64,000 nucleotides of DNA, taken from Roseiarcus fermentans (GTDB taxonomy: Bacteria > Pseudomonadota > Alphaproteobacteria > Rhizobiales > Beijerinckiaceae). Below the pieces are notes generated by a model. That model was not told the DNA's origin. It did no database searches and saw only the letters and a list, made by a program, of their open reading frames with translations. The stretch is from positions 1 to 64,000 of the forward strand of contig NZ_QNRK01000005.1 of the NCBI RefSeq assembly GCF_003315135.1, in the 5' to 3' direction. Within the stretch, counting starts at the first letter, position 1; each line of letters opens with the position of its first letter. Positions 1 to 64,000 of the stretch are shown piece by piece. A program made the translations under genes and the position numbers.

Positions 1-285
1 AAAAACCCCTCTTGTAGTGAAGACCTTTTCGCTCAAGCCATTGCTTTCCTTCACGCCGCTACCCGAAAATTGGCCGAATCCGCGAAGACGGGCTAACGTC
101 ACAATCGCAAGCGTAAGACCGCGCAGGGTCTGGTTCCGCTTTCAAACAGCCGGGCGCTTGCGCCGCAAGCGACACACGTCCAATCCGAACAGCCTAGTCG
201 AAACTTCTGCTTTTCACAACACATTGCTTTCCGGACGCCGCGCTCCCCTTCGGCGCCGCATCCGCGCCGCGCGGGCTCGACGCCG

Positions 286-1428
286 TCATCCGCAACGCCT
301 GTCGTCCCGAGGGGCGGCCCGCTCGACGACGTGGGCGACGACCGGCGACTGGCGGCCGCGAATGGCGACCTCGACGGCCTCGGCGACCCTCACGCCGTCC
401 GGAATCGTGATCCGCCCGACGAGGTCGCCCGACGCCACGAAGCGGGCGTTGACCGACTTGCAATGGTCGCACAGGCGGGAGCCGACGTTCATCGTATCGC
501 CGAACAGCGCCAGTTGCCGCTTTTCGCCGCCGCATTCGCTGACGATCACGGGCCCGACGTGCGCGCCGGCGCGGAACTCCGGAACCAGGCCGAACTCCGC
601 GCGGTAGGCCGGGGCGAGGCGGACGATGGCGTCGTCGATGGCGAAGAAGCTCGCCACGCACCGGGAGTCGAGCGCGCGGTTCCCGGTCACGGGCCAGAGG
701 ATCACCACCTCGTCCCCGACATAGGCGTGCACCTCGCCGCCCGAGTCGCTGATCGCCTCGTCGATGTCGAAGAAGAAGCGCGTGATCAGGTCGTGGACCC
801 GAAGTTCGCCCATCGCCTCGGCGAGCCGGGTCGAATGGGCGAGGTCGAGGAACATCACGATCCGCTGCTCGCGGGACGGGCGCAGGTAGGTTCCCAGGAG
901 CACGCTGGTCAGCATCGGCCGGCCGATCAGCCGCAGCGTCTCGGCGAGCGCGCCGAACACCAGCGACAGGCCGAAGCCGATCGCCACGATGCGCGGCAGA
1001 TTGGTGGTCAGCCAGCGCCGGGTGAGCCAGTCGAGCCGGTACGGCTCGGCATAAAGAAGGGCCTGCAGCGCCAGACCGACGGCGATCAGCGCGACCGTCA
1101 GGGTCAACGCTTTCACGAGCGCCTCCACCGCGAGCGGCAGGCGCCGAAGCCTGGCGCCGAAGCGCGACCGCTCGGCGGAGGCGAAACCGATCTGGACGGA
1201 CCAGACGGTGAAGCCGAGCCCTACGCCGTGCAACCCGCTGCGCAGGAAGTTCCCCAACGTCGCTTCGGCGCTCTGATCAAAAAGGAAGCGATAGCCGACG
1301 CCGATGGCGAAGCCTGCGAGCGAGGCCCAAACGAGAAGGCCGGCGCGGCGAACGGCGCGGCGCGCCAGGGGTCTCGGGCGAGGCCCGGGCGGCGGCGGGA
1401 TGCGGCGGCGGGCGTCCTCGTCGCTCAT
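286..1428 (-). CDS. Membrane-bound class III adenylate/guanylate cyclase
   Basis: Predicted to make cAMP or cGMP at the inner membrane. The 380-aa protein has a basic, proline-rich N-terminus, four likely membrane helices (about 29-50, 62-84, 98-127 and 143-167) and a class III cyclase domain from about 190 to 350. The two metal-binding aspartates are visible as D195 in MFLDLAHST and D239 in YVGDEVV, and the late motif GDTMNVGSRL is present. The N-terminal membrane part is a sensor-like region I cannot name. It is transcribed away from the pilin gene 96 bp upstream on the same strand. Base specificity cannot be read with certainty. The family call is strong; the signal it senses is unknown. 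Confidence 0.88.
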   Translation of the reverse strand: MSDEDARRRIPPPPGPRPRPLARRAVRRAGLLVWASLAGFAIGVGYRFLFDQSAEATLGNFLRSGLHGVGLGFTVWSVQIGFASAERSRFGARLRRLPLAVEALVKALTLTVALIAVGLALQALLYAEPYRLDWLTRRWLTTNLPRIVAIGFGLSLVFGALAETLRLIGRPMLTSVLLGTYLRPSREQRIVMFLDLAHSTRLAEAMGELRVHDLITRFFFDIDEAISDSGGEVHAYVGDEVVILWPVTGNRALDSRCVASFFAIDDAIVRLAPAYRAEFGLVPEFRAGAHVGPVIVSECGGEKRQLALFGDTMNVGSRLCDHCKSVNARFVASGDLVGRITIPDGVRVAEAVEVAIRGRQSPVVAHVVERAAPRDDRRCG

Positions 1429-1499
1429 GCGGATGATCCGGGCGAGTCGGAGGGTGTTTCACACAAGGCCGGCGGGAGCGCATCGCGCGGACCCGGGGT

Positions 1500-1520
1500 C
1501 CGCTCCGCCGGGCGGAGCGG
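1500..1520. terminator. GC-rich hairpin between pilin and cyclase genes
   Basis: A perfect inverted repeat lies here: CGCTCCGC (1501-1508), loop CGG, GCGGAGCG (1512-1519), with one more flanking C-G pair. It sits just after the pilin stop codon on the minus strand. No T-tract follows, so it may be a weak or Rho-assisted terminator or an mRNA 3'-end stabiliser rather than a classical intrinsic terminator. Confidence 0.45.
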
Positions 1521-1524
1521 CGCC

Positions 1525-1689
1525 TCAGCGCAGCGAAGCGGCGAATTCGCCGAGCACGCCGCCGCTCTTCGTTCCGACCGTCTCGGCCGCGGTCACGATG
1601 AAAATGGCGATCAGCGACGCGATCACCGCATACTCAATGACGGTGGCTTCGGAACGGTCATTGAAGAGCTTTCGGAAAGCCTTGATCAT
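1525..1689 (-). CDS. Flp-type (type IVb) pilin subunit
   Basis: A 54-aa Flp/Fap-family prepilin. It has a short basic leader, the hallmark E19-Y20 pair in TVIEYAVIA, one hydrophobic helix (about 17-37) and a short polar tail. Pilins of this family are processed by a TadV/CpaA peptidase and assembled by the Tad secretion system, none of which is in the window. The start was chosen at 1689 because AGGAG lies 8 nt upstream; a start 10 codons further out lacks this. Oddly, the residue before the expected cleavage site is Glu14, where the family normally has Gly. A perfect CtrA box lies about 100 bp upstream, as for pilA in Caulobacter. Confidence 0.85.
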   Translation of the reverse strand: MIKAFRKLFNDRSEATVIEYAVIASLIAIFIVTAAETVGTKSGGVLGEFAASLR

Positions 1690-1785
1690 AGATCTTGCTC
1701 CTGCGCGTGGGATCCGCACGATCTTGTACTTCGAGGTGGCGAAATTGAGACGCGCGACAACTATCTCTGAACGCTTTCCAGTGCG

Positions 1786-1807
1786 TTAATATCCACTTAA
1801 TATCCAC
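1786..1807. promoter_or_regulatory. CtrA box in an 11-bp tandem direct repeat, upstream of pilin
   Basis: TTAA (1786-1789), seven bases, TTAA (1797-1800) is a perfect match to the CtrA full-site consensus. The site is formed by two head-to-tail copies of TTAATATCCAC (1786-1796 and 1797-1807). The end of the repeat also gives ATATCCACA (1800-1808), one base from the DnaA box TTATCCACA. It lies 97 bp upstream of the pilin start, in the gap before the DUF1491 gene. Control of the pilin by CtrA is inferred from the site and from pilA regulation in Caulobacter. Confidence 0.75.
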
Positions 1808-1855
1808 AACCTGGGCGAAAGCGCTGGTCCTCACGAAAGGCGCGATATTGAACCG

Positions 1856-2203
1856 TCAGGAAACGAGGTCGATCCGCGGCTCGCCGTTGCGGTCCTCGAC
1901 CTCGACGATCCAGAGATCGGGATCGAACCGCACCTGGCGCGCGAGGCGCGCCTCGGCCTCGGCGGGGTCGATCCATTCCGCGTCGTGCATTCGCGTGAAG
2001 ACCCGGTCGACGCCGGGCGGCGCCTCGGCCGACAGGGATTGCGGCGCCGGGCCGTAGAGCGCGGCGCGGCCGTCGAGGCGATCGAGCTTGACGACGATCG
2101 CGCCCGCTTCGGCCGCCCCGCGGCGGCGCAGCGCGGCGAACGCGCCGTCTGCATTGCGGCGGCGAAGATAGGCGGCGACCCAGATGTCGGCCCTCAGGCG
2201 CAT
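1856..2203 (-). CDS. DUF1491 family protein
   Basis: A 115-aa protein resembling the DUF1491 family of alphaproteobacteria, whose function is unknown. It begins with the characteristic block MRLRADIWVAAYLRR and has no signal peptide or membrane helix. It carries two predicted mixed alpha/beta segments and an acidic C-terminus ending in RIDLVS. Its start lies 4 nt after the stop of the upstream peptidoglycan-binding protein gene, so the two are very probably co-transcribed and translationally coupled. The family assignment rests on overall resemblance of the N-terminal motif; no catalytic residues are apparent. Confidence 0.75.
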   Translation of the reverse strand: MRLRADIWVAAYLRRRNADGAFAALRRRGAAEAGAIVVKLDRLDGRAALYGPAPQSLSAEAPPGVDRVFTRMHDAEWIDPAEAEARLARQVRFDPDLWIVEVEDRNGEPRIDLVS

Positions 2204-2207
2204 GTCG

Positions 2208-2822
2208 TCAGTGCGCGGCCGCGCGCGCCGCCGCGCTCAATTGCTTGACCAGTCGGGGCGTGATCTCGGTCGAAAGCGGCAGCCCATGCGCACGCTCGAA
2301 TTCGCGCAGCGCCTGGTCGGTCGCAGGCCCTTGAACGCCGTTGGCCTTGAGCGCGTGGCCGAGCTTGGCCAGCGCCGTCTGGGCCTCCTTGACGAGCCTC
2401 GAATTGTCGGCCGGCGGCTCGCCCCGGAGAAGGTCTCCGATCGCGTCCGGCGCGCGCGCGGCCGGCGCCGCGGACCGCGCGGCCGGCGGGGGAGACGGCG
2501 GCGCCGCCGCGGGCGGCTCGCGCGCGGCGGGGGCGGACGGGGGAGGCGGCGGCGGCGAAGCGACCGGGACGGGCGCTGCGACCCTTTGCGGAGGAGGAGG
2601 CGCGAACAACGGCGCAGGATGGCGCTCGCGCTGAAGAACGAGCGCGTTCACCCCGATGCCGACGAGGAGCGCCGACAGGATCGCCCCGACGACGAAGCGA
2701 GGCGAGAGAGCCGCCGCGAGGTCCACCGTCCGCCTGAGCAGGCCCGGTCCGCGCGGCGCGGATTTCTTTCCCGGCCGCGACAGGACGGCATCGTTGCGAA
2801 TACGGGCAAGCGCTTCGGTCAT
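2208..2822 (-). CDS. Membrane-anchored peptidoglycan-binding domain protein
   Basis: A 204-aa protein with a basic cytoplasmic N-terminus, one membrane helix (about 38-60, FVVGAILSALLVGIGVNALVL), a long proline/alanine-rich linker and a C-terminal peptidoglycan-binding_1-like repeat. The repeat is recognisable from AQTALAKLGH, NGVQGPATDQALREFERAHGL. It probably sits in the inner membrane with its domain in the periplasm. The start at 2822 is favoured over an upstream in-frame start at 3053 because GGGGAG precedes it by 7 nt and the extra N-terminal 77 residues look non-coding. It is coupled to the DUF1491 gene downstream. The exact role is unknown. Confidence 0.78.
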   Translation of the reverse strand: MTEALARIRNDAVLSRPGKKSAPRGPGLLRRTVDLAAALSPRFVVGAILSALLVGIGVNALVLQRERHPAPLFAPPPPQRVAAPVPVASPPPPPPSAPAAREPPAAAPPSPPPAARSAAPAARAPDAIGDLLRGEPPADNSRLVKEAQTALAKLGHALKANGVQGPATDQALREFERAHGLPLSTEITPRLVKQLSAAARAAAH

Positions 2823-2935
2823 CGGTCGTCTCCCCGATCTCCAGCTTCGAGAGGACGCGCGCCCGGTCGCGCGCCGTCCAGGAACGGCGCGATCTGGTCC
2901 GCATGGTCCTTGCGAACAGGGATCGCACGCCGATC

Positions 2936-2950
2936 TTAACCCAACGCTAA
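2936..2950. promoter_or_regulatory. Degenerate CtrA-like site
   Basis: TTAA, seven bases, CTAA: one mismatch from the CtrA full site. It lies 114 bp upstream of the peptidoglycan-binding protein start, in the 301-bp divergent gap 2823-3123. The gap also contains isolated TTAA half-sites near 2996 and 3028 but no other feature I can support. Weak evidence taken alone; it gains some weight from the three perfect sites elsewhere in the window. Confidence 0.3.
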
Positions 2951-3123
2951 GGTTGAGACATCGTCGCCGAACTGAGACGGTGTTCCGCGGCATGGTTAAC
3001 AATCCGTGCCGACAGCCGGCGCGCCTGGTTAAGGAAATCTTGTCGAAGCGCATACAATTCGATCAGACCTTGCGACGATTCCTTCGAGCCTCTCGGCTAC
3101 GCTGCCGGCGCTTGGAGGCGTCG

Positions 3124-3417
3124 GTGGGCTTCGTCGTACGAACGATTTTCTGGCTGGGCCTGGTGTACAGCCAGATGCCGCTCGACTTCGGCTCGCTCGT
3201 TTCCGATGGATCAGCGGGCCTCATGGGCGCCAATCCGCTGGCGGATTGCGTCCGCGGCGCGACCGACGCCTGTCGCCATCGGATCGCGGACCTGCACAAA
3301 GCCCTCGACGCCGCCGTCGCGCTCGGGCTGATCGACCCCGGCGCCGCGGCGGTCGGCCCGGCCGTCGCGAGCGACGCCCGGCCTTCGCGCAGGCTCGAGC
3401 CGGGCCGCTCCAACTGA
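3124..3417 (+). CDS. Small membrane protein, DUF5330-like
   Basis: A 97-aa protein beginning at a GTG with GGAGG 5 nt upstream. It starts with a hydrophobic segment (VGFVVRTIFWLGLVYSQMPL) that could be a signal anchor, followed by a region with two cysteines (DCVRGATDACRHRI) and a proline/arginine-rich tail. The pattern and the position directly before a sufE gene resemble the small DUF5330 proteins found before sufE in other Rhizobiales; that match is from memory and tentative. An in-frame ATG at 2992 would add 44 residues but has no good ribosome binding site. Function unknown. Confidence 0.6.
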   Translation: MGFVVRTIFWLGLVYSQMPLDFGSLVSDGSAGLMGANPLADCVRGATDACRHRIADLHKALDAAVALGLIDPGAAAVGPAVASDARPSRRLEPGRSN

Positions 3418-3484
3418 TGAGCGCTGGCCACGGCCGGCGGCCGGTCGCTATACTGCGCCGCAATCCGAGTTTCGCGAGGCGCCG

Positions 3485-3904
3485 GTGACTGCATTCGACA
3501 CGATCCAGGAGGATTTTTCTTCGCTCGACGAGTGGGAGGATCGCTATCGCTATGTGATCGAGCTCGGTCACGGGCTCGAGCCGTTGAGCGCGGAGGCGCA
3601 TAACGACGTCAACAAGGTGCGCGGCTGCGTGAGCCAGGTCTGGCTGGAGAAGGCGCTTCGCGCCAACGAGGCCGGCGAGACCATCCTGCACTATCGCGGC
3701 GACAGCGACTCGCATCTGGTGCGCGGCCTCGTCGCCATCGCGATCGCGCTCTATTCCGACCAGACGCCGGCCCACATTCTGGCGACCGACGCCATGGCGA
3801 CCTTCCGCTCGCTCGGCCTCGAACAGCACCTCACGCCGCAGCGGTCCAACGGCGTCCGCTCCATGATCGAGCGCATCCGCAAGGACGCCGCCGAGGCGGC
3901 CTGA
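3485..3904 (+). CDS. sufE: SufE family Fe-S cluster assembly protein
   Basis: SufE-type proteins accept persulfide sulfur from the cysteine desulfurase SufS and pass it to the SufBCD scaffold. This 139-aa protein has the usual length and the family's N-terminal block (EEWEDRYRYVIELG-like, residues 15-28). The sulfur-accepting cysteine is C48 in the motif VRGCVSQVW. The start codon is GTG. No suf operon is present in the window, so this is a stand-alone copy, as is common in alphaproteobacteria. It converges on the cytochrome operon, with only 5 bp between stop codons. Confidence 0.9.
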   Translation: MTAFDTIQEDFSSLDEWEDRYRYVIELGHGLEPLSAEAHNDVNKVRGCVSQVWLEKALRANEAGETILHYRGDSDSHLVRGLVAIAIALYSDQTPAHILATDAMATFRSLGLEQHLTPQRSNGVRSMIERIRKDAAEAA

Positions 3905-3909
3905 GGGTC

Positions 3910-4818
3910 TCAGGGCGCGGCCGGCCGGACCGTCTTGAGAAAGTGGGTGATCGCGTTCAGGTCGCCCTGCGGAACCTGCCCGAGATTGCGCACCACGGCC
4001 GCCATCGGACCGCCGAGCGAATCGCCGGACGGCGTGAAGCCGGTCGAGAGGGCGTAGGCGATGTCGCTGTCCGACCAGTCGCCGAGCCCGGCGGCGGTGA
4101 TGTCGGGCGCCTTCCCCTTGCCGTCGGGAAGCGGCGCGCCCGTCAGGCGGCGCGACTCGACCGGACCGCCGAGAAAGGTTCGCGGCGTGTGGCACTCGCC
4201 GCAATGGCCCGGACCCTCGACGAGATAGCGCCCGCGATCCTGCGGATCGGCCGGCGCCGCCGCGACCGGGCGGACCGCCGGCATGTACAGCAGTTTCCAG
4301 AACCCCAGCGCCCTGCGGATGGAAAACGGAAAGCCGAGCCGATCGGCCGGCGCGCGTCCGGAAACCGGCGGCGCGGTCTTCAGGAAGGCGAACAGGTTGC
4401 GGACGTCGTCGACCGACATCCGCGCGTAGGAGGGATAGGGAAACGCCGGATAGAGGTGCCCGCCGTCGCGGGAGACGCCGGCCATCAGCGCATTGGCGAA
4501 GTCGACCGCCGACCAGGCGCCGATCCCGTCGGCGCGGTCGGGAGAAATGTTCGGCGGGAAGAACGAGCCGAACGGCGTCTTCAGCTCCCGCCCGCCGCCC
4601 AGGCGCAGCGGGTCGGTCTGGCCCGGCGACATGTGGCACGAATCGCATCCGGCGAGAAAGAACACGATCTTTCCCGCGCCGGGGTCGCCCGGCGCCGAGA
4701 CGGCGCGCGCCGTCTCGGGGTCGATTGGACGCGGCGCGGAGAGAACCCATGCAGCCGCCGCCACCCCCGCGACGAGGATGGCGATCCCGACCGCGAGCGC
4801 GGTGCGCGACGTCGTCAT
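3910..4818 (-). CDS. Diheme c-type cytochrome
   Basis: A 302-aa protein with an N-terminal signal/anchor (about 7-27) and two c-type heme sites: C58-D-S-C61-H62 and C206-G-E-C209-H210. Each lies in a separate cytochrome c domain, and likely axial methionines occur downstream. The arrangement resembles the diheme cytochrome subunits that take electrons from periplasmic or membrane dehydrogenases. It is last in a three-gene operon with a cytochrome c' (15 bp upstream) and a molybdenum hydroxylase large subunit, so it is the natural electron acceptor of that system. Periplasmic, probably membrane-anchored. The partner assignment is inferred from position. Confidence 0.88.
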   Translation of the reverse strand: MTTSRTALAVGIAILVAGVAAAAWVLSAPRPIDPETARAVSAPGDPGAGKIVFFLAGCDSCHMSPGQTDPLRLGGGRELKTPFGSFFPPNISPDRADGIGAWSAVDFANALMAGVSRDGGHLYPAFPYPSYARMSVDDVRNLFAFLKTAPPVSGRAPADRLGFPFSIRRALGFWKLLYMPAVRPVAAAPADPQDRGRYLVEGPGHCGECHTPRTFLGGPVESRRLTGAPLPDGKGKAPDITAAGLGDWSDSDIAYALSTGFTPSGDSLGGPMAAVVRNLGQVPQGDLNAITHFLKTVRPAAP

Positions 4819-4833
4819 CGGCGCCGCCGCCGG

Positions 4834-5280
4834 TCAGCTCTCCTTGGCGCGATAGGTCTCGTGACAGCCCTGGCAGTTCTTCAGGACCCCCATGATATTG
4901 GCCTTGAAGGTCGCCGCGTCGACGATCGCGCCGGACGCCGCCGCTGAATCGGCGCCGAGCTTCTTGAAGCGCGCGTCGAAGTCGGCCGTGTCGGTCCAGA
5001 CCGCCGCGAGGGCGTGGGTGTCGCCGGCCTGGCTGTCGGACGGGAACAGACCGGGCATCTTCGCGGCGGCGTTCTCGTAGGTCGCCAGCGCCTTCTGCAC
5101 GGTCGCGAGATCGAACGGCGCGCCCTTCAGCATCGCGATGACCGGCTTCGTCGCCTCGCCGTTGTCCTTCATCAGCGCGCGCCGCTCCTTGATCGCCTCC
5201 GCGCCCGACATCGCCAACGCGGCCCCGACCCCCACCGCCAGGGCTGCGAACGCGACCGACCCTCTGCCCAGCATTTTCAT
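4834..5280 (-). CDS. Cytochrome c' / c556 family protein
   Basis: A 148-aa periplasmic protein with a cleavable signal peptide (about 1-24, ending near AMSGAEA) and a single heme site at its extreme C-terminus (C136-Q-G-C139-H140). This is the defining layout of four-helix-bundle cytochromes c'. Those proteins bind NO or CO, or act as electron carriers in the c556 type. GGGAGGAAG precedes the ATG. It lies 32 bp downstream of the molybdenum hydroxylase gene and 15 bp before the diheme cytochrome gene, so the three are almost certainly one transcript. Whether it binds gas or only carries electrons cannot be told here. Confidence 0.87.
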   Translation of the reverse strand: MKMLGRGSVAFAALAVGVGAALAMSGAEAIKERRALMKDNGEATKPVIAMLKGAPFDLATVQKALATYENAAAKMPGLFPSDSQAGDTHALAAVWTDTADFDARFKKLGADSAAASGAIVDAATFKANIMGVLKNCQGCHETYRAKES

Positions 5281-5312
5281 CGCTTCCTCCCGTCCTCGTC
5301 AGCCGTTTTGCG

Positions 5313-7631
5313 TCAGGCGGGACGCTTCGACGCCTCCGCCTTGCGAATCGCGCGAAATATCGCCTGCGGCGTCGCCGGCATGTCGATGTCCGCAACGCCG
5401 TAGGCGCGCCACAGCGCGTCGACGACGGCGTTGACGACCGCCGGGGCCGCCCCGATCGTGCCCGCTTCGCCCGCTCCCTTCAACCCCATCGGATTGGTGG
5501 TCGAGGGCACGTTGCGCGTCTCGAAGGCGATGGCGGGAAAATTATCGGCCCTCGGCATGCAATAGTCCATGAAGCTCGCGGTCAGGAGCTGGCCGTCGTC
5601 ATCGTAGACGGCGCCTTCCATCAGCGCCTGGCCGACGGCCTGGGCGACGCCGCCGTGCACCTGTCCTTCGAGCAGCAGGGGATTGAGGGTCGCGCCGAAG
5701 TCGTCGACGATCGTGAACCGGTCGAGCCGCGCGACGCCGGTGTCGGGGTCGATCTCGACCTCGCAGATGTGCGTCCCGTTGGGATAGGTCGCCATGTCCG
5801 GGGTATAGGCGCCGAGGCCCTCGAGCCTGTCGGGCGTCGCGGCCGGCAGCGCGGCGATCTCGGCGAACGACAGCGATCGGTCGGTGCCGACGATGCGGAA
5901 CGCGCCGTCGACGATCTCGAGATCGGAGGCGGCTGCTTCCAGCGCGTCCGCCGCGAGGTCGGCGAGCGAGTCGGCGAGCGTCTTCGCGGCCCGGCCGGCG
6001 GTCACGGCGCCGATCGGAATCGAGCGTGAGCCGCCGGTGCCGCCGCCGCTCTTCACCCGGTCCGAATCGCCCTGCACGACCCGGATGCGTTCGAGAGGGA
6101 TATCGAACCGTTCGGAGACGACCTGGGCATAGGCGGTCTCGTGCCCCTGCCCCGTCGACTGGGTGCCGATCAGCAGGGTGAAGGTCCCGTCCTTGCCGAG
6201 CGTGAGCGAGGTGTCGGACTCGCCCGCGCCCATCGCCGTGCACTCGACGTAGCTCGCAAGGCCCAGGCCCCGCAGCCGTCCGCGGGCCTTCGACTCGGCG
6301 GCGCGAGCGGCGAAGCCGGCGACGTCGGCCTTGTCCGCGCAGCGGGTCAGCGCGCCGGCGAAATCGCCGACGTCGTAGGTGCGCTTCGTCTGCGTCAGGT
6401 AGGGCATGGCGGCGGACGGAACGAAGTTCCTCAGGCGGATTTCCTCCTGCGACAGTCCGGTCTCGCGGGCGCAGCGGTCGACCAGCCGCTCGAGCAGGTA
6501 GGCCGCCTCCGGCCGACCCGCGCCGCGGTAGGCGTCGACCGGAACCGTATGGGTGTAGACGCCGCGCACCCGCGCCGCCAGCGCGTCGATGGCGTAGGGG
6601 CCGGTGGCCATCGTCACCCCGAGCCAGGGAACGAAGGGGGCGAACTGGGACAGATAGGCGCCGAGATTGGCGACGACGTCGACGCGCAGGGCGAGAAACC
6701 GGCCGTCCGCGTCGAGCGCCATCTCCGCCGTCGCGACATTGTCGCGTCCGTGCGTGTCGCCGACGAAGTGCTCGGAGCGGTCGGCCTGCCAGCGGACGGG
6801 ACGGCCGAGCCTCTGCGCCGCGACGAGCAGGAGCGGGTATTCGCGATAGAGAAAGATCCGCGTGCCGAAGCCGCCGCCCACGTCGCCGGTGGTCACGCGC
6901 AGCTGATCGGGCGCGATCTTCAGCACCTGGGCCACGGCGTCGCGGAGCCCGTGCACGCCCTGGCTGCCGACGTGCAGGGTCAGCTTGCCGGTGTCGGGAT
7001 TGTACGCCGCCACCGCCCCGCGCGGCTCCATGTAGTTGGCGACGACGCGCGGGTTGACGATGGTGATCGCGACTGTGCGCGCCGCCGCGGCGAACGCTTC
7101 GTCGGTCTTCGCCGCGTCGCCGAGGCGGGCGTCGAACGCCACGTTGCCGGGCGCGCCGGCAAACACCCGAACCGCCTCGGGGCGCAGCGCGTCCACCGCC
7201 GCGGCGACCGCCGGAAGCGGCTCCCAGTCGATCGCGAGCCCTTCCGCGCCGTCGCGCGCGGCGAACTCCGAGCGGGCGACCACCATGGCGACGATGTCGC
7301 CGACGTGGTGGGCTTCGTCCCTCGCCATCGCCGGATACGGCTTCGACGGCGTCTTCGATCCGTCCGCGTTGGCGACCAACCCGAAACAGGGCAGGTCGGC
7401 GAGATCGGCGAAGTCCGAGGCGAGGTAGACCGCCTCGACGCCGTCGACCGCCGCGGCCCGGTCCCGGCCATGCGCGAAAAAGCGCGCATGCGCGTGGGGA
7501 CTGCGGACGAAGACCGCGTGCAGCGCGCCGTCGGGCGCGAGGTCCGACGTGTAGCGGCCTTCTCCGCGGACGAGCCGATCGTCCTCGACCCTGCGAACGG
7601 GCTGGCCAACTCCGAATTTCATCACAGTCAT
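5313..7631 (-). CDS. Xanthine dehydrogenase-family molybdopterin-binding large subunit (form II CoxL-like)
   Basis: A 772-aa molybdenum hydroxylase large subunit. Visible marks are an aldehyde oxidase/xanthine dehydrogenase a/b hammerhead domain near the N-terminus, MEPRGAVA (201-208), GGGFGTR (252-258), AYRGAGR (367-373) and the catalytic glutamate E722 in KGAGEAG. AYRGAGR is the form II signature; true CO dehydrogenases carry AYXCSFR, so the substrate is probably an aldehyde or N-heterocycle, not CO. There is no Tat signal. The start at 7631 was chosen because AGGAGG lies 8 nt upstream; a TTG 21 codons earlier also exists. The usual FAD and 2Fe-2S subunit genes are absent nearby, which is odd. 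Two cytochrome c genes follow. Confidence 0.88.
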   Translation of the reverse strand: MTVMKFGVGQPVRRVEDDRLVRGEGRYTSDLAPDGALHAVFVRSPHAHARFFAHGRDRAAAVDGVEAVYLASDFADLADLPCFGLVANADGSKTPSKPYPAMARDEAHHVGDIVAMVVARSEFAARDGAEGLAIDWEPLPAVAAAVDALRPEAVRVFAGAPGNVAFDARLGDAAKTDEAFAAAARTVAITIVNPRVVANYMEPRGAVAAYNPDTGKLTLHVGSQGVHGLRDAVAQVLKIAPDQLRVTTGDVGGGFGTRIFLYREYPLLLVAAQRLGRPVRWQADRSEHFVGDTHGRDNVATAEMALDADGRFLALRVDVVANLGAYLSQFAPFVPWLGVTMATGPYAIDALAARVRGVYTHTVPVDAYRGAGRPEAAYLLERLVDRCARETGLSQEEIRLRNFVPSAAMPYLTQTKRTYDVGDFAGALTRCADKADVAGFAARAAESKARGRLRGLGLASYVECTAMGAGESDTSLTLGKDGTFTLLIGTQSTGQGHETAYAQVVSERFDIPLERIRVVQGDSDRVKSGGGTGGSRSIPIGAVTAGRAAKTLADSLADLAADALEAAASDLEIVDGAFRIVGTDRSLSFAEIAALPAATPDRLEGLGAYTPDMATYPNGTHICEVEIDPDTGVARLDRFTIVDDFGATLNPLLLEGQVHGGVAQAVGQALMEGAVYDDDGQLLTASFMDYCMPRADNFPAIAFETRNVPSTTNPMGLKGAGEAGTIGAAPAVVNAVVDALWRAYGVADIDMPATPQAIFRAIRKAEASKRPA

Positions 7632-7730
7632 GAGGTCATCCTCCTCGTCAGCCGGGCCGATGGCCAATGGTTCGTTAATCCCGCGGGCGGACAATCAAAC
7701 ACGTTATCGTGAACCGCGGGCGATGCCGAA

Positions 7731-8690
7731 ATGAGCGACCACCCCCTCGAAGACATGGACGCCGCCGGAACGGCGGAAAGCCGCGACGGTTCCCGGCCAA
7801 CCGCGTCCGATCGCCAAGACGCCGGCGCGCCCGACGGCGCCTCGTCCGACGGTCCGGGGCGGGCGCCGTCCCGGGAGCTTGCGCGCCGGCCTGCGGCATT
7901 GCCCGCGGTCCCGTCGCGCATCGCCTGGGAGGATCTGGAAGATCGCGGACGTACGGAAGCCCGGCCGCGCCCGCACCGCCGATCGGCGGTGGCCTTCGCG
8001 TCCCTCGGGCTCGCCGCCATCGCCCTCGCGGCGGTCGCCTTCGTCGCGGTCGATCGCCACCGGCAGGCCGGCCTGCTCGCCGAGCGCGCTCGCGAGAATG
8101 CGACGCTCGAGCAGACCGTGTCCGCGCTCAACGCGCGGCTGCAGGCGATCGAGAGCGCGAAGGGACGAGACGACCTCGCCGAGCTTCGCCGTTCGGTCGG
8201 CGACATGAAGTCGGCCGCCACGACGTCGCGGGAGCTCGCCGCGGCGATCGCGCAGCTTTCGCAGCGGGTCGAGAAGCTCGATCGCGAGCAGGGCGCCAAG
8301 CTCGACCGGCTCGGCCAGCGGGTCGACCAGGAGACGACGGCGCGCACGGCCGACCTCGCGTCGCGGCTCGACAGGCTCGAGAAGAAGCCGGCGCAGGCGG
8401 CTGCGACGCCGCCGGGCCCGGCGGCGCCTCCGCCGACATTCGGGGCCAATGTCTCGATGGACCCGACCGGGTCGATCGCGCGGCCGAGGCAGGCGCTGCG
8501 CGGCTACGTCGTGCTCGGCGCGCAGGACGACATGGCCCTTGTCGGCGGTCGCTACGGCGAGCGCCCGGTGCGGGCGGGAGACTATCTGCCCGGCGCCGGC
8601 CGCGTCGAACGCGTCGAGCGGCAGGGTCCGAACTGGGTCGTCGTCACCGACCAGGGTTTCATTCCATCGGCCTACGGCGCGCCCGACTGA
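7731..8690 (+). CDS. Membrane-anchored coiled-coil protein of unknown function
   Basis: A 319-aa protein that I cannot assign to a named family. It has an acidic, low-complexity N-terminus (1-75), one membrane helix (about 84-105, VAFASLGLAAIALAAVAFVAV), and a long heptad-like coiled coil (about 110-225) with many Arg/Glu/Gln residues. After a proline linker comes a compact C-terminal domain (about 245-319) rich in beta-forming stretches (RGYVVLGAQDDMALVGGRYG, WVVVTDQGFI). The C-terminal domain is of a kind seen in conserved hypothetical proteins of Rhizobiales. It is divergent from the molybdenum hydroxylase operon across about 100 bp and lies 169 bp upstream of fabA. Confidence 0.7.
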   Translation: MSDHPLEDMDAAGTAESRDGSRPTASDRQDAGAPDGASSDGPGRAPSRELARRPAALPAVPSRIAWEDLEDRGRTEARPRPHRRSAVAFASLGLAAIALAAVAFVAVDRHRQAGLLAERARENATLEQTVSALNARLQAIESAKGRDDLAELRRSVGDMKSAATTSRELAAAIAQLSQRVEKLDREQGAKLDRLGQRVDQETTARTADLASRLDRLEKKPAQAAATPPGPAAPPPTFGANVSMDPTGSIARPRQALRGYVVLGAQDDMALVGGRYGERPVRAGDYLPGAGRVERVERQGPNWVVVTDQGFIPSAYGAPD

Positions 8691-8859
8691 AGCCTGCGGC
8701 GGTCTCGAGTCCGGCGAGCCCTGTGGCCGTCGCGCATCAGTCGCGACAAAAGCGCCACGAGGCCGCGCCGCGCTTTCGATCAGAGGGCGCTTGTGTTACG
8801 AAGCCGCGTTCAAGGGTTCGAGCGTCTCGCCGCGTCGGCCCGATTGACAGACGGCGATC

Positions 8860-9384
8860 ATGGCAGAACGGCGCAAAAGCTTCTCCTACGAAGACCTCCT
8901 GGCTTGCGGCAGAGGCGATTTGTTCGGCGCGGGAAACGCTCAGCTGCCCCTGCCTCCGATGCTGATGTTCGACCGGATTTCCGAAATTTCGGAGACCGGC
9001 GGCGCCAACGGCAAGGGCGGGGTCCGGGCGGAATTCGACATCAAGCCGACCCTGTGGTTCTTCGACTGCCACTTCAAGGGCGACCCGGTCATGCCCGGCT
9101 GTCTCGGGCTCGACGCCCTCTGGCAGCTCACGGGGTTCTTTCTCGGCTGGCTCGGTCTGCCCGGACGCGGGCGCGCGCTCGGCGTCGGCGAGGTCAAGTT
9201 CGCCGATCAGGTGCTTCCGACCGTCAGGAAGGTCGTGTACGGCGTCGACATCAAGCGGGTCTTCAAGGGCAAGCTCGTTCTCGGCATTGCGGACGGCTGG
9301 CTGGAAGCCGACGGCAAGCGCATCTACGACGTGAAGGACATGCGGGTCGGCCTGTTCACGCCGACCGCCCCCGCTTCAGCCTGA
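8860..9384 (+). CDS. fabA: 3-hydroxydecanoyl-ACP dehydratase/isomerase FabA
   Basis: FabA dehydrates 3-hydroxydecanoyl-ACP and isomerises the trans-2 product to cis-3-decenoyl-ACP, the branch point of anaerobic unsaturated fatty acid synthesis. The 174-aa protein has the family length and the active-site stretch [14 protein letters not shown], which holds the catalytic His, with the catalytic Asp in [11 protein letters not shown]. It is cytoplasmic. It is followed by fabB after 42 bp and then fabI, an operon order common in alphaproteobacteria. The irr gene often found upstream in relatives is not here; an unrelated coiled-coil gene precedes it. Confidence 0.97.
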
Positions 9385-9426
9385 CGAGCGGGCCCGCCGC
9401 GACGCGCTGTTCATGGAGAGATTGGG

Positions 9427-10650
9427 ATGAGACGCGTCGTCGTCACCGGGCTGGGGATCGTATCGTCGATCGGAAACAACGCCGAGGAGGTGGCGGCCAG
9501 CCTTCGCGACGCCCGATCCGGCGTCACCCGGTCGGCGAAAATGGCCGAGCTCGGCTTCCGTTCGCAGGTCCACGGCGCCCCGACCCTCGTCGCCGAGGAG
9601 GTGGTCGACCGCCGGGCGCTGCGCTTCCTGGGCGGCGGCGCCGCCTGGAATCACGTCGCCATGGAACAGGCGATCGCCGACAGCGGGCTCGCGCCCGATG
9701 AAGTCTCCAACGAGCGGACCGGCATCATCATGGGCTCCGGCGGCCCCTCGACGCGCACCATCGTCGAGGCCGCCGACATCACCCGCGCCAAGGGGCCGAA
9801 AAAGATCGGACCGTTCGCGGTGCCCAAAGCCATGAGCTCGACGGCGTCGGCGACGCTCTCGACCTGGTTCAAGATCAAGGGCGTCGGCTACTCGATCGCC
9901 TCGGCCTGCGCGACCTCCAATCACTGCGTCGGCGCGGCCTACGAGCAGATTCTCATGGGCAAGCAGGACGTGATGTTCGCGGGCGGCTGCGAGGAGCTCG
10001 ACTGGACGCTGTCGGCGCTGTTCGACGCCATGGGGGCGATGTCGTCGGCCTATAACGACACGCCCGCGCGCGCCTCGCGCGCCTACGACCGGAACCGGGA
10101 CGGATTCGTGATTTCCGCCGGCGCCGGCGTTCTCGTGCTCGAGGACTACGAGCGGGCGAAGGCGCGCGGCGCGAAGATCTACGCCGAGATCGTCGGCTAC
10201 GGCGCGACCTCGGACGGGCACGACATGGTCGCGCCGTCGGGCGAGGGCGCGGCCCGCTGCATGCGCCAGGCGCTGGCGACGGTGAAGGTCCCGATCGACT
10301 ACATCAATCCGCACGCCACCTCGACGCCGGTCGGCGACGTCAAGGAGATCGAGGCTTTGCGCGAAGTGTTCGGCTCGGGCGAGAAGTGCCCGCCGATCTC
10401 GGCCACCAAGTCGCTCACCGGCCATTCGCAGGGGGCGACCGGCGTGCACGAGTCGATCTACTCGCTCCTCATGATGCGCGACCGGTTCATCTGCGAGAGC
10501 GCGCACATCGACGAGATCGACCCGGCCTTCGCCGACATGCCGATCCTGCGCGAGCGGCGCGACAACGTCGATCTGCGCGCCGTCCTGTCGAACTCGTTCG
10601 GCTTCGGCGGCACCAACGCGACGCTCGTGTTCAAGCACGTCGACGCCTGA
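9427..10650 (+). CDS. fabB: Beta-ketoacyl-ACP synthase I FabB
   Basis: FabB elongates the cis-3-decenoyl-ACP made by FabA and is needed for unsaturated fatty acids. The 407-aa protein carries the condensing-enzyme triad: the nucleophilic cysteine in [11 protein letters not shown], a histidine in [11 protein letters not shown] and a second histidine in [11 protein letters not shown]. The length fits the family. It lies between fabA (42 bp upstream) and fabI (44 bp downstream) in one operon. The pairing with fabA favours FabB over FabF. Confidence 0.97.
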
Positions 10651-10694
10651 CGGCGCCCCGCAAGACCCGATCCCGAGAACCCGAAGAGCGCGCG

Positions 10695-11492
10695 ATGTCG
10701 TCCGGCCTGATGCATGGGAAACGCGGCCTCGTGATGGGCGTGGCGAACGACCATTCGATCGCCTGGGGAATCGCCAAGGCGCTGGCCGCCGAGGGCGCGG
10801 AACTCGCCTTCACCTACCAGGGCGAGGCGCTCGGCAAGCGGGTGACCCCGCTCGCCGAAAGTCTCGGCTCGTCGCTGGTCGCGCCTTGCGACGTCGAGGA
10901 CCTGGGGTCCGTCGATTCGGTCTTTTCCCGGATCGCCGAGGCGTGGGGGTCGATCGACTTCCTCGTCCATTGCATCGGCTTCTCGGACCGCAACGAATTG
11001 AAGGGCCGCTACGCGGACACGAGCCGGGAGAACTTCGTCCGCACGATGGTGATCTCCGCCTTTTCGTTCACCGAAGCAGCCAAGCGGGCCGCCGCCCTGA
11101 TGCCCTCGGGCGGGGCGATGCTGACGCTCACCTTCGGCGGCTCGACCCGGGTGATGCCCAATTACAATGTCATGGGCGTCGCCAAGGCTGCGCTGGAATC
11201 CAGCGTCCGCTATCTCGCCGCCGACCTCGGCCCGGACAACATCCGCGTCAACGCGATTTCCGCCGGACCCATCCGGACGCTGGCGGGAGCGGGCATCGCG
11301 GACGCGCGCTTCATGTTCAATTTTCAGCGCGCGCACTCGCCGCTGCGCCGCACCGTGACGATCGAGAACGTCGGCGGCGCCGCGCTCTATCTGCTGTCGA
11401 GTCTGTCGGAAGGCGTCACCGGCGAGGTCCATTTCGTCGACGCCGGCTACAACGTCATCTCGATGCCGAGGCCCGACGACATCAAGGAGTAG
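10695..11492 (+). CDS. fabI: Enoyl-ACP reductase FabI
   Basis: NADH-dependent reduction of enoyl-ACP, the last step of each fatty acid elongation cycle. The 265-aa short-chain dehydrogenase has the FabI-type nucleotide site with NDHSIAWG (19-26) and the catalytic pair Y157 and K164 in YNVMGVAK. The start at 10695 (MSSGLMHGKRGLVMG) gives the expected FabI N-terminus. It is third in the fabA-fabB-fabI operon. A T-loop hairpin at 11551-11570 follows and may mark the operon's end. Confidence 0.96.
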   Translation: MSSGLMHGKRGLVMGVANDHSIAWGIAKALAAEGAELAFTYQGEALGKRVTPLAESLGSSLVAPCDVEDLGSVDSVFSRIAEAWGSIDFLVHCIGFSDRNELKGRYADTSRENFVRTMVISAFSFTEAAKRAAALMPSGGAMLTLTFGGSTRVMPNYNVMGVAKAALESSVRYLAADLGPDNIRVNAISAGPIRTLAGAGIADARFMFNFQRAHSPLRRTVTIENVGGAALYLLSSLSEGVTGEVHFVDAGYNVISMPRPDDIKE

Positions 11493-11550
11493 CCGGGCGA
11501 AGCCGGCCGGGGCTCTTTCCGCCTCGCGATTCTGGTATGATCGGCCGTCC

Positions 11551-11570
11551 CGGCGCCGTTTTTTCGGCGC
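11551..11570. terminator. Hairpin with T6 loop between fabI and the transglycosylase gene
   Basis: GGCGCCG (11551-11557), TTTTTT, CGGCGCC (11564-11570): a perfect 7-bp stem closing a loop of six T. It lies 59 bp after the fabI stop and 20 bp before the next start. No T-run follows the stem, so it is not a textbook intrinsic terminator. It could attenuate read-through or be a leader structure of the transglycosylase mRNA. Confidence 0.4.
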
Positions 11571-11590
11571 CCGGTCGGAGGAACGAGGGC

Positions 11591-12850
11591 TTGGCGCGAA
11601 ACGGAATGCGCGGGGCGCGGCTGCGGCGCCGTTTCCGGGCCCTGGCCCGGGCGGTCGCGATCCTCGTCCTGGCGGGTTCCGTCGCATTGGCCGACGCGCC
11701 GGCCCGCCGCCCGCCGGCGGCGCGCGACCTCGCCTTCGCCGGCTTCGTCGCCTCGCTGTGGCCGATGGCGGAAATTCTCGGCGTCTCGCGGAAGACGTTC
11801 AACGACGCCTTCGCAGGCGTCGCCTTCGACCCGAAAGTCGTTGCGGCGACCAGACGGCAAGCCGAGTTCACGATTCCGGTTCGGGACTATATCGCCGCCG
11901 CGGTCTCGCCCGACAGGATCGCCCGCGGGCGGGTAGCTGCGCAGACGGTTTCGTCGTGGCTCGACGAGGCGGGCCAGATGTACGGGGTCGATCCAGCGAT
12001 CCTGACGGGGATCTGGGGGCTCGAATCGGACTTCGGCTCGTCCCAGGGAACGTTCGACGTGATCCGTTCCCTCGCGACGCTGGCTTTCGTTCGTTTCCGA
12101 GACACCTATTTCCGCGACGAACTGCTGGCGGCGCTGATGATTCTCCAGAACGGCGACATCGCGCCGCGCGCAATGGTCGGTTCGTGGGCGGGCGCGATGG
12201 GCCAGACCCAGTTCATGCCGTCCAGCTTTCTCGAATTCGCGGTCGACTTCACCAACGACGGGCGGCGCGACGTCTGGACGAGCAAAGCCGACGCCATCGG
12301 CTCGACCGCCCGATTTCTCGCCGCCAACGGCTGGAAGCGGGGGCTTCCCTGGGGCTTCGAAGTCACGCTGCCGCCCGGGTTCACGCTCAGGGACGCCGAT
12401 TCGGCGGCGCCGGCGGCGTTCTCCGACTTCGCCGCCCGAGGCGTCGTGCGAGCGGACGGAAAGCCGTTGCCGGCAGAGGGCGTGGGCCGTCTGCTGATGC
12501 CCACCGGGCTCAAGGGGCCGATCTTCCTCGTCACCGCCAACTTCGACGTCATCAAGACCTACAATTCCTCGACGGTCTACGCGCTCGCCGTCGCTCTGCT
12601 CGGCGACGAAATCGTGAGCCGGTCCGGTCTCAGGGCGCCCTGGCCGCCGTCGGACCGCGCCCTCGGACCGAACGAGGTGCGCAATCTTCAGTCTCGACTG
12701 AAGTCGCTGGGTTATGATCCCGGGGCGATCGACGGGATGGTCGGGGACACGCTGCGCGCCGCGGTGCGGAAGTACCAGGAGCGGAACGGCCTGCCTCCGG
12801 ACGGCTATGCGGACGTCGCCCTCCTGAAGCGAATCGAGTCCGGCCAATGA
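11591..12850 (+). CDS. Lytic murein transglycosylase, MltB type with peptidoglycan-binding domain
   Basis: Predicted to cleave the glycan strand of peptidoglycan in the periplasm. The 419-aa protein has a signal peptide (about 18-40), an SLT_2/MltB-type catalytic domain (about 45-340) and a C-terminal peptidoglycan-binding_1 domain (about 355-415, LQSRLKSLGYDPGAIDG). The catalytic glutamate is in GIWGLESDFG, and the family motif GAMGQTQFMPSSF follows. The start is uncertain: TTG 11591 has GGAGG 10 nt upstream, while ATG 11606 lacks a clear ribosome binding site but gives a tidier signal peptide. It stands alone between fabI and secB. Confidence 0.9.
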   Translation: MARNGMRGARLRRRFRALARAVAILVLAGSVALADAPARRPPAARDLAFAGFVASLWPMAEILGVSRKTFNDAFAGVAFDPKVVAATRRQAEFTIPVRDYIAAAVSPDRIARGRVAAQTVSSWLDEAGQMYGVDPAILTGIWGLESDFGSSQGTFDVIRSLATLAFVRFRDTYFRDELLAALMILQNGDIAPRAMVGSWAGAMGQTQFMPSSFLEFAVDFTNDGRRDVWTSKADAIGSTARFLAANGWKRGLPWGFEVTLPPGFTLRDADSAAPAAFSDFAARGVVRADGKPLPAEGVGRLLMPTGLKGPIFLVTANFDVIKTYNSSTVYALAVALLGDEIVSRSGLRAPWPPSDRALGPNEVRNLQSRLKSLGYDPGAIDGMVGDTLRAAVRKYQERNGLPPDGYADVALLKRIESGQ

Positions 12851-12859
12851 GCCGGCGAC

Positions 12860-12874
12860 CGCCGCCTGGCGGCG
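12860..12874. terminator. Short GC hairpin after the transglycosylase gene
   Basis: CGCCGCC, T, GGCGGCG (12860-12874) is a perfect 7-bp inverted repeat, realistically a 6-bp stem with a 3-nt loop, 10 bp past the stop codon. No T-tract follows. Possible Rho-dependent or weak terminator ahead of secB. Confidence 0.3.
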
Positions 12875-13014
12875 CAACCGTTCGCCCGGCGCGGCGGCTC
12901 CCGCTCGCTGCTTGTTCGCCCTGATCCGGCGTGCTAGGCGACGCCACGAGATTTCACGGCTCGACGCGCACCGCGTGCGAACGATCGGGCGAGGCGGACA
13001 AGAGGAGCGGAGAG

Positions 13015-13500
13015 ATGGCCGAAGACAACGGTAACGGCGCGGAAGCCCCGAGCACGTCCCCCCGGTTCACAGTGCTGGCGCAGTACACCAAGGACCTGTC
13101 GTTCGAGAACCCGAACGCGCCGCGAACCCTCGGTCCGCAGCCGACCTCGCCCAATCTTTCGGTTCAGATCAACGTCAACGCCCGCCAGCTCGGCCCGACC
13201 GATTACGAGGTCAGCCTGATGCTCGAGGGCGGCGCCGGGCAGGGCGCCGACACGATGTTCAAGTTCGAGCTCAACTACGCCGGCGTTTTCCGCGTCGAGA
13301 ACTTCCCGGCCGAGCAGGTTCAGCCGATCGTCATGATCGAGGGTCCGCGCCTCCTGTTCCCGTTCGCGCGCCAAATCATCGCCGACGCCGTTCGCGGCGG
13401 GTCCTACCCGCCCCTGTTCATCGACCCGATCGATTTCCACGCCCTCTACCTGCAGCGTCTCGCCGCCGCCGGCGGCCAGCAACAAACCCAGCCGGCCTGA
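13015..13500 (+). CDS. secB: Protein-export chaperone SecB
   Basis: SecB is a tetrameric cytoplasmic chaperone that keeps precursors unfolded and hands them to SecA. The 161-aa protein shows the family block YTKDLSFENPNAP (about 22-34), the central beta-sheet stretch with VSLMLEGGA, and the C-terminal YPPLFIDPIDFHALY. GAGGAGCGGAGAG precedes the chosen ATG. It converges on dnaQ with 2 bp between stop codons. A secB-dnaQ neighbourhood near the origin is usual in alphaproteobacteria. Confidence 0.96.
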   Translation: MAEDNGNGAEAPSTSPRFTVLAQYTKDLSFENPNAPRTLGPQPTSPNLSVQINVNARQLGPTDYEVSLMLEGGAGQGADTMFKFELNYAGVFRVENFPAEQVQPIVMIEGPRLLFPFARQIIADAVRGGSYPPLFIDPIDFHALYLQRLAAAGGQQQTQPA

Positions 13501-13502
13501 TC

Positions 13503-14219
13503 TCAGGTCCCGGTTCGCGCCTCGACCGCGACCGGATAGCGAAGCCAGATCGCCCCTTCACCCAGGGCGGTCAGGAACGCCGCGTGCGCCTCAGCCTCCT
13601 CCGGGCGCAGACGGGCCGCTCGGGCCGGGCGCGGCGCGAGCGGGCGCGAGGTCGGCGCGAACCCGGCTCCGCCGACGTCGCGCGCGTCGTCGAACGACAG
13701 AGACCGCTGCCTCCCTCCCGTCAGTTCGCTGTAGATCTCGACCAGGATCTCCGCGTCCAGCAGCGCCCCGTGCTTCACCCGCTTCGAGCGGTCGATGCGG
13801 TAGCGGTCGCACAAAGCGTCGAGGCTGTTCGATTGCCCCGGGTGTTTCTTGCGCGCCAGAGCCAGCGTGTCGACGACCCGCTCCAGCGCGATCGGCTCAC
13901 GGCCGAGCAAGGCCAGTTCGGCGTTGAGGAAGCGCATATCGAATTCGGCGTTGTGAATGACGATCCGCGCGTCGCCGACGAACGCCAGAAACTCGTCCAC
14001 CACCGCGGCGAAGACGGGCTTGTCCCTGAGATGCTCCGCCGTATGGCCGTGAACCCGCGCCGCTTCCTCGGGAACGTCGCGCTCCGGGTTGATCAGGTGA
14101 TGGAAAACGCGCCCGGACGGCGCCTGGTGGATGATTTCGACGGCGCCGATCTCGAGCAGCCGGTGTCCCTCGGCCGGGCTGAGGCCGGTGGTTTCCGTGT
14201 CGAGCACGATCTCACGCAT
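13503..14219 (-). CDS. dnaQ: DNA polymerase III epsilon subunit (3'-5' proofreading exonuclease)
   Basis: Proofreads for the replicative polymerase. The 238-aa DEDDh exonuclease has Exo I in LDTETTGL with the metal-binding DxE, Exo II around HNAEFDMRFLN and the Exo III segment KHGALLDAEILVEIY with the H and D. The C-terminal tail (about 175-238) would carry the polymerase alpha-binding part. The start at 14219 gives the canonical MREIVLDTETTG; its ATG overlaps the end of coaE by 8 nt. It is last in the minus-strand run ppsR-maf-aroE-coaE-dnaQ leading away from the candidate origin. Confidence 0.96.
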   Translation of the reverse strand: MREIVLDTETTGLSPAEGHRLLEIGAVEIIHQAPSGRVFHHLINPERDVPEEAARVHGHTAEHLRDKPVFAAVVDEFLAFVGDARIVIHNAEFDMRFLNAELALLGREPIALERVVDTLALARKKHPGQSNSLDALCDRYRIDRSKRVKHGALLDAEILVEIYSELTGGRQRSLSFDDARDVGGAGFAPTSRPLAPRPARAARLRPEEAEAHAAFLTALGEGAIWLRYPVAVEARTGT

Positions 14220-14820
14220 GGTCGGTCCTACGTCCTTCCAGACCCGCGACGGCGCGCAGACATTGCGCCACCTGGGCGCGCGTCTTTTCGAGGCTGCCGC
14301 CGGTGTCGATGACGGCATGCGCGCGGCGACGCTTTTCCGAATCGCCCATCTGACGCGCCAGAATCGCATCGAGCTTTTCGTCGGTCATCCCCGTCCGCGC
14401 CAGCGCGCGGGCGCGTTGCGCCGGCGCGGGCGCGCTGACCACGATGACGAGGTCCACCTCCTTGTCGCCGCCGGTCTCGAACAGCAGCGGCACGTCGACG
14501 ATCGCGATCCGGCGCCCATCGCCTGCGGCGCGGGACACGAAACGCTTCCGCATCGCCGCGACGGCCGGATGCACCAGGCCCTCGAGTCGCGCGAGCGCCG
14601 CGGGCTCGTTGAGAACGACCCGCGACAGTCGATCGCGATCGACCCGGCCGTCGACGACAACGCCGGGAAAGGCGCGCCCGATCGTTTCGACGCCGTCGCC
14701 GGCGTAAAAGGCGCGCACCGCGGCGTCGGCGTCGAACACCGGCGCGCCGAAGCCAGCGAACATGGCCGCGACCGTCGACTTGCCCATCGCGATCGAGCCG
14801 GTCAGTCCCGCCACGATCAT
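14212..14820 (-). CDS. coaE: Dephospho-CoA kinase
   Basis: Phosphorylates the 3'-OH of dephospho-CoA, the final step of coenzyme A synthesis. The 202-aa protein starts with MIVAGLTGSIAMGKSTV, whose P-loop is GSIAMGKS, and continues with FDADAAVR, the LVHPAV segment and VDVPLLFETG, all typical of CoaE. Its ATG overlaps the aroE stop (ATGA) and its end overlaps the dnaQ start by 8 nt, so translation is coupled through all three genes. Confidence 0.95.
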   Translation of the reverse strand: MIVAGLTGSIAMGKSTVAAMFAGFGAPVFDADAAVRAFYAGDGVETIGRAFPGVVVDGRVDRDRLSRVVLNEPAALARLEGLVHPAVAAMRKRFVSRAAGDGRRIAIVDVPLLFETGGDKEVDLVIVVSAPAPAQRARALARTGMTDEKLDAILARQMGDSEKRRRAHAVIDTGGSLEKTRAQVAQCLRAVAGLEGRRTDHA

Positions 14821-15674
14821 CGCCCCGCCTCCTGCGCCCGGACGTCCGCCTCGACCAGCGCGCGCAATTCGGGCGTGACCTCCGGCCGGCGCCCGAACCA
14901 TCGTTCGAACGCCGGCGCGGCCTGGTGGAGGAGCATCCCGAGGCCCTCCACGGTCCTCAGGCCGCGGGCGCGCGCCGCCTCGATCAGGGAGGTGCGCAGC
15001 GGAACATAGACGATGTCGGAGACGACCGCGTCCGGCGGCAGGGTTCGCAGGTCGATGGCGAGCGGCGGCTGCCCCGCCATGCCGAGGGTGCTCGTATTCA
15101 CCAGGCAATCGGCGCCCGGAAGGAGCTCGGGAAGATTGTCCCACCCCGCGACGACGACGGGCGCGCCAAAGGCGGCCGACAACGCCTCGGCCCGGCTCCG
15201 CGTTCTGTTGACCAGGACGACGCGCTCGAACCCGCGCGACACGAGGGCATGAACGATTGCGCGCGCGGCGCCGCCGGCGCCGATCACCAGCGCCGAGCGG
15301 CGATCCGCCCAGCCCGGCGCCGCCTCGTCCATGTTGGCCAGAAACCCTGCGACGTCGGTGTTGTCGCCCCACAGCCGCCCGTCCTCGCGCCAGAGCGTGT
15401 TGACGGCGCCCAGCGCCTCGGCGGTCGGCGTCCGGCGATCGCAGGCCGCAAACGCCGCCTCCTTGTGCGGGACCGTGACATTGGACCCGACGAGGCCGTT
15501 CCTGCCGATCTCGGCCGCGAAGGCTGCAAAGGCGCCCGGAGGAACAGGAAAGCGCTCGTACGCGCCCTCGATTCCGAGCCGCTCCAGCCAGAACCCATGG
15601 ATGAGCGGCGAGCGCGAATGGGCGACGGGCCATCCCGCCACTCCGGCGCGAACGCGGGCGCTGGGCTGCGTCAT
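14817..15674 (-). CDS. aroE: Shikimate dehydrogenase
   Basis: NADPH-dependent reduction of 3-dehydroshikimate in the aromatic amino acid pathway. The 285-aa protein has the shikimate site SRSPLIHGFWL (about 20-30), the catalytic lysine in NVTVPHKEAAF, the aspartate in GDNTDVAGF and the nucleotide loop GAGGAARAI. It overlaps both maf (upstream) and coaE (downstream) by ATGA. The chorismate mutase, hisC and tyrC genes on the other side of the origin use later products of the same pathway but are a separate transcript. Confidence 0.95.
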   Translation of the reverse strand: MTQPSARVRAGVAGWPVAHSRSPLIHGFWLERLGIEGAYERFPVPPGAFAAFAAEIGRNGLVGSNVTVPHKEAAFAACDRRTPTAEALGAVNTLWREDGRLWGDNTDVAGFLANMDEAAPGWADRRSALVIGAGGAARAIVHALVSRGFERVVLVNRTRSRAEALSAAFGAPVVVAGWDNLPELLPGADCLVNTSTLGMAGQPPLAIDLRTLPPDAVVSDIVYVPLRTSLIEAARARGLRTVEGLGMLLHQAAPAFERWFGRRPEVTPELRALVEADVRAQEAGR

Positions 15675-16321
15675 AGCGAAAGCAGTCCTTCAGCCCGCGC
15701 CCAGGCGAGCAGCGCGAGCAGCGGCAGCCCCAGGATGGTGAAGTGATCGCCGCGGATGCGCTCGAACAGGTGCGCGCCCAGCGCTTCGAGTTGATAGACG
15801 CCGACGCTCGACAGGACCGCGGGTCCGGCGAGATCGAGGTAGCGCCCGATCGTCTCGTCATCGAGCGGACGCATGTCGAGTTCGGCCGTGTCCTCGGTGA
15901 CGAGAAGCGCCGCGCCGCCGCGGGCGACGCAGACGGCGGAAGTCAGCCGGTGGGTGCGTCCGGCGAGCGCGGCGAGCGACTGCGCCGCCTCGCGTCGGTC
16001 GCGCGCCTTGTGGAGGAGGCGGCCCTCGACGGTCAGGGTCTGGTCGGCGCCGATGCACCAGGCGTCCGGCCGGGCCGCGCTGACGGCCAGGGCCTTGGCG
16101 CGGGCGAGGGCGCAGGCCAGATCGCCGACCGCGCCGCCGGCGGCGAAATGCCGCGCTTCCTCGGCGCGCTCGTCGACGTCGGGGGCGACGGATTCGACCG
16201 TCAGCCCGCTGGCGGCGAGCAGCGCAAGCCGGCTCGCGCTCCGCGAAGCGAGGACCAGAGGCGCGCGTCCTGTCCACAGGGCCGGCTTGGGGGTGCGGAC
16301 GTCGCCGGAGGCGTCAGCCAT
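15671..16321 (-). CDS. maf: Maf family nucleoside triphosphate pyrophosphatase
   Basis: Maf proteins hydrolyse non-canonical or methylated NTPs, and some members affect septum formation. The 216-aa protein has the Maf N-terminal motif [16 protein letters not shown] (about 22-37) and the conserved GADQTL and KARDRREA segments of the active site. The chosen ATG at 16321 overlaps the end of ppsR by 8 nt, and the maf stop overlaps aroE by ATGA. Substrate choice cannot be read from sequence here. Confidence 0.92.
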
Positions 16322-17147
16322 GGGTGATGAACTTGAGCCGGTGGGCGCGGTAGAGATCGAGGATGGCGGCGGCGGTTTCCTCGATCGACCGGCGCGACAC
16401 GTCGATGACCGGCCAGCTCCTGTCGGCGAACAGACGCCGAGAGGCGGCGATCTCCTCCGCGACCGCGACCCGGTCGACATATTCGCTCTGCGCGTCGGCG
16501 TTGAGCGACAACAGGCGGTTCTGACGGATCTGGACGATCCGGTCGGCCGAGGCCACCAGACCGACGATCAGCGGGTGGCGCAGGTGCACGAGCCCGCTCG
16601 GCAGCGGGACGTGCGGCACGAGCGGAATGTTGGCGGTCTTGTAGCCGCGGTTGGCGAGGTAGATGCTCGTCGGCGTCTTCGAGGTGCGGCTGACCCCGAC
16701 GAGGACGATGTCGGCATGCTCGAGATTTTCCGGCAGCTGGCCGTCGTCGCTCATCATCGTGAAATTCAGGGCGTCGATGCGCTTGAAATAGTCCGCGTTC
16801 AGCATGTGCTGCGCGCCGGCGCGCGGGGTCGAGTTCTGCCCGAGATAGGATTTGAACAGGTTCAGGATCGGCCCCAGGACGCTGAGGCAGGGCGAGCCGA
16901 AGGTCTCGCAGCTCTCCTCGAGCCGCCGCGACAGATTTGCGTCGACCAGGGTGAACAAGACGATGCCCGGCGCGTTCTCGATTTCCGCAATGACGCGATC
17001 GAGCTGCTCGGGCGTCCGCACCAGAGGATAGACGTGCTCGATGGAGGCGACGCCCTGGTATTGGGCGGACGCGGCCCGCGACGCGGCGATCAGGGTCTCG
17101 CCCGTCGAATCGGACACGAGATGGAGGTGAAAATAGCTGCGGCCCAA
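16314..17147 (-). CDS. ppsR: Pyruvate, phosphate dikinase regulatory protein (DUF299)
   Basis: A bifunctional kinase/pyrophosphorylase that switches pyruvate, phosphate dikinase (or PEP synthase) by ADP-dependent phosphorylation and Pi-dependent removal. The 277-aa protein has the N-terminal [13 protein letters not shown] motif and the P-loop-like [11 protein letters not shown] (about 152-162). The start codon is TTG with GGGGTGA upstream. This gene is the homologue of the DUF299 gene that borders the chromosomal origin in Caulobacter and other alphaproteobacteria. Its promoter must lie in the adjoining 462-bp non-coding segment. Confidence 0.93.
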
Positions 17148-17609
17148 GGTCGATCACCCCCGAGAATTCCCGTCGGTTATAGTCGGTGAATAGCGCTGTG
17201 GACAGGGCGGGACAGGCGCTGTCCCCCGCCAAGAATCAGCGGCGGCCCCGGGATCGCCGCCGCGTTTTCTCCCCAGGATGGAAATCGTGGACAATCGGTA
17301 AACGGAATCGGCCGGCTCCGGTGAATTCCGGGGATAAGCCGGCGCCCGCTCTCCATCCCACGGGCAACGGCAAGAAATCCTTAACGAAGCGTTAAGGCGA
17401 TACGCCGGACGACGGCGGCGCAAGAGCGGCGGCGGCGCCGCTTTCAGGGGACGAACGAGGCGCAATCCGGAATCTCGGCTACGGACACCCTAGAAAAGAA
17501 ATCAGACTCCAGATTCCATCTTTCCTGTCTTGCCTCCCGTCGAGGCCTTGCACAGCTCGCCGAAGCCCCCTATTCGCGGTGGCCTCCCTGACGAACTCTC
17601 CCGGAGCCA
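17148..17609. other. Candidate chromosomal replication origin (oriC)
   Basis: A 462-bp segment without a gene between divergent ppsR and hemJ. It holds three DnaA-box-like 9-mers, each two mismatches from TGTGGATAA: TGTGGACAG (17197-17205), CGTGGACAA (17286-17294) and CGGGGATAA (17329-17337). It also has a perfect CtrA box (17381-17395) and five GANTC methylation sites (17233, 17305, 17470, 17505, 17512), well above what a GC-rich stretch should carry. In Caulobacter the origin lies between hemE and the ppsR homologue; here hemE is absent and hemJ takes its place. The segment 17488-17530 is the most AT-rich part and could be an unwinding region. Function is inferred from context and motifs. 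Confidence 0.7.
17379..17397. promoter_or_regulatory. CtrA box in candidate oriC
   Basis: TTAA (17381-17384), CGAAGCG, TTAA (17392-17395) is a perfect CtrA full site. It is embedded in a perfect palindrome with 8-bp arms, CCTTAACG and CGTTAAGG, around AAG. Phosphorylated CtrA blocks initiation by binding such sites in the Caulobacter origin. Here the site could also act on the divergent ppsR and hemJ promoters. Confidence 0.75.
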
Positions 17610-18038
17610 ATGGACACGTACCTCTGGGTCAAGGCCCTGCACATCATCGCGGTGATCGCCTGGATGGCGGGGATCCTCTATCTCCCCAGGCTGTTCGTGT
17701 ACCACACGGAGACGCCGAAGGGCTCGCAGGCCTCCGAACTGTTCAAGATCATGGAGCGGCGGCTTCTCAAGGCGATCATGAACCCGTCGATGATCGTGGT
17801 CTTCGTCACCGGACCGCTGCTCGCCTGGTGGGGCGGCTACTGGACGGCGCCCTGGCTGCACGTCAAGATCGCGCTGGCGCTCGCAATCGCGGCGGTTCAC
17901 GGCTACCTGTCGCGGCGCCTGAAGCTGTTCGCACGGGACGCCAACGACCGTCCGGGGGTTTTCTACCGGGTGCTCAACGAGGTTCCGACGATCCTGATGA
18001 TTTTGATCGTCCTGCTGGTCGTCCTGAAACCGTTCTGA
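17610..18038 (+). CDS. hemJ: Protoporphyrinogen IX oxidase HemJ
   Basis: An inner-membrane enzyme that oxidises protoporphyrinogen IX to protoporphyrin IX in heme synthesis. The 142-aa protein has four predicted membrane helices and the UPF0093/HemJ signature: H11 in KALHIIAVIAWMAG, the LPRLFVYH segment ending in H32, and the conserved basic region around HVKIALALAIAAVHGYLSRR. It is the first gene on the rho side of the candidate origin. In many relatives hemE and hemH lie here as well; neither is present. It is separated from rho by 222 bp that contains a promoter. Confidence 0.92.
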   Translation: MDTYLWVKALHIIAVIAWMAGILYLPRLFVYHTETPKGSQASELFKIMERRLLKAIMNPSMIVVFVTGPLLAWWGGYWTAPWLHVKIALALAIAAVHGYLSRRLKLFARDANDRPGVFYRVLNEVPTILMILIVLLVVLKPF

Positions 18039-18067
18039 GGCGATCGGCGACGCGCTGCAATTGACCG

Positions 18068-18096
18068 TTGAAAATCGCATTCGAGCCGACTATGAA
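18068..18096 (+). promoter_or_regulatory. Probable sigma-70 promoter of rho
   Basis: TTGAAA (18068-18073), 17-nt spacer, TATGAA (18091-18096). This leaves a leader of about 155 nt before the rho start codon, in keeping with the long, often autoregulated rho leaders of other bacteria. It is the best-looking promoter by eye in the window. Confidence 0.6.
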
Positions 18097-18260
18097 AGGC
18101 TCGCTTATCATCAACGCGCCTCACTCATGGCCGCGGACCCCAGGGTTTGTCCGGCCAGGGCGGCCCAATTAGGCCGCGGACCCTCCGTAGAGCGCTTTCC
18201 ACCCTCCTCTCATGTTGCGACGGAAGGCCTCGGGCCGACCGTCCGAGGCAAAGGTCCCCG

Positions 18261-19526
<1,266 letters not shown>

Positions 19527-19543
19527 CAGCGAGGAGCGGAGCG

Positions 19544-20431
19544 GTGACGGACGAGGCGCTGGAGCCAGGCTCGCCGCGGCCGACGCTCGCCGACCTGCGC
19601 AGCGATATCGACCGGATCGATCGGGCGATGCACGAACTCCTGATGGAGCGCGGCCGCATCATCGATCGGCTGATCGAGATCAAGACGCAGCAGGGCGGCG
19701 GCTCCGCATTCCGCCCGGCGCGCGAGGCGTCGATGATGCGCGCGATCGTCGAGCGCCATCGCGGACTGCTGCCCCTCGACACGGTCGAGGGGATCTGGCG
19801 GATCATCATCTCGACCTTCACCTACATCCAGGCGCCCTACAGCGTGCACGTCGACGTCTCGCGCGGCGATGCGCCGATGCGCGATTCGGCGCGCTTCCAT
19901 TTCGGTTTCACCGTGCCGTGCGTGCCCCATCTCGGCGCCGGCGACGTGATCGCCGCGGTCGCCGGTTCGACCGGCGATCTGGGCATGTTCGCGCTCGACG
20001 GCGGACCGCGCGCGGACGCCTGGTGGACGCGGCTGACGCCGCGCGAAGCCCCCAAGGTGATCGCGCGCCTGCCGTTCGTCGAGCGCTCCGACCATCCGGC
20101 CGGCATGCCGGTGTTCGTGATCTCGCGGCCGCTCGCCGACGGGGGGGCGCGCGACGTCGTGCTGGAGGCGGTCAGCCTCGATCGCTGGCGGCCGGACTAT
20201 CCGTTCGCGCTGGCCGCGATCGGAGCGGAGATCGTCGCGTCGGCGGCCGAGCGTATGGGCCTCGGGCTGCTGATCGCCCGGCCGGGCGCGATCGACCCGG
20301 AGCTGACGGCGGCGACGTTGCGCGCCGCCGGAGCGCGCGACGTGCGCAGCGTCGAGATCGGAGCGCATGCGGCGCGGGCGGACGCTGCGACGTTGCGCCC
20401 GGAGGGCGCCCGAGGCTATCGAGAGCCATGA
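19544..20431 (+). CDS. Chorismate mutase (AroQ type) with C-terminal extension
   Basis: Converts chorismate to prephenate. The N-terminal 95 or so residues form an AroQ helical domain, with the pattern [21 protein letters not shown] giving the first active-site arginine region and [12 protein letters not shown] the next helix. About 190 further residues follow with no catalytic motif I recognise; chorismate mutases of this length (about 290 aa) occur in other Rhizobiales. GTG start with GAGGAGCGGAG upstream. It overlaps hisC by ATGA and is the first of a three-gene tyrosine/histidine-type operon. Confidence 0.85.
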
Positions 20432-21543
20432 CCGCCGTTTCTTCGTTGCGCCCCGAACCCCGTCCCGAGATCCTGGACATCGACATCTACGTCCCCGGCA
20501 GAAGCCGGGTGGAAGGCGTCGCCAAAGTCCACAAACTGTCGTCGAACGAGTCGCCGCTCGGACCGTCGCCGAAGGCGATCGACGCCTACCGGGCGCGAGC
20601 CGACGATCTCGCGGCCTACCCGGACGGATCGGCGCGGGTCTTGCGCGAGGCGATCGCGCGACGGTTCGGCCTCGAACCCGACCGTATCCTGTGCGGCAAT
20701 GGGTCGGACGAAATCCTGGCGCTGCTGGCCCACGTGTTTCTTCGCCCGGGCGACGAGGGCGTCTACAGCGCGCACGGGTTTCTCGCCTATCCGATCGCCA
20801 TTCGCGCCGCCGGCGCGACGGCCGTGGTCGCGCCGGAAACGGACCGCACCGCGAACGTCGACGCGCTCCTCGGCAAGGTTGGACCACGGACCAAGATCGT
20901 CTATCTCGCCAATCCCAACAACCCGACCGGCACATACCTGCCCTACGCGGAGATCAGGCGGCTGCACGCGGCGCTGCCGGCCGATTGCCTGCTCGTGCTC
21001 GACGCGGCCTATGCCGAATACGTGACGCGCAACGACTACGCGGCGGGGCTCGAACTCGCGGCCTCGTGCGAAAACGTCGTCATGACGCGTACGTTTTCGA
21101 AGATTCACGGTCTCGCCAGCTTGCGCATCGGCTGGTCCTACGGGCCGCGGCGCGTCGCCGATGCGATCAACCGGGTGCGCTCGCCGTTCAACCTCAGCGG
21201 TCCGGCGATCGCCGCCGGCGCCGCGAGCCTCGACGACGCGGCGCACCTCGAGGCGGCCGTCGCTCACAACGACCGATGGCTGCCCTGGCTTTCCGCCTCG
21301 ATCGGCGCGCTCGGGATCGAACCGACGCCGAGCGTGGCGAATTTCGTCCTGCTGACCTTCGGGCGGAACGGCGTCGGAACGGCGTCGGAAGCGGACGCGT
21401 TCCTGAGCGCGCGCGGATATATTCTGCGCGCTATGAGCGCCTACGGGCTGCCGCAGAGCCTGCGGCTGACGGTGGGGTCGGCGGAGGCGAACCGCGGTGT
21501 GGTCGAGGCGCTGGCCGAGTTCGTCGAGAGGTCGCGGTCATGA
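20428..21543 (+). CDS. hisC: Histidinol-phosphate / aromatic aminotransferase HisC
   Basis: A PLP-dependent class I/II aminotransferase of 371 aa. The HisC family form is clear: N-terminal [34 protein letters not shown] and the PLP-lysine motif [17 protein letters not shown]. It lies between chorismate mutase and the prephenate dehydrogenase gene with ATGA overlaps on both sides. This copy may therefore act on prephenate or 4-hydroxyphenylpyruvate as well as, or instead of, histidinol phosphate. No other his genes are nearby. Confidence 0.92.
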
Positions 21544-22502
21544 GCGAGCGGCTGGGCCCGCCGCTCGACGAGCCGGTGTTCGACGAACTCGCGATCATCG
21601 GCATCGGCCTGATCGGGTCGTCGTTGGCGCGGGCGATCCGTCGCCAGAATGCGGCGCGCCGCATCGTGGTGGCCGACGCCTCCGAGGAGGCGCTCGGTCG
21701 GGCGGAGGCGCTCGGACTCGGCGACGCGTTCACGACCGACCTCGCAGAAGGGGTGCGCAACGCCGATTGCGTGATCCTGTGCGCCCCGGTCGGCGCCAAT
21801 GCGGCGATTGGGCGGGCGATCGCGCCGGCGCTGAAACTCGGGGCGATCGTATCCGACGTCGGTTCGGTCAAAGCGGACGTGATCGCCGCCTTGCAGCCGG
21901 TTCTGCCCGATCACGCCCGGCTGGTGCCGGCCCATCCGGTGGCGGGCACGGAACAATCGGGGCCGGACGCCGGATTCGCGACGCTGTTCGTCAACCGCTG
22001 GTCGATTCTGACGCCGCCGGAGGGCGCCGACGCCGCGGCGGTCGCGCAGGTGCGGCGCTTGTGGGAAGCGATCGGCGCCAATGTCGAGGTGATGGAGGCG
22101 GCCCACCACGACCTCGTGCTGGCGATCACGAGCCATGTTCCGCACTTGATCGCCTACAACATCGTCGGCACCGCGGCCGATCTCGAGGACGTCACGCGCT
22201 CGGAGGTGATGAAGTTTTCCGCCGGCGGTTTCCGCGACTTCACCCGCATCGCGGCCTCCGATCCGACCATGTGGCGCGACGTGTTCCTGCACAACAAGGA
22301 CGCGGTGCTGGAGATGCTCGGCCGGTTCAGCGAGGATCTGACGGCGTTGCAGCGGATGATCCGGCGCGGGGACGGGGACGGGCTGTTTGCGCTCTTCACC
22401 CGGACGCGCGGCATTCGCCTCGGGATCGTCGCGCAGGGGCAGGAGACCGCGGCGCCGGATTTCGGTCGACGCGTTCCGGACGACGGAAAGGCCGGGCGCT
22501 AG
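21540..22502 (+). CDS. tyrC: Prephenate/arogenate dehydrogenase
   Basis: NAD(P)-dependent oxidation of prephenate or arogenate on the route to tyrosine. The 320-aa protein starts with a Rossmann fold ([17 protein letters not shown], about 17-33). The catalytic region follows in [16 protein letters not shown], and then [12 protein letters not shown] with a conserved histidine. It overlaps hisC by ATGA. With chorismate mutase and an aminotransferase in the same transcript the operon makes tyrosine from chorismate, whichever order of steps the enzymes prefer. Confidence 0.93.
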
Positions 22503-22726
22503 GCGACGCGGGCCGGAGTCGAGGAGGTCGAGGGCGAACGGTCGTCAGCGGTCCCGTATCGCCGCGACAGGCCGGGCGGAGCAGCCGCGAGTCCGCCGTC
22601 GCTTGCGAAGAGCCGGACCGGCGCGCCTTGGAAGGGGCGGCCTCTCGTTGAGAGCCGCGCCGGCCCCCTTGCGGACTGGAAGGTTTGGGCGATCGTCACT
22701 CCCAGGGACTGCGCCCGCCTCGGCGG

Positions 22727-23191
22727 TCACGAGTCGATGCCCGCGTCGGGCCGGGTGTGGCCAACGAGACCCGCCGACAGGTCGGCGATCGTCTCGCGGC
22801 GATCCGCGGCCGAGCTCGACAACAGGTGAACGTGAAACTCGAGTTGCTCCGCCGAACGGCCCAGCTCCCGTTCCGCGCGCGCCAGCGCCGGCTCGGGGAA
22901 GGCGCCGGTGTCGAGGACGGCGAGGACCCGGCGCGCGCCGTCGCCGTCGAAGGCCGCGGCGAGCAGCACGGCGTCGCAATAGGCCGGACAGTCGGAAGCC
23001 GGGTAGACGGTGAAGACGTAGCTCTTGCCGGAGACCCCCCGCCACGAGCGGAATCGCCTCGCCAGCGCGGTTCGGGACAGGGCCGCGAACACTTGGCTCC
23101 CCGGCTCGCTTCGGTCGGTCCCGAGGCCCGAGCGCAGCCCGGGCGGCCTGTCGCCGCCGTTCGAATCAACGCCGACGTTGTATGACAACAT
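22727..23191 (-). CDS. Conserved hypothetical protein
   Basis: A 154-aa soluble protein I cannot name. The core (about 45-140) reads as a small alpha/beta domain: KSYVFTVYPASDCPAYCDAV, ARRVLAVLDTGAFPEPALA and LEFHVHLLSSSAADRRETI. It includes two cysteines close together (CPAYC). There is no signal peptide. The N-terminal 35 residues are glycine/proline-rich and the true start may be internal. It stands between tyrC (convergent, 224 bp gap) and plsC (same strand, about 50 bp upstream). The coding call rests on composition and the well-formed core, not on a known family. Confidence 0.6.
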   Translation of the reverse strand: MLSYNVGVDSNGGDRPPGLRSGLGTDRSEPGSQVFAALSRTALARRFRSWRGVSGKSYVFTVYPASDCPAYCDAVLLAAAFDGDGARRVLAVLDTGAFPEPALARAERELGRSAEQLEFHVHLLSSSAADRRETIADLSAGLVGHTRPDAGIDS

Positions 23192-23244
23192 GTCCAGGCT
23201 CCGCTACGGAACACGAACATGATTGGAACAAAAAGAGACCCTCG

Positions 23245-24027
23245 TCAAGCCGGAGCGGCGAGACGATCGCAGTTTGCCCCGACTTCGAGCAGCGCCAGCA
23301 ACGACGGGTCGCGGTTGGCGGCCTCGGCGTTCAGACGATCGCAGGCCGCTTCGATCTCGGACTCGAGTCGCGCCATGAAGGCGTCGCGGCCCAGACCCGG
23401 CGGGATCGGCGGCAGATACTCGATCACGGCGACGCCGGGGCGGCGCAGGAACCCGCGCCGCCGCCAGAACAGCCCGGTGTTCAGCGCGACCGGGAGGCAG
23501 GGGACGTCGTTCGCCCCGTAGAGCGCGGTCACGCCCATCTTGTAGCGCGGCGGCGCGCCGGGCGGGCGGCGCGTGCCCTCGGGGTAGATGAAGATCTGCC
23601 GGCCGGCGGCGAGCACGGGTTTGGCGGCGGCTTCGATCTGCTGCAACGCCTGCCGACCGCGCGCGCGGTCGATGGCGATCTGCTTCGAGACGATCAGATA
23701 GAGGCCGAAGAAGGGAATGTAGGTCAGCTGGCGCTTGAGAATGATGGCGAAATCCGGGGCGTACTTGAGCAGTGCGAAGGTCTCGAGAAAGGACTGGTGC
23801 TTGGCGGCGATGATCACCGCGCCGGGCGGAATGTTCTCCAGGCCGCGATATTCGACCTTCAGGCCGCAGATCGTTTCGAGGAGCCAGACCGACGCCGCCC
23901 GCCACAGGTTGGCCAGGGCGAAGACGCCGCGCCGGCCGACCAGCAGCACAGGCGCGCCCACGATCATCAGGACCGTCAGGGTCAGGTAGAAGAGGATGTT
24001 GAAGGCGATCGAGCGGACGGCGAGCAT
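23245..24027 (-). CDS. plsC: 1-acyl-sn-glycerol-3-phosphate acyltransferase
   Basis: Acylates lysophosphatidic acid to phosphatidic acid at the inner membrane. The 260-aa protein has two N-terminal membrane helices (about 8-30 and 36-55), the acyltransferase motif I HQSFLETF with the catalytic HX4 pattern, motif III IFIYPEGTRRPPGAP and a later motif around VPVALNTG-like residues (LPVALNTGLFW). It lies 43 bp downstream of ftsX on the same strand and is probably co-transcribed with ftsEX, an arrangement seen in other Rhizobiales. Confidence 0.92.
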   Translation of the reverse strand: MLAVRSIAFNILFYLTLTVLMIVGAPVLLVGRRGVFALANLWRAASVWLLETICGLKVEYRGLENIPPGAVIIAAKHQSFLETFALLKYAPDFAIILKRQLTYIPFFGLYLIVSKQIAIDRARGRQALQQIEAAAKPVLAAGRQIFIYPEGTRRPPGAPPRYKMGVTALYGANDVPCLPVALNTGLFWRRRGFLRRPGVAVIEYLPPIPPGLGRDAFMARLESEIEAACDRLNAEAANRDPSLLALLEVGANCDRLAAPA

Positions 24028-24070
24028 GGCGGACAGTCGGCGAAGGAGGACAGGGGCGGCCTTGATACCA

Positions 24071-25021
24071 CTATTGCAGCGCGCGCAAGTGACGGACCAC
24101 GATCCTGCGGGAGAGAATCCCGGTGAGCAGCGTGACGACGCCGGCGACGAGGAGAAGTCCGAAGTAGCCGCCGGGGCCGAGCGCAAACGAACCGAACAGC
24201 GCCGCGAGCTCGGCGCCGCCGGGCGAGTTCGCCGACCAGCGCGACAGCCCCGCTGCGGCGAGGAAGAAGGCGATCGCCGCGCCGCCGCCGATCGCCGCGC
24301 CCTGGAACCCCAGGCGCTGAAAATGGCCGTGGAACTGATTGGCGACGAACCGGTCGGAGGCGCCGACGAAATGCAGCACCTCGACGATCTCGCGGTTCTC
24401 CGCCACCGCGCCGCGGGTGGCGAAGCCGATCGCCGTCGCCATGGCGACGATGACGAGCAGGAAGATCGCCAGCGCGAGCGACACGATCGCGCCGGCCATG
24501 ACGCTGATTCGCGACGCCCACACCCGATGGTCGTCGAGGTCGGCCTGCGGCGCCTCGCGGGCGAGGCTCGTCCGCAGCGCGGCGATGTCGGCATCGTTGG
24601 CGAGCCGGACGACGACGATGCGCGGAACGGGGAGAAGGGCGAGGTCGATGTTGTCGCCGAGCCAGGGCTGAAGCAGCTTCTTCGAATCGTCGGCGCTGTA
24701 GGCGTGGACGGCGCCGCTCCCCGCCTGGCGGACCGCGATCGCGACCACCCGCTCGACCACCCGGTCGACGTCGTCGTCCGGTCCGGGTTTCACCTGGATC
24801 GTGAGATCGCTGAGGACATCCGTTTTCCACGCCTGCGACGCCTGCGCCACGAGCAGGGCGCCGCCGGCCGTCAGGCAGGCGAGAAACGTCATGATCGCGA
24901 CCACGACGACGAGCGCGCTGCCGGAGATCGAGTCGCGCGGAATGAGCGGCGCGCCGCGGGCGACGGCCGCCTCGGAAGACGGCGCGATCGGAGCGGCGCC
25001 GTCGTCCCCGGGCTCGGTCAT
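24071..25021 (-). CDS. ftsX: Cell division protein FtsX
   Basis: Membrane partner of FtsE, which together activate periplasmic amidases during division. The 316-aa protein has the FtsX layout: an N-terminal membrane helix (about 36-58), a periplasmic domain (about 65-165) and three further helices in the C-terminal half (about 175-200, 225-245 and 270-300). The segment RGAVAENREIVEVLHFVGASDRFVA is typical of the cytoplasmic loop that contacts FtsE. Its start overlaps the ftsE stop by ATGA. Confidence 0.92.
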   Translation of the reverse strand: MTEPGDDGAAPIAPSSEAAVARGAPLIPRDSISGSALVVVVAIMTFLACLTAGGALLVAQASQAWKTDVLSDLTIQVKPGPDDDVDRVVERVVAIAVRQAGSGAVHAYSADDSKKLLQPWLGDNIDLALLPVPRIVVVRLANDADIAALRTSLAREAPQADLDDHRVWASRISVMAGAIVSLALAIFLLVIVAMATAIGFATRGAVAENREIVEVLHFVGASDRFVANQFHGHFQRLGFQGAAIGGGAAIAFFLAAAGLSRWSANSPGGAELAALFGSFALGPGGYFGLLLVAGVVTLLTGILSRRIVVRHLRALQ

Positions 25022-25692
25022 TCCGGGTTCCCCTCGAAAATGTCGACCCTCCCGTCGCCCACGACCATCCGCCGGGCGAAGCCGAGCTGATCCATGAGCT
25101 GCAGGTCGTGGGTGGCGATCACGACCGCCGTGCCGAGCCTGTGCAACTCGACGAACAGGCGCAGCAGCCGGCGGGCGAGCCCGGGGTCGACGTTGCCGGT
25201 CGGCTCGTCAGCGAGCAGCAACTCGGGCCGGACGATGAGCGCGCGGGCGATCGCCGCGCGCTGCTTCTCGCCGCCGGACAGAACCGGGGGAATGGCGTTC
25301 ATGCGCTGGCCGAGGCCGACCCAGCGCAAGAGCTCCATGACTTCCGCCCGGTAGCTCGATTCCGCCCGGCCGAGCGCGCGCAGCGGCAGGGCGACGTTCT
25401 CGTAGGTCGTGAGATGATCGAGCAGGCGGAAGTCCTGGAAGACCACGCCGATCCGCCGTCTGAGCCCGGTGAGCTCGTCCTTGGTCAGGGTCGCCGAGTC
25501 GCGCCCGAATATATGGATGGTCCCGCGCGTCGGCCGCAGCGACAGCAGCATCAGCCGAAGCAGCGTGGTCTTGCCGGCGCCCGACGGCCCGGTCAGGAAC
25601 TGAAAGGTTTGCGGGGCGATGGAGAAATTGAGATCGCTGACGACCTCTTCGCCCATTCCGTAGCGCAAACCGACGTTTTCGAAGTGAAGCAA
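25018..25692 (-). CDS. ftsE: Cell division ATP-binding protein FtsE
   Basis: Cytoplasmic ABC ATPase of the FtsEX complex. The 224-aa protein has Walker A GPSGAGKTTLLR (about 35-46), the Q-loop in VFQDFRLLDHLTTYENV, signature LSGGEKQRAAIARAL, Walker B ELLLADEPTGNVDP and the switch histidine in VIATHDLQL. It is the first gene of ftsE-ftsX-plsC. It is divergent from hpt across 239 bp. Confidence 0.95.
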   Translation of the reverse strand: MLHFENVGLRYGMGEEVVSDLNFSIAPQTFQFLTGPSGAGKTTLLRLMLLSLRPTRGTIHIFGRDSATLTKDELTGLRRRIGVVFQDFRLLDHLTTYENVALPLRALGRAESSYRAEVMELLRWVGLGQRMNAIPPVLSGGEKQRAAIARALIVRPELLLADEPTGNVDPGLARRLLRLFVELHRLGTAVVIATHDLQLMDQLGFARRMVVGDGRVDIFEGNPE

Positions 25693-25851
25693 GGGAATCG
25701 CCTGGAAGGGAGCGCCGCGAAAGGCTCGCGCGAATCCGTAATCGACGGATCGCGGATCGGCAATCGGCCCCGGGTTCGCAAGCCGTCGATTCGGGATGGC
25801 GACCGAACGACGCCGCGCCTGGGCGGCTTTCGACGGCTATCGATCCGGCGC

Positions 25852-25881
25852 TTGGAAAAGGCCGGCCTCGGCGGCTATGCT
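25852..25881 (+). promoter_or_regulatory. Possible promoter of hpt
   Basis: TTGGAA (25852-25857), 18-nt spacer, TATGCT (25876-25881), 51 bp before the hpt start in the divergent ftsE/hpt gap. Assigned by eye only. Confidence 0.4.
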
Positions 25882-25931
25882 GACGGACCGGAAAGGTGCA
25901 AGACGGGGCTTGCCCGATCGAGGATACGCTC

Positions 25932-26480
25932 ATGAGCGGCGAGAGACGCGTCAAGGTTCTGTTCGACGAAACGGCGATCGCGGCGCGAACCGAAGCGCTG
26001 GCCCGGGAGATCGCGGCCGCCGCTCCGAAGGACCTGCTGGTGGTGGCGATCCTGAAGGGCTCGTTCATGTTCGCCGCCGATCTCCTGCGCGCGCTGCATC
26101 GGGCCGGGCTCGAGCCGCAGGTCGAGTTCTTTCATCTGTCCAGCTATCTCGACGGAACGGTGTCGAGCGGAACGGTCAGGATCCTGCGCGACATCGACTC
26201 GCCGGTGCGCGACCGGGACGTGCTGGTGATCGACGACATCCTCGAATCCGGGCGAACGCTCGCCTTCGCCAAGGATCTCCTGGCGGCGCGCGGCGCCCGG
26301 CGCGTGCTCATCTGCACGATGCTCGAGAAACCGGGCAAGCGCGCCGTTCCGCTCACCGCCGATTTCGTCGGCTTCGTCTGCCCCGACGCGTTCGTCGTGG
26401 GCTACGGCATGGACGTGGCGCATTACTACCGGGAGCTGCCGTTCATCGGACGGGTGGTGACGGAACAGGACGCCGATTGA
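25932..26480 (+). CDS. hpt: Hypoxanthine phosphoribosyltransferase
   Basis: Purine salvage: transfers phosphoribose from PRPP to hypoxanthine or guanine. The 182-aa cytoplasmic enzyme has the PRPP loop VLVIDDILESGRTL (about 97-110) and the upstream ILKGSFMFAADL segment typical of HPRT. The catalytic loop SSYLDGTVSSG and the base-binding VGYGMD region near the C-terminus are also visible. The next gene, an aminopeptidase, begins 26 bp after its stop and may be co-transcribed. Confidence 0.93.
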   Translation: MSGERRVKVLFDETAIAARTEALAREIAAAAPKDLLVVAILKGSFMFAADLLRALHRAGLEPQVEFFHLSSYLDGTVSSGTVRILRDIDSPVRDRDVLVIDDILESGRTLAFAKDLLAARGARRVLICTMLEKPGKRAVPLTADFVGFVCPDAFVVGYGMDVAHYYRELPFIGRVVTEQDAD

Positions 26481-26506
26481 GCGGCGCTAGATCGGGAGGC
26501 GCCGAG

Positions 26507-28360
26507 GTGTTCGAAAGCCGTTTTCAGTCGTTTGCGGACATTGGCGGTCCGACAAACGGGGCCGTGCGGGCGGCGGAGCTGCGGCGCGCGCTGGACGCCC
26601 AGTCCCTCGACGGCTTCATCGTCCCGCGCGCCGACGAGCACCAGAACGAGTACGTTCCGGCGAACGCCGAGCGCCTGTTGTGGCTGACCGGATTCGCGGG
26701 CTCGGCCGGCGCCGCGATCGTGCTGAAGGATCGCGCGGCTGTGTTCGTCGACGGCCGCTACACGGAGCAGGCGAAGGCTCAGGTCGACGGCTCGGTGTTC
26801 GAGGTCCGCCACGGGGTCGAGGAGCCGCCGACGGAGTGGTTGAGCCGCGCGCTGAAAGCCGGCCAGCGATTCGGCTACGATCCGCGCCTGCACACCCCCG
26901 ATTTCGTTCGGCGGCTCGCCGCCGCGTGCGAGGCGGCGGGCGCGGAGCTGGTCGCCGCCGCGCAGAACCCCGTCGACTCGATCTGGCTGGACCGGCCGGA
27001 GTCGCCGGCCGGGCCGGTCACCGAGCACAAGACGCAGTTCGCCGGGGAACCCGCCGCGGCGAAGGTGACGAGGGTCAGGGAAGCGCTCGGCCGGAACGAC
27101 GGCGTGCTGGTCAGCGACCCGCACAATCTCGCCTGGCTGTTCAACATTCGCGGCGCGGACGTCTCGCATACGCCCCTGCCGCTCGGCTACGCCTATGTTC
27201 CCCGCGACGGCCGGCCGACGCTTCTGCTCGATTCGCGGAAATTGTCCGCCGCAATCCGGGACGGGCTCGGCGAGCATGCCGAGCTGGCCGAACCGGATAC
27301 GGTGGTCCCGCTGATGGAAAGACTGGGCCGGCAGGGCGCGCGCGTGCTGTTCGACGGCGCGACCGCCCCGGCGCTGCTCACCCAGACGCTCGAGCGCGCC
27401 GGCGGCAAAGCGGACGTCGGCGCCGATCCGATCGGCCTGATGAAGGCGGCCAAGAACAAGGCCGAGCTCGATGGCGCGCGGGCGGCTCACGAGCGCGACG
27501 GCGCGGCGCTCACGCGCTTTCTGGCGTGGTTCGACGCCGAGGCGCCGCGCGGGCGGCTGACCGAGATCGACGCCGTCCAGGCGCTCGAATCGTTCCGACG
27601 CGCCACCGGCGCCCTCAAGGACATCTCGTTTCCGACCATCGCCGCCGCCGGACCGCACTCCGCGATGCCGCACTACCGGGTCAGCGCCGCGAGCAACCGC
27701 AAGATCGAGAGCGGCGTCTTCCTGGTCGACAGCGGCGGGCAATACGAGGACGGGACGACGGACGTCACCCGGACGATCGCGGTCGGGCGTCCGACCGCGC
27801 TGATGCGCGACCGGTTCACGCGGGTTCTCAAGGGCCACATCGCGATCGCGAAGGCCGTGTTTCCGAGAGGGACCAGCGGGGCGCAGATCGACGCGCTGGC
27901 GCGACGGCCGCTCTGGGAAGCCGGTCTCGATTTCGATCACGGCACCGGACACGGCGTGGGCTCGTACCTCTCCGTGCACGAGGGCCCGCAACGGATCTCG
28001 AAGACGGGGACGGTCGCGCTGGCGCCGGGGATGATCCTGTCCAACGAGCCGGGGTATTACGCCGCCGGCGCGTTCGGAATCCGGACGGAAAACCTCATGG
28101 TGGTCGAGCCGCGGGCGATCGCGGGGGCGGAGCGGGACATGCTCGGATTCGAAACGCTGACGCTGGCGCCGATCGATCTCAGGCTCGTCGACTGGAAACT
28201 CCTGGACGCGTGCGAGATCAAGTGGCTCGACGGGTATCACGCGCGCGTGCGCAAAACGCTGTCGCCGCAGCTCGACACGGCCGCCCGCCGCTGGCTGCAC
28301 GAGGCGACCAGCCGCCGGCTCGGAATCCGGTCGCGGCGTGGATCCGAGCCGGCCACGTGA
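26507..28360 (+). CDS. pepP: Aminopeptidase P (Xaa-Pro aminopeptidase)
   Basis: Removes N-terminal residues that precede proline. The 617-aa protein is the long three-domain form: two creatinase-like N-terminal domains (about 20-320) and a metal-dependent peptidase domain (about 325-560) plus a C-terminal tail. Dinuclear metal ligands are visible as the two Asp of VDSGGQYEDGTTDVTRT, the His of HGTGHGVGS, the Glu of NEPGYY and the Glu of RTENLMV. The GTG start has GGGAGG 7 nt upstream. It converges on phaB, with a strong hairpin between them. Confidence 0.93.
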   Translation: MFESRFQSFADIGGPTNGAVRAAELRRALDAQSLDGFIVPRADEHQNEYVPANAERLLWLTGFAGSAGAAIVLKDRAAVFVDGRYTEQAKAQVDGSVFEVRHGVEEPPTEWLSRALKAGQRFGYDPRLHTPDFVRRLAAACEAAGAELVAAAQNPVDSIWLDRPESPAGPVTEHKTQFAGEPAAAKVTRVREALGRNDGVLVSDPHNLAWLFNIRGADVSHTPLPLGYAYVPRDGRPTLLLDSRKLSAAIRDGLGEHAELAEPDTVVPLMERLGRQGARVLFDGATAPALLTQTLERAGGKADVGADPIGLMKAAKNKAELDGARAAHERDGAALTRFLAWFDAEAPRGRLTEIDAVQALESFRRATGALKDISFPTIAAAGPHSAMPHYRVSAASNRKIESGVFLVDSGGQYEDGTTDVTRTIAVGRPTALMRDRFTRVLKGHIAIAKAVFPRGTSGAQIDALARRPLWEAGLDFDHGTGHGVGSYLSVHEGPQRISKTGTVALAPGMILSNEPGYYAAGAFGIRTENLMVVEPRAIAGAERDMLGFETLTLAPIDLRLVDWKLLDACEIKWLDGYHARVRKTLSPQLDTAARRWLHEATSRRLGIRSRRGSEPAT

Positions 28361-28376
28361 GAACGCGCGCTCCTTA

Positions 28377-28405
28377 GCGCCCGGCGCCGGATCGGCGCCG
28401 GGCGC
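28377..28405. terminator. Strong bidirectional hairpin between pepP and phaB
   Basis: A perfect 13-bp inverted repeat: arm 28377-28389 (GCGCCCGGCGCCG), loop GAT, arm 28393-28405 (CGGCGCCGGGCGC). It lies in the 54-bp gap between the convergent pepP and phaB genes. Very stable, though no T-tract follows on either strand. Confidence 0.65.
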
Positions 28406-28414
28406 GCCCGGGGA

Positions 28415-29140
28415 TCAGACCATATATTGGCCGCCGTTGGCCGAGATGGTCGATCCGGTGATGAGCCCCGCTTCGTCGGAAGCGAGGAACACGACGCAGC
28501 GGCCGATCTCCGACGGCTCGCCGAGGCGGCGCAGCGGGATCAGCGGCAGGATCGACTTCTCGAGGACCTCCTTCGGCACCGCCCTGACCATTTCGGTGGC
28601 GATGTATCCGGGGCAGATCGCGTTCACCGTGACGCCCTTGTTGGCGTTCTCCTGGGCCAGCGCCTTGGTGAAGCCGATGTCGCCGGCCTTGGCGGCGGAA
28701 TAGTTCGACTGGCCCGCCTGCCCCTTCTGACCGTTGACCGAGGAGATGTTGATGATGCGGCCGAACCCGCGCTCCCGCATCCCTTCGATCACCGGACGGG
28801 TCATGTTGAACAGCGAGTTGAGGTTGGTGTTGATGACCGCGTACCATTGTTCGGGGGTCATCTTGTGGAAGAAGCCGTCCTTGGTGATGCCGGCGTTGTT
28901 GACCAGCACGTCGATCGGTCCCAGGTCCTTGGTCACGGTCGCGAGGCCCTGGACGCAATCCTCGTACTTGGACACGTCCCACTTGTAGACGTGCACCCCG
29001 GTTTCCGCCTTGAACTTCGCCGCCGCCTCGTCGTTGGCATGATAGGTCGCGGCGACCTCGTATCCGGCCGCCTTCAGCGCCTTCGAGATCGCTTCCCCGA
29101 TGCCGCGCGTGCCGCCCGTGACTACTGCTACCCTTGCCAT
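28415..29140 (-). CDS. phaB: Acetoacetyl-CoA reductase PhaB
   Basis: NADPH-dependent reduction of acetoacetyl-CoA to (R)-3-hydroxybutyryl-CoA for polyhydroxybutyrate. The 241-aa short-chain dehydrogenase has GGTRGIGEAI (9-18) and NNAGITKD. The catalytic residues are the Ser of NISSVNGQKG and Tyr/Lys in SNYSAAKAG. The lack of any FabG-type neighbours and the adjoining phaR support PhaB over FabG. The thiolase gene phaA, usually next door, is not in the window. A (R)-specific MaoC-type hydratase at 54.0 kb could supply the same intermediate from fatty acid oxidation. Confidence 0.92.
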   Translation of the reverse strand: MARVAVVTGGTRGIGEAISKALKAAGYEVAATYHANDEAAAKFKAETGVHVYKWDVSKYEDCVQGLATVTKDLGPIDVLVNNAGITKDGFFHKMTPEQWYAVINTNLNSLFNMTRPVIEGMRERGFGRIINISSVNGQKGQAGQSNYSAAKAGDIGFTKALAQENANKGVTVNAICPGYIATEMVRAVPKEVLEKSILPLIPLRRLGEPSEIGRCVVFLASDEAGLITGSTISANGGQYMV

Positions 29141-29426
29141 GTCCTTGTCCTCCCTGGAGGTTGCTGACGACTTTACCGGGCTTGCCGCCGACGGGTCCTG
29201 TCGGGGCGAGCTTCCGGCCGTGAATTCGATAACGCGGCAAACCTACACGATGCGCCCGATGAGGCGCCAGTAGCCGATAGGCGCACGATGCGCCTTGGCC
29301 GCGGCCGCCGGCATGGTCGGGAATCGGAGCGCCTTGCGGCGCCAAAAAGAGAGTGCGGGGCACAAAAAAACCGCCTATCGTAGGCATCTCCTTCGCACCT
29401 GCGTATCATTGGGGACGCGCGATCTT

Positions 29427-30008
29427 ATGGCGACCAGTTCTCCGACGACGATCAAGAAATACGCGAACCGACGCTTGTACAACACGGCGTCGAGCGCGTA
29501 TGTGACTCTGGCCGACCTCGCCAAGATGGTGAAGAGCGGGGAAGATTTCGTCGTCTACGACGCCAAGACGAACGAGGACATCACCAGGTCCGTCCTCACG
29601 CAGATCATCTTCGAGCAAGAGGGCATCGAGGGTCAGTCGCTCCTGCCGACGACGTTTCTGCGCCAGCTGATCCGCTTTTACGGCGACAGCGTGCAGGCTC
29701 TTCTTCCAAGCTATCTGGAGTTCTCCATCGATCGGTTCAGCGGCGAGCGCCAGGCGATGCGCGAGGCTGCCGGCCACATGTTCGGCGCGGACGCGTTTTC
29801 CGGCGGATCGTTCGCGGCGCTGCAGGAGCTGACGCAAAAAAACCTGATCGCTTTCAATCAGGCGCTCGGCATGTTCTCGCCCTTTCCCGCTGCGATCGCG
29901 ACCGTCGAGGCGGCGCGGAAGACGAGTTCTCCCGAGGACATCGAGGAGTTGCGCAAGCAACTGTCCGAGATCCAGAAAAAACTGGAATTGCTCGCCGGAA
30001 AGAGCTGA
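29427..30008 (+). CDS. phaR: Polyhydroxyalkanoate synthesis repressor PhaR
   Basis: Represses phasin and PHA genes and is released by binding PHB granules. The 193-aa protein has the PhaR/PHB_acc_N DNA-binding domain at the start (IKKYANRRLYNTASSAYVTL, about 9-28) followed by two PHB_acc repeats (about 60-110), the second around QALLPSYLEFSIDRF. The C-terminal coiled coil ends in IQKKLELLAGKS. It is divergent from phaB across 286 bp, which holds no other gene and is the obvious place for PhaR operators, though I see no convincing full site. Confidence 0.94.
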   Translation: MATSSPTTIKKYANRRLYNTASSAYVTLADLAKMVKSGEDFVVYDAKTNEDITRSVLTQIIFEQEGIEGQSLLPTTFLRQLIRFYGDSVQALLPSYLEFSIDRFSGERQAMREAAGHMFGADAFSGGSFAALQELTQKNLIAFNQALGMFSPFPAAIATVEAARKTSSPEDIEELRKQLSEIQKKLELLAGKS

Positions 30009-30082
30009 GCCGGCGAAGCGACGATTGCGCAAGCGAGGCTGGTCGTCCACAATTCAGCGCTGAAAATGCGGCCTGAAGCGCG

Positions 30083-30877
30083 ATGCCTGTCGACTCCCAG
30101 ACCCTGATCGACTTTTACGAGTCCCCGCTGGGCGACGTCGCCAGACGCCTGATCGGGCGGATCGTGCGCGCGCGCTGGCTCAGCGCCCGGGGCCTGACGA
30201 TCGCCGCGCTCGGATACGGGTCTCCTTACCTCGAGCGGCTGCGCGACGGCGCCGATCGGTGCTTCGCCATGATGCCGGCCGGCCAGGGCGCCGCGGTCTG
30301 GCCCGACCGCGAGCGGTGTGCGGCGACGATGGTGCACGGCGAGATGCTGCCCCTGCCCGACAACAGCGTCGACCGGCTCATGATCGTGCATGCGCTCGAG
30401 GCCGCGGAGCGGCCAGGCGAGCTGCTCGAGGAGGTGTGGCGCATCGTCGCGCCGGAAGGCCGCATCCTGGTGGTCGTCCCCTCGCGGCGCGGCGTTTGGG
30501 CGCGAGTGGACGCGACCCCTTTCGGGCACGGATTGCCGTACTCGCGAACCCAGTTGCGCGATCTCCTCCAGGGCGCGGACCTGTCGCCGGTGTTCTGGGG
30601 CGAGGCGCTGTTCGCGCCCCCGGTGGGGAAGCGCGCCGTGATTCGCTTCGCGCCGACGATCGAGCGGGTCGGCGCGGCCTTCAGCCTGCCGTTCGCCGGC
30701 GTCTACGTGGTCGAAGCGATCAAGCAGGTCTATCGCCCGGTGCGCGTTCACGCCCTCGCCAGGACCCGGCGCGGGGTCGGCGTCCCGGCGCTGGCCGCGA
30801 GCGCCCGGCGCGAGGCCCGGGGCGCCGCCGATCATCCGTCGATTGTGCAATTGGCGCCGGGCGAGCGGATGGTCTAA
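30083..30877 (+). CDS. Class I SAM-dependent methyltransferase
   Basis: A 264-aa methyltransferase-fold protein of unknown substrate. Recognisable parts are LTIAALGYGSPYLERLR (about 38-54, in place of the usual GxGxG motif), EMLPLPDNSVDRLMIVHALE (about 92-111) and LLEEVWRIVAPEGRILVVVP (about 118-137), the common Methyltransf_11 pattern. The glycine-rich SAM loop is poor (GYGS), so binding of SAM is likely but not certain. No membrane segment. It lies 74 bp after phaR and 32 bp before gpmA on the same strand. Confidence 0.8.
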   Translation: MPVDSQTLIDFYESPLGDVARRLIGRIVRARWLSARGLTIAALGYGSPYLERLRDGADRCFAMMPAGQGAAVWPDRERCAATMVHGEMLPLPDNSVDRLMIVHALEAAERPGELLEEVWRIVAPEGRILVVVPSRRGVWARVDATPFGHGLPYSRTQLRDLLQGADLSPVFWGEALFAPPVGKRAVIRFAPTIERVGAAFSLPFAGVYVVEAIKQVYRPVRVHALARTRRGVGVPALAASARREARGAADHPSIVQLAPGERMV

Positions 30878-30909
30878 GGCTCTTTGATCCTCGAACTCGG
30901 TGAAGACAG

Positions 30910-31539
30910 ATGCCGAATAGCGAACGCCTGCTCGTCCTCCTGCGCCACGGCCAGAGCGACTGGAACCTGAAGAACCTGTTCACCGGCTGGCGCGACCCCG
31001 ACCTGTCGCCGACCGGGGTGGAAGAGGCGACCGAGGCCGGGCGCCGGCTGAAGGCGCAAGGGCTCACGTTCGACGTCGCCTATACCTCGGCCCTGACCCG
31101 GGCCCAGCACACGCTCGCCCTGACGCTCGCCGCGCTCGACCAGACGGGTCTGCCCGAGCATCGCGACCAGGCCCTGAACGAGCGCCACTACGGCGATCTG
31201 TGCGGGCTCAACAAAGACGACGCGCGCAAGAAGTGGGGCGAGGAGCAGGTCCATCTCTGGCGCCGGAGCTACGACGTCCCGCCGCCCGGCGGAGAGAGCC
31301 TGAAGGACACGGTCGCCCGGGCGCTGCCGTATTATTGCCAGCACATTCTGCCGGACGTCCTGCGCGGCAAGCGCGTCCTGGTCGCCGCGCACGGCAACTC
31401 GCTGCGGGCGCTGGTCATGGTGCTCGACCGCCTGACCCCCGAGACGATCCCGTCGATGGAGCTCGCGACCGGCGTGCCGCTGGTGTACCGGCTGAACGCC
31501 GATTCGACCGTGGCGTCGAAGGACGTCCTGACGGCGTAA
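30910..31539 (+). CDS. gpmA: 2,3-bisphosphoglycerate-dependent phosphoglycerate mutase
   Basis: Glycolytic/gluconeogenic interconversion of 3- and 2-phosphoglycerate. The 209-aa protein has the phosphohistidine motif [10 protein letters not shown] (about 10-19), [13 protein letters not shown], the [20 protein letters not shown] segment and the second catalytic histidine in [11 protein letters not shown]. It is shorter than the E. coli enzyme (about 250 aa), as is usual in alphaproteobacteria. Cytoplasmic. Confidence 0.94.
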
Positions 31540-31622
31540 CCGAGGGCCGACCTTTGCCGCCGGGCGCGCGCGCTTTGGGTTACTATCCCGGGGCGAGGTG
31601 ATTCGTTTCGGCGGAGAGGACG

Positions 31623-32054
31623 ATGGCGCGCTGGATCGCAGCGATGGGCTTGCCGGTGATCGGAGCGGCGCTGGCCGGGCCGGCCGCCGCGGCCGCCGGG
31701 CAGTACGAGTTTCTCGCCGCGCCGCAAATCAACCTGTCGCTCGTCTATCGGCTGGACAAGCTCTCGGGGGACGTGATCGCGTGTCAGTTCGCGCATAGCC
31801 CCGGCCGCGCCGACGTCGGCCCCGGCGCCTTCGGCGTGACGGCCTGCTACCGCTCCGGCGAGGGCGCGACCGGACAGGAGCCGGGCGACTATGGGCTCGT
31901 CGCCACCCGCCATGAGCAGGAAGGCGGCGTCTTTCGCGTCAACTATCGGACGGGCGCGCTCAGCGTCTGCTATCTCTATTTCCAGCGCGAGAAGCAGGGC
32001 GACCGCGAGGCGATCGCCGACCAGTACGTCGTCTGCACGCCGCCGTCGAAGTGA
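31623..32054 (+). CDS. Secreted small protein of unknown function
   Basis: A 143-aa protein with a signal peptide (about 1-25, cleavage likely after AAAAA-type residues near AAAAG). The mature part is mostly beta-forming, with four cysteines (VIACQF, VTACYR, LSVCYL, YVVCTP) that could form two disulfides in the periplasm. I do not recognise the family. It begins 83 bp after gpmA with a weak GGAGAGGACG ribosome binding site and is followed 66 bp later by mnmE. The signal peptide and even cysteine spacing support a real gene. Confidence 0.72.
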   Translation: MARWIAAMGLPVIGAALAGPAAAAAGQYEFLAAPQINLSLVYRLDKLSGDVIACQFAHSPGRADVGPGAFGVTACYRSGEGATGQEPGDYGLVATRHEQEGGVFRVNYRTGALSVCYLYFQREKQGDREAIADQYVVCTPPSK

Positions 32055-32120
32055 CGGCGGCGTCGGCCTCCCGGCGAGGCCGGGCGGCCGCGCGGCGGGA
32101 CGGGAGTCGGACGGCGCGGC

Positions 32121-33443
32121 ATGGCGGGCAAGCAATCAGACACGATTTTCGCCCAGGCGAGCGGCGTCGGAAAGGCCGCCGTCGCCGTCTTCCGCATCTC
32201 CGGTCCGGCCTGCGTCGCAGCGCTCGCGGCGCTCGCGCCCGGCGCGGTCTTTCCCGACCGGACCGCGACGCTGCGGACGTTGACCGACCCGGCGACCGGC
32301 GAGGCGCTCGATCGGGCGCTTGTGATCCGCTTCGCCGCGCCGAGGAGCTTCACCGGCGAGGAGGTCGCCGAGATCCACGTCACCGGCGGACGGGCGGTTC
32401 CGGCGGCGCTCGCCCGCGCGCTCGCCGCCGCGCCCGGGCTGCGGCTCGCCGCCCCCGGCGAATTCGCCTGGCGCGCGTTCCTGAACGGCAAGATGGACCT
32501 GTCCGAGGCCGAGGGGCTCGCCGATCTGGTCGAGGCCGAGACCGAGGCGCAGCGCCGGCAGGCGGTGCGGATCGCCGGCGGCGCGCTGCGGCGCGAGTGC
32601 GACGCCATTCGCGCCGCGCTGCTCGACGCGATGGCGACGGTCGAGGCGCAGCTCGACTTTTCCGATGTCGAAGACGCCGACCTGAGCGAGCAATCGGTGC
32701 GCGCGGCGGCGCGCCGCGCCCTTGACCGGATCGACCGCGGGCTCGCCAGCGCCCGCTCGGCGGAGAGGCTGAGGACCGGTTATGTCGTGGTGATCGCTGG
32801 CCCGCCCAACGTCGGCAAGTCGACGCTCTTGAACGCGATCGCCGGCCGCGACGTCGCGATCACCTCGCCGTTCGCCGGTACGACCCGGGACCCGATCGAG
32901 GTGGCGGTCGATCTCGCCGGCTATCCGGTCGTTCTCGTCGACACCGCGGGCATTCGCGATGCGGCCGATCCGGTCGAGCAGGAAGGGGTGAGACGGGCGC
33001 GCCAGCGCGCCGAGGACGCCGACCTGACGCTGTGGCTCGACGACGGCCTGGGACGCAGCGGCGCGCCCGGCGGCGCGCTGATCGTCAGGACCAAGTCCGA
33101 TCTCGCGGGCGCCGACGCGCCGCCCTCGACGGACGGCGCGGAATTTGCGATATCGGCGAAGACCGGACAGGGGATCGACCGCCTGCTCGCCGCGATCGCC
33201 GAGCGGGCGGTGGACGGCATGGCGACGGCGGAGCCCGCCGTGCTGACGGCGGCGCGGCATCGCGACGCCTTCGCGGAGGCGCGAAGCGCGCTGGCGTCGA
33301 TCCTGGCTGCGGACACGATCGAGGCGGAGCTGGCGGCGGAAAGCTTCCGCATCGCCGCCGCCGCGATGGACCGCGTCGTCGGGCGAATCGGCGTCGAGGA
33401 CGTGCTGGGAGCGATCTTCTCCCGGCTGTGCGTAGGCAAGTGA
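32121..33443 (+). CDS. mnmE: tRNA uridine-5-carboxymethylaminomethyl GTPase MnmE
   Basis: With MnmG it modifies wobble uridine-34 of several tRNAs. The 440-aa protein has the N-terminal folate-binding domain ([23 protein letters not shown]), a helical domain and an inserted G domain: P-loop GPPNVGKS, G2 TTRDPIEV, G3 DTAGIRD, and VRTKSDL for the NKxD position. The C-terminal catalytic cysteine is in LCVGK, where FCIGK is common. It is followed directly by a parS site and mnmG. Confidence 0.95.
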
Positions 33444-33454
33444 GGGCGAGGGTC

Positions 33455-33470
33455 TGTTTCACGTGAAACA
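33455..33470. other. parS: parS centromere site 1
   Basis: TGTTTCACGTGAAACA is a perfect match to the universal ParB binding site. It lies in the 19-bp gap between mnmE and mnmG and runs over the GTG start codon of mnmG (33463). ParB (36919-37806) should load here. Confidence 0.95.
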
Positions 33471-35352
33471 CCAGGCGGTCCTGCAACGCTTCGACGTCGT
33501 CGTGATCGGCGGCGGCCACGCCGGCTGCGAGGCGGCCGCGGCGGCGGCCCGCTGCGGCGCCGCGACCGCCCTCGTCACCCATTCGGCGGCGAGGATCGGC
33601 GAGATGTCGTGCAATCCGGCGATCGGCGGCATCGGCAAGGGCCACCTCGTGCGCGAGATCGACGCCCTCGACGGCCTGATGGGCCGCGCCGCCGATGCGG
33701 CCGGCCTGCAGTTCCGCGTCCTCAATCGTCGCAAGGGACCGGCCGTCCAGGGGCCTCGCGCGCAGGCCGACCGGGCGCTCTACCGTCGCGCCATGCGTGC
33801 GCTGGTCGCCGCGACGCCCGGCCTCGCCGTGATCGAAGGCGAGGCCTCGGCGATCCGGTCGGCGAACGGCGCGGTCGTCGGCGTCGATCTCGCCGATGGG
33901 CGGACGCTGTCGTGTCGCTGCGCCGTGCTGACGACCGGCACCTTCCTTCGCGGCATGATCCACCTCGGCGAAGTTCGCACCCCGGCCGGCCGCTTCGGCG
34001 ATCCGCCCTCGGTGTCGCTGGCGCTCAGCCTCGAACGGGCGGGGTTCGCCTTCGGGCGGCTGAAGACTGGAACGCCGCCGCGTCTCGACGGTCGGACGAT
34101 CGATTGGGCGGCGCTGGAGATTCAGCACGGCGACGACCCGCCGGAGTTCTTTTCCGCCGACACGAGGGCGGTCGCGGCCCCGCAGATCCCCTGCCACATC
34201 ACTCGCACGACCGCGGAGACGCACGCCGTCATCCGCGCCGACTCGCGCCGCTCGGCCGTCTATTCGGGCGCGCTGTCCGGCCGCGGGCCGCGCTATTGCC
34301 CGTCGATCGAGGACAAGGTGGTCCGCTTCGCCGATCGCGACAGTCACCAGATCTTCCTCGAGCCGGAGGGCTTCGACGATCCGACCGTCTATCCCAACGG
34401 CGTCTCGACCTCGCTGCCGGCCGAGACGCAGCGGGCGCTGATCGCGACCATCCCGGGGCTCGAGCGGACGCGGATCGTCCGGCCGGGCTATGCGATCGAA
34501 TACGATTACGTCGACCCGCGCGGCCTGGAAGCGACGCTGGAGGCGCGCCGCTTCCGCGGGTTATTCCTGGCGGGCCAGATCAACGGCACCACCGGCTACG
34601 AGGAGGCGGCGGCGCAGGGGCTCGCGGCCGGGATCAATGCGGCGCGGGCGGCCGGCGGCCTCGACCCCGCCACCTTCGACCGCGCCGATTCCTATCTCGG
34701 GGTGATGATCGACGACCTGACCACCCGGGGCGTCAGCGAGCCCTACCGGATGTTCACCTCGCGCGCCGAGTTCCGGCTGTCGCTGCGCGCCGACAACGCC
34801 GACGAGCGCCTGACCGGCCGGGGCATCGCGCTCGGCTGCGTCGGCCCGGACCGCAGTCGGCTCTACCGCGACGCCCAGGCGCAGCTCTCCGCTGCGCGCG
34901 CGCTGCTCGCGGGCGCGACGGCGTCGCCTGCGACCCTCGAGACGTTCGGCGTCCTGGTCAACGCGGACGGCGTCCGGCGGACGGCGTTCGAACTCGCGGC
35001 GCAGCCGCAGTTTCCGCTCTCGGCGCTGGCGCGGGTGTGGCCGGAGATCGCGACCATCCCGCGCGCGCTCGTGCCGCGACTCGAAGCCGACGCCAAATAT
35101 GCGGTCTATGTCGAACGGCAGGCGGAGGACGTGGCGCGCCACCGTCGCGACGATGCGCTGCTGCTGCCCGACAGCCTCGACTACGACGACCTGCCCGGGT
35201 TGTCGCGCGAGATGCGACAGAAGTTTTCCGCCGTACGACCGCGCAGCCTCGGTCAGGCGGGGCGAATCGAAGGCGTCACCCCGGCGGCGCTCGCGGTGGT
35301 GTCCGCGCACGCCCGGCGGGCGAGAGCCGCGGAGGTTCGGACATCGACGTGA
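33463..35352 (+). CDS. mnmG: tRNA uridine-5-carboxymethylaminomethyl modification enzyme MnmG
   Basis: FAD-containing partner of MnmE. The 629-aa protein begins with the dinucleotide-binding motif [20 protein letters not shown] (about 10-29). It has [22 protein letters not shown] with the conserved cysteine, [13 protein letters not shown], and the C-terminal MnmE- and tRNA-binding helical region. The GTG start codon lies inside parS site 1, an unusual double use of sequence; no later start preserves the FAD motif as well. It overlaps rsmG by GTGA. Confidence 0.95.
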
Positions 35353-36032
35353 GGGCCGGCGGCGGGGAGACCAGGCGGGCTTCGCCCGCAGACGCCGCCG
35401 GGCGGCTCGGGGAGGACCGCCGCGCCGCGTTCCGACTCGTTCCTGTTTCACGTGAAACAGAGGAGCGCCTGGAAACCTTCGTCGCCCTCCTCGCCCGCTG
35501 GCGCAAGGCGACCAATCTCATCTCCGAATCGAGCTTCCCGACGGTCTGGACACGGCACGTCGCCGACAGCGCCCAGCTTCTCCCGCTCTCCGCCGGCGCG
35601 ACGCGCTGGCTCGACATGGGCTCCGGCGCCGGCTTTCCGGGGATGATCGTCGCCATCGCGCTCGCCGACGTTCCCGGCGCGGTGGTTCATTGCGTCGACA
35701 GCGATCGCCGCCGCTGCGCCTTTCTGCGCGAGGCGGCGCGGGCGACCGGCGCCCCGGCGGTCATCCATCCCGTCCGGGTCGAGTCGCTGGGGCCGCAGGA
35801 CACGGGAGCTGTGGACTGCGTGGCCGCGCGCGCCTTCGCCCCCTTGCTCAAGACGCTCGAGTTCGCCAAACCATGGCTCGAGCGCGGAGCGTCGGGGTTG
35901 TTTCCCCGCGGCAGGTCGGCTTTGCAGGATCTGCAGCAGGATCCCCCTCCGCCGCAATTCGCGATCGAGACGATCCGGAGCGTCGTCGACGCCGACGCCA
36001 TGATCCTTCGCGTCCGGATGAACCAGGATTGA
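35349..36032 (+). CDS. rsmG: 16S rRNA (guanine-N7) methyltransferase RsmG
   Basis: Methylates G527 of 16S rRNA. The 227-aa protein has the SAM loop [12 protein letters not shown] (about 87-98) and the conserved KATNLIS and VCDSD-like (HCVDSDRRR) segments. The GTG at 35349 overlaps the mnmG stop; the first 30 residues are poorly conserved and the true start may be later, but it must precede [11 protein letters not shown], which is encoded by parS site 2. Gene order mnmG-rsmG-parA-parB is typical of many bacteria. Confidence 0.93.
35444..35459. other. parS: parS centromere site 2, inside rsmG
   Basis: A second perfect TGTTTCACGTGAAACA, read in frame as part of PVSRET in the N-terminus of RsmG. 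It is 1,989 bp from parS site 1 and about 590 bp before parA. A parS inside or next to rsmG is known in several bacterial groups. Confidence 0.95.
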
Positions 36033-36035
36033 GCC

Positions 36036-36884
36036 ATGGCTGCCGTCATTCCACCCGATGAAGGCGACGCGAAGCGCGCGGCGAAGCCGCGCGTTCTCGT
36101 CATGGCCAACCAAAAGGGCGGCGTCGGGAAGACCACCACCGCCATCAATCTCGGCACGGCGCTGGCCGCCATCGGCGAGCGCGTGCTGATCATCGACCTC
36201 GATCCCCAGGGCAACGCCTCGACCGGGCTCGGAATCGATCGCAAGGCCCGCGCGACCTCGAGCTACGACGCCCTGATCGGCGAACGGAGCCTCAGCGAGG
36301 TGATTACGCCGACGGCGGTGCCGCGGCTCAGCATCGCGCCCTCGACCATGGATCTGCTCGGAGTCGAACTGGAAATCGCCGGCGAGAGCGATCGGTCCTA
36401 CAAGCTGCGCAAGGCGCTGCTGGCGTTCTTCGAATCAGACCGGACCCGTCCGGACCCGGTCACCTACGTTCTCGTCGACTGTCCGCCGTCATTGAACCTG
36501 CTCACGATCAACGCGCTGGCGGCCGCCGACGCGGTCGTCGTGCCGCTGCAGTGCGAATTCTTCGCGCTCGAGGGGCTGTCCCAGCTTTTGACCACCGTCG
36601 ATCAGGTGCGGCGGACGCTCAATCCCGCGCTGACCATCCACGGCGTCGTGCTGACGATGTTCGATCCGCGCAACAGCCTCGCGGGCCAGGTGGTGGCGGA
36701 CGTGCGCGCCCACATGGGGGACAAGGTCTACGACACGGTGATCCCGCGCAATGTCCGGATCTCCGAGGCGCCCTCGCACGGCAAGCCGGCGCTGCTCTAC
36801 GACCTGCGCTGCGCCGGCAGTCAGGCCTATCTCAAGCTCGCCTCGGAAGTGATTCAACGCGAAGGCCGCTGGCGGCCCGCGTGA
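36036..36884 (+). CDS. parA: Chromosome partitioning ATPase ParA
   Basis: Walker-type ATPase that moves ParB-bound origins to the poles. The 282-aa protein has the deviant Walker A motif NQKGGVGKTTTAINLG (about 25-40), LIIDLDPQGNASTGLG, the Walker B region VLVDCPPSLNLLT and the FFALEGLSQLL segment of the Soj/ParA family. The first 18 residues are variable. It starts 4 nt after rsmG and 34 bp before parB, forming a tight operon. Confidence 0.96.
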   Translation: MAAVIPPDEGDAKRAAKPRVLVMANQKGGVGKTTTAINLGTALAAIGERVLIIDLDPQGNASTGLGIDRKARATSSYDALIGERSLSEVITPTAVPRLSIAPSTMDLLGVELEIAGESDRSYKLRKALLAFFESDRTRPDPVTYVLVDCPPSLNLLTINALAAADAVVVPLQCEFFALEGLSQLLTTVDQVRRTLNPALTIHGVVLTMFDPRNSLAGQVVADVRAHMGDKVYDTVIPRNVRISEAPSHGKPALLYDLRCAGSQAYLKLASEVIQREGRWRPA

Positions 36885-36918
36885 GCGGGCGGTCCGGCTG
36901 AACGGGAGCAAGGACAGC

Positions 36919-37806
36919 ATGGCCGAGGATCCTGGCCGAACGGAACACAGGCCGCGCCTCGGGCGCGGGCTCGCCGCGCTTCTCGGGGCGTCCCAGGACG
37001 ATGTCGAGGCGCCCGTCGCCCGCGGCGCGCGCAAGGCGCCGATTGAATTTCTGAGGCCCAATCCGCACAACCCGCGCAAACGCTTCGACGAGACGGAGCT
37101 CGACGAACTCGCCGCGTCGATCAGGGAGCGCGGCGTCATCCAGCCGATCCTCGTGCGCGCCATTCCGCGCGTCGCCGACGCCTACGAGATCGTCGCCGGC
37201 GAGCGGCGCTGGCGCGCGGCGCAGCGCGCCGGCCTGCACGAGGCGCCGATCGTGGTGATCGAGGCGAGCGACCGCGAGGCGCTCGAGATCGCGATCATCG
37301 AGAACGTGCAGCGCGCCGACCTCAACCCCCTCGAGGAGGCCGCCGGCTACGCCCAGCTCGGCGCCGAGCACGGCTACGCCCACGCCGACATCGCGCGGGT
37401 GGTCGGCAAGAGCCGCAGCCACATCGCCAACACGCTGCGGCTCGTCAATCTGCCCGAGCACAGCCGGAGGCTGCTCGCCGAGGGCAAGATTTCCGCCGGC
37501 CACGCCCGCGCCCTGCTGGCCGTTCCGCACCCGGACGCGACCGCCGACCGGATCGTTTCCGAAGGCCTCACCGTGCGCGACATCGAGCGCCTCGGCGAAA
37601 ACGCCGGCAAGACCGCGCGTCCGCGGAAGCCCGCTGCGACAATCGACGCCGACACGCTCGCTCTTCAGGACCGGCTCGGCCTGGCGCTCGGCGCCAAGGT
37701 GACGATCCGCCACGCCGGCGAGAGCGGCGAGATCCGCATCGCCTTCCGCGATTTCGAGCAGCTCGACGAATTCTGCCGGCGGCTCTCCCAGCCGGCGGAG
37801 CGATAG
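36919..37806 (+). CDS. parB: Chromosome partitioning protein ParB (CTPase clamp)
   Basis: Loads at parS and spreads as a CTP-dependent clamp. The 295-aa protein has an N-terminal ParA-stimulating peptide (RPRLGRGLAALLG, about 14-26), the CTP-binding fold with NPRKRF and GERRWRAAQRAGL, a helix-turn-helix (HADIARVVGKSRSHIANTLRLV, about 155-176) and a C-terminal dimer domain after a linker. Cognate sites are the two parS sequences 1.5-3.5 kb upstream. Confidence 0.96.
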   Translation: MAEDPGRTEHRPRLGRGLAALLGASQDDVEAPVARGARKAPIEFLRPNPHNPRKRFDETELDELAASIRERGVIQPILVRAIPRVADAYEIVAGERRWRAAQRAGLHEAPIVVIEASDREALEIAIIENVQRADLNPLEEAAGYAQLGAEHGYAHADIARVVGKSRSHIANTLRLVNLPEHSRRLLAEGKISAGHARALLAVPHPDATADRIVSEGLTVRDIERLGENAGKTARPRKPAATIDADTLALQDRLGLALGAKVTIRHAGESGEIRIAFRDFEQLDEFCRRLSQPAER

Positions 37807-37807
37807 G

Positions 37808-37822
37808 GCCGGCGGAGCCGGC
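37808..37822. terminator. Short hairpin between convergent parB and holA
   Basis: GCCGGC, GGA, GCCGGC (37808-37822): 6-bp stem, 3-nt loop, in the 33-bp gap between the parB and holA stop codons. No T-tract. Confidence 0.4.
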
Positions 37823-37839
37823 GACCGCAGGCGAGCGGG

Positions 37840-38862
37840 TCAGGACGGGCGTCGGGAGGCCAGCGACCAGATGGCGCGGGTCGCGAGAACCTTCGCCAGA
37901 TCGGGCGTCGCGCGAATCCGGCCGCTCGCGGCCCGGATGGCCGGCAGTTGCCGGGAAATCGAGGCAGAGGTCCAGCGCTGCGCGGCCCGCGCCAGCGCCT
38001 TGCGCCCCTCGGGCGTCGCGCGGAGATACAGCGCCTGGAACGCCGAGTCGAAGTCGCGGCCGGTTTCCATCTCGAGCCGTAGCCGATGCAGCGTGGTCAG
38101 CCGGGCGACGAGGCGTCCGAACACCTCGTTGGCGTCGCCGCCGTCGGCGAAGAACCGCGCGGCGTCGGCCGCCGCCCCGGCGAGGTCGCCGAGCAGCGCC
38201 TGGTCGACGAGCGCGTCGATCGGCGACGGGGCGGCGTTCGAGACGATCGCCCTTACGTCGTCGAGCCCGATGCGCGCCTTTCCGTGCGCGAACAGGACGA
38301 GCTTGGCGATTTCCGCCCGGCTCGTCTGGCGGTCGGCGCCGATCAGGTCGAGCAGCGCGTCGCGGGCGTCGGGCTCGATCGCGAGCCCGGCCTGACGCAG
38401 CGCGCCGTCGACCAGCGCGGCGAGCGCCCGGGGATCGTCCGAATAGCACTCGATCGCCGCCGCGTCGGCCGCCTTCTCGAACGCCGTCCTGAGGGCGTGG
38501 CCACGCTTGAGTTGCGGCGCCTTGATCACGATCGCGCATTCGTCCGGCGGCCTCGCGAACAGCGGCTCGAGCGCGGGCATGAGGTCGCGCCCCTGCGCGT
38601 CGATCCAGATCGCGCGGCTGCCGCCGAACATCGACACCGCATAGGCTTCGTCGGCGAGGGCTTCGGGGCGGCGCGCGAGCGCGTCGCCCTCGAGTCGCAC
38701 AAGCCGCAACGGATCGGGGTCCGCCCCGATCAGCCGGCGGACGATCGCCTGCGACCGCTCGTACGCCAACCCTTCGTCGTCGCCGTGGATCAGGAAGAAC
38801 CGGACCTCCGCCGGCAAGCGCTGGATGAATCCGTCGGCGGCGAAGGACTTGATGGCGGTCAT
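37840..38862 (-). CDS. holA: DNA polymerase III delta subunit HolA
   Basis: The clamp-loader subunit that opens the beta clamp. The 340-aa protein begins with [17 protein letters not shown] and shows [19 protein letters not shown] (about 22-40), [24 protein letters not shown] and the helical C-terminal collar region, typical of alphaproteobacterial HolA. It faces parB. In many Rhizobiales lptE and leuS lie upstream of holA; neither is here, and leuB is divergent instead, so the neighbourhood has been rearranged. Confidence 0.92.
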
Positions 38863-38987
38863 GGCGGCGCTGTCCCCGATCGTGCTCGCGCGGCCGCCGA
38901 TCCTTCCGATCGGCTGCGGCCTTTCATCCCCGGTCGAAATCGTCTAGCAGTGCGTCTCCCTTTCGGCCCATCAGACAAGAAACGTCA

Positions 38988-40100
38988 ATGCCCAGCTATC
39001 ATCTCTTTCTTCTTCCCGGCGACGGAATCGGCCCCGAAGTGATGGCCGAGGTCGAGAAGGTGATCCACGCGTTCGAGTCCGATGGGCTCGCGACGTTCGA
39101 GATCGAAAAAGGCCTCGTCGGCGGCTGCGCCTACGACGCGCACGGGGCCGCGATCAGCGACGCCGACATGGCGCGCGCCGAGGCCGCCGACGCTGTGCTT
39201 CTCGCCGCGGTCGGAGGACCGAAATGGGCCTCCGTGCCCTACGAGGTGCGCCCGGAAGCCGGGCTCCTGCGCCTGCGCAAGGACCTCGGCCTCTACGCCA
39301 ACCTGAGGCCCGCGGTGTGCTATCCGGCGCTCGCGTCCGCTTCGTCGCTGAAGCCCGAGGTCGTCGAGGGCCTCGACATCATGATCGTGCGCGAGCTCAC
39401 CGGCGGCGTCTATTTCGGCGAGCCGAAAGAAATCGTCGACCTCGGCAACGGGCAGAAGCGGGCGATCGACACCCAGGTCTACGACACCTACGAGATCGAG
39501 CGCATCGGCCGGGTCGCCTTCGATCTGGCGCGCAAGCGAGGGAACAAGGTCACGTCGGCCGAGAAGCACAACGTGATGAAGTCCGGGGTGCTGTGGAAGG
39601 ACGTGATCACGGCGCTCCACAAACGCGAGTACGCGGACGTTCAGCTCGAGCACCAGCTCGCCGACGCGCTCGGCATGCAGCTGGTGCGCTGGCCGAAGCA
39701 GTTCGACGTCATCGTCACCGACAATCTGTTCGGCGACATGCTGTCGGACGTCGCGGCGATGCTGACCGGATCGCTCGGCATGCTGCCGTCGGCCTCGCTC
39801 GGCGACCAGAACCCCAAGACCGGCAAGCGCAAGGCGATGTACGAGCCGGTGCACGGCTCGGCGCCCGACATCGCCGGCAAGGGCGCGGCCAACCCGATCG
39901 CGATGATCGCGTCGTTCGGCATGGCGCTGCGCTATTCGTTCGGCGCGGGCGCGGCGGCGGATCGGCTGGACGCTGCGATCGCGAGCGTGCTCGCCGACGG
40001 TTTCCGCACCGCCGACATCAAGAGCGACGGCTGCACGCTGGTCTCGACCATGGCCATGGGCGACGCGATCGTCTCGGCGTTGGGAAAAAGCGCCGCCTGA
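38988..40100 (+). CDS. leuB: 3-isopropylmalate dehydrogenase
   Basis: Oxidative decarboxylation of 3-isopropylmalate in leucine synthesis. The 370-aa protein has the family N-terminus [12 protein letters not shown] (about 8-19), the substrate-binding [27 protein letters not shown], and the metal site [12 protein letters not shown]. The length is typical. Stand-alone gene; leuC and leuD are not in the window. It is divergent from holA and converges on a hybrid kinase gene. Confidence 0.96.
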
Positions 40101-40123
40101 TCTTCACCGGTCCCGCGACCGCT

Positions 40124-40154
40124 CGGCGAGGGAATTCGGCCGCTTCCGTCGCCG
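40124..40154. terminator. Bidirectional hairpin between leuB and the hybrid kinase gene
   Basis: CGGCGA (40124-40129), G, GGAA, 9-nt loop (40135-40143), TTCC, G, TCGCCG (40149-40154): a 10-bp stem with a single G-G mismatch, placed in the 60-bp gap between convergent stop codons. Confidence 0.55.
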
Positions 40155-40160
40155 ACCGCG

Positions 40161-42935
40161 TCAGGCCGCGGCTTCGCCGACCGCCCTCGCGATCTCCGCG
40201 AGCTTGGCGCGCAGGACGGCCGCCCGGATCGGCTTGGCGAGATAGTCGTCCATGCCGGCCCTCAGGTAATAGTCCTTCGCGCCCGTCATCGCGTCGGCCG
40301 TCAGCGCCACGATCCGGACCCGCCCCAGCGGCCCGGGCAGCTGGCGGATCCGCTTGGTCGCCTCGATGCCGTCGAGCAGCGGCATCTGCACGTCCATCAG
40401 CACGACGTCGAAGCGTTCGGCGGCCGCCGCCGCGACCGCTTCCAGGCCGTTGTCGACCACCTGCACGCTGTGCCCCGCCTTCTGGAGCATCGTCCGGGCG
40501 ACCTCCTGGTTGACCTTGTTGTCCTCGGCCAGAAGCACGCGCAACCGCGCGGCCCTCGGATCCGACGCCGTCATTCCCTGCGCCGCCGCGCCGCCGGGGT
40601 CCGTCGGGACCGGCGCCGCGGACCGGGCGGCGGCCCTTGCGGCCGCCGCATCGTCGGGGCTGAACAGCCGGCTCAGGCAGTCCAGCAGGTCGGCGCGACG
40701 GATCGGCTTCCCCAGCACCGCGTCGATCGCGCCGCCCACCCGCCGCCTGAGGTCGGAGGCGCCGGAAGAAGACACGAGAACGATGCGCGCCTTCGTGAGG
40801 TCCGACGTGGAGCGCACGCGTTCGGCCAGCGACACGCCGGCGAGGCCCGGCATCATCTGGTCGAGCAGGAGGAGGTCGAAGGGCCGGCCGGCGGCGGCAG
40901 ATCGCTCGATCCCGGCCAGCGCCACGAAACCGTCGGGCGCGGTCTCGATCTCCATGCCGAGCGCGCGCAGTTGCAGCGTCAGAATCTCGATGTTCAGCGG
41001 CACGTCGTCGACGATCAACGTTCGCAGGCCGCGCAGGCAGTCGGGCGCGGCGGCCCTGTGCGGATCGACGGGCGGCGCGAGCGCCGGGGCGAGCGCGACC
41101 TCGAACCAGAATGTCGAACCTGCGCCGACTTCGCTGCGGGCGCCGATCGCGCCGCCCATCAATTCGACCAGCTTGGCGCAGATCGCGAGACCCAGTCCGG
41201 CGCCGCCATAGCGCCGCGTGATGGAACTGTCGGCCTGGGTGAATTTCCTGAACAGGCGCGCCCGGACTTCCGCCGAGATTCCGGGCCCGGTGTCCGTGAC
41301 CTCGAACCGGACCCTGACCGCGCCGCCGTCCGCCGGAGTCCCGACCCTCGTCGCCTGCACGCCGACGCTGCCGCGCTCGGTGAATTTCACTGCGTTGCCG
41401 ACGAGATTCAACAGCGCCTGGCGAATGCGCAGCGGGTCGCCGTGCAGCGCCGCCGGCAGGGAGGGGTCGACATAGGTCGACAGGCCGATCGCCTTTTCCG
41501 CCGCGCTCGGGGCCAGCATGGCGGTCGCGGCCTTTACCGTGTCGGTGAGGTCGAAATCGATCGTCTCGAGATCGACCCGGCCGGCCTCGAGCTTGGAGAT
41601 GTCGAGCACGTCGTTGATGATCGAGAGCAGCGCCTCGGCCGAATCCCGCGTCATCAGGGCGGACTTGCGCTGCTCGGGGGTGAGGTCGGTGTCGAGCAGA
41701 TGCCCGTTCATGCCGATGATTCCGTTCATCGGCGTGCGGATTTCATGGCTCATGTTGGCCAGGAAGTCGGACTTCGCCCGGTTCGCCCTCTCGGCCGCCT
41801 CCTTGGCCGTCTGCAATTCCGCGGCCGTCGCCTCCGCCGCCGCGCGCGCCCGCGCCAGTCCGACGAGCGCGCGCTCCTGCCCGCGAAGCAGGCGCGCGAG
41901 CACCGCCGACATGATGAACACGATCGTCGCCAGCACGGCGGCCAGCCCGCCGACGCGCAGGACCGTCGCGCGCCAGTTGGCGAGCACGATCGTGTCGTCG
42001 ATCGTGATGTTGGCGACAAGCGGATAGTCGCGCAGGCGGCGCGGCGCGACGATCCGCAGCGCCCTGCCGCCGCCGACGAGGCGGCTTTCGTCGGTGACGA
42101 CGGCGGCCCCGCTGACGCCGGGCCGAAGCGCGTCCTTGAACGACGGCTGGTCGGCAAAGGACTTTCCGATGTAATCCCCTGCTGCGGGTTCGCGCGCCAG
42201 GAGGGCGCCGTCGCCGCGGAACAGCGAGATCGCGCTGCCCTGGCCAATGTTCACGGCCTTGAAGAAGGACTCGAAAAATGCGCTCTTGACGCCGGCGATG
42301 ACCAGGCCCAGCGGCCGGCCCTGCCGGTCGCGGATCTGCCGGGCGAGGTAGAACGTCCACTCTTTGGTGACTCGGTTCTGCACCGGCGCGCTGATGTAGG
42401 GGCCGTCGAACGGACCGGCCATCAGCGTCCTGAAATAATCCCGGTCGGCGAGGTTGATGCGCTTTCCCGGCTGTCCGGGCAGGTACGGCGGGTAGTAGCG
42501 GTTGAAATTGACGATGTCGCCGCGCGCGTCGACGATCGAGGCGACGTCGAGCTGCGGCGCCCCGGCCACCTTGTTGCGGATCGCCTCGTGCATCGCGGGC
42601 GAGTCCGTCGCCCGCCAAAGCGCCTCGTCGCTGTCCAGTCCGGCGTCGTTCAGCGGCTGCACGATGCTCAGCAGCACGAGGTCGGCGGCGCGGACGGTCT
42701 GCTCCGCATGTTCGGCGAGCATGACGGAGAAATCGGTCGCGTTCGACCGCCAGAGCGCGACGTCGGCGCTTCTGTCCTGCCACAACAGCAGCGCCGCGCC
42801 GGCCAGCGTCAGGGCGGCCACCGTCACGCCGATCGCGATCGCCGACGCGCCTGTGGCGCCGCCCGGGCGAACGGCCGACGTCGTCCCCGCAGGGGAGGAC
42901 AGCGGCTCGGTCGCGGAAGTTCGATAGCGCGTCAT
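40161..42935 (-). CDS. Hybrid sensor histidine kinase with two receiver domains
   Basis: A 924-aa membrane sensor. Order of parts: membrane helix (about 32-52), periplasmic dCache-like sensor (about 60-320, with [19 protein letters not shown]), second helix (about 328-349), coiled linker, HisKA with H397 in [10 protein letters not shown], HATPase with the N box and [16 protein letters not shown], then two receiver domains. The first receiver has DQMMPG and the second has [11 protein letters not shown] with the phospho-accepting Asp. There is no Hpt domain, so phosphate is probably passed to a separate Hpt protein. The ATG at 42935 is preferred over a GTG 8 codons earlier. It is orphan: no response regulator is adjacent. 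Confidence 0.9.
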
Positions 42936-43060
42936 TTTCCCCGACAGGACATCCCCCACGCCGCGTCTGCGCGGCTGTCAACATCGCAAGCATCGTCCAT
43001 GCCGCGTCGGAAGACGCAATTTCGGACGAATCCGCCTGGCGCGCCCCGTTCCGAGACCCA

Positions 43061-43083
43061 TTTTGCGATTTTTGTTCGCAAAA
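43061..43083. repeat. Inverted repeat upstream of metX
   Basis: TTTTGCGA (43061-43068), loop TTTTTGT, TCGCAAAA (43076-43083): a perfect 8-bp inverted repeat in the 298-bp divergent gap between the hybrid kinase and metX genes (42936-43233). It could be an operator or an early transcript hairpin. No SAM-II riboswitch motif (TAGCTAAAAA type) is found in this gap, although metX leaders of relatives often carry one. A weak promoter candidate is TTGCGT (43156) with TAACAA (43179), 17-nt spacing. Confidence 0.5.
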
Positions 43084-43233
43084 CGCGAAGGATCAGGTCC
43101 GCCCGTCCCGTTGGGGAACCGGATCTCGCCGTTTCGATCCCCTTCGCGCTTCCGCTTGCGTCCAACCGCGTGCCGGCATAACAAACAGATTGTTCGCTAG
43201 ACAGAACGTAACCGACCCAAGGTGTGACCTCTC

Positions 43234-44406
43234 GTGGACGATCTCGTCCCGCCGACCAGCGGCGCCGCTCTCCAGTCCCTGTATCCCGACAGCCTCACTT
43301 ATCGGGTCGAGGAGCCCGTGGCGCTGGGGATGGACTCGGGCGCGAGCCTCGCCCCGATGACGATCGCCTACCAGACCTACGGCGCCCTCAACGCCGAACG
43401 ATCCAACGCGTTGCTGGTCTGCCATGCGCTGACCGGCGACCAGCATGTCGCGAACCTCCATCCGGTGACCGGCCGGCCGGGCTGGTGGGAGACCATGGTC
43501 GGCCCCGGCCGGCCCTTCGACACCGACCGCTTCTTCGTCATCTGCCCCAATGTGCTCGGCGGCTGCATGGGCAGCACGGGGCCGGCGTCGCTCAACCCCG
43601 AGACCGGCGAGCCCTACGGCCTCGGCTTTCCGGTCGTGACGATCGCCGACATGGTGCGCGCCCAGGCGCTGCTGATCGACCATCTCGGCATCGACACCCT
43701 GTTCTGTGTCGCCGGCGGGTCGATGGGCGGGATGCAGGTGCTGCAATGGGCGGCCGCCTATCCCGATCGCGTCTTCGCCGCGCTGCCGATCGCCACCGCC
43801 GCCCGCCATTCTTCGCAGAACATCGCCTTCGGCGAGGTCGGCCGACAGGCGGTGATGGCCGACCCCGACTGGCGCGGCGGGCGCTATCTGGTCGAGGGAA
43901 CGCGGCCGTCCAAGGGGCTCGCGGTCGCGCGCATGGCGGCCCACATCACCTACCTGTCGGAGAGCGCGCTGCATCGGCGGTTCGGCCGCAACCTCCAGGA
44001 CCGCGCCGCCCGGACCTTCTCGTTCGACGCCGATTTCCAGATCGAGTCGTACCTGCGCCACCAGGGACGGATTTTCGTCGACCGGTTCGACCCGAATTCC
44101 TACCTCTACCTGACGCGCGCCATGGACTATTTCGACCTCGCGGCCGAGTTCGGCGGTTCGCTGGCCAACGCCTTCCAGAACTCGCCGACCCGCTTCTGCG
44201 TCGTCTCGTTCACCTCCGACTGGCTGTTTCCGACCAGCGATTCGCGCGCGATCGTCCGCGCGCTGAACGCCGGCGCGGCGTCGGTGTCGTTCGTCGAGAT
44301 CGAGACCGACAAGGGCCACGACGCCTTCCTGCTCGACGTTCCCGAACTGCTCGAGACGACCAAAGGCTTCATCGACTCGGCCGCGCGCGCCCGGGGGATC
44401 GCATGA
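43234..44406 (+). CDS. metX: Homoserine O-acetyltransferase MetX
   Basis: Acylates homoserine, the first committed step of methionine synthesis. The 390-aa alpha/beta hydrolase has the nucleophile S163 in [13 protein letters not shown]. The acid Asp is in [12 protein letters not shown] and the His in [18 protein letters not shown] and [11 protein letters not shown] are family blocks. Succinyl versus acetyl specificity is not decided by what I can see. GTG start. It overlaps metW by ATGA. Confidence 0.94.
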
Positions 44407-45083
44407 CCCTGTCGCGAGTCCTGGACGCGCGGCGCGTCGATCTGGTCCGCGTCATGGAGATGGTCACGCCGGGCTCGCGCGTTCTCGACGTCGGTTGCGG
44501 CGACGGCGAATTGCTGCGGTTGCTCGCCGAGGAGCGGCGCGTCGACGGCCGCGGCATCGAACTGTCGCAACAGGGGGTGAACGACTGCGTCGCCAAGGGA
44601 CTGTCGGTGGTGCAGGGCGACGCCGACTCGGACCTCGCCGACTATCCCGACGCGGCGTTCGATTTCGTGATCCTGTCGCAGACCCTGCAGGCGACGCGCC
44701 AGCCGCGCGTCGTGCTGGAGAATTTGCTGCGCATCGGCCGTCGCGCCATCGTCTCGGTGCCGAATTTCGGCCACTGGCGGGTGCGGGTCCAGCTCGCCCT
44801 GCGCGGCCGCATGCCGGTGACCGAGCAGCTGCGCTATTCCTGGTACGACACGCCGAACATCCACTTCTGCACGATCGACGACTTCATCAGTCTCGCGCGG
44901 GAGATCGGCGCGGTGATCGAGAGCAGCGTCGCGCTCGACCAGAGCGGCGTCCCGCTCTCGCCGACGTGGCCGAAATGGACCTGGAACCTGGTCGGCGAGC
45001 AAGCGATTTTTCTGCTGCATCGCAAAGGCCTTGCGCGCGCGCACGCTTCGCGACCTCAACTGCGTTCGTCTGCGTTAGGGTGA
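44403..45083 (+). CDS. metW: Methionine biosynthesis protein MetW
   Basis: A methyltransferase-fold protein that partners MetX and is often needed for its activity. The 226-aa protein has the SAM loop [17 protein letters not shown] (about 27-43), [27 protein letters not shown] and [13 protein letters not shown]. The C-terminal 15 or so residues are arginine/serine-rich and look like read-through into the lower-GC segment that follows. It overlaps metX by ATGA, and the gene pair is conserved in proteobacteria. Confidence 0.93.
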
Positions 45084-45254
45084 CGCGTACCAGTCGAACT
45101 TATCGTGTACGATTCTGGTCGTGAGTCGTTTTGTCGCATTCGACCCAAGTACGGTTGACGAACACGCAAAAAATGTCAATTTAAAGGGGCCGCCGCAGGA
45201 AGCAAGCCCGCGACGGCCGGGACGCTGCAATATCAGTCTAGTGGGAGCTAGACA

Positions 45255-45371
45255 TCAGAAGACGAAGCTGAGTTGATCGCAGCAACGCCAGTAGTCGCGC
45301 ACATGCTCCAAACGGCCAAAACGCAGCCTCACATACGCGCGCACGTGATGACACACGCTACGCTTTCTCAT
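45255..45371 (-). CDS. Possible very small basic protein
   Basis: A 38-aa ORF starting MRKRSVCHHVRAYVRLRFG and ending QLSFVF. It is rich in Arg and aromatic residues, with the repeat-like pattern VRAYVRLRFGRLEHVRDYWR. I have an impression of similar short arginine/aromatic motifs in other Rhizobiales proteins but cannot name a family. GAGG lies 6 nt before the ATG and is part of a perfect hairpin. An upstream GTG at 45443 would give 62 aa. It could instead be the worn-down end of a former gene. Confidence 0.35.
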   Translation of the reverse strand: MRKRSVCHHVRAYVRLRFGRLEHVRDYWRCCDQLSFVF

Positions 45372-45374
45372 GTT

Positions 45375-45390
45375 GGCCTCATTTGAGGCC
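45375..45390 (-). promoter_or_regulatory. Hairpin covering the ribosome binding site of the 38-aa ORF
   Basis: Read on the minus strand, GGCCTCA-AA-TGAGGCC is a perfect 7-bp inverted repeat that ends 3 nt before the ATG at 45371. The second arm contains GAGG, the only plausible Shine-Dalgarno sequence. If transcribed, the structure would hide the ribosome binding site. Confidence 0.4.
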
Positions 45391-45497
45391 ACAGGTTGAA
45401 AGGACGGTCGACTGGTGGTATCGTTCGAAAGGGAACGGCTCACCAGCCTAACCTATCCCCGAGCAGCTCTGTGACTGGTCCTGCCCGGTGACCCAAA

Positions 45498-45539
45498 CAA
45501 CGGCTCCTTTGGAGGTTGCAGCCTCCTCTGGAGCCGTTG
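45498..45539. ncRNA. Long imperfect hairpin, terminator or small structured RNA
   Basis: Outer stem CAACGGCTCC / GGAGCCGTTG (45498-45507 with 45530-45539, 10 bp perfect), a symmetric 3x3 pyrimidine internal loop (TTT / TCT), inner stem GGAGG / CCTCC (45511-45515 with 45522-45526) and a 6-nt loop TTGCAG. Outside it, AAAC and GTTT can pair further with a small bulge. It lies 415 bp after metW and 144 bp before the winged-helix gene. Its identity is unknown; an intrinsic terminator is possible but no T-run follows on either strand. Confidence 0.5.
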
Positions 45540-45683
45540 GCGTTTAGGCTAAGAAGTTCATACGCGTCGAATTTCGATTCTGCAACCCGGCGTATCTGTA
45601 TCTAGCCCCTTGCCCCGATACGCGGCACCGATTGCCGCTAGAGGCGACACGCTGTATCGTCACGCTCCTTCAAGGGCGCTCGC

Positions 45684-46208
45684 ATGTCAGACACGGCGAT
45701 AATGAACGCGGTTCGGGAGCGGTCGCGAATCGAGGCCAAAATCAGCGAAAGCGAAGCGCGTACCAAGCGGCTTAAGGCTCAACTTGCTGAAATAAATACG
45801 TTTATTTCTCAGTGGGAAAAGTTCAGCGGCCAGCCGGTAGTTTCTGCCCATCCGGAGGATGTGTCTCATTCTGGTACAGATTCCGGCGCAACCAGCCAGA
45901 AATTCGGAAATTCTAAAAAAGAGGAGGTTGCAGCGGCAGCGAGGGAGATAATCGAAAGTCGGGACGTACCGATTTCGAGATCAGAGTTGTTCACAGCTCT
46001 TTCGGCGAGAGGGCTAAGAATGCATGGATCGAATCCCGAGATGGTCTTGTCCACAATGTTGTGGCGCGCAGGGCCGACGGAAGGAATCGTCCGTCTCAAG
46101 TCAGGGGGCTATTGGCTCGAAGGTCGGCCCCTGGGCGAGGACACGTCCGAGCAAACCGATACAAATTCGGACCCGCCCGACACTGAAAGCACCGACATGC
46201 TTGAGTAG
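45684..46208 (+). CDS. Winged-helix (HARE-HTH-like) protein with coiled coil
   Basis: A 174-aa protein with an N-terminal coiled coil (about 10-47, many Arg/Glu/Lys), a Ser/Thr-rich linker (48-75) and a winged-helix-like domain (about 78-150). In it EVAAAAREIIESRDVPISRSEL, FTALSARG, STMLWRA and the wing IVRLKSGGYWLEG follow the HARE-HTH pattern seen in proteins tied to restriction or chromatin. The tail is acidic (EDTSEQTDTNSDPPDTESTD). AAGGG precedes the ATG. Codon use is clearly less GC-biased than in the neighbours, suggesting recent transfer. No restriction or modification enzyme is adjacent. DNA binding is likely; the role is unknown. Confidence 0.65.
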   Translation: MSDTAIMNAVRERSRIEAKISESEARTKRLKAQLAEINTFISQWEKFSGQPVVSAHPEDVSHSGTDSGATSQKFGNSKKEEVAAAAREIIESRDVPISRSELFTALSARGLRMHGSNPEMVLSTMLWRAGPTEGIVRLKSGGYWLEGRPLGEDTSEQTDTNSDPPDTESTDMLE

Positions 46209-46455
46209 TGCAAACCAAGGTGCCAGAAACGCGTGAATAGGGAGAGAAAACCATCCAAGCTCCCTGCACCGACAGAGAATTCGCTGGTGGCAGAACAATC
46301 ATGTTGCGGACCATTCCTTTTGTAAATGTATTTGCACGACGCGCTCATAATATTTGAGTCAGAGCGGACGAGCCTTCCGCCTTCCCAGGCGGGCTGTGAG
46401 TGCTAGGCCTTCAGGGGCTCGACAAACCCGGTTGCGCCCCTCACGTTGCCGGCGC

Positions 46456-48804
46456 ATGATTCGTTCCGTGGCGCAGTCTCCCGACAATCCCGAGGCGGAA
46501 GCCTTTCCGTCGTTCGAACCGGCGCCGCGCGTCGCCCGCGCCGGGCACGGCCGGGTCGCGCCCTATCTCGAGGGGCTGAACCCGGAACAGCGCGCAGCCG
46601 TCGAGGCGCTCGACGGGCCGGTGCTGGTGCTCGCCGGCGCCGGCGTCGGCAAGACCCGCGTGCTCACCACCCGCATCGCCCATCTGATCGCCTCCGGCCG
46701 GGCGCGGCCGCACGAGATCCTGGCGGTCACCTTCACCAACAAGGCGGCGCGCGAGATGCGCGAGCGGGTGAGCCTGTTCACCGGCTCGCATCAGGGCATG
46801 CCGTGGCTCGGCACGTTCCATTCGATCGGCGTCAAGATCCTGCGCATGCACGCCGAACTGGTGGGCCTCAGGCCCAATTTCACCATTCTCGACACCGACG
46901 ACCAGTTGAGGCTCATCAAGCAGATCCTGCAGGCGGAAAACCTCGACGACAAGCGCTGGCCCCCGCGCGCGCTGGCCAGCCTGATCGACGGCTGGAAGAA
47001 CCGCGGCCTCGACCCGGCCCACGTTTCGGCGGGCGAATCCTCGGCCTTCGCCGGCGGGCGGGGCGCGGCCCTCTACGCCGCCTACCAGGCGCGGCTGAAG
47101 ACCCTCAACGCCGTCGATTTCGGCGACCTGCTGCTGGAGGCGCTGCGGCTGTTCCGCGAGAACGCCGACGTGCTGGCGGCCTTCCAGAGCCGCTTCCGCT
47201 ACATTCTGGTCGACGAGTACCAGGACACCAACGCCGTCCAGTACCTGTGGCTGCGGCTGTTGGCGCAAGGGCGCGGCAACGTCTGCTGCGTCGGCGACGA
47301 CGACCAGTCGATCTACGGCTGGCGCGGCGCCGACGTCGACAACATCCTGCGCTTCGAGAAGGATTTTCCCGGCGCGCGGGTGATCCGGCTGGAACGCAAC
47401 TACCGCTCGGGCGGCCACATCCTCGCGGTCGCGGCGGGGCTGATCGCCCACAACCAGGGGCGGCTCGGCAAGACGCTGTTCACCGACGCGCCCCTCGGCG
47501 ACCGGCCGACCGTGATCGGAGTCTGGGACAGCCAGGAGGAGGCGCGCGTCGTCGGCGACGCGATCGAGGACGCGCAACGCCACGGCGTCTCGCTCGACGA
47601 CGTCGCCATTCTGGTGCGGGCGTCGTCCCAGATGCGCGAATTCGAGGAGCGGTTCATCGCCATGGGGCTGCCGTACAAGGTGATCGGCGGCCCGCGCTTC
47701 TACGAGCGGGCGGAGATCCGCGACGCGCTCGCCTATCTGCGCTGCGTGGCGCAGCCCGACGACGACCTCGCCTTCGAGCGCATCTACAATCAGCCGAAGC
47801 GGGGCCTGGGCGACGCGACCCTCGCCATTTTGCACGAATTCGGCCGCCGCGCCGGCGTCTCGCTGATGCGCGCGGCGCAGATGCTGATCGAGACCGAGGA
47901 ACTGAAGGCGCGGCCGCGCCAGCTCCTGCGCGACCTGCTCTTAAGCTTCGACCGCTGGCGAAAGGCCGCGGAGGAGATCCCGCACGAGGAGGCGGCGCAG
48001 CTCGTGCTCGAGGAGAGCGGCTACATCGACATGTGGAAGGCGGAGCGGACGCCGGACGCGGCCGGCCGCCTCGACAACCTCAAGGAACTGGTGCGGTCGA
48101 TGGGCGGATTCCCCGACCTCGGCGCCTTTCTCGAGCATGTCTCGCTGGTGATGGACGTCGAAAGCGCCGACGCCGGCCAGCGCGTGTCGATCATGACGCT
48201 GCACGCCGCCAAGGGCCTCGAGTTCGACCTCGTGTTCCTGCCCGGCTGGGAGGAGGGGCTGTTCCCGAACCAGCGGGCGCTCGACGACAACGGCCGCGCC
48301 GGGCTCGAGGAGGAGCGCCGGCTCGCCTATGTCGGCCTGACGCGGGCGCGCCGGACGGCGAAAATCTATCACGCCGCCAACCGGCGGATGCGCGGCCTGT
48401 GGCAGAGTTCGGCGCCGTCGCGGTTCATCGACGAGCTGCCGCCCGACCACATCGCGGTCGAGGAGACGGAAGGCGCCGCCGCCTTCGGCGGCTACGGCGT
48501 GTCGCGGTTCGACGCGGCCGGCTTCGGCGGACGCTATGAGACCCCCGGCTCGCGGCGGGCGGAGGTTTTCCGCCAACGCGGCGACGGGTCGGGCTTCGGC
48601 AGGGCCGCGGCGGGGCGTTCGTTCGACGGCAAGGCCGTCGTCCGCGCCGCGCCCGCGTCCGGGTTCGAAGAGGGCGCGCGGGTCTTCCACGTCAAGTTCG
48701 GGCCGGGCAGCGTGGTGTCGGCCGACGGGCCGAAGCTCACCATCGATTTCGACAAGGCCGGCCGCAAGCTGGTGATGGAAAGCTTCGTCACGGCCGAGCC
48801 GTGA
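46456..48804 (+). CDS. uvrD: ATP-dependent DNA helicase UvrD/PcrA
   Basis: Superfamily 1A 3'-5' helicase for repair and removal of RecA or stalled complexes. The 782-aa protein has the Q motif LNPEQRAAV (41-49), Walker A AGAGVGKT (60-67, with Val where Ser or Thr is more common), motif II VDEYQDTN, GDDDQSIYGWRGA, LERNYRS and motif V/VI (TLHAAKGLEFD, VGLTRAR). The C-terminal 40 residues (VFHVKFGPGSVVSADGPKLT) match the Tudor-like RNA polymerase-binding tail of PcrA. The start at 46456 has a weak ribosome binding site; GTG at 46468 is an alternative. Confidence 0.94.
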   Translation: MIRSVAQSPDNPEAEAFPSFEPAPRVARAGHGRVAPYLEGLNPEQRAAVEALDGPVLVLAGAGVGKTRVLTTRIAHLIASGRARPHEILAVTFTNKAAREMRERVSLFTGSHQGMPWLGTFHSIGVKILRMHAELVGLRPNFTILDTDDQLRLIKQILQAENLDDKRWPPRALASLIDGWKNRGLDPAHVSAGESSAFAGGRGAALYAAYQARLKTLNAVDFGDLLLEALRLFRENADVLAAFQSRFRYILVDEYQDTNAVQYLWLRLLAQGRGNVCCVGDDDQSIYGWRGADVDNILRFEKDFPGARVIRLERNYRSGGHILAVAAGLIAHNQGRLGKTLFTDAPLGDRPTVIGVWDSQEEARVVGDAIEDAQRHGVSLDDVAILVRASSQMREFEERFIAMGLPYKVIGGPRFYERAEIRDALAYLRCVAQPDDDLAFERIYNQPKRGLGDATLAILHEFGRRAGVSLMRAAQMLIETEELKARPRQLLRDLLLSFDRWRKAAEEIPHEEAAQLVLEESGYIDMWKAERTPDAAGRLDNLKELVRSMGGFPDLGAFLEHVSLVMDVESADAGQRVSIMTLHAAKGLEFDLVFLPGWEEGLFPNQRALDDNGRAGLEEERRLAYVGLTRARRTAKIYHAANRRMRGLWQSSAPSRFIDELPPDHIAVEETEGAAAFGGYGVSRFDAAGFGGRYETPGSRRAEVFRQRGDGSGFGRAAAGRSFDGKAVVRAAPASGFEEGARVFHVKFGPGSVVSADGPKLTIDFDKAGRKLVMESFVTAEP

Positions 48805-48820
48805 GGCCGCCGCCGACCCG

Positions 48821-49708
48821 CTACGCCGCCCTGCGCCGCGGACGGACGGCGTCGGCATAGGCGTCGACCAGCGCCTTGGTGACCGCGCCGGGCGTGTAGG
48901 CGATGTCGCCGATCGCGCCGACCGGGGTCACCTCCGCCGCCGTGCCGGTCAGGAAGCACTCGGAAAACCCGCCGAGTTCCTGCGGCCAGATTCGCCGTTC
49001 GATCACGGCGAGCCCGCGCGCGCGGGCGAGGTCGATCACACTCGCGCGGGTGATCCCGGAGAGAAAGCAGTCCGCCACCGGCGTGTGGAGCGCGCCGTCC
49101 TTCACGAAAAAGACATTGGCGGCGGTGCATTCGGCGACCCGGCCCTGCCAGTCGAGCATCAGCGCGTCGGCGAAGCCGCGCCGCTCCGCGCGGTGGCGCG
49201 ACAGGGTGCAGATCATGTAGAGTCCGCTCGCCTTGGCCAGCGACGGCGCGGTTCGCGGGTCGGGCCGCCGATAGTCGGCGAGATCGAGACGGACGCCGCG
49301 CATCCGCTGCGCCGGATCGAAGTAGCTCGGCCAGGCCCAGGCGGCGATCCCGAGATGAATCGCGTTCGACGGCGCGGACACGCCGAGCGTCTCCGCTCCC
49401 CGCCACGCGATCGGCCGGACATAGGCGTCGGCGAGATCGTTCCGCCGCAGCACCTCGGCCTTGGCGGCGTCGATCGCCTCGACCGTCCACGGGATGTCGA
49501 AATCCAGAATCCGGGCGGACGCCTTTAGCCGCGCGGAATGCGCCGTCGACTGGAAGATCGCGCCGCCGTAGGCGCGCTCGCCCTCGAAAACCGAACTCGC
49601 GTAGTGGAGCGCATGCGTCAGCACGTGCACCTTCGCGTCGCGCCAGGGAATCATTCGCCCGTCGAGCCAGATCCATCCGTCGCGATCCGCAAAAGCGCTG
49701 TCGTTCAT
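48821..49708 (-). CDS. ilvE: Branched-chain amino acid aminotransferase
   Basis: PLP-dependent (fold type IV) transamination of Leu, Ile and Val. The 295-aa protein has the N-terminal GWIWLDGRMIPWRDAKVHVLTHALHYASSVFEG, the PLP-lysine motif SLAKASGLYM, and the phosphate-binding VAECTAANVFFV plus FLTGTAAEVTPVG. It faces uvrD with a 16-bp gap and is divergent from a marR gene across 122 bp that contains an imperfect palindrome. In many relatives ilvE also neighbours a MarR regulator. Confidence 0.94.
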   Translation of the reverse strand: MNDSAFADRDGWIWLDGRMIPWRDAKVHVLTHALHYASSVFEGERAYGGAIFQSTAHSARLKASARILDFDIPWTVEAIDAAKAEVLRRNDLADAYVRPIAWRGAETLGVSAPSNAIHLGIAAWAWPSYFDPAQRMRGVRLDLADYRRPDPRTAPSLAKASGLYMICTLSRHRAERRGFADALMLDWQGRVAECTAANVFFVKDGALHTPVADCFLSGITRASVIDLARARGLAVIERRIWPQELGGFSECFLTGTAAEVTPVGAIGDIAYTPGAVTKALVDAYADAVRPRRRAA

Positions 49709-49807
49709 GACTGTTTCCTCTTCGCCGGTCGCGCCGGTTTGGAATCCGCGGATTTGGCGTTACATGCAGGGCGTCGGGACCGGCTGCATCGATAGCCGAC
49801 CCCAGGA

Positions 49808-49832
49808 ATTAAGTCAATGATGCTGACCTAAT
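49808..49832. promoter_or_regulatory. Imperfect palindrome over the marR start: probable autoregulatory operator
   Basis: ATTAAGTCA (49808-49816), 7-nt spacer, TGACCTAAT (49824-49832): the arms match at 8 of 9 positions. It runs into the ATG of the MarR gene (49831) and lies 100-124 bp upstream of ilvE. Size and symmetry fit a winged-helix dimer of the MarR family; binding is inferred. Confidence 0.6.
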
Positions 49833-50349
49833 GACCGATTCCATGCCGTCCCGATCCGCCGCAACCGACCCGACGCTCCGCCCGCGCGGGGACGACGCGC
49901 CGATGTACGACCTGATCGAGCTCCTGTTTTTCGCCTATCGGGACTTTGTCGGCGACGCCGACCGGCTGCTCGAGTCCTACGGCTTCGGCCGCGCCCATCA
50001 TCGGGTGCTGTATTTCGTCAGCCGCAGGCCCGGGCTGACCATCGCCGAGCTTCTGGAGATCCTGCGCATCACCAAGCAGAGCCTCAATCGCGTGCTCGCG
50101 CGGCTCGTCGAAACGAACTTCATCGAGGCGCGCGAGGGCGCCCTCGATCGCCGTCGCCGCGAACTCTATGCGACGCCGGCCGGCGAGCGCCTGGCGCTGC
50201 GGCTCGCCGAGGTGCAAACCCGCCGGTTCGCCGCCGCGCTCGACCGGCTCGGCCCTTCCGGCCGGCAATCGGCGGCCCGTTTCCTGAGCGCGATGATCGA
50301 CCCGCAGGACGACGGCGGCCCGCGCAGGGACGGAGCCAGACAGCCTTGA
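49831..50349 (+). CDS. petP: MarR family transcriptional regulator (PetP-like)
   Basis: A 172-aa winged-helix regulator: dimerisation helix (about 25-50), helix-turn-helix (LTIAELLEILRITKQSLNRVLARLVE, about 69-94) and wing (REGALDRRRRELYATPAGERL). It is the first of a three-gene operon with an OmpR-type regulator (4-nt overlap) and a histidine kinase (4-nt overlap). The same MarR-regulator order is found in Rhodobacter capsulatus as petP-petR upstream of the bc1 genes; the names are used here by that analogy. The ligand is unknown. Confidence 0.82.
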   Translation: MTDSMPSRSAATDPTLRPRGDDAPMYDLIELLFFAYRDFVGDADRLLESYGFGRAHHRVLYFVSRRPGLTIAELLEILRITKQSLNRVLARLVETNFIEAREGALDRRRRELYATPAGERLALRLAEVQTRRFAAALDRLGPSGRQSAARFLSAMIDPQDDGGPRRDGARQP

Positions 50350-51053
50350 CCCTCGCGCCGCCCCAGGACGACGCTGCGCACGTGCTGGTCGTCGACGACG
50401 ATCGCCGGCTGCGCGACCTCTTGTCGAACTACCTGATGAAGAACGGGCATCGCGTGACGGTGGCGGCCAACGCGGCGGAAGCGCGCGGCTTCCTGGACGG
50501 CCTCGCCTTCGACATCATCGTGCTCGATGTCATGATGCCGGGCGAGAGCGGGCTCGACCTTGCCGCGGATCTGCGTCAGCGCTCCCAGGTGCCGATCCTG
50601 ATGCTGACCGCGCGCGGCGAGCCGGAGGACCGCGTCCGCGGGCTCGAGGTCGGCGTCGACGACTATCTCGCCAAACCCTTCGATCCGCGCGAACTGCTCC
50701 TGCGGATCGGGTCCGTGCTGCGTCGCACCCGCGCCGAACCGGTCGGCAAGCCGGAAGCCTCGGTCGTCCGGTTCGGACCGTTCACGTTCTCGCTCGAGCG
50801 CGGCGAACTGCGCGTGGGGGACGAACTGGTGCGGATCACCGAGCGCGAGCGGGAGATGTTGCGCCTGCTCTGCGCCGCAGCCGGCGCCAGCGTCACGCGC
50901 GAGGCGCTGTCCGGCTCGGGCGGCGCCGCGCAGGAGCGCACGGTCGACGTGCTGATCAACCGGCTGCGGCGCAAGATCGAGCGCGACCCCGCCAACCCCG
51001 TCTATCTGCAGACGGCGCGCGGCGCCGGCTACCGACTCGTCGCCGACGGATGA
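50346..51053 (+). CDS. petR: OmpR-type response regulator (PetR-like)
   Basis: A 235-aa two-component regulator. The receiver domain has the acidic pair DDD near the start, the phospho-acceptor in IIVLDVMMPGESG and the lysine in DDYLAKPFDPREL; the winged-helix output domain follows (about 135-232, ITEREREMLRLLC ... RTVDVLINRLRRKIE). The start codon is TTG, overlapping the marR stop. Its partner kinase gene overlaps its end by ATGA. In R. capsulatus PetR is essential for growth; here the regulon is not evident. Confidence 0.88.
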   Translation: MTLAPPQDDAAHVLVVDDDRRLRDLLSNYLMKNGHRVTVAANAAEARGFLDGLAFDIIVLDVMMPGESGLDLAADLRQRSQVPILMLTARGEPEDRVRGLEVGVDDYLAKPFDPRELLLRIGSVLRRTRAEPVGKPEASVVRFGPFTFSLERGELRVGDELVRITEREREMLRLLCAAAGASVTREALSGSGGAAQERTVDVLINRLRRKIERDPANPVYLQTARGAGYRLVADG

Positions 51054-52438
51054 TCGCCCGGCCGTCCTTTCGCACGCTGCGCAATCTCGCGCGCATCCGC
51101 GACCTGTGGCGGCGCGGCGCGCGTCGCCTTGCGGAATTCCTGCCCAAAGGCCTCTACAAGCGGTCTCTGCTGATCGTCATCCTGCCGATGGTGCTGTTGC
51201 AGACGGCCGTCACCTTCGCCTTCATGCAACACCATTTCGAGCTCGTGACGCGGCGGCTGTCGGAGAGCGTGGCGCGCGACGTCGCGGCGCTTGCCGACCT
51301 CTACAGCCGGGCGCCGCCGGGCGTCGACGACACGGTGCTGTCCCAGCTCGCCGCGGAGCGCTTCCGGATGGACGCGACCCTGCTGCCGGCCGGGCCGCTG
51401 CCGCCGGCGCTGCCGCGCTCGTTCTTCGACGCGCTCGACCCGCTGAGCCGCACGCTGCCGAACGAGCTGAAGACCCAGCTTCGGCGCCCCTTCTGGGTCG
51501 ACACCATCGGCCGGTCGGGCCTGATGGAGATTCGCGTCGATCTCGGCGACCAGGTGCTGCGGCTGGTGACGCGCCGCGCGCTCGCCTACGAGGCGAATGC
51601 GCATATCTTCATCCTGTGGATGCTCGGCGCGATGATCGCGCTCCTGTCGGTCGCCATCATCTTTCTGCGCAACCAGATTCGCCCGATCCTGCGGCTCGCC
51701 CGCGCGGCGGAGGATTTCGGCAAGGGCCGCGACCCCGACTTCACCCCCCACGGCGCGCGGGAGGTCCGACAGGCGGGCCGGGCCTTCATCGAAATGAAGC
51801 GTCGGATCGAGCGGGCGACGGAACAGCGCACCGCGATGCTCAACGGGGTCAGCCACGACCTGCGCACGATGCTGACCCGTTTCAAGCTGTCGCTGGCGCT
51901 GCTCGACAATTCGGCCGACAGCGAACTCCTGCAAAAGGACGTCGACGAGATGGGCCGGATGCTCGAAGGCTATCTCGCCTTCGCGCGCGGCGACACGGCG
52001 GAGTCGGCGGTTCGCACAGACGTCGGCGCGCTGCTCGAGGATCTGCGCGCCGACGCCGGGCGGCACGGCGCCGAGGTCAGCCTCGAGACGGACGGCGACC
52101 TCGACATCTTCGTCCGGCCGACGGCGATCAGGCGTTGCGTCGGCAATCTGCTCGCCAACGCGGAGCGCCATGCCGATCATGTGCGGATCAGCGCGAGGCG
52201 GGAACGCCAGTTCGTCTCGGTGGTCGTCGACGACGACGGCGTCGGCATCCCTCCGGAGCACAGGGAGGAGGTGTTCCGCCCGTTCTATCGCCTCGACGAG
52301 GCCCGGAACCAGGACGAGGGGGGATCCGGCCTCGGGCTTGCGATCGCCCGCGACATCGCCCGCTCGCACGGCGGCGACATCATGCTGACCGACAGCCCGA
52401 TGGGCGGTCTGAGAGCCGCCGTCCGCCTTCCGGTGTGA
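51050..52438 (+). CDS. EnvZ-type sensor histidine kinase
   Basis: A 462-aa kinase: basic N-terminus, first membrane helix (about 38-58), periplasmic domain of about 120 residues, second helix (about 180-205), HAMP (about 206-258), HisKA with the phospho-His in GVSHDLRTMLTR, and HATPase with NLLANAERHA, VDDDGVGIPP and GSGLGLAIARDI. The H box has Met where most kinases have Pro (HDLRTP); hydrophobic residues at this place occur in the alphaproteobacterial EnvZ-like group. It is the cognate partner of the regulator upstream. Confidence 0.9.
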   Translation: MIARPSFRTLRNLARIRDLWRRGARRLAEFLPKGLYKRSLLIVILPMVLLQTAVTFAFMQHHFELVTRRLSESVARDVAALADLYSRAPPGVDDTVLSQLAAERFRMDATLLPAGPLPPALPRSFFDALDPLSRTLPNELKTQLRRPFWVDTIGRSGLMEIRVDLGDQVLRLVTRRALAYEANAHIFILWMLGAMIALLSVAIIFLRNQIRPILRLARAAEDFGKGRDPDFTPHGAREVRQAGRAFIEMKRRIERATEQRTAMLNGVSHDLRTMLTRFKLSLALLDNSADSELLQKDVDEMGRMLEGYLAFARGDTAESAVRTDVGALLEDLRADAGRHGAEVSLETDGDLDIFVRPTAIRRCVGNLLANAERHADHVRISARRERQFVSVVVDDDGVGIPPEHREEVFRPFYRLDEARNQDEGGSGLGLAIARDIARSHGGDIMLTDSPMGGLRAAVRLPV

Positions 52439-52446
52439 CCGGGAAG

Positions 52447-52465
52447 GGCGCGCGAGACGCGCGCC
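52447..52465. terminator. Terminator hairpin A between kinase and trxA genes
   Basis: GGCGCGCG (52447-52454), AGA, CGCGCGCC (52458-52465): perfect 8-bp stem with 3-nt loop, 9 bp after the kinase stop codon. Confidence 0.6.
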
Positions 52466-52470
52466 GTTCA

Positions 52471-52495
52471 GGCGCGGGCCGCGGCGGCCCGCGCC
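52471..52495. terminator. Terminator hairpin B between kinase and trxA genes
   Basis: GGCGCGGGCCG (52471-52481), CGG, CGGCCCGCGCC (52485-52495): perfect 11-bp stem with 3-nt loop, 5 bp beyond the trxA stop on its strand. Together with hairpin A it forms a back-to-back barrier between convergent genes. Confidence 0.65.
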
Positions 52496-52499
52496 CGGA

Positions 52500-52832
52500 T
52501 CAGACCGCGGCGGAGATCCAGCGGCTGAGCTCGCTCTTCGGGCCCGCGCCGATCTTGGTGGCGACGTTCTTGCCGCCCTTGAAGATCATCAGAGTCGGGA
52601 TCGAGCGGATGCCGTACTTGCCGGCGACGCCCGGGTTCTCGTCGACGTTGAGCTTGACGATCTTGACCTTGCCCTGCATTTCCTTGCCGATCTCCTCGAG
52701 CGAGGGGGCGATCATCCGGCACGGACCGCACCATTCGGCCCAGAAATCGACGACCACCGGCTCGCTGGCGTTGACGACGTCGGTTTCGAAGCTCGCGTCC
52801 GTGACTTTGGTTGTGATCGATGCGTCGGCCAT
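52500..52832 (-). CDS. trxA: Thioredoxin
   Basis: Small cytoplasmic dithiol reductant for ribonucleotide reductase, peroxiredoxins and others. The 110-aa protein has the active site W34-C35-G-P-C38 and the family blocks [35 protein letters not shown] with the cis-proline, and FKGGKNV. Length and composition are standard for TrxA. It faces the PetR-associated kinase gene; upstream is a divergent HAD gene. Confidence 0.96.
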
Positions 52833-52950
52833 CTCGCCCTCGGCGTTGCGCGGCGGAGCCGCTTTCGGACACGATAGTTAGGAAGCGGCCGGACGCGCGT
52901 CAAGGACGGGCGGGCTTGACAGCGGCGAGGGCGGGCCCTAGCCGGCCGGC

Positions 52951-53859
52951 ATGTCAAACGAAAACCAGACCGGCCCGGTTCGTCCGATTGCGGGCCTTGC
53001 CGAGATTTCCGATCGCTACGACGTCGTTCTGTGCGACGTCTGGGGCGTTCTGCACAATGGCGTGGCGTCCTTCCCGCCCGCCAGCCGGGCGCTCGCCGCC
53101 TATCGCCGGCGCGGCGGCGCCGTCGTCCTGATCACCAACGCGCCCCGCCCGTCGGCCCCGATCCGTCGCCAGCTTCAGCGGCTCGGCGTCGGGTCCGACG
53201 CGTTCGACGACATCGCCACCTCGGGCGACGTGACGATCGCGCTGATCGCGGAGCGGATCGACGATCCGGTTTTCCACATCGGCCCGGCGCGCGATCTGAG
53301 CCTGTTCGAAGCGGCCCACGAGGCCGCCGGGCGCGCGCCGCGGCTCCTGCCGCTCGAGGAGGCCCGCTATGCCCTCTGCACCGGGCTCAGGGACGACGTG
53401 ACCGAAACGCTCGACGACTACGAGACGGAACTGCGCGCGATGGCGGCCCGCGGGATGCCGATGATCTGCGCCAACCCGGACATCGTGATTCATCGCGGCG
53501 ACAGCCTGATCTACTGCGCCGGCGCGCTCGCCGGCCGATACGAGGCGCTGGGCGGCGAAGTCGTCTACGCCGGCAAGCCGTACCCGCCGATCTACGCGCG
53601 CGCGCTGGCGCTCGCGGAGAGGGCGCATGGGCGGGCGATCGACCGGCGGCGCGCGCTCGCGGTCGGCGACGGCATGAAGACCGACATCGCCGGGGCGGCG
53701 CGCGCGGGGCTCGACGCCTTGCTCGTCACGCGCGGCATCCATCGCGCCGCGTTGCACGGCGACGTCCTCGAACGCCCGGCGAGCGCCGCGAGGCTCGAAC
53801 GGCTCTGTCAGGAGTTCGGCGTTCGGCCGGTCGCGGCGATCGGCTCGCTGGAGGGGTGA
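52951..53859 (+). CDS. HAD superfamily phosphatase, class IIA (TIGR01459-like)
   Basis: A 302-aa haloacid dehalogenase hydrolase. Motif I is VVLCDVWGVLHNG (the nucleophilic Asp in CDVWG), motif II is VLITNAPRPS, and the late motif GDGMKTDIAGAARAGL supplies the metal-binding Asp residues. A class IIA cap lies between (about 75-200). The sequence resembles the NagD-like TIGR01459 subfamily conserved in alphaproteobacteria, whose substrate is not known. Cytoplasmic. It may be transcribed with the maoC and ribF genes downstream, though gaps of about 80-150 bp separate them. Confidence 0.85.
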   Translation: MSNENQTGPVRPIAGLAEISDRYDVVLCDVWGVLHNGVASFPPASRALAAYRRRGGAVVLITNAPRPSAPIRRQLQRLGVGSDAFDDIATSGDVTIALIAERIDDPVFHIGPARDLSLFEAAHEAAGRAPRLLPLEEARYALCTGLRDDVTETLDDYETELRAMAARGMPMICANPDIVIHRGDSLIYCAGALAGRYEALGGEVVYAGKPYPPIYARALALAERAHGRAIDRRRALAVGDGMKTDIAGAARAGLDALLVTRGIHRAALHGDVLERPASAARLERLCQEFGVRPVAAIGSLEG

Positions 53860-54007
53860 CGCGCGCCGCGGGAATTCGACCGGCGGTCCGCAATGCGAAT
53901 TGATCCGTCCCGACTTTCAAAATAGGACTGTTGATCGGGGACGAGGGCGTCGCCGCCGGGGCCTTCGCGAAAGGATGCCCGGCGCCTGTTCGAAAGGCTC
54001 GGGGCCC

Positions 54008-54463
54008 ATGCAGAAGTCGATGTTTCAGACGCTTTATTTCGAAGATCTCACGATCGGAATGCGGGAGACGATCACCAAGACCGTCGAGAACGAGGACGTC
54101 ATCGGTTTCGCCGAGCTGTCGGGCGATCACAATCCGATTCATCTGTCCGAACATTTCGCCCGCAAGACCCGCTTCGGCACCCGGATCGTCCACGGCCTCT
54201 ACACCGCCAGCCTGATCTCGGCGGTGATCGGGATGCGGCTGCCCGGCCCCGGCGCGGTCTATATCTCGCAGAGCCTGAATTTTCTCGGGCCGGTCAAGAT
54301 CGGCGACGTGATCGAGGTCAGCGTCGAGGTGGCGGACCTGACGGAGAAAGGACGGCGCGTCCGGCTGAAGTGCGAGTGCCGCGTCGGCGACAAGGTCGTG
54401 CTCGAGGGCGAGGGGGTCCTGAGCGTTCCACCCAACCCGGCGCTCAGGCATGCGCACGCTTGA
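54008..54463 (+). CDS. MaoC family (R)-specific enoyl-CoA hydratase
   Basis: A 151-aa hot-dog fold protein predicted to hydrate trans-2-enoyl-CoA to (R)-3-hydroxyacyl-CoA. The hydratase 2 motif with the catalytic Asp and His is present as FAELSGDHNPIHLSEHFA (about 33-50), followed by RIVHGLYTASLIS. Enzymes of this type (PhaJ) can feed polyhydroxyalkanoate synthesis, which fits the presence of phaB and phaR at 28-30 kb, but the gene is distant from them. The start at 54008 was chosen as the typical N-terminus MQKSMFQTLYFEDL. Confidence 0.88.
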   Translation: MQKSMFQTLYFEDLTIGMRETITKTVENEDVIGFAELSGDHNPIHLSEHFARKTRFGTRIVHGLYTASLISAVIGMRLPGPGAVYISQSLNFLGPVKIGDVIEVSVEVADLTEKGRRVRLKCECRVGDKVVLEGEGVLSVPPNPALRHAHA

Positions 54464-54544
54464 CCGCGCCGTGCGGGAGAGGCACTACTCCGCAGCGCCG
54501 GCTGTCGCGGCAGGGGCGCGCGAACCCGGGGACCGCAGGACGGC

Positions 54545-55498
54545 ATGACAAGCGGCTTCGTCGTCGCCAAGGACCCGGCGTCGCCGCCAAGAGGGCTGGA
54601 ACGCGCGGTCTACGCAATCGGCAATTTCGACGGGCTCCACCTCGGCCATCAGGCGGTTCTGCACCGGACTCGTCGCCTGGCCGAGGCGCGCGGGGCGCCG
54701 AGCGCGCTGCTGACCTTCGAGCCGCATCCGGCCGATTTTTTCGCCGAGCGCCCGGTGGCCTTCCGGCTGACGCCGCCCGATCTCAAGGCGCGGGTCGCCG
54801 AACGCCTCGGGCTGTCCGGAATCGTCTTCTTCACCTTCGACGCCGCGCTCGCCGGCCTGCCCGCGGACGACTTCGTCCGCCTCATCCTCGTCGAGAGGCT
54901 CGGCGCCGGCGCCGTCGTGGTCGGCTGGGACTTCCATTTCGGCAAGGGGCGGACGGGCGGTCCCGCCTTCCTCGAGGACGCCGGCCGCCGCTACGGCTTC
55001 GCCGTCGAGATCGTCGCCAAGGTCGAAACCGGCGACGGCGAGGCGGCCCGCATCGTCTCCTCCACCGCCATCCGCCGGGCGCTCGAGCGCGGCGACGTCG
55101 CGGACGCCGCCTCCTGTCTCGGCCGCCGCTACGCGGTCTCCGGCCCGGTGATCGCCGGCCAGCGCCTCGGCCGCACGCTCGGGGTGCCGACGGCCAACGT
55201 CGCGCTCGCCCCGACCAACCGGCTGGCGCACGGGGTCTACGCCGTGCTCGCGACCGTGGACGGACGAACCCATCCCGCGGTCGCGAGCTTCGGCGTCAGG
55301 CCGACCGTGGACAACGGGCCGCCGCTGCTCGAGGTGCATCTCCTCGACTTCGCCGGCGATCTTTACGGGCGCGGGCTGACGATCGAGTTCGTGGAGCGCA
55401 TTCGCGAGGAGCGAAAGTTCGACTCGCTCGCAGCCCTCGTCGAGGAGATGAAGCGCGACATCGCGCGCGCCCGCGCGATCCTCGCCGCCGCCTCCTGA
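54545..55498 (+). CDS. ribF: Bifunctional riboflavin kinase / FAD synthetase
   Basis: Makes FMN from riboflavin and FAD from FMN. The 317-aa protein has the N-terminal nucleotidyltransferase with GNFDGLHLGHQAVL (about 27-40) and VVVGWDFHFGKGRTG, and the SSTAIRRALERGDV segment. The C-terminal kinase domain begins about 190 with GQRLGRTLGVPTANVAL and ends with KFDSLAALVEEMKRDIARAR. ribF-ileS-lspA is a widespread gene order and holds here (78 bp before ileS). Confidence 0.95.
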   Translation: MTSGFVVAKDPASPPRGLERAVYAIGNFDGLHLGHQAVLHRTRRLAEARGAPSALLTFEPHPADFFAERPVAFRLTPPDLKARVAERLGLSGIVFFTFDAALAGLPADDFVRLILVERLGAGAVVVGWDFHFGKGRTGGPAFLEDAGRRYGFAVEIVAKVETGDGEAARIVSSTAIRRALERGDVADAASCLGRRYAVSGPVIAGQRLGRTLGVPTANVALAPTNRLAHGVYAVLATVDGRTHPAVASFGVRPTVDNGPPLLEVHLLDFAGDLYGRGLTIEFVERIREERKFDSLAALVEEMKRDIARARAILAAAS

Positions 55499-55576
55499 CG
55501 TCCGATTTGGCGATTTGAGGGAAATCCTCTAATTCCCTCGCCACTTGTCCCATCCCCATCCTGGCCCGCAATTCTC

Positions 55577-58531
55577 ATGACCGACGCGCCCGACACAGCC
55601 TTCGACTATTCGCAGACGCTGTATCTGCCGAAGACGGATTTTCCGATGCGGGCGGGGCTGCCGCAGAAGGAGCCGGAGATTCTGGCGCGCTGGGCGCGCG
55701 AGGATTTGTACGCGCAGCTGCGCGAGAGCGGAAAGGGCCGGCCGAAGTTCGTGCTGCACGACGGGCCGCCCTACGCCAACGGCAATGTCCATATCGGCAC
55801 GGCGCTGAACAAGATCCTGAAGGACATGGTCGTCCGCTCCCATCAGATGGCCGGCAAAGATTCAAATTACGTTCCCGGCTGGGATTGCCATGGCCTGCCG
55901 ATCGAATGGAAGGTCGAGGAGGAGTTTTATCGCAAGAAGGGCAAAGTGAAGCCCGACTTCTCCGACCCCGCCGCCATCATCGCGTTCCGGCGCGAATGCC
56001 GCGCCTACGCCGAACATTGGCTCAACGTTCAGCGCGAGGAATTCAAGCGCCTCGGCGTCATCGGAGACTGGGACCACCCTTATCTCACGATGAGCTATCC
56101 GGCCGAGGCGCAGATCGCCCGCGAGATCTTCAAGTTCGTCGCCAATGGGCTGCTTTATCGCGGTTCGAAGCCGGTGATGTGGAGTGTGGTCGAAAAGACC
56201 GCGCTCGCCGAGGCGGAGGTCGAGTACGAGGATCACACCAGCGACACGATTTACGTGGCCTTCCCGGTCGAAGGCGACGACGCCGAGATCGTTATCTGGA
56301 CAACGACTCCGTGGACGATCCCGGGCAACCGGGCCATCGCCTTTTCGCGCCGGGTCTCCTATGGCCGCTATCGGGTGACCGAGGCTTCGGACGACAATTG
56401 GGCCAAGGTCGGTTCGACATACATTCTCGCCGATTCGCTCGCCGAGGGCGCGCTCAAGGCGGCGAAGGCGACGGGCTTCGAACGCCTCGGCGACGTCAGC
56501 GGCGACGCGCTCGCCGCGACGGTCTGCGCGCATCCGCTGCGCCGCCTCGGCTACGGCTTCGTCGTCCCGCTGCTCGAAGGCGATCACGTCACCGAGGACG
56601 CCGGCACGGGCTTCGTTCACACCGCGCCCAGCCACGGCCGCGAGGACTTCGAACTCTGGACCGCCAGTACGCGGCTTCTCCAGCAGCGGGGCGTCGACAC
56701 GCGCATTCCCTACACAGTGGATGAGGACGGGGTTCTGACCGACGAAGCGCCGGGGTTCACGGGCCGCCGCGTCCTGACCGAGAAGGGGGAGAAGGGCGAC
56801 GCCAACGACGCGGTGATCAAGGCCTTGATCGAGTCTGGAGCCCTGATTGCGCGCGGCAAACTCAAGCACCAGTATCCGCATAGCTGGCGGTCGAAGAAGC
56901 CGGTCATCTTCCGCAATACGCCGCAATGGTTCCTCGCGATGGACCGGCCGTTCGCCAACGCTTCGGGTGGAAAAAGCTTGCGCGAGCTCGCGGTCGAGGC
57001 GATCGAAAGCACCCGTTGGGTGCCGAGAACCGGTGAGAACCGCATCAAGGGCATGGTGGCCAACAAGCCCGACTGGGTGCTGTCGCGCCAGCGCGCCTGG
57101 GGCGTGCCGCTCGCGATTTTCGTGCGCAAAGGCGAGCACGAGGTTCTTTACGACGAGGAGGTCAACGCGCGGATCGCGGCCGCCTTCGAGACCGAGGGCG
57201 CCGACGCCTGGTTCGCCGAGGGGGCAAAGTCGCGTTTCCTGGGCGACAAGCACAATCCCGACGATTACGACAAGGTCGACAATCTGGTCGAGGTTTGGTT
57301 CGACTCCGGTTCAACGCACGCCTTCGTCCTCGAGGACAGTGTGCATTTTCCCGGGCTCGCCGGAATTCGGCGTGCGGTCGATGGCGGTCCGGACGAGGTG
57401 ATGTATCTCGAGGGCTCCGACCAGCATCGCGGCTGGTTTCAGTCGTCGCTGCTCGAAAGCTGCGGCACGCGCGGCCGGGCGCCTTTCGACATCGTCCTGA
57501 CCCACGGCTTCACGCTCGACGAGAAGGGCCGCAAGCAGTCGAAGTCGCTCGGCAACCAGACGTTTCCCCAGGACGTGATCCGCGCCTCGGGCGCCGACAT
57601 CCTGCGCCTGTGGGTGGCGAGCGTCGACTATTCCGACGACCAGCGCATCGGGGCGGAGATTCTGAAGGCGGTTTCGGACAACTACCGCAAGCTGCGCAAC
57701 ACCATCCGCTGGATGCTCGGCACGCTGGCGCACTTCGACCCCGCCACGTCGGTCGGGTTCGCCGGCATGGCCGAACTCGACCGGCTGATGCTGCACAAGC
57801 TCGCCGACCTCGACGGCAAGGTGCGCGAGGCCTATGCGAATTTCGACTACGCCCGGGTGATCTCGCTCTTGTCGGCGTTCATGAACGCGGACCTCTCCGC
57901 CTTCTATTTCGACATTCGCAAGGACGCGCTCTATTGCGATCCGCCGTCGAGCGCGCGGCGACTCGGCGCGCTCGAGGCGATCGATCGCATCTTCCGCGCC
58001 GCCACGGTCTGGCTCGCGCCGGTGCTCGTGTTCACCGCGGAGGAGGCCTGGGCTTCCCGCAACCCCGACGCCCGGTCGGTCCATCTCGAACAGTTCCCGG
58101 CGATCCCGGAGACATGGCGGGACGAGGCGCTGGCGCGCAAATGGGACACGATTCGCGCCCTGCGCCTGGCGGTGACCGGGGCGATCGAGATCGCCCGCGC
58201 CGACAAGGCGATCGGATCGTCGCTGGAGGCCGCCCCGCGCGTCTGGCTCTCCCGCCCCGAGCATGTCGAGGCGCTGCGGGGGGTTGATTTCGCCGAGGTC
58301 TGCATCACGTCGGACATCGTCATCGAGACGGAGGGCGCCCCCCCGGACGGCGCTTTCCGCCTGCCCGACCTGCCCGACGTGGCGGTGGTCGTCGAGCGGG
58401 CCCGGGGGATCAAATGCGCGCGCTCGTGGCGCTACTTCGACCCCGCGACCGCCGCGCCCGGTTTTCCCGACGTCAGTCCGCGAGACGCCGCCGCGCTTCG
58501 CGAGCTTCGGGCGCTCGGCCGTCCAACGTGA
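55577..58531 (+). CDS. ileS: Isoleucyl-tRNA synthetase
   Basis: Charges tRNA-Ile. The 984-aa class Ia synthetase has the HIGH motif as [12 protein letters not shown] (about 73-84), the editing domain (about 200-400, with [11 protein letters not shown] and [12 protein letters not shown]) and the KMSKS motif as KQSKSLGN (about 654-661), where Met is replaced by Gln. The anticodon-binding helical domain follows. No C-terminal zinc-finger cysteine cluster is evident, in line with many alphaproteobacterial enzymes. It overlaps lspA by GTGA. Confidence 0.96.
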
Positions 58532-59040
58532 CGCCGCGCGCCCTCGGCGCCGCCATCGCCGCGGCGGTCTTGCTGGCCGATCAGGCGGCGAAGCTCGCCG
58601 TCCTCGCGCGCGCCGACGCCGCGCGCGACGCCTTGCCGCTCGGACCGTTCCTCGATCTCGTCCTGCGCTGGAACCGCGGGATCTCGTTCAGTCTGTTCAC
58701 CCAGGACACGGCCGCCGGCCGGGCCGCGCTGCTGGCGGTGACGCTCGCGGCGGTCGTTCTGCTCGGATGGTGGCTGGTTTCGAGCCGTTCGTTTCTGTCC
58801 GCGGCCGGGCTCGGGGCGATCGTCGGCGGAGCGCTCGGCAACGCGCTGGACCGGCTGACGCATGGCGCGGTGGTCGACTATCTCGACCTGCACGCGTTCG
58901 GTCGGCACTTCTTCGTGTTCAACCTGGCCGACGCCGCGATCAATGTCGGCGTCGCGCTGCTGATTCTCGACCTGGCGTTCGGCGCGCGCGCCGGGGAGCG
59001 CCGGTCTGGGGGCGGCGCTCCGTCCGACGCCATGGAATAG
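58528..59040 (+). CDS. lspA: Lipoprotein signal peptidase
   Basis: Aspartic protease of the inner membrane that removes signal peptides from prolipoproteins. The 170-aa protein has four membrane helices. The catalytic aspartates lie in GNALDRL and NLADAAIN, and the conserved N-terminal LADQAAKL and [10 protein letters not shown] segments are present. The GTG start overlaps the ileS stop. The hydrophilic tail after about residue 150 is poorly conserved. Confidence 0.95.
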
Positions 59041-59134
59041 CCAGAATTTGCGGGAATGAAACGGTCGCGTGTTTCCGGCTTGGACCGGACGGAGGCCGGA
59101 TCGCGCCGGGCCGCGCTTCGTGAGAGATTAGGGG

Positions 59135-59767
59135 ATGCACATCGGATTCCGAGGAACGTTGATCGCCCTGGCCGCCGCCGCGTCCTGTCTCGGCTCCACC
59201 GCGGCGCGCGCAGGAGACGACGGGGCGGCGCCGCTGTGGGAGGGCATCGGCTCGATCTTCGGTCCGGTCGTCGGGCTGGGCAACGAGGAGAAGGACCCGA
59301 TCGACTATCACGAGCACGGCAAGCTCGTCGTGCCGAAGTCGATGGACCTTCCTCCGCCCGGGGGTTCTGCGGCGACGAGCGGCGGCGCCTGGCCGGTGAA
59401 TCAGGAGATCCAGCGCAAGAAGACCGCGAAGGAGAACGAGAAGAAGAAGATCGCGGGGGTGGGCGACGTGCGTCTGCGCGGGCTGCAAGGCTTCCCCAAC
59501 GCCCCCGTCACCGTGCGCGCCTCCGACCAGCCCGAGAGCGCGGCGACGCTTGGCGCCGGCGCCAAGGCCGAATCGTCGTCGGTGCTGGGGAATCTCAACC
59601 CGCTCGGCTGGGTCGGCTTGAACAAAGGCCCGACGACGTTGGGTCCCGAGCCGGATCGGGACTGGCTGACGGATCCTCCGAAAGGGTATCGAGCGCCGGT
59701 GGCCGCGTCTCCGGCGCCGACCGCCGCCGCGCAGCGGCCCGCGTCGGCGGCGCAACCGTCGAACTGA
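59135..59767 (+). CDS. Secreted hypothetical protein downstream of lspA
   Basis: A 210-aa exported protein with a signal peptide (about 1-26, likely cut after STAARA). A cysteine at about 18 (AAASCLGS) could be read as a poor lipobox, so a lipoprotein cannot be excluded. The mature part contains DYHEHGKLVVPKSMDLPPPG, a pattern reminiscent of the DUF3035-type proteins encoded after lspA in other alphaproteobacteria, then a charged helix (KKTAKENEKKK) and a disordered Pro/Ala tail. Function unknown. It lies 94 bp after lspA on the same strand. Confidence 0.7.
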   Translation: MHIGFRGTLIALAAAASCLGSTAARAGDDGAAPLWEGIGSIFGPVVGLGNEEKDPIDYHEHGKLVVPKSMDLPPPGGSAATSGGAWPVNQEIQRKKTAKENEKKKIAGVGDVRLRGLQGFPNAPVTVRASDQPESAATLGAGAKAESSSVLGNLNPLGWVGLNKGPTTLGPEPDRDWLTDPPKGYRAPVAASPAPTAAAQRPASAAQPSN

Positions 59768-60244
59768 CGGGCGCCGGGCCGGGTCGTGTCGTTGGCGATG
59801 ATTCGGCGCTTGGCGAAAGAACGAAAAGAAGGTATCCTCATTTCAAGAATCGCCGTGGGCCGGCTCGGTCAAGCGACGTCAAGTGTGGGGCGGAGGGGCG
59901 CAGCTCCGAGAGTGCGCCGCTCGATCTGACGAACACGATAGCGTTGAGAGAATCTCTCGAATCCAGCGCGACGCCGGCTCCGGTCGTTATTTAAACCAGA
60001 AAGCAGCGCGAAAGACGGACGCCGTAACGAGCGCGGGAGTTGTCGGAGCCGGGAATGGGGCGCGGACCGGCGTGCGAGCGCAGCGCATCAGTCTGGCGGG
60101 GCATGGGCAGAGGGGGCTGAGCTTTGTCGTCGGCGCGACGAGCCCGGCGGCAATCCTCACTTGACGGATTGATCGGATGCGTTCCTGCGCCGGCGCGGCC
60201 TGCGCCGACGACGAGCGCAACACGACGGCGAATTGGGAAAGGCT
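59768..60244. other. 477-bp non-coding gap before the DUF4167 gene
   Basis: No gene, tRNA or repeat family was recognised here. The only structured elements are a 13-bp palindrome GAGAGAATCTCTC (59946-59958), which could be an operator, and a short AT-rich patch near 59986-59998. A TTGACG at 60161 has no acceptable -10 partner. The gap is long for this gene-dense window and may hold the promoter region or leader of the downstream gene. Confidence 0.4.
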
Positions 60245-61237
60245 ATGAGACCAAATCAGAACAACAAGCGGATGCGCGGCAGGCCGACCAACGGCCGGCG
60301 AGGACCGAACCCATTGACGCGATCCTACGAATCGAACGGCCCCGACGTGAAGATTCGTGGCAACGCGCAACATGTGGCCGAGAAATACCTCCAGTTGGCG
60401 CGCGACGCGCACACCGGCGGAGATCCCGTGGCCGCGGAAAACTACCTCCAGCACGCCGAGCACTACTTCCGCATCATCGCGGCGGCGCAAGCCGCGCAGG
60501 CGGTGGCGCAGGGCGGCCAGCCTCGCGCGATCGGCGATGGCGACAGCGACGACCTGGACGACGACGACGATTACAGCGCGCTGACCGACCGCTTCGCCTC
60601 GCCGGCGGAACGGGCGGCGGCATTCCAGCCGCCGCAGAACGGCTTCCCGGCCCAGCCGGGCGCCCCGAACGCGCCGCAGCCCTTCGTCGAGCGGCCGGCC
60701 TTCGATCCCGAACGACAGGGTCAGAACGACCGCAGCGGCTTCCAGCCGCGGCAGGATCGACAGGGTGGCCGCTTTCCGGACCGGGGTCCTCGCCAGGACC
60801 GGCCGTTCAACGATCGAGGAGAGGGCTATCGCGACAACCGGCAGAATCGCGACGGCCGCCCGCCGCGCGAATTCCGGCCGTACCGCGATCCCGGTCAGCC
60901 TCAGCCGCCGCGCGAGAGCCCGCCCGAGGCGGTCGCGGCGCCCACGTTGCCGTCGTTCATCACCGGACCCGCGAGACCGCCGGCGCCGGAATCCGACGCG
61001 CTGCCGCCGCCTCAGGTCGTCGAGACGACGCCGGCCGATGTCGCAGCGCCCAACGAGCCGGCGCCGCAGCCGTTCGGTGACGGGACCGAATCGGGCGAAG
61101 TCCGGTTCCCGGCGCGCGGAAGGCGTCGCAGGTTGCGTTCGCCCTATGGCTTCAACGCCGCGCAGTCGGATCCGGATCAGGAGCTGCCGACTCCGGCGCC
61201 GAACCCGATGAGCGACGAAACGCCGGTCAACGAGTAG
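60245..61237 (+). CDS. DUF4167 domain protein, basic and largely disordered
   Basis: A 330-aa protein with a conserved N-terminal DUF4167 region (about 1-85). This begins with a basic Arg/Asn/Gly-rich stretch (MRPNQNNKRMRGRPTNGRRG), then RSYESNGPDVKIRGNAQHVAEKYLQLARDA and AENYLQHAEHYFRI. The rest is low-complexity, rich in Asp, Arg, Pro and Gln, and likely disordered, with RGRRRRLRSPYGF near the end. The composition suggests RNA or ribosome binding, but that is inference. GGAAAGG precedes the ATG. It converges on chpT. Confidence 0.85.
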   Translation: MRPNQNNKRMRGRPTNGRRGPNPLTRSYESNGPDVKIRGNAQHVAEKYLQLARDAHTGGDPVAAENYLQHAEHYFRIIAAAQAAQAVAQGGQPRAIGDGDSDDLDDDDDYSALTDRFASPAERAAAFQPPQNGFPAQPGAPNAPQPFVERPAFDPERQGQNDRSGFQPRQDRQGGRFPDRGPRQDRPFNDRGEGYRDNRQNRDGRPPREFRPYRDPGQPQPPRESPPEAVAAPTLPSFITGPARPPAPESDALPPPQVVETTPADVAAPNEPAPQPFGDGTESGEVRFPARGRRRRLRSPYGFNAAQSDPDQELPTPAPNPMSDETPVNE

Positions 61238-61238
61238 C

Positions 61239-61259
61239 GCGGCGCGTTCGTCGCGCCGC
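61239..61259. terminator. Hairpin between the DUF4167 gene and chpT
   Basis: GCGGCGCG (61239-61246), loop TTCGT, CGCGCCGC (61252-61259): perfect 8-bp stem in the 31-bp gap between convergent stop codons. Confidence 0.6.
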
Positions 61260-61268
61260 CGGGGCGCC

Positions 61269-61898
61269 TTATGCGGCGCGCTTCGCTGTCAGCGTCACCG
61301 CGCCCGCCGTCGCGACGGCGTCGATGGTCAGGCCGCACTCCCCGGCGAGCAGCGTCGCGTAATAGGGCTGGATCGAGTGGGCGTCGATCGTTTCGGGCTC
61401 CGAACCGGAGAGAGCGTGGGCGACGGCCTGCGACAGTTTCACGTTTCCTCCGACCGCGCCGACGCGGATGAACAGATCCTCGCCCTCGCCGGTCATCTCG
61501 GCGGTGATCACCCCGCCGCGCGGGGCCGCGCTCGCGGCGATGAGGCAGAGGTTCAGAAGAAGCTTGACCGCGTTCTTCGGCGCCAGGCGCCGGGGCGCCT
61601 CCCATCTGAGGGTGGTGCGGTCGGTGTTGAAGATCTCGCGCGCCGCCGTTTCCGCGTGGCCGGTGTCGATCGCCGCGGCGAGCGAGCCGGAGGCGCCGAA
61701 GGCGAGCCGGCAGAACTGGAGCCGCGCCGACGCGGATTCCGCGCTCTTCCGGATCAGGTCCATCGCGATCCCGCGCATCTCCGCGTCGTTGCTGTCGAGC
61801 ACCTCGAGGCCGTTGATGATGGCGCCGACTGGACCGATCACGTCGTGGCACAGACGTGAGCACAGCAGCGCGGCGAGATCGAGCGGGGCGATTGTCAA
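61269..61898 (-). CDS. chpT: Histidine phosphotransferase ChpT
   Basis: Relays phosphate from the hybrid kinase CckA to the regulators CtrA and CpdR, controlling replication and division in alphaproteobacteria. The 209-aa protein has the dimerisation/Hpt helix with the phospho-histidine in LLCSRLCHDVIGPVGAIINGLE (about 11-32), the ESASARLQFCRLAFG helix and a degenerate Bergerat-like C-terminal domain (about 85-205) that lacks ATP-binding glycines, as expected. The start is TTG. CckA and CtrA are not encoded in the window, but three CtrA boxes are. Confidence 0.93.
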   Translation of the reverse strand: MTIAPLDLAALLCSRLCHDVIGPVGAIINGLEVLDSNDAEMRGIAMDLIRKSAESASARLQFCRLAFGASGSLAAAIDTGHAETAAREIFNTDRTTLRWEAPRRLAPKNAVKLLLNLCLIAASAAPRGGVITAEMTGEGEDLFIRVGAVGGNVKLSQAVAHALSGSEPETIDAHSIQPYYATLLAGECGLTIDAVATAGAVTLTAKRAA

Positions 61899-62077
61899 GC
61901 GGCCGGTCCTATGGTCAATGCGTTCCGCGCCGGCGGGCGATGTCGCCGAGGCGCCGGGGCGCTACCGCTCGAATATCCGATTCGCGTCGTCGCCGCGACA
62001 CCTGAAGGCGCCGGACACGCATGCGGAACGTCGGGCGGGCGATGGCGCGCCGCCGCGCTTGATGACGGGGAACGCTC

Positions 62078-62899
62078 TTGACAGACCTTAACCACACGGC
62101 CCGCGAAGACCTCGCCGTCCTTTTGGCCGACATCGCGCTCGCGGCGGGACCGGCGGTCATGGAGGTGTACGCGGCTGACGCCGCCGTATCGTCCAAGTCC
62201 GACGGCAGCCCCGTCACGCTTGCCGACGAGCGCGCGGAGGCGATCATCTGCGACCGCCTCGCCCGCGCCCTGCCCGACACGCCCGTGGTCGCCGAGGAAA
62301 TGACCGCGGCGGGACGGCAGGTCGCGATCGCGGATCGGTTCCTGCTCGTCGATCCGCTCGACGGGACCAAGGAGTTCATCACCCGCAACGGCGAGTTCAC
62401 CATCAACGTGGCGCTGATCGAGGGAGGAAAACCGGTGGCCGGGGCGGTTTACGCGCCGGCGCTCGCCCGGCTGTGGTTCGCCGGCGACCGCGCCTTCGTC
62501 TGCGATGTCCCGGTCGGGTCCGGACTGCCTGGGCGCGCCGCCTGGACGGCGATCGGCGCGCGCGCCGCGCCGGAGCGGCTGGTCGCCGTCGCGAGCCGGT
62601 CGCACGCCGACGCCGAGACCGAAGCCTTCCTCGCCCGCCTGCCGGTGGGCGAGCGGCGGGCGGCTGGGTCGTCGCTGAAGTTCTGCCTCGTCGCCGAGGG
62701 GCTGGCGGACGTCTATCCCCGGTTCGGACCGACGATGGAATGGGACACTGCGGCCGGCGACGCCGTGCTGCGCGCCGCGGGCGGCGTCGTGCTCACGGCG
62801 TCGGGCGCCCCGTTGGCCTACGGAAAGGCCGACGCCAAGCTGCGCAACGGATCGTTCATCGCCTGGGGCGATCCGGCCGCGGCGGCGCGATTTCGCTAA
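62078..62899 (+). CDS. cysQ: 3'(2'),5'-bisphosphate nucleotidase CysQ
   Basis: Removes 3'-phosphoadenosine 5'-phosphate produced in sulfate assimilation. The 273-aa inositol-monophosphatase-fold protein has the metal-site motifs VVAEEMTA, LVDPLDGTKEFI (about 86-97) and the C-terminal EWDTAAGDAVLRAAGG. The start codon is TTG with GGGGAAC upstream. It is divergent from chpT across 179 bp and followed by eipA after 116 bp containing a CtrA box. Confidence 0.93.
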   Translation: MTDLNHTAREDLAVLLADIALAAGPAVMEVYAADAAVSSKSDGSPVTLADERAEAIICDRLARALPDTPVVAEEMTAAGRQVAIADRFLLVDPLDGTKEFITRNGEFTINVALIEGGKPVAGAVYAPALARLWFAGDRAFVCDVPVGSGLPGRAAWTAIGARAAPERLVAVASRSHADAETEAFLARLPVGERRAAGSSLKFCLVAEGLADVYPRFGPTMEWDTAAGDAVLRAAGGVVLTASGAPLAYGKADAKLRNGSFIAWGDPAAAARFR

Positions 62900-62901
62900 C
62901 G

Positions 62902-62916
62902 TTAATCATCGGTTAA
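62902..62916 (+). promoter_or_regulatory. CtrA box upstream of eipA
   Basis: TTAA (62902-62905), TCATCGG, TTAA (62913-62916): a perfect CtrA full site 100 bp before the eipA start and just past the cysQ stop. eipA is a known CtrA target in Brucella, which supports the assignment. Confidence 0.8.
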
Positions 62917-63015
62917 TGTCCGCGCCGGACAATCGCGGCGCCGCCTCGGCGACGATTCGCCCAAGCGCTCGGGATTCGGGCGCGCGTCGGGGCGTGGCGA
63001 AGGAGCGCGATTGCG

Positions 63016-63588
63016 ATGGCGAGACTGACGCGTCGGGAAGCCCTTGTCATGGCCGCGGCCAGCCCGCTGGCGCTGTGCGCGCGGGCTGCGGCGGACGCGC
63101 CCCCGGAAACCTTCTCGGTCGACGAAGTCGTGGACAGCGGCCACAAGTTTTTCGGCGGCCTTTCGCGCGGCCTCGCTGAAGCGGTGCAGGAGGCGGCGCG
63201 CCGATGGGGCCTTCCCAACGCGTATATTCTCGGCCAGGAAGCCTCCGGGGCCTTCATCGGCGGCCTGCGCTACGGCGAAGGCAAGATGTTCACCCGCAAC
63301 GCGGGCGATCAGCCGGTGTTCTGGCAGGGACCCTCGCTGGGGTTCGACTGGGGCGGCGACGGCGACCGAACCATGATGCTTGTCTATAATTTGCCCGCGG
63401 TCGGCGCCATCTATCAGCGGTTCGGCGGAGTCAACGGCTCGGCCTATCTCGTCGGCGGCTTCAGCTTCACCGCGCTCGACGCCGCGGGCGTCGTCGTGGT
63501 GCCGATCCGGACCGGCGTCGGCGCGCGGCTGGGAGTCAATCTCGGCTACCTGAAATTCACGCAACGCGCGACCTGGAACCCGTTCTGA
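63016..63588 (+). CDS. eipA: Envelope integrity protein EipA (DUF1134)
   Basis: A periplasmic beta-barrel-like protein needed for cell envelope integrity in Brucella. The 190-aa protein has a twin-arginine-looking signal (LTRREALVMAAASPLALCARAAA, about 4-26) and a complete DUF1134 domain: GLPNAYILGQEASGAFIGGLRYGEG, VFWQGPSLGFDWGGDG, VYNLPAVGAIYQRFGGVNGSAYLVGG and the C-terminal GVNLGYLKFTQRATWNPF. AAGGAG lies 11 nt before the ATG. A full CtrA site sits 100 bp upstream. Confidence 0.92.
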   Translation: MARLTRREALVMAAASPLALCARAAADAPPETFSVDEVVDSGHKFFGGLSRGLAEAVQEAARRWGLPNAYILGQEASGAFIGGLRYGEGKMFTRNAGDQPVFWQGPSLGFDWGGDGDRTMMLVYNLPAVGAIYQRFGGVNGSAYLVGGFSFTALDAAGVVVVPIRTGVGARLGVNLGYLKFTQRATWNPF

Positions 63589-63676
63589 GCGACGCCGACG
63601 GACGCCTTCGCGATTCCCTGCGCAGAGGCGGTTGCGCTTCCCGACGCTTTCCGTCAGCCTCCGCGCAGGCGGAGCG

Positions 63677-63691
63677 CCTCCGTTCCGGAGG
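63677..63691. terminator. Possible hairpin after eipA
   Basis: CCTCCG, TTC, CGGAGG (63677-63691): perfect 6-bp stem with 3-nt loop, 88 bp past the eipA stop. No T-tract. Weak. Confidence 0.25.
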
Positions 63692-63743
63692 ATGACGCCG
63701 GCTGCGATCGTGGGCGCGATCGTGGCGGTCGGGGTTGCGGGGC

Positions 63744-64000
63744 GTGGGTGTGTTGACGAATCAGGCGAAAGCGGCGCTTCCCGACAGGGAGGCGGCTATG
63801 GCCGCGACGGTCGCCGCGCTCGCGGCCCGACTGGCTGCGCCGGCCGGCGACTATGACGCGGACGATGCGGCGTTGCGGGAGTCGATCGGCCGTCTCGGGC
63901 GCGAGGTCGTGCGGCTCTTTTCCGCCGTCGCGGCGTCGGGCGGGGCAGGCCTTCCCGCCGACCGCGAGCCTTCGGCGATCGACACGGCCCGGATCCGCAC
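63744..64000 (+). CDS. N-terminal part of an unidentified protein, cut by the window edge
   Basis: An open frame that runs off the end of the window (85 codons visible). From GTG 63744 it reads VGVLTNQAKAALPDREAAM and continues as an Ala/Arg/Leu-rich helical stretch (TVAALAARLAAPAG, LRESIGRLGREVVRLFSAVAA). GTG 63750, TTG 63753 and ATG 63798 are other possible starts. Codon composition fits the neighbours. Too little is present to name a family. Confidence 0.45.
   Translation, partial: MGVLTNQAKAALPDREAAMAATVAALAARLAAPAGDYDADDAALRESIGRLGREVVRLFSAVAASGGAGLPADREPSAIDTARIR

Follow-up and report, generated by a model that had tools for sequence, protein, structure and literature searches.

The candidate origin and its surroundings

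The 462-bp intergenic gap between ppsR and hemJ is very probably the ordinary chromosomal origin of replication (oriC) of this Roseiarcus-related soil alphaproteobacterium. This reading follows from the proximity of parS, from a switch in GC skew sampled in related genomes and from the conservation of the gap in position and motif; the genes for CtrA and a RAMA-domain protein lend it further support. As a whole, the data are best explained, and in our view with little doubt, by an oriC that works through DnaA, CtrA, GANTC sites and ParB and whose flanking hemE was displaced by a second copy. That the proteins bind their sites and that the gap is active as an origin in this strain is inferred.

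The window analysed here (64,000 nucleotides) is the first 64 kb of the 222-kb contig C5, which extends merely 17 kb to the left of the gap. The draft genome measures 6.8 Mb in 90 contigs and is 99% complete. PpsR is 94% identical to that of an uncultured Roseiarcus (L014), a near relative. The locus is organised as follows:

13503–16330, minus strand: dnaQ-coaE-aroE-maf block, beyond ppsR (HMM matches)
16314–17147, minus strand: ppsR (COG1806/DUF299, RP001-type; PF03618), the conserved left flank
17148–17609, no strand: candidate oriC, the ppsR-hemJ intergenic gap (motifs, conservation; in relatives GC skew switches at the sample that contains the orthologous gap)
17610–18038, plus strand: hemJ (TIGR00701), right flank, in the usual position of hemE
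18264–19526, plus strand: rho (TIGR00767)

The earlier note had read dnaQ-coaE-aroE-maf-ppsR on one side and rho on the other, and each of these genes is backed by an HMM match; in the block, maf matched PF02545, aroE shikimate dehydrogenase domains, coaE TIGR00152 and dnaQ TIGR01406. The remodelling of the flank that it described, with hemJ instead of hemE at the gap, is real: the sole hemE match in the genome lies on contig C26.

Motifs within the gap

The following motifs were found in the gap:

17197–17205, minus strand: DnaA-type box CTGTCCACA, the best in the gap, two mismatches to TTATCCACA, kept in the genus
17233–17516, no strand: span of five GANTC (CcrM-type) sites, at 17233, 17305, 17470, 17505 and 17512
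17267–17275, plus strand: weak DnaA-like 9-mer TTCTCCCCA, two mismatches to TTATCCACA
17286–17294, minus strand: DnaA-like 9-mer TTGTCCACG, two mismatches to TTATCCACA
17329–17337, minus strand: DnaA-like 9-mer TTATCCCCG, two mismatches to TTATCCACA, with a GGGGA core that is aligned in all nine gaps of the genus
17381–17395, no strand: CtrA box TTAA-N7-TTAA, single exact copy

Chance occurrence was estimated from 4000 sequences of a Markov model built on the gap and from 1441 overlapping 462-bp segments of the 222-kb contig, the gap included. The perfect palindromic CtrA box of the earlier note, with inverted 8-bp arms on both sides of a 3-bp centre, was found above chance (P 0.0022 in the Markov model; 0.83% of the contig segments reach the same count). 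A degenerate cluster of DnaA-like 9-mers is likewise present, although it holds four members and not the three first counted, and at least four are rarely reached (P 0.0008; 0.14% of the segments). All five GANTC sites that had been claimed were located. At least five occur with P 0.15 in the Markov model and in 0.49% of the segments, so their number is unusual for the contig and not for the composition of the gap; it was therefore dropped as evidence for an origin. No 9-mer in the gap lies within one mismatch of TTATCCACA. TGATCCACA, tried as an alternative consensus, was rejected (one match in the gap, no enrichment). A consensus search for the IHF site WATCAN5WTR, which a diverged site could escape, gave no match in the gap on either strand, and the AT-richest 50-mer of the gap is 56% AT.

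CtrA is encoded in the genome, with 85% identity to the CtrA query and a score that passes the NCBIfam CtrA cut-off. The single RAMA-domain protein would be CcrM, judging from its domain, which among 14 control genomes was matched in Caulobacter only. DnaA carries GGRDHTTVLHA, which we take to be the usual DnaA box-reading signature, and its domains score well above the cut-offs. With these factors, DnaA-ATP would assemble on the few weak boxes, the best of them at 17197, and open the gap; phosphorylated CtrA bound at 17381 would block opening outside S phase; GANTC methylation of the CcrM type would mark the replication state; and ParB on parS, 16–18 kb away, would segregate the new origins.

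Elsewhere in the window, a minus-strand ORF of 64 aa (1525–1719) resembles a Flp/Fap pilin by eye. Upstream of this ORF, in the stretch up to 1808, an exact CtrA box (1786) and a DnaA-like 9-mer with one mismatch (1800) may mark a pilin promoter under CtrA control.

Perfect boxes are rare in this genome, with 14 copies of TTATNCACA against 32 of the reversed control. Two other places were considered as origin and rejected. On contig C7 the lone pair of TTATNCACA within 1 kb lies inside an ORF resembling a methyltransferase by eye; the dnaA contig C67 has a single perfect box and no CtrA box, and no 400 bp of it contain more than three 9-mers that come within two mismatches.

Conservation of the gap in genus and family

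A ppsR match was present in 9 of the 11 genomes of the genus, which gave a set of nine gaps (our own and those of eight congeners). CTGTCCACA is found 48–63 bp from ppsR in eight of these, our own included, and TTGTCCACA in the ninth. The motif has been retained among congeners in which the surrounding gap sequence diverged; apart from it, no 9-mer is common to more than five of the nine gaps. The CtrA box is exact in six gaps and diverged in the remaining three. TTCTCCCCA at 17267 is absent at the equivalent place in the other eight.

At the family level 63 gaps were compared, being 75 minus 12 (nine repeat loci, L062 with its 1105-bp gap, and L051 and L089, for which no neighbour was found). 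An exact CtrA box was present in 48, a DnaA box within one mismatch in 42, a perfect box in 3, and a TGTGGA[CT]A core at most 120 bp from ppsR in 41, counts in which 23 gaps form a redundant Methylobacterium-type block and further overlap among loci is possible. The other 40 gaps hold 1 perfect box, 19 boxes within one mismatch and 25 CtrA boxes. Weak DnaA boxes are normal in Beijerinckiaceae origin gaps, and the view that the poor boxes are unusual was wrong, given the three perfect boxes in the family and the retention of CTGTCCACA at one place in eight of the nine gaps of the genus. DnaA-like sites also persist in the gap whether its neighbour is hemE, hemJ or rho. The last case is G109, which has neither hemE nor hemJ at this place: ppsR and rho are separated by a gap of 527 bp that lacks an exact CtrA box and contains eight DnaA-like 9-mers with up to two mismatches.

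Two observations concern ppsR itself. In G094, a genome of g28 (L172, around 8167), an ORF resembling an M24 peptidase by eye abuts ppsR, and the gap seems to have left ppsR. A ppsR match is missing in 16 of the 149 family genomes, among them all sampled members of genus codes g15 and g37 and the congener G003; hemE was matched in every one of the 16.

Position of parS

The partition genes and sites were located to the right of the gap:

33455–33470, no strand: parS, perfect 16-mer, one of two sites in the draft genome
35444–35459, no strand: parS, perfect 16-mer, the other of the two sites
36036–37806, plus strand: parA and parB

The two sites sit in an mnmE-mnmG-parA-parB cluster, 16–18 kb from the gap. 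With up to two mismatches allowed, no others were found anywhere in the draft genome, and the reversed control gave none. Eight family genomes consist of one or two contigs. In seven of them the nearest parS (exact or with one mismatch) is on the hemE side of ppsR, at a distance of 7–19 kb; in the eighth, G074, it lies 55 kb off, on the opposite side of ppsR. Among congeners, G004 has parS on the hemJ side, 26 kb away, and in G006 and G010 it is on a separate contig from ppsR. G016 has an additional two-mismatch parS 0.24 Mb away, and the reversed parS control had one match each in G016 and G006.

GC skew and the probable location of the origin

Skew was sampled in three near-complete relatives, G016, G041 and G122, each represented by 20 stretches that were 20 kb long. 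Since the resolution is about 5% of the chromosome, the sampled skew places a region and not the gap. In G016 the best switch fell at the ppsR-hemE sample (right mean +0.015, left −0.024). In G041, where sampling covered contig C1 only, the means were +0.017 and −0.019, and the next sample was marginally better than the ppsR-hemE sample (contrast 0.03592 versus 0.03588). The best split in G122 was at the ppsR-hemE sample but weak (+0.009 and −0.009), both halves of its central 20-kb stretch carry the sign opposite to expectation, and sampling assumed a chromosome of 3.75 Mb where the true size is 3.82 Mb.

On our own contig C5, where the skew check proposed by the earlier note was made, no clear switch was seen at the gap, whether in the whole sequence, coding third positions or non-coding sequence, and the result does not decide. 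The cumulative minimum of the contig is at 183792 and that of its non-coding sequence at 18141, near the gap; within the window the minimum is at 15596 and the maximum at 33641, beside parS. In the congener G004 the whole cumulative minimum of the contig (52137) is 0.7 kb from its gap and the non-coding minimum (90441) is far from it. For comparison, PMC3794950 reports that Methylocystis SC2 shows no clear skew inversion; there oriC was placed with Ori-Finder, one mismatch being allowed, on three boxes.

Promoters are also regulated by CtrA and DnaA. The gap could accordingly be just a divergent promoter of ppsR and hemJ under their control, with replication starting elsewhere, for example at mnmG-parAB (33–37 kb), and the skew peak of the window next to parS and the second pair of CtrA and DnaA-like sites, ahead of the pilin-like ORF, would agree with that. 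We consider this very unlikely: skew maxima do not mark origins, the gap with its DnaA-like sites persists beside any of three neighbours, and the switch in relatives is at the ppsR-hemE sample, though its resolution alone cannot separate 17 kb from 33 kb. It is more improbable still, and hardly credible, that the origin has left the gap in this lineage and that the motifs are remnants. The skew of our own genome, which does not point to the gap, and boxes that are at best two mismatches off speak for such a departure; against it, the motif is kept among congeners in otherwise diverged gaps, parS remains near, and an exact search found no denser cluster of perfect boxes elsewhere.

Probable displacement and loss of hemE

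The commonest order in the family is ppsR-gap-hemE-hemJ-rho, and hemE lies less than 3 kb from ppsR in 120 of the 132 family genomes in which ppsR matched in full (133 with G099, which has partial ppsR matches and was excluded). Of the 12 exceptions, four belong to this genus, with our own among them, four to g28, three to g23 and one to g34. In the genus only the congener G006 keeps the order ppsR-gap-hemE-hemJ, the remaining eight gaps being bordered by hemJ. Our hemE is part of a hemA-glutamine amidotransferase-hemE-hemF cluster. It also lies beside hemF in G009, G010, G003, G004 and G032, while G043 has a hemA match and no hemF match near it; hemE was not located in G001, G002, G005 and G007, four congeners with hemJ at the gap. 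An origin beside hemE at another locus, which the earlier note had named as the outcome that would speak against its reading, was not found: hemE is in a hem-gene cluster and parS is near the ppsR gap.

In a tree of HemE (50 rows) our protein and those of G009, G010, G003 and G004 group with G043 and G032 of other genera (support 98/91), a clade that excludes the origin copy of the congener G006. Constraining the HemE of the genus to one clade lowers the log-likelihood by 49 units (AU p 0.026, 49 rows). G131 has two copies of hemE, one at the origin and a second that falls with the relocated copy of G151. The second hemE lineage of these two genomes (L102, L096) is distinct from that of the Roseiarcus group.

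From the HemE phylogeny and the two-copy state of G131, displacement followed by loss is the best reading: hemE at the origin probably gave way to a second copy of another HemE lineage and was then lost, a reading that leans on the AU p of 0.026 and on a single congener, G006, whose draft genome is 2% contaminated. The ancestral right flank would have been hemE-hemJ-rho; a second hemE of the other lineage, in a hemA-hemE-hemF cluster, would have taken over, upon which the origin copy would have been lost and hemJ would have come to border the gap. A simple translocation of hemE, with no displacement by a second copy, would account for the single hemE in the genome and sits with an AU p of just 0.026; it is nevertheless unlikely, as five of the genomes in the genus have a HemE that joins G043 and G032 and not the origin copy of G006, and as G131 provides an intermediate state. 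Extending displacement and loss to the family, we lean slightly towards repeated loss of the origin-borne hemE in Beijerinckiaceae (Roseiarcus group, g23, g34 and g28), at least partly once a second hemE lineage had been acquired in a hem-gene cluster; the ancient coupling of heme synthesis to gene dosage at the origin would then be dispensable and replaceable.

hemE is an indicator gene for origin prediction, named for Ori-Finder in the part of PMC3794950 available. In this clade such a rule would mislead, and ppsR together with parS points to the likely right place. That the gap and its DnaA-type motif were kept while a neighbouring gene was lost separates what an origin needs from its mere companions.

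Comparison with known origins

The Cori of Caulobacter crescentus lies between hemE and COG1806, is listed with 404 bp and has five CtrA sites, according to the portion of PMC1914354 at hand. As far as described there, it resembles the 462-bp gap in its place beside COG1806 (ppsR) and in its TTAA-N7-TTAA and DnaA-type boxes, and CtrA and a RAMA-domain protein also occur in this genome; it differs in that here hemE is missing from the flank, one exact CtrA box stands against five sites, and neither an IHF consensus match nor a DnaA box within one mismatch is present. Among the Cori-type features seen here are the ppsR flank, the CtrA box and the nearby parS and parAB, the hemE flank being absent. 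The other Beijerinckiaceae oriC loci share the gap, the left flank and, in most, similar motif positions, and differ in retaining hemE between gap and hemJ.

In the excerpted text of PMC1914354, the predicted Wolbachia ori has COG1253 and hemE as flanks, COG1806 being gone. It is alike in that the usual flank pair was broken by rearrangement, and is the mirror case: there COG1806 left and hemE stayed, here hemE left and ppsR stayed. A blunt literature search ('hemE' also matches 'heme'), including the accessible parts of PMC1914354, PMC3794950 and PMC5929573, found no description of hemE loss with ppsR kept for this family. Breakage of the flank is already known, and the loss of hemE with ppsR kept is a case of an ordinary oriC with a lineage-specific flank.
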